Position numbers and translations under genes: made by a program
The notes under the pieces: model-generated
Seen by the model: the letters and a program-made list of their open reading frames with translations, nothing else
Databases searched by the model: none
What the model was told of the DNA's origin: nothing
NCBI GenBank assembly: GCA_003130875.1
Contig: QEXY01000020.1
Coordinates: 1-43,417 of the forward strand
Length of the DNA stretch: 43,417 bases
Direction: 5' to 3'
Source: Ardenticatenia bacterium
GTDB taxonomy: Bacteria; Chloroflexota; Anaerolineae; 4572-78; NAK82
Part shown: positions 1 to 43,417 of the stretch, piece after piece
Layout: each line of letters opens with the position of its first letter
Numbering within the stretch: position 1 is the first letter of the stretch

Positions 1-86
1 CGTCCCGGATCGGCTGAAATTCTGGCCACTTCCGTCACAGGACCAAAGGCAGTTCAGGCGCTCGAGAAAATCGCGTCCCAGGGCTG
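1..86. other. Window edge, unassigned
   Basis: This short edge segment lies downstream of mobA. One plus-strand frame is open from base 1 to a TGA at 184-186 and reads plausibly as the C-terminal end of a protein. It would overlap the mobA 3' end by about 100 bases antisense, which is unusual, and I recognise no family in it. No start codon or ribosome site is visible, so no gene is called. Confidence 0.2.
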
Positions 87-689
87 TTATGCTTCAGTCT
101 CTGCAATGTGTTGGAGACGTTGCCATTCCTCTGGGGTGTTCATGTTGAGAAAGGAGCGCAACAACGGATCGAAACGTTCCAGATGACGTTGCTCCACAGT
201 GCACAAATGCACGCTTTCAAAGAAGCTACACACGCGCAGCTGATCCTGGTGCAGACGCTGTTCGATGGGCTTCAGACAACGTTTGCTATAGACAGCGTGG
301 AGGGTCTCCCATCTCCCAGATATTATAGGAACTACTACATCATAATCCCAGAAACTTGCCAGGCGGGCGAGATACTTGAGCAACCGCGTGTTCAGGAAAG
401 GCATATCGCAGGCAACGACGAGACAGTGTGGATATCGTGCTGCCACGAGGGCACTATAGATACCACCCAAAGCGCCTTTCCCGGGGTAGACATCTTCCGT
501 AATGCGACAATAGGTATAGGCCGCATACTTGTCGGGTGTGTTGGTGACGAGGATGAGATCATCGCCCAGAGGTAAGACGCGCTCGAACACCCGCTGGATA
601 ACCAGCTTGTCGCCTATTGACAGGAACGCCTTATCCTGTCCCATCCGACGGCTTTGGCCACCTGCCAGGACTGCAACGCTGACCTTCAT
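87..689 (-). CDS. mobA: Molybdenum cofactor guanylyltransferase MobA
   Basis: The 200-residue protein is a MobA-type nucleotidyltransferase. The family transfers GMP from GTP to molybdopterin to make the dinucleotide form of the cofactor in the cytoplasm. The N-terminal nucleotide-binding signature GGQSRRMGQDK is at residues 10-20, the GKGALGGI loop at 70-77, and a metal-binding Asp in VACDMPF at 95. Length matches the family (about 190-210). The start is ATG with AGGG about seven bases upstream. It lies 206 bases downstream of acpP on the same strand, and the gap folds into several hairpins that could control it. Other Mo/W genes in the window (moaA, MoaD-like genes, an AOR) fit a molybdenum- or tungsten-using organism. 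Confidence 0.93.
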   Translation of the reverse strand: MKVSVAVLAGGQSRRMGQDKAFLSIGDKLVIQRVFERVLPLGDDLILVTNTPDKYAAYTYCRITEDVYPGKGALGGIYSALVAARYPHCLVVACDMPFLNTRLLKYLARLASFWDYDVVVPIISGRWETLHAVYSKRCLKPIEQRLHQDQLRVCSFFESVHLCTVEQRHLERFDPLLRSFLNMNTPEEWQRLQHIAETEA

Positions 690-716
690 CCGTTTACCCT
701 GGAATAAGTAAAGAGA

Positions 717-860
717 GGTTACGGTAGCTCCTCTGGAGAGAATGGGTCTCTCAGAGTAGTTACCGTAACCTCATACGGTGGGATCCGGGTTGAGCTAGGA
801 AGGGCTCTTCCGGGTTTCTTTCCGGATGCCGGTGTTATCCTCTCGGATGCTCAAGCTTAC
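717..860 (-). promoter_or_regulatory. Structured mobA leader, riboswitch/attenuator candidate
   Basis: On the minus strand, six bases at 849-854 (TTGAGC) pair with 790-795 (GCTCAA) and close a multi-branch fold. Inside are a perfect GNRA hairpin, ATCC-GAGA-GGAT, at 837-848 and a larger hairpin at 803-830 (GGC and CCGG arms). Next comes a strong stem, GGTTACGGTA at 761-770 with TACCGTAACC at 717-726, with further pairing inside, followed by a pyrimidine-rich run. The TACGGT part of that stem can instead pair with ACCGTA just upstream, giving two exclusive folds as in an antiterminator/terminator switch. No promoter is evident, so it may be read from acpP. It does not clearly match the Moco riboswitch as I remember it. 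Confidence 0.5.
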
Positions 861-895
861 GAAGCCAGCGTGACAGGTCTTTGGCCGCTAAGCCG

Positions 896-1138
896 CTACA
901 TGTTATTCTTCAGGTATTCCACCGCTTCGCGCACAGTGGTGATCTTTTGAGCCTCCTCGTCGGAGATCTCACCGCCGAATTCTTCCTCGAAGGCCATAAT
1001 CAGCTCTACCAGATCGAGGGAGTCGGCCTCCAAGTCTTCACGAAAGCTGGCATCCATGGTGACCCGGGACTCGTCAACACCCAGCTGTTCAACGATAATG
1101 GCTTTTACTTTCTCGAAGATTTCCTCTGTCGTCGCCAT
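896..1138 (-). CDS. acpP: Acyl carrier protein AcpP
   Basis: The 80-residue acidic protein has the standard acyl carrier length and fold. It carries the growing acyl chain on a 4'-phosphopantetheine arm in cytoplasmic fatty-acid synthesis. The attachment serine is Ser40 in the DSLDLVEL motif, and helix III follows ([18 protein letters not shown]). The ATG has a strong GAGGGAGG ribosome site about 11 bases upstream. It is transcribed from a consensus minus-strand promoter at 1202-1230, divergent from the response regulator. No other fatty-acid genes flank it. mobA lies downstream after a structured gap. Confidence 0.95.
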
Positions 1139-1201
1139 TTACGAATTTGCCTCCCTCTTGTGAATGAACTTGAAAGGTGTCTCAGTATAATAGTAAAAAT
1201 G

Positions 1202-1230
1202 ATTTTATCACCTCCTGAGCATCCTGTCAA
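1202..1230 (-). promoter_or_regulatory. acpP promoter
   Basis: On the minus strand, TTGACA (1225-1230) and TAAAAT (1202-1207) are separated by 17 bases. This matches the housekeeping sigma consensus at 11 of 12 positions. It predicts a leader of about 57 nt ahead of acpP. Confidence 0.8.
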
Positions 1231-1348
1231 TGTTTCATTGTGCTTGAAGGCGTTTTCCCAAAAAGTTTTCCGGCAGCTCCGATTCTCACAGGAAAACAGG
1301 ACAACCCATTGGCCAACCCCGATGTTTTCCAGAAGGTTGCAAAAGCAT

Positions 1349-1376
1349 TTGACACGTTCATCAGGTATACTATAAT
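1349..1376 (+). promoter_or_regulatory. Promoter of the two-component/chaperone operon
   Basis: TTGACA (1349-1354) and TATAAT (1371-1376) are 16 bases apart, a perfect pair of hexamers. It drives the genes starting at 1429. The first ATG has AAGGAGG at 1415-1421. Confidence 0.85.
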
Positions 1377-1428
1377 GAACACAGGTCTGGGTACATTTTA
1401 GCTGTCCACTACGCAAGGAGGACCTCTC

Positions 1429-1821
1429 ATGGCATCGAAAGGCAAAGTGCTGGTCATCGACGATGACCCCGATTTCTGCGAGTTCATGCGCATCGGGCTC
1501 GAGGCCGATGGCTTCGAGGTGCTGACCGCTGCCACCGGCAAGCTCGGCTTGGAACTCATGCGGCGTGAGAAACCCAATCTGGTCTTTTTAGACGTGGTGA
1601 TGGCCCATCCGACAGAGGGTGTGGATGTGACCGCAGCGATCAAAGAAGACCCGGAACTGTGGGATATCCCGATCATCATGCTCACTTCGATCATGGACAC
1701 TGAATACATCGGACACTTTCCGACCGATAGGCCTCTGCCGGTCGATCAGTTTCTGACCAAGCCGGTACCGATGGCAGAGGTATTGCGCATTGCCAATGAG
1801 ACCGTCGGCGCGAAGAGTTGA
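1429..1821 (+). CDS. Single-domain response regulator (CheY-like receiver)
   Basis: The 130-residue protein is a lone receiver domain with no output domain. The acidic pocket is D11-D13, the phosphorylation site is D55 in FLDVVM, the switch residue is T86 in MLTS, and the conserved lysine is K111 in TKP. It probably receives phosphate from the histidine kinase encoded immediately downstream, whose TTG start overlaps this gene's TGA (TTGA). With no DNA-binding domain, it must act by protein contact or phosphorelay. It is the first gene of a plus-strand operon that also encodes a TPR protein and an Hsp70 set. Confidence 0.9.
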
Positions 1822-3242
1822 TCGACCTGCACCCGCTGAAGCTCGAGCTTGTAGAGCGCATCGGCTGGCTGATCCGGCTGCGCTGGGTCGCCGCAGCGGG
1901 CACGCTCGCGGGCATTGCCATTGCACGCCTGGTGGAACCAGCGCTGCCCGTATTGCCGTTGGTGCTCATAACAGGCACGATCGTCTTCTACAACGCTCTG
2001 TTCTTGCTTTATGCCCGGTATCTATGGCGGCGACGTGGAACCGGCCTTCGGCGTCGCCGCTCTCCTATTTTTGTAGCGGTGCAGATCGTATGCGATCTGC
2101 TTGCGCTCACCGCTCTGTTGCACTTTAGCGGTGGAATCGAGAACCCCTTTGGGGTTTTCTTGCTCTTTCACGTCATCATAGCCAGCATCCTGCTCCCGCG
2201 TCTGGCCAGCTTTGGCGTAGCGCTGCTGGCGTCAGTCCTGTACGCCGGGCTTGCCTTCTCCGAACTGGCCGGCTGGCTGCCCCACGTTCACCTGCCCCAG
2301 CTGGCTGACCCTCGGCGCTACATGAACATGACTTACGTCGCCGCCCACGTCACCGCTGTCATCTTGACCCTGTGGCTGGCCGCAGCAATGGCGTCATCGG
2401 TCGCCGAACGGCTGCGCCGACGCACTCAGGAATTGCTGCAAGCGAATCAGGTGTGCGAGATCAACCGCAGCGAGCTCGCCGAGATGAACGAACGGCTGCG
2501 TCAGCTCGATGCGGCGCGCACTCAGTTTATCGTGATGGTGGCACACGAGCTGCGCGCACCGATGGGCGCGATCATCAGTGCCCTGAACCTGGTGCTGGGC
2601 GGCTACGCTCCGCCAGAAAAGCAGCGCGAAGTCCTGGAACGCGCACAGGCACGCGCGTATGAGCTGCTCGACCTGATCCGTGACCTGCTGGAACTGGTGC
2701 GCGCACGCCGCATTGAAGGGCCGACCCAAGGTGTGCCGGTGCGGGCAGAAAAGGTGCTGGAAAATGTGCTGGGACTGTTGCGGGTGGAGGCGGAGAGCAA
2801 AGGGCTTTCCATAGAAGTGCATATTGCCCCGGACCTGCCATCCGTGCTGGCCACGGAGGATTCGTTGCGTTCCATATGGACCAATCTGATCAGCAACGCT
2901 ATCAAATATAATCGACCCGGCGGGCGTGTTACCATCACCCTGAACCGAGATGGTGATCGGGTAGTGGGCTCGGTGGAAGACACCGGCATCGGCATCGCGC
3001 GCGAGGATATGCCGCGCCTGTTCGAGGAGTTCTTCCGCAGCGAGCAGGCGAAGGCGATGGTGCAGCGCGGCACTGGCGTGGGCCTGGCGATTGTGAAACG
3101 CACAGTGGAAGGCTATGGTGGCCGCGTGTGGGTCGAGTCGGAGTTGGGCAAAGGCAGCAAATTCAGCTTCGCCCTGCCCATGGCGCCCGACGAGCACGCC
3201 ACACCGTCACCGGACGAGATCCAGAAGCCAAGCCAGGCATAG
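1818..3242 (+). CDS. Membrane sensor histidine kinase
   Basis: The 474-residue kinase starts with several hydrophobic segments between about residues 20 and 190, suggesting five or six membrane helices and little periplasmic domain. A coiled linker follows. The HisKA dimerisation domain has the phospho-accepting His243 in VAHELRAPM. The ATPase domain has an N box (N356-N365), a G1 motif DTGIGIA (388-394) and a G2 motif GTGVGLAI (418-425). It would autophosphorylate and pass phosphate to the receiver protein just upstream, to which it is coupled through a TTGA overlap. The TTG start is chosen for that overlap. The signal sensed is unknown; membrane-embedded sensing is an inference from the helices. 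Confidence 0.9.
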
Positions 3243-3274
3243 CTGGTCTCCCTCAGGAGGGCACGTTACCCCTG

Positions 3275-5458
3275 ATGGACACAAACCCAAAATACACCCG
3301 GCGAACAATCAGACGCGTGACCGCGACAGAGCGATCCGTTGAGGCGCTCATTGAAGAGGGCAAAGCCGCTTTTGTGCATGGCGACTACACCACCGCGCTT
3401 CGAGCCTGGAACCAGGCGCTTTATATTCCATCCTATGAGGATGTGCAGTCGTCCCGCCTCCGCAGCGCACTGGCAGAAGCCTTCTTCCGCCGTGCCCTCA
3501 GTGTCCCGGACACTTCCATCGATGATCTTCACGAAGCGATACGCCTTGTGCCCGAGGAGCCGCGCTACCAGTACCATCTGGCGCTCGCGCACCACCGACG
3601 CGATCTATGGCAATCCGCCATACCGTTATATCGTGCCCTGCTCGAACGCACACCGCCCTACACTCGGGCTGCGTTCCCGCTCGCGATCGCGCTGCTCGAA
3701 ACAGATGCGCAACCCCAAGCCGATACCGTATGGCAGCTCCTTTCTCCCGAAGAACAGATGTGCCTTCGCGCAGCTTCTGCTCTTCTGACCAAGCGTGGGA
3801 AGAAGGATCTGGATCACCTTCTCTCCCAGGCAATGCATCCGTTTTGGACCGGGCTGGCTGCCTTCCGGCTCAAGAAGTCTCAGGCCGAAGCCCATCTGTC
3901 CACGGCGCTGCAAGATTCCACGCTGCCGCGCCCGGTGGCTGGCATAGCGCGTCACTATCTCGGTGTACTAGCTTGGGAGGGCGGCCGCCAGGCAGAAGCG
4001 TTGGAACACTGGCAGGCAGCGGTAGAGGCTGGCATCCGGACGCCGTGGCTGTCCAGCAATCTGGCATGGGCGTACGCGCAATCTGCCCTGGCACAGCTGA
4101 CCACCGAGGACAGTGCGACGCTGTCGGCCGTGTTGGATCTGGCGGAACGGGGACTGCGTTATGCACCCGGCCACCCGGTGTTGTGCCAAATCGCCAATCA
4201 CGCGCGCCAACAGCTGGGTTACCGTGCTGCACGGCAGGGCGACTGGGAGACGGCGCGGAAATATTTCTGGGCAGCATATGAAGCGGGTCAGCGAGACCAC
4301 ACCCTGCTGACCAACCTTGCGCTCACCGCCGAGGCACTGGGACAGCATGCCCAGGCAGGCTCGTTATGGAAGCAGCTCATGCGCTCTCGACCGCGCAAAG
4401 CCACCGCGGATGGGTTCATGTCCGACGAACAGGTGGTACGTGGATGGCAGCGAGCCGCACAATGCTTCATCCGTGCAGGGAGCTACAAGGACGCAGCCCG
4501 TGCATACCAGAACGCTCTGCGATATGCCCCCCAGGATGCGACCTTACAATTGGAACGGATTGCAGCCCTGTTTCAGGATGGACAATACGTAGCCGCCTAT
4601 TCCGCCGTCACCAACCTCTTGATCCAATATCCCGAACACAAAGAGGCACTGACGTGGAAAGCATATCTCTCGGAACAAATAGACAATCCATACGTCGCAT
4701 TGGAGGCCTGGCAGCGCGTGCTGGCGCTCGATCCAGAGCACCCGACGGCGCGCCAGCACATCGCCCAAGTGAGCTGCAAATTGGGCGACAGATATCTGGA
4801 ATTCAACGATTTGCGTCGCGCGTTCACCATATATCGCGGAGGCCTCGAGGTAGCGCCTCAAGATGCACGCCTGCGCGCTGCGGTGATTCGTCTCTACGGC
4901 CTGCTGGGTGACCTGGGAAAGGCGCGCGAGGATTCCGAGCGGCTGTTGCAGGAGCGCCCCGATGACCTGGAAGTGTACTATTGGCTGATGCAGACATGGG
5001 TGAGTCTGGACAAGGACGAGATAGTTCATGAATATCTGCGTCGTCTCGAAGCCCTACAACCGCCTCCCCCAGTCAGCTTCTACACAACCTTTGGGGTCGA
5101 GTGCGTGAAAAATGAATATGGCCAGTGGGCGAAGCGCTTCGCAGAGATAGCACGCCAGTATCCTTCGATCAACGCTCAGGAGCTGCTCACGCTGGCGCGG
5201 ATATTCCTGGCAGTGGAAGAATCGCAACAAGCGACAGAGTGCCTGGAACAGGCTATCGCGCTGTCACCGGAGATGGCCGAGGCACACCTGTGGTTGGGAT
5301 TGCATCTTCTCTCCCGCGCGGAGACGCGAGCAAAAACGAAAGAGCACTTATTGCAGAGAGCGAAAGAGCACTTGCTCCAAGCGGAGCGTCTGGCGCGACA
5401 ACAACGCAATCCTGTTGTGATGGCGCAAGCACGTCGGGCACTCAGCACCCTGTCATGA
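3275..5458 (+). CDS. Large tetratricopeptide repeat protein
   Basis: The 727-residue protein is built almost wholly of helical tetratricopeptide repeats, for example the units around AYQNALRYAPQDATLQLERI and ALEAWQRVLALDPEHPTARQ. No catalytic motif, signal peptide or membrane helix is visible, so it is likely a cytoplasmic scaffold. The ATG at 3275 (MDTNPKYTRR) is chosen because CAGGAGGG lies upstream; the open frame extends further into the kinase gene but lacks a better start. It lies between the sensor kinase and the J-domain/GrpE/DnaK genes, 17 bases ahead of the J-domain gene, so a role as adaptor between signalling and chaperone is possible but unproven. Confidence 0.88.
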   Translation: MDTNPKYTRRTIRRVTATERSVEALIEEGKAAFVHGDYTTALRAWNQALYIPSYEDVQSSRLRSALAEAFFRRALSVPDTSIDDLHEAIRLVPEEPRYQYHLALAHHRRDLWQSAIPLYRALLERTPPYTRAAFPLAIALLETDAQPQADTVWQLLSPEEQMCLRAASALLTKRGKKDLDHLLSQAMHPFWTGLAAFRLKKSQAEAHLSTALQDSTLPRPVAGIARHYLGVLAWEGGRQAEALEHWQAAVEAGIRTPWLSSNLAWAYAQSALAQLTTEDSATLSAVLDLAERGLRYAPGHPVLCQIANHARQQLGYRAARQGDWETARKYFWAAYEAGQRDHTLLTNLALTAEALGQHAQAGSLWKQLMRSRPRKATADGFMSDEQVVRGWQRAAQCFIRAGSYKDAARAYQNALRYAPQDATLQLERIAALFQDGQYVAAYSAVTNLLIQYPEHKEALTWKAYLSEQIDNPYVALEAWQRVLALDPEHPTARQHIAQVSCKLGDRYLEFNDLRRAFTIYRGGLEVAPQDARLRAAVIRLYGLLGDLGKAREDSERLLQERPDDLEVYYWLMQTWVSLDKDEIVHEYLRRLEALQPPPPVSFYTTFGVECVKNEYGQWAKRFAEIARQYPSINAQELLTLARIFLAVEESQQATECLEQAIALSPEMAEAHLWLGLHLLSRAETRAKTKEHLLQRAKEHLLQAERLARQQRNPVVMAQARRALSTLS

Positions 5459-5475
5459 GGGATGGAGGAGCCAAT

Positions 5476-5820
5476 ATGAGCACTCCCGACCCATATCAAG
5501 TGCTAGGCCTCGAGCCCGGCGCCTCGCTCGAAGAAGTGCGCCAGGCATATTTTCAAAAGGTGCGCACTCATCCGCCGGAACGCGACCCGGAGATGTTCAA
5601 GGCGGTCCGCGCCGCGTACGAACAGCTCAGCCATGCGGCGGAAACGCCCGATCCCCTGTTCCGGCTGCGCGAACCCAAAGCGTGGTCACCTGAGCAGACG
5701 CGCGTGGAAATCAAGGTGGACACCCGCTTCCATCGCGAGGATGTCATCATCGCGTTGCGCGCGTGGAGCGAGCTGGGGCGCGAGGATTTCAGCAGCGACT
5801 TGCGCGAGGTGGATCTATGA
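5476..5820 (+). CDS. Short J-domain protein with HPP in place of HPD
   Basis: The 114-residue protein begins with a J-domain (DPYQVLGLEPGASLEEVRQAY, residues 5-25). J-domains stimulate Hsp70 ATPase through a His-Pro-Asp tripeptide. Here the loop reads HPPERDPEMF, so the third position is Pro. Bacterial J-like proteins with a PPERDPE loop are, as I recall, a known variant. No Gly/Phe region, zinc fingers or client-binding domains follow, only about 50 residues of unknown fold. The ATG has GGAGGAG six bases upstream. It overlaps grpE by ATGA and sits in the same operon as a DnaK, so a dedicated Hsp70 partner is likely. Confidence 0.85.
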   Translation: MSTPDPYQVLGLEPGASLEEVRQAYFQKVRTHPPERDPEMFKAVRAAYEQLSHAAETPDPLFRLREPKAWSPEQTRVEIKVDTRFHREDVIIALRAWSELGREDFSSDLREVDL

Positions 5821-6509
5821 GCCACAAACGCCTCATCTGGGAGGAGGTCAGCCAGCTGGCAGCGCAGCTAACCCGCGGCGGTGCCGCCGAGACACCGGAA
5901 ATTGTCCAGATCGCCGAACACTTGAACCGCCTGGCACGGGAGCAATTCAAAGCCAACGCCTTACAAGAGGCGAGACTGGAACAACAACGCGAGACCATCA
6001 ACGTCTTGCGGCAGACCGTGACGCGCCAGGAGGAAACGATTGCTCTATTGCAACGCAACCACCACAAAGACATCGAGCTGGCCCGCCACGATCTGATCCT
6101 GGCCCTTCTGCCGGTCGTCGATGGACTGGAGGCGACGCTCAACCATGCGAAACAGCAGCTGGAGCGCCTTGCCGAAGGGAGCGAAGCGCGCCAGCTGCTG
6201 TCCGCCTGGGTGGAGGGCCTCTGGATGGTATACCAACGTCTGATGGATGTGCTCGCTCAAGTTGACGTGGTGCCGATCCCCGCGCTGGGTCAACCCTTCG
6301 ATCCCCACATGCACAGCGCCGTCGGGGTCGATCGCAGCGGCCGGGCTCCAGAGGGTGTCATCGTGGCAGAGGAGCGCCGGGGATATCGTATGCGCAACAG
6401 CATCCTGCGCTATGCCGACGTGATTGTCTCGCGTCCTGAGCTATCACATGCCCCGTCGAAGGAAGGGCCGCGCGAGGCGATCACCACCGCGCACAGGCCA
6501 GCGGAGTGA
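5817..6509 (+). CDS. grpE: GrpE-like nucleotide exchange factor
   Basis: The 230-residue protein resembles GrpE, the ADP-release factor for DnaK. A long coiled-coil (about residues 40-110) leads to the four-helix region (LLPVVDGLEATL) and the C-terminal beta domain with GQPFDPHMHSAVGV and VIVAEERRGYRMRNSILRYADVIVSRP. The ATG overlaps the J-domain gene's stop as ATGA, indicating translational coupling. The order J-domain, GrpE, DnaK in one operon supports the call. An unusual 30-residue tail follows the beta domain. It is probably a paralogue beside a canonical grpE elsewhere, which I cannot check here. Confidence 0.88.
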   Translation: MSHKRLIWEEVSQLAAQLTRGGAAETPEIVQIAEHLNRLAREQFKANALQEARLEQQRETINVLRQTVTRQEETIALLQRNHHKDIELARHDLILALLPVVDGLEATLNHAKQQLERLAEGSEARQLLSAWVEGLWMVYQRLMDVLAQVDVVPIPALGQPFDPHMHSAVGVDRSGRAPEGVIVAEERRGYRMRNSILRYADVIVSRPELSHAPSKEGPREAITTAHRPAE

Positions 6510-6531
6510 GCCAGAAGAGGAGTGTAGATGG

Positions 6532-8274
6532 ATGGATGATCCGATCGTCGGGATTGACCTGGGCACAACATACTCGGCCGTCGCCGTTGTGCAGGAGGGT
6601 CAGCCGCGTCTGCTGACGCGCGAGGGAGAACGGTTGTTGCCTTCGGTGGTCGGACTATCGCCACAAGGCAAGTGGTTGGTGGGGATCCCTGCCCGTAATC
6701 AATTCGTTTTTGCTCCGGAACGTACCGTGCGCTCCATCAAACGGAGAATGGGCTCTGCTGAGCGCATCACGCTGGGCCGCTACACCCTTACCCCGCCGCA
6801 GATCTCCGCTTTCATCTTGCACGAGCTCAAGTCCATCGCCGAAGCGAACCTGCGCTGCGAAGTGCGTCGGGCCGTAATCACAGTGCCGGCCTACTTTTCC
6901 GATGCACAACGCCAGGCGACTCGCGACGCAGGCGAAATCGCTGGGCTGGAGGTCGTGCGCATGATCAACGAACCTACCGCGGCGGCGCTGGCCTATGGCC
7001 TGAACCGCGCGGAGGACCAGCTGGTGCTGGTGTACGACCTGGGCGGTGGCACGTTCGATTGCTCGCTGATCGAATTGGTCGCAGGAGTGGTGGAAGTGCG
7101 GGCCAGCCACGGCGATACCTGGCTGGGTGGAGATGACTTCGACCTGCGACTGGCCGAACACATTGCTCGTATCTTCGCCGATCGATACGGCATCGACCTC
7201 AGACGCGATCACCACGCGATGGCACGCCTGACGCGTGCCGCAGAACGCGCCAAGATCGAGCTCTCTGAACATCCCTTCGCCTGGATTCGCGAGGAATTCC
7301 TGGCCGATTCGGGTGGAAAGCCGCTGCACTTGGAATACGAGATCTCGCGCCGCCAGTTCGAGGCGCTGATTCGAGATCTGGTGCAGCGCACATTGGACTC
7401 GGTGGATCGAGTACTCCAGGACGCCGGCCTGTCTCCGCGCGACCTGGACCGCATCCTCTTGGTGGGAGGATCGACGCGCATCCCGCTGGTCTGGCAGATG
7501 CTGACAGAACACACAGGCATTGAACCGCAGATGGCCATTCATCCGGAAGAGGCGGTGGCGTTGGGTGCTGCCGTGCAGGCGGCCATCATCGCCGGCCATC
7601 CCATCGAGGCGGTGTTGGTCGATGTGACCCCGTTCTCGCTGGGGATTGAGATTGCCACCCCAATGGGCAGTTCCGTGATACCCGACATCTATCGTCCGAT
7701 CATCCGGCGCAACACCGCGATCCCGTGCACCCACGAAGAGGTCTTTCGCACGGTGTATCCGGGCCAGGATACCGTTGAAATAGCGGTGTATCAGGGCGAG
7801 CACCCCGTGGCATCACATAATCGCCTGTTGGGTCGCTTCCGCATTGAAGGGCTGCAGCCTGAGGTGCCCGGCGAGCCGGCGCGCGTGACCGTGCGCTTCG
7901 ACATGGACATCAACGGACAGCTGCGGGTGCAAGCGACCGACCGCAAAACTGGCCAGCAAAAGGCGATCACCGTGATGGCAACCAAGGAACGTCTGAGCGC
8001 AGAAGAGCTCAACCGCGCAACGGCACAAATGGCAGCACTCCTGGCAGCTCAAGGTGCCGGGTCTGGGTCAGACACGCTTGAAATGGGCGAAGTGGAGGTG
8101 ATGCTCAATCGCGCACGGCGATTGCTGCAAAACGGTCGTCTGGAGGTGGAGCGCGCCGAGCAGCTCCAAGCCAGGATCGACGCGATCGAACAAGCTCGCC
8201 ACGCAGGTGATCGCGAGATGCTGGCCAAAACCGTGGACGAGCTCGTGGACATCCTGTTTGAAATCGAAGTGTGA
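6532..8274 (+). CDS. dnaK: Hsp70-family chaperone DnaK, short form
   Basis: The 580-residue protein is a cytoplasmic Hsp70 that binds unfolded segments under ATP control. The ATPase domain has phosphate-1 (GIDLGTTYSAVAV, 7-19), phosphate-2 (DLGGGTFD, 169-176) and adenosine (VGGSTRIP, 311-318) motifs. The substrate-binding beta domain follows (DVTPFSLGIEI onward). The helical lid is shortened to about 60 residues and ends in LVDILFEIEV rather than the usual disordered acidic tail, so it is some 40-60 residues shorter than typical DnaK. The ATG at 6532 has AGAGGAG upstream and starts at the expected place. It is the last gene of the operon from 1429. This non-canonical set may serve specific clients such as the TPR protein; that is inference. 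Confidence 0.93.
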   Translation: MDDPIVGIDLGTTYSAVAVVQEGQPRLLTREGERLLPSVVGLSPQGKWLVGIPARNQFVFAPERTVRSIKRRMGSAERITLGRYTLTPPQISAFILHELKSIAEANLRCEVRRAVITVPAYFSDAQRQATRDAGEIAGLEVVRMINEPTAAALAYGLNRAEDQLVLVYDLGGGTFDCSLIELVAGVVEVRASHGDTWLGGDDFDLRLAEHIARIFADRYGIDLRRDHHAMARLTRAAERAKIELSEHPFAWIREEFLADSGGKPLHLEYEISRRQFEALIRDLVQRTLDSVDRVLQDAGLSPRDLDRILLVGGSTRIPLVWQMLTEHTGIEPQMAIHPEEAVALGAAVQAAIIAGHPIEAVLVDVTPFSLGIEIATPMGSSVIPDIYRPIIRRNTAIPCTHEEVFRTVYPGQDTVEIAVYQGEHPVASHNRLLGRFRIEGLQPEVPGEPARVTVRFDMDINGQLRVQATDRKTGQQKAITVMATKERLSAEELNRATAQMAALLAAQGAGSGSDTLEMGEVEVMLNRARRLLQNGRLEVERAEQLQARIDAIEQARHAGDREMLAKTVDELVDILFEIEV

Positions 8275-8307
8275 GCATTTCCCCGCTTATGCGACCTCAG
8301 AGGGCGC

Positions 8308-9693
8308 TCAGTTCCGCCTGCGACGACGCGAGGATGTGGGCGAAGTCCCGGAGTGTCCTGTGGAATATCCATGGTAGCTGGGTGCGTCTAGTCGCAGAAG
8401 CGTGCACCGCTGGGCGTTGAACAAGCGCGTCTTGAGGCGTGCATCCACCTCGACACCATCGGCGATGGTGATGACAGTGGGCAAGCGGGCGTTATAGCGG
8501 TAGTTGAAGATCTGATACAGCTTCTCTTGCGCCCAAGGTGTGGCGCTGTGAGTGCCCAGGTCATCCAGGATGAGCAGCGGGGCATTGCGCACCTGATCCA
8601 GGCGTGTATCGTAGGAGATGTGACTGTCCGGTGCATAGGTGGCGCGCAAGTGGTCCAGCAGATCGGGCACTACAACGAAGAGCACGTTGTGATCCCCCAT
8701 CGCGCGGCGTGCGTTAGCAACCGCCGCAGCCAAGTGGGTCTTGCCACTGCCATAACCCCCTGTCAGCACCAGCCAATCCTCCGGGTTGGCCGCATAATGA
8801 CGCGCGAAGGTGAGCGCCTGGCGCAAGCTCTCGACTTGTTCCCGTGTCAGCTCACGCTCGCGCAGGCTGAACGTCTCAAACGTTTGGTCACGGTGCAGAT
8901 CTAGACTGGAGAGCTCGTAACCCAGCAGCTCGCTGCCGCTGCTGCGATAATCCGGCGCCGTGATGTGACAGATACGCACCAGGTCAGGATCCATCAGCCG
9001 AGAGCGAATGCGCACATCGATGTGCTCCAGCTTGCAGTTGGAGGTCACCACAGTGGGAAGGCGCAGATTGTAGCGATGGTTGAATATCTGGAACAGTTTC
9101 TCCCGCGCCCATTCCGTGCTGCTCTGAGTCCCCAGATCGTCCAAGACCAGCACAGCCACATTGCGCACGTTTTCAAAGCGTCGATCGTAAGTGATGGGGC
9201 TGTTTGGGTTGAAGGTGGCCCGCAGATAAGCCAGCAAATCCGGCACCACGACGAATAACACCGGTCGCCCCAACGCCAGCTGTTCATTGGCAATGGCGGC
9301 GGCCAGGTGCGTCTTTCCACAACCGTATCCCCCCAGCAACACCAGCCAGCCCTGAGGATTGGCGGCGAAGGCCCGTGCCGCTTCATAGGCGCTGCGCAGA
9401 TTATGTCGCTTCTCCTCGGTGAGTCCGACCCCTTCGGGTTTGAAGGTGTCGAACGTGTAGCGGCTCATTGCTTCCAGGTTGCTCATGGCGCGCAGGTCGT
9501 TCAGGCGCGCCGCCTCCAAGCGCGGCCGCTGACATTCACAGGGGAACGCCTTGCCAAAGTCCGGGTGACCTACCGGCACATCGCGGCACAGGAAGCCAGC
9601 CCCGCCACAAACAGGGCACACCTGGCGGCGCCCAGTGACCGCCGTGAGCTTGACCTCGTGCTCAGTGCTTGAAGAACCGTTCGAATTCTTCAT
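8308..9693 (-). CDS. DnaC/DnaI-like helicase loader with two fused AAA+ domains
   Basis: The 461-residue protein has an N-terminal zinc-type cluster (C26, C29, C36, C52, C54) and two successive AAA+ ATPase domains. Domain 1 has Walker A GGYGCGKT (121-128) and Walker B LVLDDLG (182-188). Domain 2 has GGYGSGKT (312-319) and LILDDLG (374-380). The two halves are visibly homologous (LFVVVPDLLAYLRAT versus LFVVVPDLLDHLRAT). Usual loaders have one AAA+ domain of about 250-310 residues. The family loads DnaB helicase at origins. It follows dnaB and a DnaD-like gene in one operon, overlapping the latter by 32 bases. The ATG at 9693 is chosen, but its ribosome site is weak. A basic RRRRRN tail ends the protein. 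Confidence 0.88.
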   Translation of the reverse strand: MKNSNGSSSTEHEVKLTAVTGRRQVCPVCGGAGFLCRDVPVGHPDFGKAFPCECQRPRLEAARLNDLRAMSNLEAMSRYTFDTFKPEGVGLTEEKRHNLRSAYEAARAFAANPQGWLVLLGGYGCGKTHLAAAIANEQLALGRPVLFVVVPDLLAYLRATFNPNSPITYDRRFENVRNVAVLVLDDLGTQSSTEWAREKLFQIFNHRYNLRLPTVVTSNCKLEHIDVRIRSRLMDPDLVRICHITAPDYRSSGSELLGYELSSLDLHRDQTFETFSLRERELTREQVESLRQALTFARHYAANPEDWLVLTGGYGSGKTHLAAAVANARRAMGDHNVLFVVVPDLLDHLRATYAPDSHISYDTRLDQVRNAPLLILDDLGTHSATPWAQEKLYQIFNYRYNARLPTVITIADGVEVDARLKTRLFNAQRCTLLRLDAPSYHGYSTGHSGTSPTSSRRRRRN

Positions 9694-10366
9694 CGGTGTA
9701 CCAACGCTTCTCTTTGTCAGCAGCTCGCCCCGTCGAGCGATCTTGTCTGCCCCGCGTCGCCCATCCCTCCAGGATTGCCTGGATATAGCGCCACTTGCGC
9801 ACATTGTTTTCGACGGCGATGCGAAATGCCTCTTCGATCCACTCGGCCGGATAGGTTGCCTCCGCTTCGCGCAGCTCATCCGCTAGCAGAGGTGAGATCA
9901 AGCCGATATTATCCTCATAAAGCTGGAAGATGTTCGGGCGCGGCTGGGCCGCTGGGCGTTCTACCATCACCACTCGCTCAACCCCCAGCTGTCCTTGCCG
10001 TGCTTGTTCCATAGCGCTCCGCCCACCGACATCGTTCAAGGCGTACACCTCATGCACGCCGTGTGGGGTCTTCAGGGTTTCGTGCAACAAGGCGCCATGC
10101 TGGATCGCCCGGCTGAGCCCTTCCTGAAGATGCTCAACCGGATCGTCTCCCAGGACGCTCAGGCTGGCGATGAGGGTTTCATCGGCGCTCAGTTCTTCCT
10201 GTGTGACAACCTTTTTGCCCCCACGCTGTCGCAGCCAGATGAGGTGCAAGATCACCTTCATCTCGCCGAGATCGTCGACGAGCGGTACCAGACCGGTGAA
10301 GAACAGGTCGGGCACGGAGATGTAGCGCAATTCACCGGCAGGAAATCCTTCAAAGCGCTTGTTCAT
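9662..10366 (-). CDS. dnaD: DnaD-like replication initiation protein
   Basis: The 234-residue protein has an N-terminal winged-helix-like part (FFTGLVPLVDDLGEMKVILHL) and a C-terminal DnaD/DnaB-II domain at about residues 150-210. The latter carries NIFQLYEDNIG and the YIQAILEGW form of the family's YxxxIxxxW motif. DnaD proteins remodel origin DNA and recruit the helicase loader. It sits six bases after dnaB and overlaps the loader gene, mirroring the Bacillus DnaD-DnaI-DnaC system. Length matches DnaD (about 230). It could be named a generic DnaD-domain protein; the context makes a primosome role likely. Confidence 0.87.
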   Translation of the reverse strand: MNKRFEGFPAGELRYISVPDLFFTGLVPLVDDLGEMKVILHLIWLRQRGGKKVVTQEELSADETLIASLSVLGDDPVEHLQEGLSRAIQHGALLHETLKTPHGVHEVYALNDVGGRSAMEQARQGQLGVERVVMVERPAAQPRPNIFQLYEDNIGLISPLLADELREAEATYPAEWIEEAFRIAVENNVRKWRYIQAILEGWATRGRQDRSTGRAADKEKRWYTDEEFERFFKH

Positions 10367-10372
10367 GCGCGA

Positions 10373-11767
10373 CTATCCCTCTCCGATTAGCTCCTCAAGC
10401 GCCTCGCGGCGCACTTCCGCGTTTTCGAATTTTGCCAGTTCCTTCTTGAAATAGGCGGACACGGTTCCGGTTGGCCCGCTGCGGTGCTTCGCTACACGGA
10501 TCTCGGCCAGGTTGGGGAACTCGGTATCCGGATTGTATTCCACGTCGCGGTACACGAAGATCACCACGTCGGCATCCTGTTCGATGCTGCCGCTCTCACG
10601 CAGGTCGGAAAGCATAGGCCGTTTGTCCTGGCGTGCCTCAACAGCGCGCGACAGCTGGCTGAGCGCCACCACCGGCACATTGAGTTCACGCGCCAGCGAC
10701 TTGAGAGCACGTGAGATGAAGCTGATCTCTTGCACCCGATTCCCATCACTGCCTGGCTCGCCGCGCATCAGCTGCAAGTAGTCCACGATGATCAAATCCA
10801 GGCCATGTTCGGCGTGCAGGCGGCGTGCTTTGGCGCGCATCTCCATCGCCGAAATGGCAGGCGTGTCGTCGATGAAAATCGGCACATCGGAAAGCAGCTG
10901 CGTCGCCTCGACGAAGATGTTGAATTCGTCCTCATGGATCTGCCCCAGGCGCAAACGTTGAGCGTCAATCCCTGTCTCGGCACTGATGAGGCGTTGTGCC
11001 ACCTGCTCGCTGCTCATTTCCAGGCTGAAGATCGCAATCCGCTTCTTCCAGCGACGTGCAGCCTGCAATGCGATGGAAAGTGCCAAGCTGGTTTTACCCA
11101 TTCCAGGCCGCCCGGCGATGATGATCAAATCAGAGCGCTGAAGGCCGCCCAGCAATTTGTCCAGATCCACCAGACCGGTGGGGATGCCGGCCATCTCCCC
11201 TTGGTGCTGCATAAGATACTCAATGTGGTCGTAGTACCGATCGAGCACATGGCGAATGGGCACCAGATCGCGCGCGATGCGCTTCTCCGAAACGGCGAAG
11301 ATGAGGCTCTCCGCCTGATCGACCACACTATCGACATCCTCGGTATCCTGGTAGGCGAGCTTGGCGATCTCGGTGGCCGCTTGGATGAGGCGCCGTAGCA
11401 CAGCGGTGCGCTCCACGATGCGCGCGTAGTATTCCACGTGAATGCTGGTCGGTGTCGCGTTGATCAGCTCGGTGAGGAATGCCGCTCCGCCCACCGATGC
11501 CAGCTGACCGCGTCGCTCCAGCTCGTCGATCAGGGTTACCAGGTCGGCCGGCTCGCGACGCTCGTACAGGTCGAGGATCGCCTGAAAGATGGCGCGATGA
11601 CGGGGCACATAAAAGTCATTCGGTTGCAGGAAGGTGGCAATGCGCAGAATGGCATCTGGATCGATCAGCAGTGCCCCCAGCACTGCCTCCTCCGCTCCTA
11701 CATTGGCAGGCGGCTGTCTCTCAGCTCCACCCCGCGGTGGCTCGCTCATCGTTCGACTATCACCCAT
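10373..11767 (-). CDS. dnaB: Replicative DNA helicase DnaB
   Basis: The 464-residue protein is the hexameric 5'-3' replicative helicase. The N-terminal DnaB domain ([18 protein letters not shown], residues 22-39) is followed by a RecA-like ATPase with Walker A GRPGMGKT (219-226), IFSLEMS (H1a), IIVDYLQLM (Walker B) and the C-terminal [18 protein letters not shown]. Full length, with no intein. The ATG at 11767 lacks a clear ribosome site; ATG at 11749 (MSEPPRGG) has GGGTGA upstream and may be the true start. It heads the dnaB-dnaD-loader block behind the bifunctional nuclease gene. Confidence 0.95.
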
Positions 11768-11823
11768 GCATCAGGCGTGCAAACAGAAGAGGAGGCAACT
11801 TCGACCAGGACAAAGGTGTGTTC

Positions 11824-12336
11824 TCACTCGTCCAGGTCGTCCAGATCGAGGGATTCGACAAAGTCACGGAAGGCTTCCAGGTCCTCTTTTTCTTCTTCCT
11901 CGGATGGGGTGGCAGGTTCTTCTTCGCCGATCTCTCGTTCGGGGGTGATGCCAGCTTGCTCCATCACTTTTTCAGCCACGAAAATCGGGGCACCCACGCG
12001 CACGGCCAGCGCGATTGCATCGCTAGGGCGGGCATCAATCTTGAGCTCTTTTCCGTGATCGTCCACCGTGATCTCAGCGAAGAACGTGTTGTTGCGCAAA
12101 TCGTTCACCACAATGTGGGAGACCTTCGCCCCTAGCGCGCCGATGAAGTTCTTCAATAGATCGTGGGTCAATGGGCGCGCGACCTGCACCCCTTGCAGAT
12201 GAATGGTGATCGCATCTGCCTCGAAAGGACCGATCCAGATGGGCAGATATCGCTCCCGGTCCACCTCTTTGAGCACCACCATACGGTCCTGCGACATCAG
12301 GCTAACCCGCACGCTCTCGATCACAACCTCGATCAT
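11824..12336 (-). CDS. Bifunctional nuclease family protein (DUF151)
   Basis: The 170-residue protein contains the DUF151/BFN domain (about residues 1-130), with the conserved [10 protein letters not shown] and [13 protein letters not shown] segments. Family members have reported DNase/RNase activity. The tail is strongly acidic ([19 protein letters not shown]). The start at 12336 is preferred because AGGAGGG lies just upstream; a TTG seven codons earlier would place that ribosome site inside the gene. It is read from a minus-strand promoter at 12477-12506 and is probably co-transcribed with dnaB, 56 bases downstream. Confidence 0.9.
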
Positions 12337-12476
12337 ATCACCCTCCTGCCTGATCAAAACTGCTGAAGGTCCACCAGCTGCACCTCAGCCCGGATCACTT
12401 ACCAACGTTTGTCTTATCACGACAGCGCCGAGACTTTTCCATGCCGCCAATGCCTTGTGCGTATCAATACATTTTA

Positions 12477-12506
12477 ATTATACCATAGGCAAGGACACTG
12501 AGACAA
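12477..12506 (-). promoter_or_regulatory. Promoter of the nuclease-dnaB operon
   Basis: On the minus strand TTGTCT (12501-12506) and TATAAT (12477-12482) are 18 bases apart. The -10 is perfect and the -35 matches four of six. It predicts a leader of about 130 nt ahead of the gene at 12336. Confidence 0.65.
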
Positions 12507-12544
12507 GAGGGCATTTATCGGTATACTATCGGACGAAACACATA

Positions 12545-12580
12545 ACCCGACCAAGCGTAATCACCGGTCGGGTCTTTTTC
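12545..12580 (+). terminator. Plus-oriented intrinsic terminator without an obvious gene
   Basis: ACCCGACC (12545-12552) pairs perfectly with GGTCGGGT (12566-12573), then CTTTTTC follows. The T-run is on the plus strand, while the flanking genes are both on the minus strand. A TATACT lies upstream at about 12522-12527 but has no good -35. Confidence 0.6.
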
Positions 12581-12623
12581 GGAGATCTGAGGCACAGATC
12601 ACGAGGAACTCCATACAGGCCCA

Positions 12624-12696
12624 AGCCCACGGTCGGATTCGAACCGACGACCGACCGCTTACAAGGCGGTTGCTCTGCCGGCTGAGCTACGTGGGC
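12624..12696 (-). tRNA. tRNA-Thr (TGT)
   Basis: Full cloverleaf on the minus strand: acceptor GCCCACG/CGTGGGC, D arm GCTC/GAGC, anticodon stem ACCGC/GCGGT with loop CTTGTAA (anticodon TGT), and T arm GTCGG-TTCGAAT-CCGAC. The discriminator base is U and CCA is not encoded. It lies 12 bases downstream of tRNA-His and is probably co-transcribed with it. Confidence 0.97.
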
Positions 12697-12708
12697 AGGC
12701 TACGAAGG

Positions 12709-12782
12709 GGTGACCAGCGGGACTCGAACCCGCAACCTTCTGGGCCACAACCAGATGCTCTGCCAATTGAGCTATGGTCACC
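12709..12782 (-). tRNA. tRNA-His (GTG)
   Basis: Cloverleaf on the minus strand with the extra 5' G (G-1) opposite C73, the hallmark of tRNA-His. The anticodon loop TTGTGGC gives anticodon GTG, closed by TCTGG/CCAGA. The T arm is GCGGG-TTCGAGT-CCCGC. CCA is not encoded. Confidence 0.97.
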
Positions 12783-12797
12783 ATCTTTATAACAAAC

Positions 12798-12826
12798 ATT
12801 ATAACGCATCTTTCTTCAAATGGCAA
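12798..12826 (-). promoter_or_regulatory. tRNA-His/tRNA-Thr promoter
   Basis: Minus-strand TTGCCA (12821-12826) and TATAAT (12798-12803) are 17 bases apart, matching 11 of 12 consensus bases. The predicted start is a few bases ahead of tRNA-His. Confidence 0.8.
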
Positions 12827-12895
12827 ATGGTCGAGGAGGTCGGGTGTATTTCAAATTTCGGGTTGAAGCAGTATCTCAGAGTTGCGAAGGTCACC

Positions 12896-12917
12896 CGAGC
12901 CGCGATCGTCGGGAGGC
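12896..12917 (+). repeat. GC-rich interspersed repeat, copy A
   Basis: This 22-base stretch, beginning CGAGCCGCGA, resembles one at 25809-25830 at about 19 of 22 positions. Here it forms the loop between inverted arms GGTCACC and GGTGACC. The rest of 12827-13050 shows no gene. Confidence 0.45.
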
Positions 12918-13051
12918 GGTGACCACCGTCGCCATTTGCTAACACGTATGGCCCGATCCTGTTGCCTGGGCTTCTATGGTGCACTAGAATGGGATCTGAG
13001 ATGTGCCGGAGCAGATAGCACGAATCCCCAGGATTTGCGTAATTGTTTGGA

Positions 13052-13423
13052 ATGAAGCATACCAGACAGAAGTTAGGCAGACAAGGGGAACAGATCGCGG
13101 CGATCTACTTGCTGCGTCACGGGTATGTCATTGTGGAACACAACTGGCGCTGCCCACTTGGCGAGGTAGATATTGTGGCACGCGATGGGAACTGTTGGGT
13201 ATTCGTGGAAGTGCGCGCGTGGCGCCCGGGGCAGTACGGAACACCCGAGGCCAGCATTACACCGCGCAAGCAGGCCAAAATGATCGAGGTCGCCCAGTCT
13301 TATCTCCAAGCTGCTGGGCTGGATGACGTGGATTGGCGCATCGATGTCGTGGCAATCGAAATGGACGACACTGCACAGGTAAGGAGATTAAACCACATTC
13401 GCAACGCAGTTGAAGCGCATTGA
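13052..13423 (+). CDS. yraN: YraN family (UPF0102) endonuclease-like protein
   Basis: The 123-residue protein matches the UPF0102/YraN family, which has a Holliday-junction-resolvase-like nuclease fold and poorly defined function. Visible marks are GRQGEQIAAIYL (9-20), NWRCPLGEVDIVARDG and WVFVEVRAW. The conserved acidic residues of the fold are E and D in GEVDIV and E in VEVR. The family often has VEVK, so Arg replaces the lysine. The ATG at 13052 is used; a TTG nine bases earlier with AGGA upstream is an alternative. It stands alone between the tRNAs and a convergent isomerase gene ending 12 bases away. Confidence 0.9.
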   Translation: MKHTRQKLGRQGEQIAAIYLLRHGYVIVEHNWRCPLGEVDIVARDGNCWVFVEVRAWRPGQYGTPEASITPRKQAKMIEVAQSYLQAAGLDDVDWRIDVVAIEMDDTAQVRRLNHIRNAVEAH

Positions 13424-13435
13424 GGTCTCCGTATT

Positions 13436-14362
13436 TCAGGTATCCCACACCCCCTTGAGGTAGCGGAACGACTCGCGGAGCTGCCTCTCCAGCTGATAAT
13501 CTGAATAGTCACGCCCCAGCTTAGGGCCGCTGATTTCCAGATATCCCACCAACGTGTCGACCGGCAGCTGATCTGCGTGGGTCAGCACCAGTTCACGCAC
13601 TGCCGAGACCTGGATAATGCCACGCTCGCGCTCTTCCTCGGTGAAACCAAACGTCGCTTCATAGCGTTGATCGGTGTTCTTCAGATGGAGTGCACGGGTA
13701 TAAGGCAGAGCAGCGTGCAGGAGCTGCATATGATCCCACACTGTATCTCCATGTTGATCGATATACCCATGCGCCACGTCCACGCAATAGCCGAAGGCTG
13801 CAGTATGCGCCGCGTGAGCGGCATGATGGGCGGTCAATTCTTCTCCCCACGCCCGGATTTCCTCGGGCAAGGTGGGTGGTTCGGCTAAGCAAGACATCGG
13901 CTCAATTGTCACACACGGCACCCCACAGCGATGGGCATAGAAAAGCATTTCCTTGATGAAGCGCAGATAACGTTTCGTCCCCTCGTCTTTTGTGTGCATC
14001 TGGTCACGCAGCACGGCGCCGGCATTTCCTCCCACCGTGTCGGCGCCGACCAGTGCTCCCACCTCGAGGAACCTGCGGAAAGTACGCCGCGTGACATCCT
14101 CCCAGCCGGGCTCCGAGCGGAAACATCCTCCTAATTCACGGTGGGTGGTGAAAACGCTGGAGATGCGTATGCCATATTGTTCCGCCTGTTTTCTGAGGTG
14201 GACGAAGAACTCATCCGGCAACAAGGTCATCTCGAAAAAGGAGCCGAGTTGAGCGTGTCGCACACCCTCCTCGGCCATCACTCGGAACAACCATTCATAA
14301 GAGAAACGGTACTCAACCGGATCCGTCTTGACCCCCAGCTGTAACGTCAGATGCTTGGGCAT
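13436..14362 (-). CDS. Sugar isomerase/epimerase, xylose-isomerase-like TIM barrel
   Basis: The 308-residue protein belongs to the AP-endonuclease/xylose-isomerase-like TIM-barrel superfamily. Candidate metal ligands are E in VTIEPMSC, D and H in CVDVAHGYID, H in RALHLKNTDQ and E in GYLEISGP. The first base of its ATG is the last base of the rhamnulokinase stop (TAATG), so the two are translationally coupled. It probably isomerises or epimerises the sugar that the kinase phosphorylates. It does not look like classic L-rhamnose isomerase, so the substrate is open. Confidence 0.85.
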   Translation of the reverse strand: MPKHLTLQLGVKTDPVEYRFSYEWLFRVMAEEGVRHAQLGSFFEMTLLPDEFFVHLRKQAEQYGIRISSVFTTHRELGGCFRSEPGWEDVTRRTFRRFLEVGALVGADTVGGNAGAVLRDQMHTKDEGTKRYLRFIKEMLFYAHRCGVPCVTIEPMSCLAEPPTLPEEIRAWGEELTAHHAAHAAHTAAFGYCVDVAHGYIDQHGDTVWDHMQLLHAALPYTRALHLKNTDQRYEATFGFTEEERERGIIQVSAVRELVLTHADQLPVDTLVGYLEISGPKLGRDYSDYQLERQLRESFRYLKGVWDT

Positions 14363-15849
14363 TATGCCTCCACCGCGATGATTTCGAGGAAGCGGCCATA
14401 TGCCTCATCCCAGCCGGATCGGTCACACGGTTCGAAGATCTGGAGTGGGAAGGACTTCCGTATCAGCTCACGCCCCTCCTCCAGAGAGGTTAAATCTCCC
14501 ATTGCGATAGCTTGCACGATCACATTCCCCGCAGCAGTTGCCTCAACTGGTCCGGTGATAACCTGGCGGTTCAGCGCATTGGCGGCCAGTTGGCTCAGCA
14601 GCTGGTTCTTGGTGCCGCCGCCCACGATGTGAATGGGATCCAACTGATATCCCAACACCTCCTCCAACCGTTCAATAATCCACCGATAACGCAAGGCAAT
14701 GCCTTCCAGCACGCAACGGATGACCTCACCTTTACTTTGGGGGATAGGTTGCTTAGTGCGACGGCAAAACTCGCGGATGCGCGTAGGCATGTCACCGGGT
14801 CTCAGAAACTCGGCACGGTCGGGGTCCAGAATGCTTTGGAGCGGCTTCGCCTGCGCCGCCATCTCGGTGAGCTCTTGATAGGAGTGCTCTTCGCCCTGTT
14901 GCATCCAAGTGCGCCGGCACTGTTGAACCAGCCAAAGACCCATCACATTGCGACAGAAGCGTGTGCTATACCCGTAGCCTCCCTCGTTGGTCAAATTGTA
15001 TTCAAGTGCTTTTTGATTAATGATGGGGCTCGCCAGCTCGGCGCCCACGATGGACCAGGTGCCTGAGCTGATCCATCCAAAATTGCGATTAGTCGCCGGG
15101 ACGCCGGCAACGGCCGAGCCTGTATCATGACAGGCAGGCGCGACCACCATAAGCTCGGACATGCCGATTTCCTCGGCCACCCAAGGTGCCACCTTGCCCA
15201 ACACGGTGCCAGATGGCACCACCTCAGGAAATATGTGGGTTGGGATGCCCAGCCGCTCTAACAGCCGCCAGGCCCATTCCCGCTTGCCCGTGTCATAGCA
15301 CTGCGACGTAGTCGCAATACTGAACTCAGATACTTTACTTCCACAAAGCCAGTAATTGAACAGGTCGGGGGTCATCAGGAAAGTATGGGCGATCTCCAGC
15401 GCGGGAGACCTCCGGACCACCATCGCGAGCAGCTGGAACAGGCTGTTGAGGATGAGAAACTGGATGCCTGTCTGAGCAAAGATTTCCTCCTTGGGCACCC
15501 GGCGAAACGCTTCCTCAAACATTCCATCGGTGCGACTATCGCGGTAATGATAAGGGATGCCGATCAGCGCACCGTCCCGGTCCAGCAAGCCGAAATCCAC
15601 TCCCCACGTATCCACACCGACGCTGGCCAGCTTTCCTTCTACCTGCCTGCCTGCCAGACAGATGCCTTCCTTAACGTCTGTCCAAAGGCGCGGGGTATCC
15701 CAGTGCAAGCCATCGGGCAGGCGCACCGGTACGTTCAGGAAACGATGCACTTCTGTCAGGGTGAGCTGTCCTCCACTGATCTGACCGAGGATGGCGCGTC
15801 CACTCTCAGCGCCCAGGTCCAAAGCGAGAAAGTTAGGAGCGTGCTTCAT
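14362..15849 (-). CDS. rhaB: Rhamnulokinase-like FGGY sugar kinase
   Basis: The 495-residue kinase has the FGGY/actin-like ATPase fold. The N-terminal phosphate loop is LALDLGAESGRAIL; SVGVDTWGVDFGLLD is the rhamnulokinase-type sugar-binding segment; the second-half ATP motif is WISSGTWSIVG, and IHIVGGGTKNQLLSQL is the adenosine motif. Rhamnulokinase phosphorylates L-rhamnulose at O1. The ATG at 15849 has GAGGAG nine bases upstream. It is coupled to the TIM-barrel gene. No aldolase or transporter is adjacent. A FadR-type operator candidate lies at 15868-15878 in its leader. Confidence 0.88.
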   Translation of the reverse strand: MKHAPNFLALDLGAESGRAILGQISGGQLTLTEVHRFLNVPVRLPDGLHWDTPRLWTDVKEGICLAGRQVEGKLASVGVDTWGVDFGLLDRDGALIGIPYHYRDSRTDGMFEEAFRRVPKEEIFAQTGIQFLILNSLFQLLAMVVRRSPALEIAHTFLMTPDLFNYWLCGSKVSEFSIATTSQCYDTGKREWAWRLLERLGIPTHIFPEVVPSGTVLGKVAPWVAEEIGMSELMVVAPACHDTGSAVAGVPATNRNFGWISSGTWSIVGAELASPIINQKALEYNLTNEGGYGYSTRFCRNVMGLWLVQQCRRTWMQQGEEHSYQELTEMAAQAKPLQSILDPDRAEFLRPGDMPTRIREFCRRTKQPIPQSKGEVIRCVLEGIALRYRWIIERLEEVLGYQLDPIHIVGGGTKNQLLSQLAANALNRQVITGPVEATAAGNVIVQAIAMGDLTSLEEGRELIRKSFPLQIFEPCDRSGWDEAYGRFLEIIAVEA

Positions 15850-15867
15850 CGTCGTGTCTCCTCTTCG

Positions 15868-15914
15868 GGGTGATACCACGGTGAGATTTTAGCCGAACAA
15901 CGATACGCGAACAA
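15868..15914 (-). promoter_or_regulatory. rhaB promoter with FadR-type operator candidate
   Basis: Minus-strand TAAAAT at 15886-15891 has a weak -35 (TTGTTC, 15909-15914) 17 bases upstream. Seven bases past the -10 lies TGGTATCACCC (15868-15878), one mismatch from TGGTnnnACCA, the core of FadR/PdhR-type GntR operators. Confidence 0.45.
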
Positions 15915-15941
15915 AAACGTTTCACACCGACGCGTGAAACG
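15913..15941 (-). terminator. Intrinsic terminator after the MoaD genes
   Basis: Minus strand: CGTTTCAC (15934-15941) pairs with GTGAAACG (15918-15925) across eight bases, followed by TTTTT (15913-15917). It ends the radical SAM/MoaD transcript before the rhaB promoter. Confidence 0.75.
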
Positions 15942-16010
15942 CTCGAGCGAACTGCGATACCAGGCTATGTGCCAACAAGCCGAACAGACCCGCGTCATCT
16001 CGCTCGATAT

Positions 16011-16409
16011 TTACGTCGTTTCGGATGGTTTGTGACCGGCACGCGCGGCCGGTTCATGAAAGAGTCCTTCCTCCTGTGCGGCGCGCGTCAACTCAGGTGT
16101 CATCGCGGCGCCATGGCGGTATTGGGCCGGCCACATACTCTTGAGATGGAAGAAAGCCACCCGATCACCATCGTGCAATGGATGGTCGAGATCGGGTTGC
16201 AAGCCTGGCATAGCACTCAGGACGCCGTTGATGAACGTGATGCCACGCTCTTCGGTGGGCATACCCAGCCACGCCAACAGATCCCGCACGCGACTCCCTT
16301 CTGGCAGGGATGGGCGCACCAGGGCATAGCTGGAGGTATCCGGTGCACCTCCATAACGGGCCAACGGTCCGTATAACCAGACCTCAACCGAGATTGTTTG
16401 CACTTTCAA
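16011..16409 (-). CDS. MoaD/ThiS-like ubiquitin-fold protein with C-terminal extension
   Basis: The 132-residue protein has a beta-grasp (ubiquitin-like) domain in its first 90 residues: EVWLYGPLARYGG, LPEGSRVRDLLAWLG, and ITFINGV...LHDGDRVAFF. MoaD and ThiS proteins carry sulphur on a C-terminal Gly-Gly. Here the barrel continues into a 40-residue polar tail ending in KPSETT, with no Gly-Gly. It may be non-sulphur-carrying or processed. The TTG start overlaps the stop of the upstream MoaD-like gene (TTGA); GTG two codons later has better spacing from GGAGG. It is the last gene of the tungsten-enzyme block. Confidence 0.75.
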   Translation of the reverse strand: MKVQTISVEVWLYGPLARYGGAPDTSSYALVRPSLPEGSRVRDLLAWLGMPTEERGITFINGVLSAMPGLQPDLDHPLHDGDRVAFFHLKSMWPAQYRHGAAMTPELTRAAQEEGLFHEPAARAGHKPSETT

Positions 16410-16669
16410 CCACCTCCGACCGGGGGGAAGATACCCACTTCGTCTTCGGGCTGTAACCCATGGTCTAAGGATTGCGCGCGCCCGTTCACAAAGATCGCTT
16501 TGATCTCTGCAGGTGGCAATGCGAGCTGGTTAACCAGGTCTGCCAGGGTGCTTCCCTCCGGCAACTCCAGCTCAAACGGACGTGCCGGGCGCATTTCCGG
16601 CATCCGGGCGCGGATGGAGGCAGGCACCAGGTCAAACAGCGTCGCGTAAAGCTTCACCCGTACTTTCAT
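16406..16669 (-). CDS. moaD: MoaD family sulphur carrier
   Basis: The 87-residue beta-grasp protein ends in PPVGGG, the Gly-Gly tail that is adenylated and thiocarboxylated to supply sulphur for molybdopterin dithiolene. The core reads VKLYATLFDLVP, LPEGSTLADLVNQLALP, and IFVNGRAQ...LQPEDEVGIFPP. It lies 21 bases after the radical SAM maturase and overlaps the second MoaD-like gene. Genes of this type are often linked to tungsten aldehyde oxidoreductases. Confidence 0.88.
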   Translation of the reverse strand: MKVRVKLYATLFDLVPASIRARMPEMRPARPFELELPEGSTLADLVNQLALPPAEIKAIFVNGRAQSLDHGLQPEDEVGIFPPVGGG

Positions 16670-16690
16670 CGTCGAGAATTCCCTCGCAGT

Positions 16691-17881
16691 TTATGGACAG
16701 CGAATGATATCCTGCGCCCACAAGCAATCGGCACAGGAGGGATCCCAGCCCCAACAGGCTTGATTCTGCTCGCGCAAGCTGCAGCTATCGCGCAGATCAC
16801 AGTCAGGGCATGAAGGGAAGCGAAAATCACGCACCTCATCTCGAAAACGGCAGTAAGTCGCGGATGTCCAGATCTCCACAAGCGGCTGCTGGGTGATGTT
16901 CCCCATACTGTAACGTGTGACCCGCTTACGCCGGCCATCAATGGTCAGATAGCTGTAGTTATGGGAGAACGCATAGCAAGGGCTTACGCTCCCATCCCAT
17001 CCTACCACTGTTGCGCGATCGTGCACAAATCGACAACGCTGTTCCGCGCCCCAGTGCATGCGGGGCAAGTCCACTGTGCCCCAGAGCACCCATGCATCGG
17101 CTTTAACAGGCCAGCCACTTGCGGCGAAGCCGGCACGCGGTCCGTAACCGTATAAGATCTCCTGATACATATCCTCCGTGTACGCCAACACATTGCTGAC
17201 AAGCACCCGGGCTGCTCCCAGGCGGCTGGCCAAGCTGCTCAACTCTGCCAACTCGGCGACATTGCTGCGGAGAGCGACGAATTCGATACCCAAGGCTGGC
17301 GTGAGAGACCTCAGCTCGCGTTTCACTTCATTTAAGCCACGGATGTTGTCCAGCACAACAGCGATCGTTGTGCCACGCACTCCCGCGTAGGTTTCGGGCC
17401 TGACCCCGTCAAGAGAGAGCACCAGCCGGTCCACGCCCAATAGCACCTGTTCGCGTGCCAGCGCGCGATCCATCAATACTCCATTGCTGCCGACCGTCAC
17501 GGCAATGCCACGCGCCCGCACCAAACGCACCATATCCACGAAATGTGGATGGCTCATCGGTTCACCCAACCCACTGAAGACCACACGGCGTATTTCCGGA
17601 AAAGCACCAAGCTGTTCGACGAGCTGTTCGAATAAGGCCATCTCCATGTGGGCTTCGGGATCCTGCCAGACATTGCGGATGCAGGTGCGACAATAGAGGT
17701 TACATGCCGTGGTCGGTTCAACATAGACTTTTTGTAAGTCCGGCAGGCGCGGGAGGAGCACCAATCTGGAATCGCGCTGCTCGATCCAGTACTGCGTGCC
17801 ACGGACAGAGCGGCTATGTTGGAGAAAGCTTTCCGGTAGACGAATCGTGCCATCCTGTTCTATTGTGGCCAGGTGTGACAT
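16691..17881 (-). CDS. SPASM radical SAM maturase of tungsten oxidoreductases
   Basis: The 396-residue protein is a radical SAM enzyme. The [4Fe-4S] motif CxxxCxxC is at C60, C64 and C67 (CNLYCRTC), and GLGEPMSHP is the SAM-binding GGEP-like segment. The C-terminal 60 residues are Cys-rich (CPDCDLRDSC, CWGWDPSCADC, IIRCP), as in SPASM domains with auxiliary clusters. The first 45 residues resemble the small N-terminal extension of the tungsten cofactor maturase type. Its place next to an aldehyde ferredoxin oxidoreductase and MoaD genes fits that family, often annotated as cofactor-modifying protein; the reaction is not established. Ribosome site AAGGAG precedes the ATG. Confidence 0.87.
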   Translation of the reverse strand: MSHLATIEQDGTIRLPESFLQHSRSVRGTQYWIEQRDSRLVLLPRLPDLQKVYVEPTTACNLYCRTCIRNVWQDPEAHMEMALFEQLVEQLGAFPEIRRVVFSGLGEPMSHPHFVDMVRLVRARGIAVTVGSNGVLMDRALAREQVLLGVDRLVLSLDGVRPETYAGVRGTTIAVVLDNIRGLNEVKRELRSLTPALGIEFVALRSNVAELAELSSLASRLGAARVLVSNVLAYTEDMYQEILYGYGPRAGFAASGWPVKADAWVLWGTVDLPRMHWGAEQRCRFVHDRATVVGWDGSVSPCYAFSHNYSYLTIDGRRKRVTRYSMGNITQQPLVEIWTSATYCRFRDEVRDFRFPSCPDCDLRDSCSLREQNQACWGWDPSCADCLWAQDIIRCP

Positions 17882-17970
17882 TCCGTTTCTCCTTCCCCGC
17901 AGCCATTACCTTCTGATGATGAAACGATCGTCCTGAAAGCTCGGGAGCACGTACACACCGTGAAGTACGA

Positions 17971-18008
17971 GAAAAAGGCGCAGTGCCCGACAAGGCGAAC
18001 ACTGCGCC
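17971..18008 (-). terminator. Intrinsic terminator after the aldehyde oxidoreductase
   Basis: Minus strand: GGCGCAGTG (18000-18008) pairs perfectly with CACTGCGCC (17977-17985), followed by TTTTTC (17971-17976). It separates the oxidoreductase from the radical SAM gene; the gap of 90 bases after it shows no clear promoter. Confidence 0.8.
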
Positions 18009-18027
18009 CCAGCTCCCAGCAACTGGC

Positions 18028-19790
18028 CTACATCTGGCCGTAAACAGCGTCCAGCGCCGAATCGGGCACGTCGAAGACAGTGTTATGCGGTGGCAACGGC
18101 TCGTACTTCATGAACTCTGGCAGGCGATCGTGGGCCTTGGTAAACCCAGCTGCTTCGTTGAAGGCACGCTCTTTGCGCAGGATCTCCGCTCCGAGCTTGA
18201 CCACGTCGTCGGCGGTGAAGCGGGTGCCCAGCACGCCGTTGACCTCGTCCACCATACCCTGGAAGCCGCTGGGAATGTCCAGGACAGCAAAAGCGATGAA
18301 CAGGCAATGGCCGGTTGAGTCGATAAAGGCGGTGGTCGCCTGGAACGTGCGGCTCAGCTCAGCTTTGCCCTCTGGGCTGAGCGGGTCGGCCTTGCCCCCC
18401 ACACTGAGAATTTCGGGTGCGATCGTGTAGCCAGCGGTGTGATCAGCCCCCATCGTGGTGGTGGCATACGTAATACCGATGCCCTTCACGGCACGCGGTT
18501 CGTAGGCGGGCATGCTCTGACCTTTGACGGTAGGGCTGCGTCTCACCCCCAACACGCGCGCAGTCGTCTCGGTGCCACTGCCCAGGATGCGGCCGATCGG
18601 CGTGCCTTTGCCCATCTCGTGGACCAGCTCGATGGCCTTCTTGCCATCTCCGAAAGCCGCCAGCCCGGCTTCCATCGCGACTGCCAACGTCGTGCCGGTC
18701 TCAATGGTATCCAGGCCATACTCGTTGCACAGTCGGATCAGCTCTGCTACATCATCCAGATTGTCGATACCACAATCCGCACCCAATGCCCAGGATGATT
18801 CGTACTCCACACAGGAGACGTGTCGCTACCATCCGGCTTGTGCCAGGTGTTGGAACACTGGATGATACAACCAGGGCTGCACGCGTGATTGTACAGCTCC
18901 TTGCCCAAGCGCTGCTTGTTGCCCTCGAAGATGGCCTCACCCGAAATATTAGGGGCACCTTCGAAACGTCCGCTGGAGAAATTGCGCGTGGGCAATCCGC
19001 CCGCTTCGTTCATAATATTGATCAGCACCGCGGTCCCGTACGTATTTAAGGCGCCTTTGGGCTTGGTGACGTTATGGGTGCGCAGTGCATCCGTCAGCTT
19101 CTTGCGCCCCTCTTCGAAGAGCGCTTCGTCGGCGAGCTGCACACCCGGAGCGCCCTCACGATTGATCACAATATACTTCAGTCCTTTGCTGCCCATCACC
19201 GCGCCCAGTCCGCCGCGCCCGGAATAACGTGTCGCACGCCGTTGGATGTCCTGGAACACGATGCCCGAGTTGCCATAGAGGCGTTCCCCTGCGACACCAA
19301 TGCCGGCGATGCTCACCCGGTTTCCGAAACGTGCGAAGAGGCGATTATAGGCTTCCTGGGTGGGCAAACCTACATATTCATCGGCCGGCTCAAATGCCAC
19401 GACAGGTTTGCCATTCGCTTTGTCCCATGACAACAGCGCCATCCAGAATTTGCCCTTCTCCTGCGGTTGTCCCTCGACCACCAGTGCCCGGATGCGCATC
19501 GACGCGAGTGCTTGTGGCCATTCACTGCCCGCGTTGGACTCTTTGATGGTGCCGGTGAGGGGGGATTTGGCACCTGCCGAAATGCGTCCCGAGGTAGGCG
19601 CTGCCGTGCCGGTCACAAAGCCGGGCGAGAAAACCAGCTTGTTGTTAGGACCGAGCGGATGGCAGGTGGGAGGCACCTCGTCGTGAATGATGGTCGAAGT
19701 GAGGCCACGACCGGCAAGGTGTTTGTACGCTTCAGGTAACTCTTCGAGGCGATAGGACCGATCTGTCATATTGATGCGCAGGATCCACAT
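18028..19790 (-). pseudogene. aor: Tungsten aldehyde ferredoxin oxidoreductase, frameshifted
   Basis: Two overlapping minus-strand frames together make one AOR of about 600 residues, the normal family length. Frame 1 (19790 down to 18747) holds the N-terminal tungstopterin domain (RYSGRGGLGAVMGSKGLKYIV, residues 189-209) and three cluster cysteines, C304, C308 and C312, then runs out of frame. Frame 2 (to 18028) resumes with EYESSWALGADCGIDNLDDVAELIRLCNEYGLDTIETG, and holds the fourth cysteine in STGHCLFIAF. The switch lies near 18797-18806 at a TGTGTGG run; removing TG, or adding one base, restores the frame. AORs oxidise aldehydes to acids with ferredoxin. Either a sequencing error or a true mutation is possible. 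The ATG has GGGAGG upstream and a leader of about 300 nt. Confidence 0.88.
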
Positions 19791-20088
19791 AGTTTCATAC
19801 CTCCCTTGATCAAAAAACGTGTTTCATTACCAGCTACCCACTCTAGCGGAGTGAGCCAACAACCACAAAGCTGAAAAAACAAAAAGCGTTATGCTGATAT
19901 AGCATAACGCTTTCCACCTCTCTAATGATCTCTCGCGCGCTGTGAGCCGGATGAATTGAGCGACCACTTATGGTGAGGGTGACATCACGCTCACCCTTCC
20001 ATAGTATGCACCTTTGTCTCAGGGCTCGTCGCAGAGCACCCCTCCGTGATATCCGTGACAAAACTCTTATTCACCTAAATTTGCTTTT
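19791..20088 (-). promoter_or_regulatory. Long structured 5' leader of the aldehyde oxidoreductase
   Basis: The predicted start at about 20088 leaves some 300 untranslated bases. On the minus strand a TTTGTC/GACAAA pairing (about 20057-20062 and 20013-20018) encloses a GGG/GCTC hairpin. A second long hairpin follows, with ACTATGG and GGGTGA arms pairing with TCACCC and CCATAAGT (about 19965-20004). An intrinsic terminator comes next, then 80 bases to the ATG. This is the layout of a transcriptional riboswitch or attenuator. No protein frame here looks real. Confidence 0.55.
19874..19913 (-). terminator. Intrinsic terminator inside the oxidoreductase leader
   Basis: A perfect 13-base stem, AAAGCGTTATGCT with AGCATAACGCTTT (19901-19913 and 19883-19895), has a five-base loop. 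On the minus strand it runs straight into TTTTTGTTTTTT. It lies 84 bases upstream of the AOR start codon, with no gene ending before it, so it should regulate AOR transcription. Confidence 0.85.
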
Positions 20089-20094
20089 ATACCT

Positions 20095-20123
20095 ATTATG
20101 CCACCATTTTCGTGCTCGGTCAA
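20095..20123 (-). promoter_or_regulatory. Aldehyde oxidoreductase promoter
   Basis: Minus-strand TTGACC (20118-20123) and CATAAT (20095-20100) are 17 bases apart, matching 10 of 12 consensus bases. It is divergent from the gntR promoter. Confidence 0.7.
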
Positions 20124-20139
20124 TAGCGAACTGAGAGAA

Positions 20140-20187
20140 TTGACAGGTTTTCTATACCGTTTTATAATCATCATACGGGTCGTACCA
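20140..20187 (+). promoter_or_regulatory. gntR promoter and FadR-type operator
   Basis: TTGACA (20140-20145) and TATAAT (20163-20168), 17 bases apart, are a perfect promoter. GGGTCGTACCA at 20177-20187 covers the predicted start and differs by one base from the FadR-type palindrome TGGTnnnACCA, suggesting autorepression. Confidence 0.75.
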
Positions 20188-20208
20188 TCGTAGTCTGAGG
20201 ATCGGACA

Positions 20209-20958
20209 ATGGGACATATATTCAATTCACTGCAAGTAGAGGACGGCATTCTCTCGGTGCGTGCTGCACAGCAGATTCAAGAACGCATTCGTTCTGGCGA
20301 GCTTCGTCGAGGCGACCGGCTGCCTTCAGAACGAGAGTTGAGTGAATATCTGGGGGTCAGCCGTACCGTGGTCCGCGAAGCGATCAAACTCTTGAAGGCG
20401 ATGGGGTTAGTACGCGTCCGACAGGGCGTTGGGACTTTCATCGCCGAGCCCGGACCAGAGGTCCTAGAAGCGCCTATCGCCGCCTTGATGGGTTCAGGCC
20501 CTAAGGTTATTGTGGATTTGCATCAAGTGCGCGAGATACTCGAGCCTCCGATTGCGGCAATGGCAGCCCAGAACGCCGCTGAGGATCACATCTCCCGGCT
20601 TGAGCAGGCAATGCACGATATGGAAGCGAATATCTTCCATCTGGAACAATATATCGAGGCGGATCAGCGTTTTCACTCGATTTTAGCGGAAGCCACCGGC
20701 AACAGTGTGTTGCAGCTAGTGGCATACTCCATTGTGGATCTGATGCAAAAAGAACGGCACCTTTGCTTCGCCTCGCCTGGCGCAACCCAACGCGGCTGTC
20801 ACCACCATCAGCGCATTCTGGAAGCGGTGAAGACGCGCGACCCGCAGGCAGCTCTGGCAGCGATGCAGGACCACCTCGGACAGATCCGCGAAGATATCAC
20901 GCCGAATATCCAGCCATTGCTCTCGGCGCAAAAAATGGCCCAAACAGTCGAAGACTGA
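20209..20958 (+). CDS. GntR family regulator, FadR subfamily (FCD domain)
   Basis: The 249-residue protein has an N-terminal winged helix-turn-helix (residues about 20-85: LPSERELSEYLGVSRTVVREAIKLLKAMGLVRVRQGVGTFI) and a helical FCD effector domain in the C-terminal half. The latter's metal-binding histidines are plausible at H in DQRFHSIL and H in HHHQRILEAV. FCD regulators usually respond to organic acids or sugar acids. The ATG has GAGG eight bases upstream. It is divergent from the AOR gene and next to the racemase/UroD/aminotransferase operon. Operator-like sites at its own promoter, the aminotransferase promoter and the rhaB promoter suggest its regulon; this is inference. Confidence 0.9.
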   Translation: MGHIFNSLQVEDGILSVRAAQQIQERIRSGELRRGDRLPSERELSEYLGVSRTVVREAIKLLKAMGLVRVRQGVGTFIAEPGPEVLEAPIAALMGSGPKVIVDLHQVREILEPPIAAMAAQNAAEDHISRLEQAMHDMEANIFHLEQYIEADQRFHSILAEATGNSVLQLVAYSIVDLMQKERHLCFASPGATQRGCHHHQRILEAVKTRDPQAALAAMQDHLGQIREDITPNIQPLLSAQKMAQTVED

Positions 20959-21013
20959 GGCTTTCCTTAAGCGCTGTGTCCTTAATCTGGCGAACTCACG
21001 AGCTGGCTGAAAG

Positions 21014-21700
21014 TCATCCTTTCGGATTGCCTTTTGCGTGCACCAGCGTGCGCAGATGTTCGACCGCCAGACGGGGGCTCGCCAGGATGGGCACTTTTCG
21101 CTCGTCGGCCGGCATGGCCTCCGCTACGCGTTGCATGGAGGCTTGGGCAAGCAGTATCACATCGTTGCGTTCCATTAATCTCTTCAGCGTGTCGCGCACG
21201 ATTTGATCGTGCGTGGCGGTATCCCCCCGCGAGAAAAGCGCTGCATAGGCGCCTTCGCAAAAGGCGGGTTCGACCTCCACAGACCTGCCCTGCTCACTGG
21301 CACGCGAACGCACCAGATCGACCAACGGGTTGAGAGCGGAGATCGCCGTGGCGGCGACACCGATGCGCCGGCCGATTTCAAACGCTTTGTCGATCATAGG
21401 AATATCCACTTTGAGCACCGGTATGCTGACCAGAACTCTCACGTAATCCGCGCATGGCGATATCGAAGAGCAGGTCATTTGCAACAATTCTGCGCCTGCT
21501 TGTTCCGCCGCAAAGGCGTGTTCGGCCACACGCCGATAGAGAAATGGCGACAATCCTCCCTGCACCACTACCACTTTGGCCAGTATTTCATCCGTAATGT
21601 GGTACACCGTCAGGTCTGGAGGCAACAGCTCCTTCACCAACGCATCGAAAATGCCAAACGCCGGGAACACAGTGTGCAAGAACGCGATCTTGCGAATCAT
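21014..21700 (-). CDS. Asp/Glu/hydantoin racemase-like protein
   Basis: The 228-residue protein belongs to the Asp/Glu racemase superfamily. The first catalytic cysteine region is present (LLQMTCSSISPCADYV). The second reads ILLAQASMQRVAEAM, where the family's Cys is replaced by Ala. Two-Cys racemases need both, so this may be a one-cysteine decarboxylase or isomerase rather than a racemase. The ATG at 21700 (MIRKIAFLHT) has TAGGAGC upstream; the frame extends further but without a good start. It is the last gene of the aminotransferase operon, 52 bases after the UroD-like gene. Confidence 0.82.
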   Translation of the reverse strand: MIRKIAFLHTVFPAFGIFDALVKELLPPDLTVYHITDEILAKVVVVQGGLSPFLYRRVAEHAFAAEQAGAELLQMTCSSISPCADYVRVLVSIPVLKVDIPMIDKAFEIGRRIGVAATAISALNPLVDLVRSRASEQGRSVEVEPAFCEGAYAALFSRGDTATHDQIVRDTLKRLMERNDVILLAQASMQRVAEAMPADERKVPILASPRLAVEHLRTLVHAKGNPKG

Positions 21701-21752
21701 CGAGATGCTCCTATTAGCAAAAAGGGCGATTCTTTCTTTAACGCTGCACCAT

Positions 21753-22922
21753 CTATCCGTTGGAAGCGGTTTGTAACATGGCAATACGGGCCTGGATCGC
21801 TCCCATATCGAGCGGGTACACGCCATACTTCTTAGCAGTCTCCAAAGCACGCCAGATGTTTGCTACTGGGATGCCACTGTGATAGGAGTGATCAGGCGCA
21901 AAGATGTATCCACCGCCTGGTGCACCGTCGCGCAGGCATTCTAAAGTTTCGCGCTCCACCCCTTCAGGAGTGCCATGCACCAACGTTGTTGTGGTGTTGA
22001 GATTGCCGATCAGGCACAATCGATCCCCGTACTTAGCTTTGATGTCAGCCAGGTCCATCTGCGCGCTGCGCTGGAGAGGATTGAGAGCAGCGATCTTGAG
22101 TTGCACAATATCGTCTAGAATGGCGTTCAAGTTGCCGTCGCTGTGCAGGATCACGGGAGTCCCGGTGCTCGCTAGGATCTCCACTTGCTCGGCGATGTGA
22201 GGCAGCACGAAGCGACGCCAATCAGCCGGCTTGATAAAGGTGGCCTGATTCATCCCCCAATCGTCGTGGATGACGATCGCGTCCACCCCGGCGCGGATCA
22301 TATTCAGGCCCACCCGAGCGTTCCAGTGAGCCATCTCGCGCAGCATATCGTTCAAAAGATCGGGATCGTCGTAAATCCACATCCCAATGTTCACCATGCC
22401 CGCCAGCATCCACACGCTGGAGAAAGGTCCACGTACACCGCCTACAACCGCCAGCTCGCCCCCAGCCAATTCGACTGCGCGGCGGGGCTGCTCTATACGG
22501 ATGGGAAGGTCGGGATCCGGAATGCGCAACTTGCGCCAGCTGGCGCGATTCTTGACAACCTCGCCTTCAGGCCAACCAGCCGGCCATGCATTGGCATTGG
22601 TGCCCCACCAGATACCCCATTCATCTTGATAGCGTTCTCCGTGCAGCTGGATGTTGGCAAACCCCATAAAGCCCAGCGGCGCCGTCCACACCATATCCAG
22701 CCCTACCGCACGGGCCACTGCCACTTCATCGTCCACATTGTGATAGTAACTGGTAGGTTTTCCCAGAACTGCTTCGATGAAAGGTGGACCGAAGTGGTAT
22801 TCGAACAAAGGCACCCGGTCCGGCTGCCCGCCACGCAATGCGGTCAGGAAACGTTCGCGGCTGTTCATCACCTTGGAGTTCTTTTGGCCTTCGGGTGCTA
22901 CCTCATTCTCTGGTAGGGTCAT
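21753..22922 (-). CDS. Uroporphyrinogen decarboxylase (URO-D) family protein
   Basis: The 389-residue protein has the URO-D TIM-barrel fold: NSRERFLTALRGGQPDRVPLFE near the N-terminus and a C-terminal GGGYIFAPDHSYHSGIPVANI. Members outside haem synthesis include corrinoid-linked methyltransferases and enzymes of unknown substrate. No haem genes are nearby, so a non-haem role is likely. Candidate active-site residues include H and D in AIVIHDDWGMN and H in VILHSDGN. The ATG has TAGGAGGT eight bases upstream. It shares an operon with a racemase-like protein, a TIM-barrel protein and an aminotransferase. Confidence 0.85.
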   Translation of the reverse strand: MTLPENEVAPEGQKNSKVMNSRERFLTALRGGQPDRVPLFEYHFGPPFIEAVLGKPTSYYHNVDDEVAVARAVGLDMVWTAPLGFMGFANIQLHGERYQDEWGIWWGTNANAWPAGWPEGEVVKNRASWRKLRIPDPDLPIRIEQPRRAVELAGGELAVVGGVRGPFSSVWMLAGMVNIGMWIYDDPDLLNDMLREMAHWNARVGLNMIRAGVDAIVIHDDWGMNQATFIKPADWRRFVLPHIAEQVEILASTGTPVILHSDGNLNAILDDIVQLKIAALNPLQRSAQMDLADIKAKYGDRLCLIGNLNTTTTLVHGTPEGVERETLECLRDGAPGGGYIFAPDHSYHSGIPVANIWRALETAKKYGVYPLDMGAIQARIAMLQTASNG

Positions 22923-22962
22923 CAGGCCTACCTCCTATTCCACGACCTCCTAGCACAGTCCG

Positions 22963-23820
22963 TCACAAGCGCACATAAGGCGCCACTTGTTGCACATGCT
23001 GAATCGAACGCCGCACCCAGTCATCCGGATCAGCGATTTGATCACCCGGAACACCGAGCTCGAAGCTGATGACCAGCTCGTCATATCCGAAGCGCTGCAT
23101 TTGTGCGTCGATGTTCATACGACACAGCGCATCCAGGTAGTCCGCCGTGCGCGTGATTCCCGTCCCGATGATTTGATTGGTGTGGCGGAATGCTTCGTGA
23201 TCGCTGAAGTGCGCATGGATGATCGAATCGGCCAGGAGATCTAAATACTCAGGACCCTCACGCGCCAAAGCCATATGCCCGAAGTCCACCAGCGTGACGA
23301 AGTTGACGCGGTCGACATCTTCCCGCATCCGCAGCGCCGAGGCCGTATCGTTCACCAAGTACCAGACATATGGCTCCGTCTCTTGGGCGATGTACACCCC
23401 CCGCGGGGCTGCATAATCGCAGACGCGCTGCCAAAAACGCACCGATCTTTGCCAGGCGATGGAACGATCGAGGCCGTACACCCACTGACCTGAGTTAAAC
23501 ATAATCTGGTTGATCTCCCATTGCACGGCCAAGTCGATACCCTGAGTCATATAGGTGTAGCACTGCTCCAAGTCCGCATCGTCTGCTGCGACGATGTTCA
23601 TCGGAGGATGGAGCACGTAATTGCGCGGGGTCAACCCCAATGCAGCCATCTCGGATTTGAGACTACGTCGTTGATGCTCGTTCAGATGTTGGGGACCTGC
23701 GTGAAAAACACCGTGCAAGTCCACATAGCGAAAGCCTAACGCGGCAACGCGCTCCAAGCTGTGCAACAACGAGGCTTCCTCGGCAATAAACCAGATGCCG
23801 GTGAGCATCCCAATTTTCAT
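22963..23820 (-). CDS. Sugar phosphate isomerase/epimerase-like TIM barrel
   Basis: The 285-residue protein belongs to the xylose-isomerase-like TIM-barrel superfamily. Candidate metal ligands are E in IAQETEPYVW, D in VTLVDFGHMA, H in IIHAHFSDHEAF and E in VISFELGVPG. It shows little similarity by eye to the TIM barrel at 13436-14362. The start at 23820 (MKIGMLTGIW) has a weak ribosome site; a TTG 19 codons upstream is possible. It lies between the aminotransferase and the URO-D-like gene. The substrate is unknown. Confidence 0.8.
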   Translation of the reverse strand: MKIGMLTGIWFIAEEASLLHSLERVAALGFRYVDLHGVFHAGPQHLNEHQRRSLKSEMAALGLTPRNYVLHPPMNIVAADDADLEQCYTYMTQGIDLAVQWEINQIMFNSGQWVYGLDRSIAWQRSVRFWQRVCDYAAPRGVYIAQETEPYVWYLVNDTASALRMREDVDRVNFVTLVDFGHMALAREGPEYLDLLADSIIHAHFSDHEAFRHTNQIIGTGITRTADYLDALCRMNIDAQMQRFGYDELVISFELGVPGDQIADPDDWVRRSIQHVQQVAPYVRL

Positions 23821-23889
23821 ATGGAGACCGTCGCTTTCACGCTGTGGCGGTTGGGCCCGTTTCAATCCATCTTGCAATCGGAGACCAGC

Positions 23890-25266
23890 TCAGTGCAACA
23901 CCTGAGATTGCACCACTTTCATGGTCTCCCTCATAATCTCGATCATCTCATCGATTTGCTCGCGCGTGATGACGAGCGGCGGAGTGATCAGCAACATGTC
24001 GCCCATCACACCATCCACGCAACCAGTGCACTGGAAGGTGACCAAGCCGCGCTCCAGAGCTTCTGCCTGGAAACGGGCTGCCACTTTCAACCCGGGATCG
24101 AAGGGTTCCTTGGTCTTCTTGTCCTTGACGAATTCGAGGCCACACATCATCCCCTTGCCACGCACATCGCCGACGATGTCGAACTCGAGCAGCTCCTTCA
24201 GTCGACTGAGCAGATATTCACCCATTTCTCTTGAGCGTTCGACGAGGTTGTGCTTCTCCACATAGCGGATCACCTCGACGGCAACGGCACAGGAGACAGG
24301 ATTCTCATTGAGCGTGTGGCCGGCGAGGAAAGGATGTCCGGTGTCTTCGACAACCTGCCACATCTCTTCACTCGCGATGGTGGCCGATAGCGGGGTATAG
24401 CCCGAGGTCATCCCCTTCGCCGTGGCAATGATATCCGGCGTGACCCCCCACGCTTCGATGCCAAACCAGTAGCCGATCCGCCCCCAGCCTGTCATCACCT
24501 CGTCCACAATCAATTTGACGTCGTAGCGATCGCAAATGTCCCGGATGACCTCAAAATAGCCGGGCGGTGCCGGCACCGCTCCTAGGGCAGCCCCGACCAC
24601 CGGCTCGGCAATAAACGCAGCGATATTCTCCTGGCCCTGCTGCCGAATCTCCGTCTCCAACTGGCGCGCGCACTTCAAGTTACAATCCGGATAGGTCTTT
24701 TCGAAAGGACACCGATAGCAGTAGGCGGGTGGAATTTTTGGGAAATTGACATACATAGGGTAGTAGTAGCGACGCCGGAGGGTGTGCCCGTGAATACCTG
24801 CCACCGCAATATTGTTGCCGTGGAAACCGCGCCATCGCCCGATGACGGCATACTTAGAAGGCTTACCGGTGTGCACGTAGTACAAGCGGGCCAGACGCAC
24901 AGCCGAATCGACGGCATCGGTGCCGGTACAGCCGAACCAACTGCGACAGTTATATCGCATCGTCCCGGGGGCGTGACTGGCCACCAGTTGCCCCAGCTCC
25001 AACATAGGCTCATTCGAGAAGACGTGTGGAGCAGCGAAACAAACTTTGCGCGCCTGTTCGTACATTGCGTCGATCACGCTTTGCACCCCATGGCCGATGT
25101 TGACCACCACAGATGACCCGGCGGAGCCATCTAAATACCGTTTGCCATCCTGGTCCCAAAGGTACACGCCCTCAGCGCGCGTGATGATCGGCGCCGGGCG
25201 CTTCCAAAAGCGGTGAACTGCCGGCTTGAAACGCATGATGACGTCATCCATAACTTTTGTATCCAT
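23890..25266 (-). CDS. Class III PLP-dependent aminotransferase
   Basis: The 458-residue enzyme is a fold-type I class III aminotransferase. The PLP lysine is K284 (TAKGMTSGY) and D255 (LIVDEVMTGWGR) pairs with the pyridine nitrogen; ITRAEGVYLWDQDGKRYLDG opens the fold. Four cysteines (C183, C186, C195, C199) in a loop (YCYRCPFEKTYPDCNLKC) look like a structural metal site seen in some omega-amino-acid aminotransferases. Substrate and acceptor cannot be read from sequence. It is first in an operon with TIM-barrel, URO-D-like and racemase-like genes, from a consensus promoter at 25400-25429. AAAGGGGG precedes the ATG. Confidence 0.92.
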   Translation of the reverse strand: MDTKVMDDVIMRFKPAVHRFWKRPAPIITRAEGVYLWDQDGKRYLDGSAGSSVVVNIGHGVQSVIDAMYEQARKVCFAAPHVFSNEPMLELGQLVASHAPGTMRYNCRSWFGCTGTDAVDSAVRLARLYYVHTGKPSKYAVIGRWRGFHGNNIAVAGIHGHTLRRRYYYPMYVNFPKIPPAYCYRCPFEKTYPDCNLKCARQLETEIRQQGQENIAAFIAEPVVGAALGAVPAPPGYFEVIRDICDRYDVKLIVDEVMTGWGRIGYWFGIEAWGVTPDIIATAKGMTSGYTPLSATIASEEMWQVVEDTGHPFLAGHTLNENPVSCAVAVEVIRYVEKHNLVERSREMGEYLLSRLKELLEFDIVGDVRGKGMMCGLEFVKDKKTKEPFDPGLKVAARFQAEALERGLVTFQCTGCVDGVMGDMLLITPPLVITREQIDEMIEIMRETMKVVQSQVLH

Positions 25267-25379
25267 AGCAGTTTGCCCCCTTTCGACTGATGGGAAATCG
25301 GAAATGTCAGATTATCATGGGTAGTATGTCACTGGGCACCAGTTTCATCGCGGTTCATGAAGCGTTTCAGCTGCCAAAT

Positions 25380-25429
25380 TGGTATGACCTGTATGACAGA
25401 TTATAGTACAAGTAATCCTCACTTGTCAA
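25380..25429 (-). promoter_or_regulatory. Aminotransferase operon promoter with FadR-type operator
   Basis: Minus-strand TTGACA (25424-25429) and TATAAT (25400-25405) are 18 bases apart, both perfect. TGGTATGACCT at 25380-25390 lies nine bases past the -10, over the transcription start, and is one mismatch from TGGTnnnACCA. Confidence 0.75.
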
Positions 25430-25593
25430 TCGATTGAGCAAGGAGAAATCACTGAAATACATTGGAGCGATCTGCTTTGTGGATTCTTCCTTCCTGCTCA
25501 ATCTGAACTGCTGAGGTCTTATTCAACGCCGCTGGAACGTTGTGCGGATTTTTGTCTCTGCGCTCACGCGTGATATAGTGAGGTTATTATAAC

Positions 25594-25683
25594 GAGGGTG
25601 TTGAAAAAGTCCCTTGACCGCTCAGATTTTCATAGGAAAATGGGCCAATAAAGCGGGTAACTAAAGAGTTTTTCAACACCCTC
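25594..25683 (+). mobile_element. MITE-like inverted-repeat element, copy 1
   Basis: The 90-base element starts GAGGGTGTTGAAAAAG and ends TTTTTCAACACCCTC, giving 15-base terminal inverted repeats. TTATAAC flanks it on both sides (25587-25593 and 25684-25690), consistent with a 7-base target duplication. It is 87 of 90 identical to 40026-40115. It encodes no transposase. Confidence 0.82.
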
Positions 25684-25808
25684 TTATAACCCGAGTTGCT
25701 ACCCAGGGAAGTTGAGACTACAGGCCGGCATAAGAAGTGTGACTTTTCACGCCAACCTGTGGTGGTCACCGCGGAGGGCGAGTGACGCGAAATGGCAACA
25801 GCATAATT

Positions 25809-25830
25809 CGAGCCGCGACCGTGAGGGAGC
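25809..25830 (+). repeat. GC-rich interspersed repeat, copy B
   Basis: This 22-base stretch, beginning CGAGCCGCGA and ending GAGGGAGC, matches 12896-12917 at about 19 of 22 positions. Similar motifs that spuriously translate as SRDREG are, as I recall, widespread in some bacterial phyla. Confidence 0.45.
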
Positions 25831-25884
25831 TATTATATCTCCAGATCCATCCAATTTCAACGGTGAGGCAGGAGTTCTTTTCAA

Positions 25885-26628
25885 ATGGGAACAGAATGGC
25901 TCCATAACCTTCTAGAGCAAGTGCGCAACGGTGAGATAAACGTCCAGGAAGCGATCAGTCGATTGCGCGGCTTCCCTTACGAAGATTTGGGTTTCGCGCG
26001 CGTGGACACCCATCGTGCCCTGCGTAAAGGTTTTCCAGAGGTGATATTCTGCCCGGGTAAGACGCCCCAGCAAGTTGTGGAAATCATCGAGCGCATCCGT
26101 GCGCGGGAGGGGCGTGTATTGGCAGCGCGCGCCAGTGCGGAAGTGGCTGAGGTGGTACAACGAGCTTTCCCCGAGGCAGTTTACCATGCGACGGCACGGA
26201 TGTTGTTTCTGGGTCAGCCAATGCCACGCAGCGGACGTGGCACCGTTTTGGTGATCAGCGCCGGCACAGCTGACATCCCGGTCGCAGAAGAGGCAGCCGT
26301 GACCGTTGAGACGCTGGGCAGCCCGGTGGAGCGCTTATATGACGTCGGAGTGGCAGGTATCCACCGTCTCTTTGATCAACAAAACCTCCTGTTTACGGCC
26401 AATGTGCTGATTGTGGTGGCAGGCATGGAGGGCGCTTTAACCAGTGTGGTCGCTGGATTGGTGAACCGCCCGGTGATTGGGGTGCCTACCAGCATAGGCT
26501 ACGGCGCCAGTTTAGGGGGTGTTGCAGCTTTGCTGACTATGCTGAACAGCTGTGCCCCAGGTGTAGGCGTGGTCAATATCGATAATGGCTTCGGGGCGGG
26601 CTATCTGGCTCATCTGATCAATCAGTAG
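25885..26628 (+). CDS. larB: LarB, nickel-pincer cofactor biosynthesis protein
   Basis: The 247-residue protein matches LarB, which carboxylates and hydrolyses nicotinic acid adenine dinucleotide in making the nickel-pincer nucleotide of lactate racemase. Its C-terminal half resembles PurE (VLVISAGTADIPVAEEAAVTVETLG; AGMEGALTSVVAGLV; GVPTSIGYGASLGGVAALL). The N-terminal third carries RGFPYEDLGFARVDTHRALRKGFPEVIFCPGKTPQQ, the family marker region. The ATG at 25885 has AGGAG upstream. No larC, larE or larA lies beside it, so it is an orphan here. Confidence 0.9.
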   Translation: MGTEWLHNLLEQVRNGEINVQEAISRLRGFPYEDLGFARVDTHRALRKGFPEVIFCPGKTPQQVVEIIERIRAREGRVLAARASAEVAEVVQRAFPEAVYHATARMLFLGQPMPRSGRGTVLVISAGTADIPVAEEAAVTVETLGSPVERLYDVGVAGIHRLFDQQNLLFTANVLIVVAGMEGALTSVVAGLVNRPVIGVPTSIGYGASLGGVAALLTMLNSCAPGVGVVNIDNGFGAGYLAHLINQ

Positions 26629-26737
26629 TGAAAGGCACTTTCATCCTTCGAGTAGTGTGCCCTCATATTATGTCAAATATATCGTCCTCCTATGTGTTCT
26701 TAATCCACTCGATGGACTCGCCCTCTTCCTATGCTTC

Positions 26738-26746
26738 TGATATAAT
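26738..26746 (+). promoter_or_regulatory. Extended -10 promoter of the glycosyltransferase operon
   Basis: TGATATAAT is a perfect extended -10 element (TG at 26738-26739, TATAAT at 26741-26746). No good -35 lies 17 bases upstream, as is common for such promoters. Confidence 0.5.
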
Positions 26747-26784
26747 CTGGCTGATCCTTAGCGCGGACGTTGGAAACTCTTGAT

Positions 26785-27531
26785 ATGACCATTCCGCAAG
26801 TCACACGTGAGAATGAACTGTTCCTTTCCATCATTGTGCCGGCTTACAATGAGGAGAAACGCCTGCCCGAAAGCCTGCCCCAAATCATCCGTTTTTTGCA
26901 ACAGCAGCCCTATAAGGCTGAGGTAATTGTGGTAGATGATGGCAGTGTGGACCGCACTCCCGAGGTGGTGCGTCAGTTCCAGCTAGAAGCTCCATTTCTC
27001 ATCCTGCATCAGGTCGAGCATGGCGGTAAGGGGCACGCCGTGAAAGCCGGCATGCTACGTGCCAGGGGTGAGTATCTGTTCCTCTGTGATAGCGATCTGT
27101 CTATGCCTATCGAGGAGGTCAGCAAGTTCCTTCCACCAGCGTTGGAGTGTTACGATATTGCGATCGCCTCACGGGAAATCGCCGGGGCACGGCGTTATAA
27201 TGAACCTGTCTATCGCCACTTGATGGGACGCGTGTTCAACCTGATCGTGCGTCTGTTCGCTGTGCGTGGCATTCAGGACACCCAGGCCGGCTTCAAATGT
27301 TTTCGGCGTGAAGCGGCAATGCAGATCTTTCCCCTCCAGAGAATCAAGGGTTGGGGCTTTGATGTAGAATGCCTGTTCATCGCGCAGCGGCGTGGGATGC
27401 GCATCGTCGAGGTGCCCATCAACTGGTATTACAAGGAGCGCAGCCAGGTCAGACCACTCTACGATACCTGGCGGATGCTTATGGAAGTATTGCGCGTGCG
27501 CCTCAACGCCTGGCGGGGGTTATACGGCTGA
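26785..27531 (+). CDS. Family 2 glycosyltransferase (dolichyl-phosphate glucosyltransferase-like)
   Basis: The 248-residue enzyme has a GT-A fold: SIIVPAYNEEKRLPESLP at the N-terminus, VIVVDDGSVDRT for the nucleotide sugar, and DSDLSMPIEEV as metal-binding DxD. Such proteins transfer sugar from UDP- or GDP-sugars to a polyprenyl phosphate at the inner membrane face. No C-terminal membrane helices follow, unlike larger relatives. The ATG at 26785 has a weak site; a TTG five codons earlier is possible. The stop overlaps the next ATG (TGATG), so the two are coupled. Confidence 0.9.
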   Translation: MTIPQVTRENELFLSIIVPAYNEEKRLPESLPQIIRFLQQQPYKAEVIVVDDGSVDRTPEVVRQFQLEAPFLILHQVEHGGKGHAVKAGMLRARGEYLFLCDSDLSMPIEEVSKFLPPALECYDIAIASREIAGARRYNEPVYRHLMGRVFNLIVRLFAVRGIQDTQAGFKCFRREAAMQIFPLQRIKGWGFDVECLFIAQRRGMRIVEVPINWYYKERSQVRPLYDTWRMLMEVLRVRLNAWRGLYG

Positions 27532-29384
27532 TGCGTTATGCTACTAGATCGGGTGAATCGACCCGACCGGAGCGACCTATCTCAGCAGCGTCTTCCACCT
27601 CTCAGAAGTTTCAATTGCTCAAATGGCCACATTGGACCCTATGGCGCGCCGTTGGGGGATGTCTGGTGGCCTTTGCCTGTGTCGTGCTGATGTACACCGG
27701 AATCGGTGGCGTGGCCATTTATCAAGGATTGCAACAGCGTGCTGCCATCACGCGCCAAGAGGCAGAAGCCCATTATCAGCGCGGCATGCAACACCTCCAG
27801 AACGGAGCGTACGAGCTTGCCATTGCCGAGTTGGAACATACCCTGCGTCTCGATCCCACACATCGTCAGGCACGGGATGCTCTGCGCGACGCCAAGACAT
27901 TTGTTATGACCCAGCCCACCCCTACCTCGGCCACGTTGAACGAAGCCCTCGTCAACCTGCTCAAGGAAGCTGAAACATTGGCACAACAACAACGCTGGGC
28001 GGAAGCGGCTGAGCGTGTCTCCCAGCTACGCGATCTGGATCCAGCGTTTCAGCCTCAAAGGATCAGCGATCTTTTGTTCGAGACCCATTCCCAGTGGGGT
28101 TGGCAGCTGTTAAGGCAGGGACAGGTAGCTGAGGCCAAAGATGCTTTCGAGCGAGCATTGAAAGAGCGACCGGATGATTCTGCGCTCAGCCGCCAGGTCG
28201 ATCTGGCTACCTTGTATTTATCAGCTCGGGCTACTTGGGGTGTGAACTGGCCACAGACGATCCACTATTTGGAGCAGCTCTACACGCTCATGCCTGACTA
28301 CCTTGACGTACGCATTCTGCTCGCTCGAGCCTATGAAAGCTATGGCGATAACCTAGGCAACCGCTCGGATTGGTGTGCTGCGATGAATCAGTACATGCAA
28401 GCTGCTATGCTTCAACCAGGCGAAGGTATCCAAGGGAAGTATGCCACCGCAAGCTGGCGGTGTGCCAACCCGACCCCCACGCCACCTCCTATAGCTCTGC
28501 AGGATTCACAGACACCCCAACCAGGCATCGCGCGCGAAGCTAACGATAAGCAAGACACCCGCACACTGGCCACTGCTCAGCTCGGCGGCACCATTTTCTT
28601 CTCACGTTTCGATGAAGAGAACAACCGATGGCAGATCCTCGGCATTGATCTGAAGGATGGAACTAGCCAGGTCGTGCTCACAGACGGTTCGCAGCCGGCT
28701 GTCCGTCCTGACGGAGGAGCAATCGCGTACCACTCTGAACGAGGCGATAGCATTGGCATCCATGTCTATGACCTTTCCACGGCTCAGGACACACGCGCGA
28801 CATGGTACGGAGAAGACGTCACGCCCGATTGGGCGCCCGACGGGAATCGATTTGTATTTCCCTCACGCCGTTCGGGTGATCGCAAATGGATCATCTACAT
28901 CGGTTGGGCTGACGGCCGCAGCGAAGCACAACCACTGTTAGAAGGACGCACTCCGGCATGGTCACCCGATGGCAGCCAGATTGCCTATCAAGGTACTGAT
29001 CCTCAAGGCAACAATCCTGGGTTATACCTGGTGCCTGCGAGAGGCGGACCATCAAGCCGCTTGACCGATCACGAGAGCGACCGAGCGCCGGCATGGGCAC
29101 CTGACGGCAATCGTATCGCCTATATGTCCAGTCGAAGCGGGCGTTGGCAGATCTATGTGATTGAGCTCCCAGGTGGAGAGTCGCGGCCGCTGACCTCATC
29201 AAACGGCAACGACGGGCTTCCGGTTTGGTCGCCAGATGGCGCCTACCTGGCTTTTGTTTCAGATCGAGAAGGAAGATGGGGCATTTACGTGATACCTGCC
29301 GTCGGCGGAGCAGCAACACGCGTCGCCGATTGGGGTGCCAACCGACAAGACTGGTTAATTGAACGCATCGCCTGGGCGCCCTAG
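27531..29384 (+). CDS. Membrane-anchored TPR plus TolB-like beta-propeller protein
   Basis: The 617-residue protein begins with about 35 cytoplasmic residues, then a membrane helix (VGGCLVAFACVVLMYTGIGG). TPR-like units follow (YELAIAELEHTLRLDPTHRQA and neighbours). The C-terminal 270 residues form a TolB/WD40-like propeller with repeated WAPDGNRIAY, WSPDGSQIAY and WSPDGAYLAF blades. It is likely held outside the membrane. No catalytic site is visible; a binding or sensing role in the envelope is plausible. The start is the ATG overlapping the glycosyltransferase stop. Confidence 0.85.
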   Translation: MRYATRSGESTRPERPISAASSTSQKFQLLKWPHWTLWRAVGGCLVAFACVVLMYTGIGGVAIYQGLQQRAAITRQEAEAHYQRGMQHLQNGAYELAIAELEHTLRLDPTHRQARDALRDAKTFVMTQPTPTSATLNEALVNLLKEAETLAQQQRWAEAAERVSQLRDLDPAFQPQRISDLLFETHSQWGWQLLRQGQVAEAKDAFERALKERPDDSALSRQVDLATLYLSARATWGVNWPQTIHYLEQLYTLMPDYLDVRILLARAYESYGDNLGNRSDWCAAMNQYMQAAMLQPGEGIQGKYATASWRCANPTPTPPPIALQDSQTPQPGIAREANDKQDTRTLATAQLGGTIFFSRFDEENNRWQILGIDLKDGTSQVVLTDGSQPAVRPDGGAIAYHSERGDSIGIHVYDLSTAQDTRATWYGEDVTPDWAPDGNRFVFPSRRSGDRKWIIYIGWADGRSEAQPLLEGRTPAWSPDGSQIAYQGTDPQGNNPGLYLVPARGGPSSRLTDHESDRAPAWAPDGNRIAYMSSRSGRWQIYVIELPGGESRPLTSSNGNDGLPVWSPDGAYLAFVSDREGRWGIYVIPAVGGAATRVADWGANRQDWLIERIAWAP

Positions 29385-29473
29385 CCTTACCGTCGAGAAA
29401 ATGCCCCATCTTCAGACCCTACCTAATCACCTGGACAAACACGCGCGATGTAACGCTTATGGCTCAATCTCGC

Positions 29474-29872
29474 CTACCCTCGTCGCTGAGAGAGGTCGAA
29501 CAAGTATGGTGACGGGTGACCCTCGTCCTCTGTCTCCCCAATCACCTTGTACTGACGAACACCGCTGGGGAGCAGGTTGCTGGGAGGAGGGTATGGCAAC
29601 GAATCCCACGCTTGTCGGCCAGTGCTCTGACCAGGATTAACCACTACAATTGGGGGATAATGTGGGGTCATATCCGATGCGCGTTTGGCTTCGAGCATCT
29701 GATCGCGGCGATACGATGCCCAGATGATCAGCAAGCTACCCGGTATGCTTGCCAGCACGCCACACACAACACCCACAACTAATGCAGTGGCGTCCACGCT
29801 CATGCGACTGCCGACTACGAGGGCCAACGCCGCACAAAAAATGCTCCCCAAGATCAGAATACCACGCCCCAT
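29474..29872 (-). CDS. Small two-helix membrane protein, unknown function
   Basis: I do not recognise this 132-residue protein. It starts with two hydrophobic segments (about 5-22 and 30-52) joined by a short loop (GSRMSVDATA). A polar, proline-rich tail follows (YPPPSNLLPSGVRQYKVIG), probably cytoplasmic. The ATG has AAAGGAG seven bases upstream, which supports translation. It follows the SRAP gene by about 100 bases on the same strand, with a TATAAT-like -10 in the gap, so it may have its own promoter. Confidence 0.7.
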   Translation of the reverse strand: MGRGILILGSIFCAALALVVGSRMSVDATALVVGVVCGVLASIPGSLLIIWASYRRDQMLEAKRASDMTPHYPPIVVVNPGQSTGRQAWDSLPYPPPSNLLPSGVRQYKVIGETEDEGHPSPYLFDLSQRRG

Positions 29873-29979
29873 CTAATCGCTCCTTTCTCGCTGGAATAAT
29901 TATAGAAGTTAGGCAATATGTACGAGAGATGTTCTCAACTGACATAAGGCGGTTTCTCTCTGTTCCGCATTGCACCTCC

Positions 29980-30669
29980 TCACACAGTATTTTTCAGGAT
30001 GCCAGTTCGCGGTACAGGCAAAATGCATTCTGGGGTGTCCCATGTAAATGAATTGACTTTCGGAGACACCTCGTAACCTTCCATGTCCTCGGCAGAAGCG
30101 GTGCGCAACAACTCTATGAGCTTCATAGTGGGCGTTCCGGGATCAAGCCAATACGATTCGGCCTCCTTGTCCAACACTACAGGCATACGATCGTGGAAGG
30201 GGCGGATCAACGCGTTGGCGTTCGTGGTCACAATGGCACACGTGTGAAGCGCTTCTCCTTCTGGAGATTGCCATATGTCATAAATGCCCGCGAACCCAAA
30301 GGGACGCCGCTTTAGATAGAAGAAAAAGGGGATGCGCGTATGGTCAGATTTGCGCCATTCGTAAAATCCATCAGCGACCACCAGACAACGTTGGCTGACA
30401 AATGGTCGCCTGAAGCTGGGCTTTTGGTGCAGTGTTTCGGCACGTGCATTGATGATACCCTCCCTTGGAGATCGATCTTGAGTCCAATATGGGATCAGCC
30501 CCCATCTCATTTCGTCTAGCACCCTGACGTCACCTTCCTGACGTACCACCAATACGGGTTGCGCTGGGGCAATGTTATAGCGGGGATGCCATTGGGCACG
30601 CACCAGCTGGACATCAAAGGCACGCACGATCTCATCTAAAGAGCTGTATAAGACGAAACGACCACACAT
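29980..30669 (-). CDS. yedK: SOS response-associated peptidase (SRAP/YedK/HMCES)
   Basis: The 229-residue protein is a SRAP family member. The invariant Cys2 follows the initiator Met (MCGRF) and forms a thiazolidine link to abasic sites in single-stranded DNA, protecting them. Other active-site residues are N32 (YNIAPAQ), INARAET (73-79), E104 (DGFYEW) and H159 (HDRMPVVL). Length matches YedK. It lies 10 bases downstream of an FtsK-like gene whose promoter carries a LexA box, so SOS control is likely. AGGAGA precedes the ATG. Confidence 0.95.
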   Translation of the reverse strand: MCGRFVLYSSLDEIVRAFDVQLVRAQWHPRYNIAPAQPVLVVRQEGDVRVLDEMRWGLIPYWTQDRSPREGIINARAETLHQKPSFRRPFVSQRCLVVADGFYEWRKSDHTRIPFFFYLKRRPFGFAGIYDIWQSPEGEALHTCAIVTTNANALIRPFHDRMPVVLDKEAESYWLDPGTPTMKLIELLRTASAEDMEGYEVSPKVNSFTWDTPECILPVPRTGILKNTV

Positions 30670-30679
30670 CGCGTCTCTC

Positions 30680-31735
30680 CTAGGTCAGAAGGCTGGGAAC
30701 TTGGCCAGATGGCCAGCACGGGGTCGCTTGGGTTTTTGGTTGCAATGTCCTGAGCACCATTTGCGCATCAGGCGCGCTGACGTACGCGGCCTGAAAACGG
30801 GTGACTTCACCCTTGACCACCAGCAGGAAGTCACCCCGACCGAGCAACTTTTCGGCGCCCGAGCCGCGCAGACCGGTGGCTACCCGTGCATCCTCAGGAC
30901 TAGCTACGCTGCCCACCAGTCGTACCGGAAAATTGCTTTTGACCAGGCTCCCAATCGCCTCAACGGTCGGTTTCTGGGTGCAGCCGATCACATGGATGCC
31001 CGCCTCGCGCCCTCGTTGACTCAGGCGCGTGACCATCTGCACGAATGCGGCGCCCGCTCCGGCGACCAGATCGGCCATCTCATCAATCACCACGACCAAG
31101 CGAGGTTCTTGGACACCTTCGCGGTCGCGTTGGATCATATGGCGCACCAACCCCTCGAGGATTGCGATGGCCTGGTCGACTTCATACACGATGGGCCACA
31201 AGAGGTGGGGCAATCCTTCCAAGGCGTTATAGCCGCGCCTCTTCGGGTCGATAATGGCAACCTGAAGCTGGCTCGGACGGTTGTTCAACGCCAAGCTGAG
31301 CACCATACTGCGCACGAGAGCGGTTTTACCGCTACCCGTCGTGCCTGCTACCAGGATGTGACAGACGTCTGGGCTGGACAGTCGCAACAGAAGTGGCACA
31401 CCCCCTTCATCCAGCCCAAGCACCGCAGTATGACGCGGGATCGTGCCCAAACGGGCCATTAAGGGCAATAGTTGTACCATATCACTCTCTTCCCGTGGCA
31501 CCTCAATATGAACACGTCCTCCGTCGCGATGGATACGTACACCGCGACTGCCCAGCCACAAGGCGATCTCCTCCGAAAGACGCGCCATATTGTCAATCCG
31601 CGCGCCCAGTGCGGGGACCACTTCGAAGCGGATCCAACGCGGTGTGACAACCCCTCCCATAACACGGCCCGGCACCTTGTGGGCAGATAGGATCTGCTCG
31701 ATTCGGTCTGCTTGGTAATCCAACAGGCGTTGCAC
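30680..31735 (-). CDS. Compact FtsK/SpoIIIE-family DNA translocase
   Basis: The 351-residue ATPase has an FtsK motor core. An N-terminal alpha-type region (about 1-110) is followed by Walker A GTTGSGKT (131-138), IIDPKRRGYN, Walker B VVVIDEMADL and RLSQRGREAGIHVIGCTQKPTVEAI. Classical FtsK has about 800 residues with four membrane helices and a gamma winged helix; both are missing. It is therefore probably a soluble, hexameric DNA pump without KOPS recognition. The GTG start has CAGGAGC seven bases upstream. The LexA-box promoter and coupling to SRAP suggest a DNA-damage role. Confidence 0.88.
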   Translation of the reverse strand: MQRLLDYQADRIEQILSAHKVPGRVMGGVVTPRWIRFEVVPALGARIDNMARLSEEIALWLGSRGVRIHRDGGRVHIEVPREESDMVQLLPLMARLGTIPRHTAVLGLDEGGVPLLLRLSSPDVCHILVAGTTGSGKTALVRSMVLSLALNNRPSQLQVAIIDPKRRGYNALEGLPHLLWPIVYEVDQAIAILEGLVRHMIQRDREGVQEPRLVVVIDEMADLVAGAGAAFVQMVTRLSQRGREAGIHVIGCTQKPTVEAIGSLVKSNFPVRLVGSVASPEDARVATGLRGSGAEKLLGRGDFLLVVKGEVTRFQAAYVSAPDAQMVLRTLQPKTQATPCWPSGQVPSLLT

Positions 31736-31764
31736 TTCCAGCTCCTGTATCGTGCGATTTTGGA

Positions 31765-31815
31765 TAGAACGTATGTTCTACCCCCTCATGATAGCACAAA
31801 ATACACACCTGTCAA
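31765..31815 (-). promoter_or_regulatory. LexA-boxed promoter of ftsK-like/SRAP operon
   Basis: Minus-strand TTGACA (31810-31815) and TATCAT (31788-31793) are 16 bases apart. Seven bases past the -10 lies TAGAAC-GTAT-GTTCTA (31765-31780; top-strand reading), with perfect palindromic arms. It matches the Bacillus-type SOS box GAACnnnnGTTC, placed to block transcription at the start site. Confidence 0.82.
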
Positions 31816-31964
31816 GGCCCAATTTGCTCTAACGAGACAAATTTGCGAGGCAGACTGTGAGGCAGCGGTGACTTGAAATTACGCAAGGATTGTGATCCAG
31901 AAATCGAAAGGTAGCTTGACACGATCAAAATATTTTGGTTTTTTGGGAAATTCAGCCCAGGAAA

Positions 31965-31993
31965 TTGGCAGGTACTGCTCACTGAATTATAAT
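31965..31993 (+). promoter_or_regulatory. fumC promoter
   Basis: TTGGCA (31965-31970) and TATAAT (31988-31993) are 17 bases apart, matching 11 of 12 consensus bases. The leader is about 85 nt and ends in AAAGGAGGTGAC. Confidence 0.78.
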
Positions 31994-32085
31994 GGTTCAG
32001 CAGGTTCGAATGAGCTGTAATGGCTGCGAAGGCTCTCTCTTGGAAGGCGCTATGTGGCAGAGGTTTCAAGCAAAGGAGGTGACGT

Positions 32086-33486
32086 GTGACAGCGTATCGC
32101 GTTGAGAAGGATTCGCTGGGTGAAGTGCGCGTGCCCGCAGACCGGCTGTACGGTGCTCAAACACAACGCGCTTTGGAGAACTTCCCCATCAGCGGACTGC
32201 GAATGCCACGTCCGTTTATCCGTGCGTTGGGGCTCATCAAAGGTGCTGCGGCGGATGTAAACTGCGAACTTGGATTGCTCGCTCCTGAGCTTGCCCATGC
32301 GATTCGCCAGGCAGCCGATGAGGTTGCCGATGGAAAATGGGATGATCACTTCCCGGTGGACGTCTTCCAAAGCGGGTCCGGAACTTCCACCAATATGAAT
32401 GCCAATGAGGTGATCGCGCATCGGGCGACACAGCTCTTGGGTGGGGATCTTTCCGCGCATTTGGTCCATCCCAACGACCACGTCAACATGTGCCAATCTT
32501 CTAACGATGTGATTCCGACCGCGATTCACATCAGCGCCTATCAGGTGGTGGATGATCTTTTGCTCCCAGGATTACGCCATCTGTACACCATTTTGCAGCA
32601 ACGCGCAGGTGAGCTCAACGGCGTCGTGAAAATCGGCCGCACCCATCTGATGGACGCTTTGCCTGTACGCATGGGGCAGGAGATCGGCGGTTGGGCATTT
32701 CAGATCGGACAGAGCATCGCGCGGATCGAGGGATGCCTTCCGCGCTTGGCTCAGCTGACCATCGGCGGGACGGCCGTCGGTACTGGGCTGAACGCCCACC
32801 CCGATTTTGCGACACAGGTTGTGCGCGAGCTGGCAACTCGCACAGGGTTGCCCTTTGTGGTGTGTGAGAACCATTTCGCTGCTCAGGCAGCGCTCGATAC
32901 CATTGCAGAATTGAGCAGCCAGCTCAAGGTCACTGCCTGCGCCTTGATGAAAATCGCCAACGATGTGCGCTGGATGGGCAGTGGCCCTATCGCCGGCCTG
33001 GGTGAGATCACGCTGCCCGCACTGCAACCAGGCTCCAGCATTATGGCGGGCAAGGTGAACCCGGTCCTCTGTGAAGCGGTTATGATGGTGTGCGTCCAGG
33101 TGATGGCTTATGATGCCGCGATCACCATCGGCGACGCGCTGGGCAACTTTGAGCTGAATACGATGATGCCGTTGATCGCATACAACGTGCTCCAATCGCT
33201 CACTATCTTGGGCAATGCTGCGCGTCTGTTTGCTGATAAGGCGATAGCAGGGTTCGTCATTAACCGACAGCGCATCGAAGAAAATATCGAACGCAACCCC
33301 ATCCTGGTTTCGGCACTCAATCCTGTGATCGGCTATGACAAGGCAGCCGAGATCGCCCGACGTGCCTATGCCGAACGCCGCCGGGTACGCCACGTCGCTG
33401 CTGAGATGACCGGGATCAAGCCGGACGAATTGCTCAAGTTACTTGACCCATGCCGGATGACCGAAGGAGGGATCTTGGCGCGCTGA
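32086..33486 (+). CDS. fumC: Class II fumarate hydratase FumC
   Basis: The 466-residue enzyme interconverts fumarate and malate in the TCA cycle without an iron-sulphur cluster. Marks include VFQSGSGTSTNMNANEV, QSSNDVIPTAIHISAY and KIGRTHLMDALPVRMGQEIGG, carrying the catalytic His. The signature loop GSSIMAGKVNPV is at 316-327, where Ala replaces the usual Pro. The fumarase/aspartase family shares these motifs; length and the THLMDA/NEV segments fit fumarase better than aspartase. The GTG start lies just after a near-perfect ribosome site, AAAGGAGGTGAC. It is a single-gene unit. Confidence 0.94.
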   Translation: MTAYRVEKDSLGEVRVPADRLYGAQTQRALENFPISGLRMPRPFIRALGLIKGAAADVNCELGLLAPELAHAIRQAADEVADGKWDDHFPVDVFQSGSGTSTNMNANEVIAHRATQLLGGDLSAHLVHPNDHVNMCQSSNDVIPTAIHISAYQVVDDLLLPGLRHLYTILQQRAGELNGVVKIGRTHLMDALPVRMGQEIGGWAFQIGQSIARIEGCLPRLAQLTIGGTAVGTGLNAHPDFATQVVRELATRTGLPFVVCENHFAAQAALDTIAELSSQLKVTACALMKIANDVRWMGSGPIAGLGEITLPALQPGSSIMAGKVNPVLCEAVMMVCVQVMAYDAAITIGDALGNFELNTMMPLIAYNVLQSLTILGNAARLFADKAIAGFVINRQRIEENIERNPILVSALNPVIGYDKAAEIARRAYAERRRVRHVAAEMTGIKPDELLKLLDPCRMTEGGILAR

Positions 33487-33654
33487 TCAAGCAGCATCAA
33501 TGCCGGGTATCGGCTCCGGAGGCACTGGCAAATCTTTGGTTCGATTCTTCCATCACAAGTCGATCCCGCCCAGGCCTGGCATCTCGAACATTTCCGGGGC
33601 TCTCTGCCCATGAGAAATAAGACCCTTCTTCAATTTTCGTGATGAGTTGCACTA

Positions 33655-33663
33655 TGGTATAGT
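33655..33663 (+). promoter_or_regulatory. Possible extended -10 promoter of the GT4 gene
   Basis: TGGTATAGT fits an extended -10 element 37 bases upstream of the ATG at 33701. There is no clear -35. Confidence 0.4.
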
Positions 33664-33700
33664 ACGTTGCAGGCTCGCATCGTTTGCGGAAGGGTCGAAG

Positions 33701-34975
33701 ATGATACAACGAGTGGCAATGATCAGTGTTCATACCTGTCCTTTGGCAACTCTGGGTGGCAAGGAGACAGGTGGTATGAACGTTTATGTGCGAGATCTAA
33801 CGCGCGAACTGGCACGCCGACATATTGCAGTCGATGTGTACACGCGTTCGCAAAATCCTGCCATCCCGCGTGTGTCCGGCCGCCGACGACTGGGTGCCGG
33901 CGCACGTGTCATCCATATTCCAGCTGGTCCCGAGCAGCCGCTCAATAAGAACCTGGTTTTCAATTATCTGCCCGAATTCGTGACCCGTGTGCAAGAGTTC
34001 GCCCAACAAGAGGGTCTGCGATATGACATCATCCACAGCCACTACTGGCTCTCCGGTTGGGTGGCACGCGAATTGCGCGCCAGATGGCATGCGCCCATTG
34101 TGCATATGTTTCACACACTGGGTTACTCCAAGAACCTGATCGCGGCGCCAGAGGAACGCGAGAGCGAGTGGCGCATCGAAGTAGAAAAGCAGATTATGCA
34201 ATTTGCAGATTGTCTGATCGCCGCTACCCCGCTTGAGAAATCCGACATGGTCACAGCATACGGCGCCAACGAGACTAAAATCGTGGTGGTGCCCCCGGGA
34301 GTAGACCGCCGTCTCTTCCGCCCCATACCACGAGCTGAGGCGCAAGCGCATTTCGGTATGCCACCGAACCACCACATGGTGCTATTCGTCGGGCGTATTC
34401 AGCCTCTCAAGGGTATTGACACGCTCTTCCGTGCTATGAAGTTAGTGATCGAACAGTTCCCCAATTGGCGGGAGGACCTCTGCGTTTGCATCATCGGCGG
34501 CGACCCCAGCGATTCCGACGAAACGGAATTGCAACGCTTGTATCAGCTGCGCGATGAGTTGGGCATTGGGGATCTGGTTATCTTCATGGGTGCCCGAGAT
34601 CAGGATTCACTGGTGTGGCACTATTCGGCTGCAGACGTGGTGGTGATGCCTTCACACTACGAGTCATTTGGTATGGTGGCGTTAGAAGCGATGGCATGTG
34701 GAACACCGGTGATCGGCGCAGATGTAGGAGGACTCTCCTTCAGCATTCAAAACGGCTATAATGGATTTTTGGTACCAGGACGAGATCCTCAGGCGCTGGC
34801 TGACAAAATTCTCCTGATCCTGAAACACCCCTTCTTGCGCGATCAGCTGGGGGAACAAGCTTTGCGCACCACGGAACGTTATGACTGGTATTACATCGCC
34901 GATGAGATCCTGGAAACATACGCTCTGGCACTGAGCACAAGATCAGCACCTCGAGCTTTGGTGCGCACACCCTGA
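33701..34975 (+). CDS. Family 4 glycosyltransferase (MshA/sucrose-phosphate synthase-like)
   Basis: The 424-residue enzyme has a GT-B fold with two Rossmann domains. The N-terminal acceptor domain has GGKETGGMNVYVRDLTREL and DIIHSHYWLSGWVARE. The C-terminal donor domain has VVPPGVDRRLFRP, LFVGRIQPLKGIDTLFRA and the E-x7-E type site SHYESFGMVALEAMACGTPVI. Closest named relatives are MshA and sucrose-phosphate synthases, which use UDP-sugars. The acceptor is unknown; no thiol-redox genes are adjacent. The ATG at 33701 (MIQRVAMISVHT) has GGAAGGG upstream. Confidence 0.9.
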   Translation: MIQRVAMISVHTCPLATLGGKETGGMNVYVRDLTRELARRHIAVDVYTRSQNPAIPRVSGRRRLGAGARVIHIPAGPEQPLNKNLVFNYLPEFVTRVQEFAQQEGLRYDIIHSHYWLSGWVARELRARWHAPIVHMFHTLGYSKNLIAAPEERESEWRIEVEKQIMQFADCLIAATPLEKSDMVTAYGANETKIVVVPPGVDRRLFRPIPRAEAQAHFGMPPNHHMVLFVGRIQPLKGIDTLFRAMKLVIEQFPNWREDLCVCIIGGDPSDSDETELQRLYQLRDELGIGDLVIFMGARDQDSLVWHYSAADVVVMPSHYESFGMVALEAMACGTPVIGADVGGLSFSIQNGYNGFLVPGRDPQALADKILLILKHPFLRDQLGEQALRTTERYDWYYIADEILETYALALSTRSAPRALVRTP

Positions 34976-35077
34976 GGTACTGAAAGCCTCTTCATCGCTT
35001 TATTCAATACGTGGCTATATCCTGAAGCACACAGCAGTGCCCTCTTACACACCGCTATAGGAGGTTCGCAAGTATCT

Positions 35078-35539
35078 ATGTCAGCCAAGGAACGCATCGT
35101 GGATCTGGGACCTGAAGATGTCCGGCCGGTACCATCCTCTGAGCCGGAAACCTCTCCCGAAAAGGACCAGCCTGCTACGGAGCAGCCAAACACGGAGCCG
35201 GCTTCACCTGCCGATAAGGGTAGAACCCGTGCCACTTTTCTTGGGAACACCTATGACCTGGCTGCTTTGGGCGCACTTGGCAGCGGAGTGTTGGCACTAC
35301 TTTCGTGTGTGACGTGTAACACAGTCTATTATTGTTTGCCCTTACTGCCCATTGCGCTGGGCGTGGTCGGCCTTGTCGCAGCAGAGCAATCGGTGAATGC
35401 CCGCCGCACCCGTACCTGGTCATGGATAGGCATTGCGGCGGGCATTATCATCACTCTGGTCATACTGGCAGCGATCGCGCTTTACGTTGCCTTCATCGCG
35501 CTGATGCTCTATATGGACTACACGGGCAAGCTGGATTAA
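35078..35539 (+). CDS. Small DUF4190-like membrane protein
   Basis: The 153-residue protein has an acidic, proline-rich cytoplasmic N-terminus (about 1-50) and two membrane helices (about 60-98 and 110-145). A Cys-containing turn, CVTCNTVYYC, lies in the first hydrophobic block. The layout resembles DUF4190 proteins of unknown function. AGGAGG lies about 12 bases before the ATG. Its stop is three bases from the stop of the convergent DUF4349 lipoprotein gene. Confidence 0.75.
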   Translation: MSAKERIVDLGPEDVRPVPSSEPETSPEKDQPATEQPNTEPASPADKGRTRATFLGNTYDLAALGALGSGVLALLSCVTCNTVYYCLPLLPIALGVVGLVAAEQSVNARRTRTWSWIGIAAGIIITLVILAAIALYVAFIALMLYMDYTGKLD

Positions 35540-35542
35540 GTG

Positions 35543-36487
35543 TCAGGCTCTCGCAGCGCGACGACGTAGGACTCTGCGTACAAAGCGCACCAACACCCAT
35601 AGCGGGATCAGCACCACAATCAGCAGCGGCAGCAAGAAGATGACAGCCCAGATCGCCAATGTGCCCAGGACTTGCAAGGCGCTCACCAGCGCTTGTAGCG
35701 CGCTTTTGGCGATCCCTTGTGGTTCCCAACCTGTCGTTGCCACCGGCTGCTGAAGCACATCGGGGACGAGCTCAATCGAGATGGTGGACATAGCAGCCAG
35801 ATTGGTCAGATAGCGCAGACGTCCTTCGATCTGCTCGATCTGACCGCGCACATTGGAGAGCTCGCGATACACCTCTAGGATGTCTTGTGTGCGCCCCACT
35901 TTGAGGCGCTCGTCGAGCAGTTTTTGCAACGCCTGTTCTGTGTGCTCGAGATTCACCTTGCGCGCCCGCAGGTCCGTATACTCTTGGGTCACGTCTTCGC
36001 TGTTCGTGGTCTCCTTCTCGACCCGTACTGCCAATGCCCGCAAAGCGGCCAGAGTATCTTGATATTTCTCCGCCGGCACACGGATCACGATAGTACCACG
36101 CCGCACTCCCCCTTGCAGGTACAGGTTGCTGTTTGCCACATAGCCGCCTTGTTTGGCAGCCAATGCGGCGATATCTGTGGCTGCCTGTCCAGCATCCTGT
36201 ACCACCAGGACGATGGTACCCGAATATACCACGAAACGTTCCTCTTGTCCCGCTGGCAGATTGGGCAGATCTATAGGGGCATCCCAGCCAGATGTCTCTG
36301 TAGAAACTATGTTGCTGTCCACAACCTCTCGAGAGGCAACATCCCGCGAGGCGACCCCCAACGCAGGGGCAGGGGGTGCTTCCTTCAGCGCCGCTGATTC
36401 AGGTAGCGGGACAACATGCTGGCCCGTGCAGGCACCGAGTGCTATGACAATTGCCAGCAGGATCAGGTAGCGCAGTGTGTTTCTCAT
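35543..36487 (-). CDS. DUF4349 domain lipoprotein
   Basis: The 314-residue protein starts with a lipoprotein signal: a hydrophobic stretch at residues 7-18, then IALGAC with the lipidated Cys about position 20. The DUF4349 domain follows (about 85-270), containing a long coiled-coil (DLRARKVNLEHTEQALQKLLDERLKV...). A C-terminal membrane helix (WAVIFLLPLLIVVLIPLWVLV) and a basic end (RRVLRRRAARA) anchor it. It is likely an envelope protein of unknown role. AGGAGG lies six bases before the ATG. Confidence 0.88.
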   Translation of the reverse strand: MRNTLRYLILLAIVIALGACTGQHVVPLPESAALKEAPPAPALGVASRDVASREVVDSNIVSTETSGWDAPIDLPNLPAGQEERFVVYSGTIVLVVQDAGQAATDIAALAAKQGGYVANSNLYLQGGVRRGTIVIRVPAEKYQDTLAALRALAVRVEKETTNSEDVTQEYTDLRARKVNLEHTEQALQKLLDERLKVGRTQDILEVYRELSNVRGQIEQIEGRLRYLTNLAAMSTISIELVPDVLQQPVATTGWEPQGIAKSALQALVSALQVLGTLAIWAVIFLLPLLIVVLIPLWVLVRFVRRVLRRRAARA

Positions 36488-36584
36488 AAGTGCCTCCTGG
36501 GTGGTGGGTGCAATAATCGAATCCTGGTTCTTAGACGCGCTCTGTTGTCCCCTAGTTCCTTTTATATCTGGCGACTGGAATAGA

Positions 36585-36610
36585 GAAAGCGCGCTGTGCA
36601 GCGCGCTTTC
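36585..36610 (-). terminator. GC-rich hairpin downstream of the 6S RNA candidate
   Basis: GAAAGCGCGCTG (36585-36596) and CAGCGCGCTTTC (36599-36610) form a perfect 12-base stem. On the minus strand TCTATTCC follows, only a weak T-tract, so termination is plausible but not certain. It could work in both directions. Confidence 0.5.
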
Positions 36611-36625
36611 GGATTACTTCTGAGA

Positions 36626-36809
36626 AAAGAGAACCCCGCCATGCCGTGTGACAAACCAGCAACTTTGAGTCTGCTCGCGCAGGTGGAAGCCTCTCTGGTG
36701 GCTCTGCCTCGCCCGAGAGCAGGCCCCGCATCCCCACCACGAATCTGGCCTCCAATAGATAAAACTGTTGGCTCAAATCGCGTGGTGCATCACGCACATG
36801 GCAGGGTCT
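36626..36809 (-). ncRNA. ssrS: 6S RNA (ssrS) candidate
   Basis: About 184 nt on the minus strand can fold into one long rod. The ends pair (ACCC/GGGT, GCCATG/CATGGC, GTGA/TCAC, ACCA/TGGT, TTTGAG/CTCAAA). A large central bubble has an 18-base 5' side and a 3' side with a small CTGC-GCGA-GCAG hairpin. An upper stem follows (GGAGGCC/GGCTTCC, TGGTGG/CCACCA) and ends in a hairpin loop. That is the shape of 6S RNA, which mimics an open promoter and holds RNA polymerase in stationary phase. A promoter (TTGCCA-17-TACGAT, 36816-36844) sits at the right distance and a T-rich run follows the 3' end. Length fits 6S (about 180-200). No protein frame is convincing. Confidence 0.7.
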
Positions 36810-36815
36810 ATCTTT

Positions 36816-36844
36816 ATCGTATCATGAGCGTTCAAAATTGGCAA
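36816..36844 (-). promoter_or_regulatory. Promoter of the 6S RNA candidate
   Basis: Minus-strand TTGCCA (36839-36844) and TACGAT (36816-36821) are separated by 17 bases (nine of 12 consensus). The predicted start at about 36809 coincides with the 5' end of the rod-shaped fold. Confidence 0.6.
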
Positions 36845-36901
36845 GCCCGCCTTTGTCAAAATCACACCGACCGGGCAACCTCTGCAAATGCTTCAGGACC
36901 A

Positions 36902-38104
36902 CTAGGGAAGAAATCCGAACGGATTGCGCTGCACCCCATTTTGGCGAACTTCAAAGTGCAGGTGAGGTCCCGTCGCATTGCCAGTTGCACCTACCTCGCC
37001 GATTTTCTGTCCTTTCGCTACTGAATCACCCACCTTCACGTAAAATACGTTCAAGTGTGCATAGAGCGTCTGGAAGCCATTGCCATGATCGATCAGTACC
37101 ATACGGCCGTAGCCACTGCCATCCCACCCTGCTGCGACGACAAAACCCGAGTCGGCGGCCGTGACCGGTGCTCCTTCCCAGGAGCCGATATCGATGGCCC
37201 GGTGGCGTCCCCAATAGCCCTGTGAGATTGAACCGCTCGCCGGCCATCCGAAAGAACCCGTTCCCCGGTTAGCCCCTTCAGGAATAGGACCCTCATAAGC
37301 GACCACCCGACGCGGCACATAAGGCTTGGTGCCGCCTGGTACGATCAACCACTGTCCGACCTGAATCTGAGGGTCATCCTTGTCCAAGTTGTTCAGAGGA
37401 TAATTGATGATGGCCGCGGGGTCCGCCTTAAAGGTGGCAGCGATTTTCTCGATGGTATCCCCTTTGCCGACCTGATGATATACGCCATCCACCGGCAAGA
37501 TGATGAGCTCCTGACCAACGCGCAACAGGTCAGGGTTGTCTTCTACAAAGCGCCCATTGGCCCACATGATAGTCTCCGGCTTGATGCCAAATTGGGCGGC
37601 GATGCCAAAAATGGTATCGCCCGGTTTGACCACATAGGTGGTGATTTCGGCGCGCGGTCGCAGGGCGGGCATAATCGTGTGAGGCACCGCAGCGCGCATC
37701 AAAATAGCATCATCCTGAACCACGGAGACATTGGGCAGCAGATTCTCGTCGTCCTCCACGTCGACCGGCTGGGCAGCAGAGACAGCCGAGGTATGCTGGC
37801 CTGGCACAATCAAACGCGCTAATCGTCCTTCTGCTATGGGAAGCATATAAAGCGAGCGATTGGCAAGAACAATCACCAGTGCGATCAGAAGGATCACAGC
37901 TATATGAGCTGCAATGCGGCTGCGAAGCAGGTCATCTGTCCAGCGCGCGCGCAACCACTTGCGCGTATGGCCTGAAACCCAATTGCGCACGCCCTGCGCT
38001 CCAGCTGCAGAAGCAACAGAGCGTGCCGAATGTAAACGAAGTGCCAAATGGAAGGGGCGCTTACCCGATAAAGGTTTATGCGCCAAATCGCTTCCTAATC
38101 TCAA
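36902..38104 (-). CDS. LysM-domain M23 peptidase
   Basis: The 400-residue protein has a cytoplasmic basic N-terminus, a membrane helix (about 66-82, IAVILLIALVIVLANRS), two LysM domains (TYVVKPGDTIFGIAAQFG and YHQVGKGDTIEKIAATF) and a C-terminal M23 metallopeptidase. The catalytic zinc site is visible: H and D in GRHRAIDIGS and HLHF in GPHLHFEVRQNG. It acts outside the membrane on peptidoglycan cross-links or stems. The TTG start has AGGAGC nine bases upstream. A promoter lies at 38139-38166. Confidence 0.92.
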   Translation of the reverse strand: MRLGSDLAHKPLSGKRPFHLALRLHSARSVASAAGAQGVRNWVSGHTRKWLRARWTDDLLRSRIAAHIAVILLIALVIVLANRSLYMLPIAEGRLARLIVPGQHTSAVSAAQPVDVEDDENLLPNVSVVQDDAILMRAAVPHTIMPALRPRAEITTYVVKPGDTIFGIAAQFGIKPETIMWANGRFVEDNPDLLRVGQELIILPVDGVYHQVGKGDTIEKIAATFKADPAAIINYPLNNLDKDDPQIQVGQWLIVPGGTKPYVPRRVVAYEGPIPEGANRGTGSFGWPASGSISQGYWGRHRAIDIGSWEGAPVTAADSGFVVAAGWDGSGYGRMVLIDHGNGFQTLYAHLNVFYVKVGDSVAKGQKIGEVGATGNATGPHLHFEVRQNGVQRNPFGFLP

Positions 38105-38138
38105 GATATCCGAGCTCCTGGATAGCGTTCATAACGCA

Positions 38139-38166
38139 ATGATATCCATCCTCTAAGCATTGTCAA
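38139..38166 (-). promoter_or_regulatory. Promoter of the LysM/M23 peptidase gene
   Basis: Minus-strand TTGACA (38161-38166) and TATCAT (38139-38144) are 16 bases apart. The leader is about 28 nt. Confidence 0.7.
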
Positions 38167-38200
38167 GAAAAGGTTGGTTGAAACCTCCTTCTCCATGGTC

Positions 38201-38230
38201 TTGACATATTGTCTCGGCGTATGTTACGAT
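38201..38230 (+). promoter_or_regulatory. Promoter of the membrane TPR-like gene
   Basis: TTGACA (38201-38206) and TACGAT (38225-38230) are 18 bases apart; the ATG follows 42 bases later. It is divergent from the peptidase promoter. Confidence 0.6.
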
Positions 38231-38272
38231 AAATCTAGAATTGATTGGTTTCCTGCCCTAGGGGTGTGCAAG

Positions 38273-38830
38273 ATGGGCGTGTCGGATTCAGAAGCTCTAT
38301 TGAGGCAAGCAATGGCAGCGGTGAATGCTGGGGATCTAATCCGGGGCCGCGCATTGCTTGAGCAGATACTCGAGAAAGATCCCCAAAACGACTGGGCCTG
38401 GGTCTGGTTGAGCGGTTGTGTCGAGGATCCGCTCCAACGGCGCATATGCCTGCAGCAAGCGCTCAAAGCAAACCCCAACAACCCGGCTGCCTTAGACGGA
38501 ATGAAAGTGCTGGACGGCGAGTTGGTGCAGGTGTCGAGCACACCTTCATCCTTGCTGGAGAGCCGTCTGGCCGCAATCGGCATCGGCGGAACAGTGACTC
38601 CGGAGGCTGCCGTTCCCGCCACTATGACGACGCAGGGCGAGGCTCCAGATGTTGTGATGGTGCAAGACGAGTCGCTCCAGGAGAGCACCACAACAGCTCC
38701 CGCCAAGCCTCGTGGTAGCAAATGGTGGCTCTGGCTGATTCTAGGGGTGTTCTTCCTGGCGATATTCGTATGCGCCTTGGTGGTATGGCAGGTGGTATTG
38801 CCGCTGCTCGAAGTGCTTCAAGGCATGTGA
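38273..38830 (+). CDS. TPR-like protein with C-terminal membrane anchor
   Basis: The 185-residue protein starts with one or two TPR-like helical repeats (LLRQAMAAVNAGDLIRGRALLEQILEKDPQNDWAWVWLSG; RRICLQQALKANPNNPAALDG). A low-complexity Thr/Glu-rich linker follows, then a C-terminal membrane helix (WWLWLILGVFFLAIFVCALVVW, about 152-175). The short tail is outside. The ATG at 38273 is chosen because the promoter at 38201-38230 lies upstream; longer in-frame starts would overlap it. No function can be assigned. Confidence 0.8.
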   Translation: MGVSDSEALLRQAMAAVNAGDLIRGRALLEQILEKDPQNDWAWVWLSGCVEDPLQRRICLQQALKANPNNPAALDGMKVLDGELVQVSSTPSSLLESRLAAIGIGGTVTPEAAVPATMTTQGEAPDVVMVQDESLQESTTTAPAKPRGSKWWLWLILGVFFLAIFVCALVVWQVVLPLLEVLQGM

Positions 38831-38855
38831 GCATCTTGTGTTGAGTACTCCTGGC

Positions 38856-39833
38856 TTAGCCTCCTATCCCCGCCATAGGGCGCGATGTGGGGAAAATACC
38901 TTGCGCCAACTGGCTGCCGTGTGGCTTACACTGAATAGCATAGGAGAAAAGCTCAGCCAGTGTACCCACCGGGTCACATGAGCGAAGTCCCTCGTGCAAG
39001 CTCCACTCATCATCTCGCAGCAGACACAAGCGGATCCGTCCGTCCGCTGTCACACGAATATGATTACAGCGATGACAATACGCATGGCTTACCGGGCTGA
39101 TGAACTCCAAACGGCCTTTCGCGCCAGCCAGTCGGTAAGAGATATCTACATCTCCCTCGTGCGCTGGCTCCGCCGTTAACGGGCCTAGCATCGCTTCGAT
39201 GCGCATTCGCGTCTCTTGGCTTGCGACATAATGGCCCATTGCGAAATGCGCCGGCTCACCGAGCGGCATCAGCTCGATAAATCTGACCTGCCAAGGATAC
39301 CGCAGAGTCAACCGAGCCATCTCAACCACGTCGCACTCATTATAACCACGCACCACGACCACATTCAGCTTGATGGGCAGAAGACCTGCCTGCTCGGCAG
39401 CGACGATGCCATCCCACACACGATTTAAACAGTCTTTCCCGGTCAGCGCTCTCACATGAGCGCCGTCCAAACTGTCCAGATGAATGTTCACCCGACACAG
39501 GCCAGCCTCGCGCAGCGGTACGGCGAGCTGGGTCAGGCGCATCGCGTTCGTGGTCATAACCAGTTCTTCGACACCGGGGATGCTGCTCAGACGGTGGACG
39601 ATTTCAAGGATGTCTGAACGCAAGGTGGGCTCACCCCCTGTCAGACGGATCTTGCGAATGCCCACTTGTACAGCAGCACGTACTACTTTCTCAATCTCAC
39701 TCACCGTGAGCAAACGCGCACGCGGTTTCCGTTCGTCCTTCCCCTCCGGCATGCAATAACGACAGCGCAGATTACAGCGGTCCGTGACCGAGAAGCGAAG
39801 ATAGTTGATCACACGTCCAAACCGATCTTCCAT
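38856..39833 (-). CDS. moaA: GTP 3',8-cyclase MoaA
   Basis: The 325-residue radical SAM enzyme makes the first molybdopterin intermediate from GTP. The SAM cluster motif is CNLRCRYC (C20, C24, C27), GGEPTLR follows, and the C-terminal cluster cysteines are in YCHRCN and IRLCLL. The chain ends in Gly-Gly (MAGIGG), the conserved tail needed for activity. The ATG at 39833 is preferred over one two codons earlier because AGGAGC is then eight bases away. An inverted-repeat element lies 42 bases upstream, and a TGGTAAAAT extended -10 inside it (minus strand, 39963-39971) may be the promoter. Confidence 0.94.
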   Translation of the reverse strand: MEDRFGRVINYLRFSVTDRCNLRCRYCMPEGKDERKPRARLLTVSEIEKVVRAAVQVGIRKIRLTGGEPTLRSDILEIVHRLSSIPGVEELVMTTNAMRLTQLAVPLREAGLCRVNIHLDSLDGAHVRALTGKDCLNRVWDGIVAAEQAGLLPIKLNVVVVRGYNECDVVEMARLTLRYPWQVRFIELMPLGEPAHFAMGHYVASQETRMRIEAMLGPLTAEPAHEGDVDISYRLAGAKGRLEFISPVSHAYCHRCNHIRVTADGRIRLCLLRDDEWSLHEGLRSCDPVGTLAELFSYAIQCKPHGSQLAQGIFPTSRPMAGIGG

Positions 39834-39875
39834 GGACATTGCTCCTGGAGGAGACCGACGGCGATCATCCTTTGC

Positions 39876-40019
39876 GAGAACGTTGAAAAAGTCCGCTGAA
39901 GGGTGTTATGCTGCCTTGGCACAGCGCGTTCATAGCCACCCTTCTAAGCTCGTTCCACCCCCATTTTACCACGTTCACTCGCCTGATCCCGAATCTCAAC
40001 GGAGTTTTTTAACCCTCTC
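39876..40019 (+). mobile_element. Diverged MITE-like element, copy 3
   Basis: The 144-base element starts GAGAACGTTGAAAAAGTCC and ends CGGAGTTTTTTAACCCTCTC, so its ends pair imperfectly (12 of 14 core bases). It shares 13 identical bases, GTTGAAAAAGTCC, with copies 1 and 2, but the interior differs. The interior folds into a hairpin whose arms are GAAGGGTG (39898-39905) and CACCCTTC (39937-39944). No flanking duplication is seen. Confidence 0.55.
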
Positions 40020-40025
40020 ATCGTG

Positions 40026-40115
40026 GAGAGTGTTGAAAAAGTCCCTTGACCGCTCAGATTTTCATAGGAAAATGGGCTAATAAAGCGAGTAACTAAAGAG
40101 TTTTTCAACACCCTC
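40026..40115 (+). mobile_element. MITE-like inverted-repeat element, copy 2
   Basis: The 90-base element matches copy 1 at 87 positions. ATCGTG flanks it on both sides (40020-40025 and 40116-40121), consistent with a target duplication. It lies 11 bases upstream of the -35 of the thiamin operon promoter. It encodes no protein. Confidence 0.82.
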
Positions 40116-40126
40116 ATCGTGTGATC

Positions 40127-40155
40127 TTGACAAAGCAATATATTTGAGATATTAT
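40127..40155 (+). promoter_or_regulatory. Thiamin operon promoter
   Basis: TTGACA (40127-40132) and TATTAT (40150-40155) are 17 bases apart, matching 11 of 12 consensus bases. Transcription would start near 40162, just ahead of the riboswitch. Confidence 0.78.
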
Positions 40156-40177
40156 ATCTGTAGCAGCAAAAATGAAA

Positions 40178-40272
40178 ACTTGGGGGAGCTGGGTGAGCCC
40201 GGCTGAGAGGAGACCCGATTGATGTCTCGACCCCTCGAACCTGACCTGGGTAATACCAGCGTAGGGAACATA
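40178..40272 (+). promoter_or_regulatory. TPP riboswitch (THI element)
   Basis: The conserved blocks are present in order: GGGGGAGCT, GGCTGAGAGG, the CGACCCCTCGAACCTGACC segment and GGGTAATACCAGCGTAGGGAA. These match the thiamin-pyrophosphate aptamer very closely. TPP binding should stop expression of the downstream hydrolase and transport genes. The terminator at 40288-40320 is the likely expression platform. Confidence 0.96.
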
Positions 40273-40287
40273 AGAATTCGGCGTATG

Positions 40288-40320
40288 AGCCGCCCACCTG
40301 ACCAGGTCGGGCGGCTTTCT
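40288..40320 (+). terminator. Riboswitch-controlled intrinsic terminator
   Basis: AGCCGCCC (40288-40295) pairs perfectly with GGGCGGCT (40309-40316), followed by TTCTCGTT. It lies just after the TPP aptamer and 20 bases before the first ATG, where a ligand-dependent terminator is expected. The T-tract is modest. Confidence 0.7.
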
Positions 40321-40338
40321 CGTTATCAGGAGGTCGAA

Positions 40339-41484
40339 ATGGAGATTGTGCGTTATCTGGTTGAACAAATCGGCCCACGTTGGGCCGGCCGCGGCGGCGG
40401 CGCCCAAGCGGCTCAGTACCTGGCCGGAAAGTTCGCTGAATTGGGGCTACAGGTAGAAACACAGACATTTCCCTTCGTGGGTTGGGAAGTGGATGAGCCG
40501 CCCACGCTGGAAATCCTCCAACCCGAGGCAGGTCATGCGTCCGTCGCTTTGATGGAATACTCCGGTGCCACCCCACCTGAAGGATTGGAAGGGGAACTGC
40601 GACCGGCTGGCCAGGCCGGAATTGTGCCTGGCTTCCTGGATTGGCCGCGTTACGCCATCGTGGCCGAGGATAACCGGCCAGCGGCTTATCTGATCGCCCA
40701 CATCGGGCTGGGGGGATGGTTCGCGCCGGCGATCCCCCTTGCCAATCCGGAGCCATTCTATCCTTTCCCGATGGCGATCCTGTCTCAAGCTGATCATCAG
40801 CGCTTTCAGGATTGGTTGAACGCTGGAAAACGCATCTACGTGCGTTTTCGCGCGCGCGGACACTATGACGAGCACTTCGTGGGTCATAACGTGATCGCCA
40901 CATTGCCCGGCAAAACGGAACGTACCGTGGTGTTGTGTGCTCATCTCGACACTGCCTACAACACTCCAGGCGCCAACAACAATGCGGGCGGGGTGCAGGC
41001 ACTCTACGAAGTCGCACACAAGCTGATAGCAATGCCCAACCGGCAGTTGAGCTATCGCTTCCTGGCATGCGATGCCACCGAATGGCATTACCTAGGATCC
41101 CGCTTTTTCCTCCAGGAGGCGCGCGCCCAGGGTTGGATGCATCACATCCTGGCGGGAATCAACCTGGATACGGTTGCCTCCGGGGATCAATTCTATTTTC
41201 TGGCCTGGCCGCAGAGCATGCGCGACCGCGCCGAGCGGGTGGTGGACCAGCTACAACTGCGCGAACGTTTTCGCACTGTCGAATTCCTCGGCCCACTGGC
41301 CGGCTCGGATCACTACTCTTTCATTCAGGCAGGGATACCTGCCTCGGAGATTCTCTTCTGGCCCTGTCCGGTGTACAAGACGCCGGAGGACGATATGCGA
41401 TTTGTGGACGCAAAGATGATCGCATTGGCTTCAGATATTGCCAATGCATTGGCTCATACTTTCGAAGAAGAGGAGGTGAAGTAG
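40339..41484 (+). CDS. M28-fold hydrolase in the TPP operon, altered active site
   Basis: The 381-residue protein has the M28 zinc aminopeptidase fold. Retained motifs are H202 (AHLDT), D277 (NLDTV) and H325 (GSDHYSF). The bridging-Asp motif, usually ADDN, is ANNN at 212-215, and the usual catalytic Glu-Glu is T247-E248. A standard two-zinc peptidase is therefore unlikely. The ATG has CAGGAGG seven bases upstream; it is the first ATG after the riboswitch terminator. It leads an operon with YkoE and ECF transporter genes, one base from ykoE. A role in releasing or salvaging thiamin or its pyrimidine precursor, as YlmB does in Bacillus, is my inference. There is no signal peptide. Confidence 0.85.
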   Translation: MEIVRYLVEQIGPRWAGRGGGAQAAQYLAGKFAELGLQVETQTFPFVGWEVDEPPTLEILQPEAGHASVALMEYSGATPPEGLEGELRPAGQAGIVPGFLDWPRYAIVAEDNRPAAYLIAHIGLGGWFAPAIPLANPEPFYPFPMAILSQADHQRFQDWLNAGKRIYVRFRARGHYDEHFVGHNVIATLPGKTERTVVLCAHLDTAYNTPGANNNAGGVQALYEVAHKLIAMPNRQLSYRFLACDATEWHYLGSRFFLQEARAQGWMHHILAGINLDTVASGDQFYFLAWPQSMRDRAERVVDQLQLRERFRTVEFLGPLAGSDHYSFIQAGIPASEILFWPCPVYKTPEDDMRFVDAKMIALASDIANALAHTFEEEEVK

Positions 41485-41485
41485 T

Positions 41486-42076
41486 ATGGCTCAAGAACGG
41501 TTCGACCTCGGATTGGCGCGCTGGACCACACGCGAGATCATCGTGATGGCGGTCATCTCCGTCGCGCTCGGGTTGATCTTCATGGCATACGGTGTGCTCT
41601 ATCTCGCCCTGGTGCCGTTCCTGGGGCAAGTGGGCATCATGCTTCTCCTGGGCTTCTACTATCTGACAGGTATCTTGGTGCCCTACATTGTGCGGCGTCC
41701 AGGTGCAGCGCTGGTGGCCTCATTTCTGGCCGCCTTCACCGAGCTCTTGGCGGGCAGCCCATTTGGCATCGCCGCTGTGTGGGCTGGACTGGTGCAAGGG
41801 GCCGGCGCAGAGGTCGTCTTTGCGCTGCGCGGCTGGCGTGATTATCGCCTGCCGGTCTTGATGGGTGCAGCGGTCCTTTCGGGCGTGTTTGCCTACGTGT
41901 ATGAATACTTCCTGCTGAGCTATGCCGTGTTGGAGCCCACCGTGCAGCTGGGGCTTTTCCTGGTGCGCATTCCCAGTGCTATCGTGCTAGCCGGCTGGCT
42001 GGGCAAGGTACTCGGTGATGGGCTGGCACGCACCGGAGTACTGCGCGGCTTGGCGATCACCCGTTCGAGGTCTTGA
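41486..42076 (+). CDS. ykoE: YkoE-like substrate-binding ECF component (thiamin/HMP)
   Basis: The 196-residue integral membrane protein resembles YkoE, the S component of an ECF transporter for hydroxymethylpyrimidine or thiamin. Five to six hydrophobic helices span the chain (VISVALGLIFMAYGVLYLALVPFLG; YYLTGILVPYIVRRPGAAL; ASFLAAFTELLAGSPFGIAAVWAGLVQGAGAEVVF). The PFGIAAVWAGLVQGAGAE segment is typical of the family. The TPP riboswitch upstream supports thiamin-related transport. AGGAGG lies nine bases before the ATG. It is followed by EcfT through a TTGA overlap. Confidence 0.9.
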   Translation: MAQERFDLGLARWTTREIIVMAVISVALGLIFMAYGVLYLALVPFLGQVGIMLLLGFYYLTGILVPYIVRRPGAALVASFLAAFTELLAGSPFGIAAVWAGLVQGAGAEVVFALRGWRDYRLPVLMGAAVLSGVFAYVYEYFLLSYAVLEPTVQLGLFLVRIPSAIVLAGWLGKVLGDGLARTGVLRGLAITRSRS

Positions 42077-42912
42077 AAGCAGTGAGCGCATACCTGGATC
42101 AAGAGCGAGATACACCCCTGCACCGCCTCAATCCGGTGGCGAAGCTGCTGGTCTTTTCGTGCTTCATCCTCACCGCGACCCTCTACCTGGATGTGGCGGT
42201 GCCGCTCACCTTTCTCATCGTCTCGTGGCTGCTGGGGTGGGTTTTCGCGCATATCTCTCCGCTTGTTCTTATGCGCCGCCTGAGCCCTATCCTGGCAGCG
42301 GCCATGGGCTTGGCCGTTTTTAATACCCTTTTCTACGGCGGCCCCCGCGAGCACCTCATCGTGGCGCTGGGCCCCATTCACATTTGGCGTGAAGGGCTCC
42401 AAATCGGAGGCAGTATCGGATTGCGCATCTTATGCGTCGCCTCTTATTCCATCTTGTACATGTGGACAACAGATCCCAGCCGACTGGTGGCCAGCCTCAT
42501 GCAACAGGCCCGTATGCCATATCGCCTGGCTTACGCTGTGTTGGCAGCTTATCGTTTCTTGCCCATCTTGCAGCGAGAGTGGGGTCACATTCAAGCAGCA
42601 CAGCAGGTGCGTGCGGCCCATTTGAGCCGCCGTGAGAGCGGGCTTCGGCGCGTCATCCGTTCCGGCATGCCTCTCCTGGTGAGCGGCATCCGTCAGGCAG
42701 AGCGCCTGGCCATCGCGATGGATGCGCGCGCTTTCGGGGCATTACCGAGGCGCACCCATTATATCCGCACGCATATGAAAGCCTCGGACTATGCGTTCAC
42801 AGTGGCCTCCCTGGCAGCATGTGGGCTTATCCTGCTCGCTTTGAGCGAGCTCGGCCTATTGCGCAGCTTCCTGGTCGGCGTGGCTGAAAGTGTGGCCGGA
42901 GCACCACAATGA
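42073..42912 (+). CDS. ecfT: EcfT/CbiQ-type transmembrane component
   Basis: The 279-residue membrane protein is the EcfT (CbiQ, YkoC-like) coupling subunit of an ECF transporter. It has several hydrophobic helices and the two Ala-Arg-type coupling motifs: QQVRAAHLSRR and AMDARAFGALPRRT, the second being the A-R-G-like coupling helix that contacts the ATPases. The TTG start overlaps the ykoE stop; GTG at 42082 has better spacing from GAGG. It overlaps the ATPase gene by ATGA. It should work with YkoE and one or two ATPases to import a thiamin precursor. Confidence 0.9.
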   Translation: MKAVSAYLDQERDTPLHRLNPVAKLLVFSCFILTATLYLDVAVPLTFLIVSWLLGWVFAHISPLVLMRRLSPILAAAMGLAVFNTLFYGGPREHLIVALGPIHIWREGLQIGGSIGLRILCVASYSILYMWTTDPSRLVASLMQQARMPYRLAYAVLAAYRFLPILQREWGHIQAAQQVRAAHLSRRESGLRRVIRSGMPLLVSGIRQAERLAIAMDARAFGALPRRTHYIRTHMKASDYAFTVASLAACGLILLALSELGLLRSFLVGVAESVAGAPQ

Positions 42913-43417
42913 AAGGATACGGTATCCGGGTCAACGCATTGCACTTTCGTTATGCTGATTCGTCCACAACGGTGCTCAACGGGATCGACCTGGAGATCCA
43001 GCCTGCTGAGACGGTGCTCCTGCTCGGCCCGAGCGGTTGTGGTAAGAGCACTTTCGCTTTGTGTCTCAACGGGCTGATCCCGGATGAAATTCCGGGCGAC
43101 TTCAGTGGGAAGATCTGGATTGGGCCCTATATGACAGGACGCACACCCGCTGTGCTACTGCGCCAGCAGGTGGGCATTGTCTTTCAGGACCCGGAGACCC
43201 AGCTGGTTATGCCGCGCGTGGATGAGGAGGTTGCCTTTGGCCTGGAGAACCTCGCTATCCCGGAAGAGGTGATATGGGCACGTGTCGAGGAAGCATTGAA
43301 ACAAGTCGAACTGGCTGAGAGAATTCGAGCACGGGTGGAAACTCTCTCGGGCGGACAGAAACAGCGCCTGGCATTGGCCTCTGTGCTGGCAATGCAGCCC
43401 GCGGTGCTGATCCTGGA
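42909..43417 (+). CDS. ECF transporter ATP-binding protein (YkoD-like), truncated by the window edge
   Basis: The open frame starts at the ATG overlapping the ecfT stop and runs to the window end, giving 169 residues of an ABC ATPase. Walker A is GPSGCGKST (about 41-49), the Q-loop is in FQDPETQLVMPRVDEEVAFGLEN, the signature is LSGGQKQR and Walker B starts at VLILD. The DPETQL stretch after the Q-loop is typical of EcfA ATPases. YkoD of Bacillus is a double-length ATPase, and this gene may be too, but its end is outside the window. It energises the YkoE/EcfT transporter. Confidence 0.93.
   Translation, partial: MKGYGIRVNALHFRYADSSTTVLNGIDLEIQPAETVLLLGPSGCGKSTFALCLNGLIPDEIPGDFSGKIWIGPYMTGRTPAVLLRQQVGIVFQDPETQLVMPRVDEEVAFGLENLAIPEEVIWARVEEALKQVELAERIRARVETLSGGQKQRLALASVLAMQPAVLIL

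Follow-up and report, generated by a model that had tools for sequence, protein, structure and literature searches.

Organization of the locus

The window analyzed was a whole contig (C87; 43,417 bases) from a genome of 3.49 Mb with a completeness of 96%. The operon under study occupies its 3' end on the forward strand. It starts with a sigma-70-type promoter (TTGACA-17-TATTAT, 40127..40155; 11 of the 12 consensus positions matched, with TTGACA invariant across four aligned leaders) and a TPP riboswitch aptamer (40172..40284; RF00059, 69 bits, E 1.2e-11). A strong hairpin follows (GCCGCCCACCTGACCAGGTCGGGCGGC then TTTCTCGTT; 40287..40317), which is terminator-like with a weak T run and is the probable expression platform. 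The RNA of positions 40280-40338 was predicted to fold with -27.2 kcal/mol (z -2.64), and the orthologous leaders (see below) carry an element resembling the hairpin; the hairpin itself was absent from the terminator-scan output. The first gene (40339..41484; ATG at 40339, end of the stop codon at 41484, AGGAGG just 5' of the start) encodes a predicted M28-fold pseudo-peptidase of 381 amino acids, referred to below as the M28-like protein. A TTG start at 40219 was rejected, since the position falls within the riboswitch. The genes for a YkoE-type ECF S component (41486..42076; PF09819, 99.1 bits; B. subtilis YkoE 5edl, E 1.1e-33), a CbiQ/YkoC-like ECF T component (42073..42912; PF02361, 121.5 bits) and an ECF ATPase (CbiO; 42909..43417; PF00005 and TIGR04520) follow directly on the same strand, without gaps, up to the contig end, by which the ATPase gene is cut.

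A preliminary description of the window had regarded the M28-like gene as the first of an operon under TPP control, followed directly by YkoE and ECF transport genes; both points were borne out by the aptamer and by the PF09819, CbiQ and CbiO matches, and its coordinates for the reading frame were correct. With the aptamer upstream on the same transcript, behind the promoter, the M28-like gene belongs to the TPP riboswitch regulon of this genome, whose second TPP riboswitch lies 5' of the gene for a ThiB-type thiamin-binding protein. Between moaA and the operon promoter (window 39876-40121), direct and inverted repeats of 18-24 nt were present (GAGAGTGTTGAAAAAGTC / GAGTTTTTCAACACCCTC), which may represent a small mobile element or a terminator pair. 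Elsewhere in the window, a 6S RNA (62 bits; 36629-36810, - strand) was found, flanked by a LysM/M23 peptidase gene and a DUF4349 gene.

Fold and active site of the M28-like protein

The M28-like protein matched Pfam M28 (PF04389) with 96.9 bits (cut-off, 21.3), and DUF4910 was the sole other Pfam match. The top Foldseek matches of its AlphaFold2 model (pLDDT 88.6) were BSAP (E 1.7e-25) and the Aneurinibacillus aminopeptidase, with the transferrin receptor ranking after the M28 aminopeptidases. By sequence score and by its zinc-exopeptidase fold, the protein is therefore a member of peptidase family M28, as had been proposed from the letters. No signal peptide was found in the 381-aa sequence, in contrast to most of the secreted M28 relatives found, and the protein is cytosolic.

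In the aminopeptidase of P. aeruginosa (PaAP), zinc 1 is bound by His296, Asp308 and Asp369 and zinc 2 by Glu341, His467 (which sits in 'YHS') and Asp308, Glu340 and Tyr466 complete the active site, and the D308A and D369A variants are inactive (PMC11313473); the site scheme of the S. griseus and Vibrio aminopeptidases is the same (PMC7522609). The PaAP residues H296, D308, E340, E341, D369, Y466 and H467 were aligned with H202, N214, T247, E248, D277, Y346 and K347 of the M28-like protein. The bridging Asp is thus replaced by Asn214, the catalytic Glu by Thr247 and the second-zinc His by Lys347. The set of five metal ligands (H, bridging D, E, D, H) is incomplete in all four orthologues (see below), which share N214 and K347, and the catalytic Glu preceding the Glu ligand is replaced by Thr or, in one of them (L021), by Gly. 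H202, E248 and D277 (three of the five metal ligands), together with D204, were kept in all orthologues. The preliminary description had read ANNN for ADDN and Thr-Glu for Glu-Glu, and had concluded that the site was partly altered while H202, D277 and H325 remained. These letters are correct, but the third key replacement (Lys347) had been missed. H325, which belongs to an SDH motif, does not bind metal: its counterpart in PaAP is Tyr, and Gln was found at this position in two relatives whose site is intact in all other respects. The position of the second-zinc His is that of the 'YHTP' motif.

D214, E247 and H347 were all retained in 23 of the 24 other M28 relatives aligned. The exception is a second, unrelated M28 domain (L018, 1468-3417, - strand; genome G145), located in a long reading frame whose N-terminal part has a HEXXH-like motif; in this domain the bridging Asp is replaced by Asn, the catalytic Glu by Thr and the zinc His by Asn. 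It is apparently an independent pseudo-peptidase, and its loss of all three residues together suggests that none of the set is retained after catalysis has been lost.

The residue losses of the M28-like protein exceed chance. The orthologues carry new invariant residues as well (C244, W249, H250, Y251, T278 and K347), and the invariant changes at G217, Q220, C244, H250, Y251 and T278 are grouped at the pocket motifs; H250, which adjoins E248, is Gly in all 24 of the other relatives. The loss of M28 catalytic function is well supported by these substitutions as read from the alignment. Compared with the M28 aminopeptidases (BSAP/YwaD 6hc6, Aneurinibacillus AP 2ek8 and PaAP), the M28-like protein has the fold, the sequence family and H202, D204, E248 and D277 in common, whereas it differs in the three replaced residues, in being cytosolic and in its TPP regulation and ECF linkage.

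Orthologues and conservation of the cassette

Orthologues of the M28-like protein (66-87% identical) were found in three other genomes, namely two more species of the genus of the source genome and one genome of another family. In these three loci (L019-L021), a TPP riboswitch lies 49-97 nt upstream of the M28-like start, and in all four loci the order is riboswitch, M28-like gene, YkoE gene and T component gene, and an ATPase gene comes next, either as its first part or as a complete double ATPase; it is full-length in L020 and L021, with two ABC_tran stretches each. The preliminary description had named homologues lying mostly away from thiamin genes as the result that would tell against its reading; the linkage was instead found in 4 of 4 orthologues. 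The upstream neighbour is different in each genome (moaA, a metallophosphoesterase gene, a DHO-dehydrogenase-like gene and Ino1), so the cassette has been held together through four surroundings.

The dN/dS of the M28-like gene was 0.04-0.16, values that are approximate because some pairs are close to saturation at synonymous sites, and between the two lineages the M28-like protein is 66% identical, as compared with 54% for the T component. Taken together, the low dN/dS and the better conservation than that of the T component indicate that the gene is not decaying, and a decaying pseudogene is contradicted by the same values. Random drift would be expected to give neither the linkage to the TPP riboswitch and YkoE in all four orthologues nor the purifying selection. 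A single horizontal transfer of the cassette between the two lineages is possible, because two of the metagenome-assembled genomes (MAGs) share one metagenome run; the four carriers are thus not four independent events, and one transferred cassette may be the source of all four orthologues.

Thiamin genes and cargo of the importer

In a search for ThiC, TenA (PF03070) and ThiE (PF02581), none of the three was detected in the four carrier genomes (G000, G015, G287 and G031; three with a completeness of 95-99% and one of 82%), although all three were found by the same searches in control genomes. Thiamin pyrophosphokinase (TPK) was found in 4 of 4 carrier genomes. With ThiC, ThiE and TenA undetected and TPK present, the carriers probably import intact thiamin, and this gene inventory agrees with the published view that thiamin auxotrophs of the Chloroflexi rely on TPP-regulated transporters (PMC3766115).

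The PF09819, CbiQ and CbiO matches identify the importer as a group I ECF thiamin/HMP importer of the YkoEDC type. In the alignment of its YkoE with B. subtilis YkoE (5edl), Glu77 and Gln95, which contact the pyrimidine, are retained, Trp49 is Tyr, Tyr46 is Leu and Asp131 is Glu, and the thiazole contacts are changed. Judged from these residues, the cargo is probably thiamin or HMP; thiamin is the likelier of the two, since TPK is the sole downstream enzyme detected.

The nearest relative

Of the non-orthologues found, P0002 of genome G471, a canonical cytosolic M28 enzyme, was the closest (165 bits to the A1 profile, as compared with 114 for the next). It is encoded in an operon (L119, 138-14035, - strand) together with a luciferase-like protein, an SDR, a YkoE-like S component, ECF A and T components, HyuA, HyuB, a PLP decarboxylase and a class III aminotransferase, which looks like an ECF-fed catabolic pathway. 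The S component of this operon is without Glu77 and Gln95 and therefore probably carries something other than thiamin. P0002 thus has the ECF linkage in common with the M28-like protein, but its catalytic site is intact and the TPP riboswitch is missing. In the phylogenetic tree, P0002 was the sister of the M28-like orthologues with support of 90/89, a placement that is weak because both branches are long. The setting of P0002 weakly suggests that an ECF-linked cytosolic M28 enzyme came first, and that the thiamin operon later took it over, with the loss of catalysis.

Possible function of the M28-like protein

Our best explanation, which we hold to be evenly balanced against all others together, is that the M28-like protein is a pseudoenzyme that serves the thiamin importer as a soluble accessory or as a ligand-binding protein, at the operon position of YkoF. 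In B. subtilis, YkoF is encoded by the first gene of its operon (ykoFEDC). The protein is a soluble thiamin/HMP-binding protein, and its gene is the extra one of the ykoEDC operon (PMC5037267; PMC5627462). Both YkoF and the M28-like protein would be soluble accessory proteins encoded beside a YkoE ECF importer and controlled by a TPP riboswitch, and a common function is proposed by analogy, whereas the M28-like protein comes from an unrelated family (no Pfam YkoF match was obtained). According to the proposed scheme, the two-zinc center of a cytosolic exopeptidase homologue would have been dismantled and then remodelled with new invariant residues. The operon would be switched on only at low TPP, as expected from the riboswitch class, and the M28-like protein would be made together with its dedicated YkoE-type ECF importer. 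Its old substrate pocket would most likely take thiamin or a thiamin-like ligand, a choice of ligand suggested by the operon context, or the protein would dock on the importer; the thiamin taken up would then be phosphorylated by TPK. The preliminary description had offered a non-catalytic binder as one of its two readings, and this one gains support from the replaced Asp, Glu and His, the strong purifying selection and the importer linkage, as far as sequences can tell.

More specifically, the protein may be the first member of family M28 with a part in vitamin B1 metabolism, namely a thiamin-binding or importer-docking pseudoenzyme controlled by a TPP riboswitch and a non-homologous counterpart of YkoF, a statement that we make tentatively and would rate as somewhat short of even. 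In the literature, no paper connecting M28 proteins with thiamin was found. If the statement is true, a new protein fold would be added to the few accessory proteins of vitamin ECF importers, the YkoF-like role of a soluble partner in group I ECF transport could be tested with a second, unrelated protein, and the locus would be a clear example from nature of a zinc peptidase that lost catalysis, with three residues replaced together, after its capture by a vitamin regulon. The annotation 'M28 peptidase' would mislead for this protein.

The explanation that competes best, although we consider it unlikely, is a one-metal hydrolase, in which H202, E248, D277 and perhaps H250 hold a metal, Lys347 replaces the second zinc and the substrate is a thiamin-related or transported compound. 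The invariant retention of H202, E248 and D277 with D204 means that the site could still take up one metal and carry out other chemistry, which speaks against a pseudoenzyme; H250, new and invariant next to E248, and the strong purifying selection are also in line with an enzyme, and the presence of P0002 in an ECF-HyuAB catabolic operon makes an ECF-tied enzymatic ancestor plausible. As P0002 lies beside a YkoE-like ECF transporter without a TPP riboswitch and with an S component that lacks the pyrimidine contacts, the association of M28 with ECF need not concern thiamin, a further point against our best explanation. Against such a hydrolase, the bridging ligand and the catalytic base are both lost and the position of the base accepts Thr or Gly; loss of the bridging Asp alone (D308A) inactivates PaAP (PMC11313473), and a GCPII variant without the catalytic Glu was deposited as inactive (5of0).

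Less probable still, the M28-like protein might regulate the ECF complex, serve as its scaffold or stabilize it, with an M28 surface that binds a protein and not the vitamin, like the transferrin receptor. The transferrin receptor is an inactive M28-fold member. Pseudo-M28 proteins that act as protein-binding modules are known, the receptor was among the Foldseek matches, and the M28-like gene is always accompanied by its own E-T-A set of unusual order (T before A); the remodelled invariant pocket residues (C244, H250, Y251, T278 and K347) suggest, on the contrary, a ligand in the pocket. With the transferrin receptor and other non-catalytic M28-fold proteins, the M28-like protein would share a catalytically dead M28 fold serving binding. 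The receptor is nevertheless a eukaryotic surface receptor in which the lost residues are different, and the M28-like protein is bacterial, cytosolic and vitamin-linked.

The other reading of the preliminary description, a salvage amidase replacing YlmB by deformylation of formylaminopyrimidine (FAMP) for HMP salvage, is very improbable. YlmB, the M20 FAMP deformylase of thiamin salvage, has clan MH in common with the M28-like protein and needs TenA, ThiD and ThiE downstream. The TPP riboswitch control and the link to a YkoE-type importer, whose cargo may include HMP-like compounds, would suit such an enzyme; the loss of the catalytic Glu and two metal ligands does not, and with TenA and ThiE, as well as ThiC, undetected in the four carriers and TPK present, the product of a FAMP deformylase would have no known route to thiamin phosphate. 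An ordinary aminopeptidase placed in the operon by coincidence, to which the Pfam M28 score alone would point, is hardly tenable, as it is already contradicted by the three essential residues lost, and the signal peptide is missing and the linkage was kept in four different surroundings.

Distribution of the M28-like gene

The M28-like orthologues are narrowly distributed, and the four carriers represent a few uncultured Chloroflexota bacteria dependent on imported vitamin B1. No additional orthologues were found by order-level searches, only distant M28 relatives were found in a sample of 400 genomes of the phylum, and a plasmid search gave only relatives of 27-28% identity in unrelated contexts; outside the Chloroflexota, the coverage consisted of this plasmid search and one degenerate-pattern scan of species genomes, which detects close relatives only. 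YkoE was present in 57 of the 298 genomes of the class. Among 20 YkoE operons of the class that were fetched, 16 had a riboswitch and none carried an M28 gene, and M28 as a general part of the YkoE operons of the class was rejected on this count. Since the 16 riboswitch-controlled operons do without it, the M28-like protein is dispensable for transport in general. In the M28-associated E-T-A sets, T precedes A, whereas most other members of the class are ordered otherwise. In three TPP-riboswitch YkoE operons (L056, L065 and L052 of genomes G043, G059 and G065), a thiamin pyrophosphokinase gene comes first, in the slot of the M28-like gene. A molybdenum/tungsten cofactor riboswitch (L070, 5603-5721, + strand; genome G263) was found directly 5' of an ECF cassette with a YkoE-like S domain.
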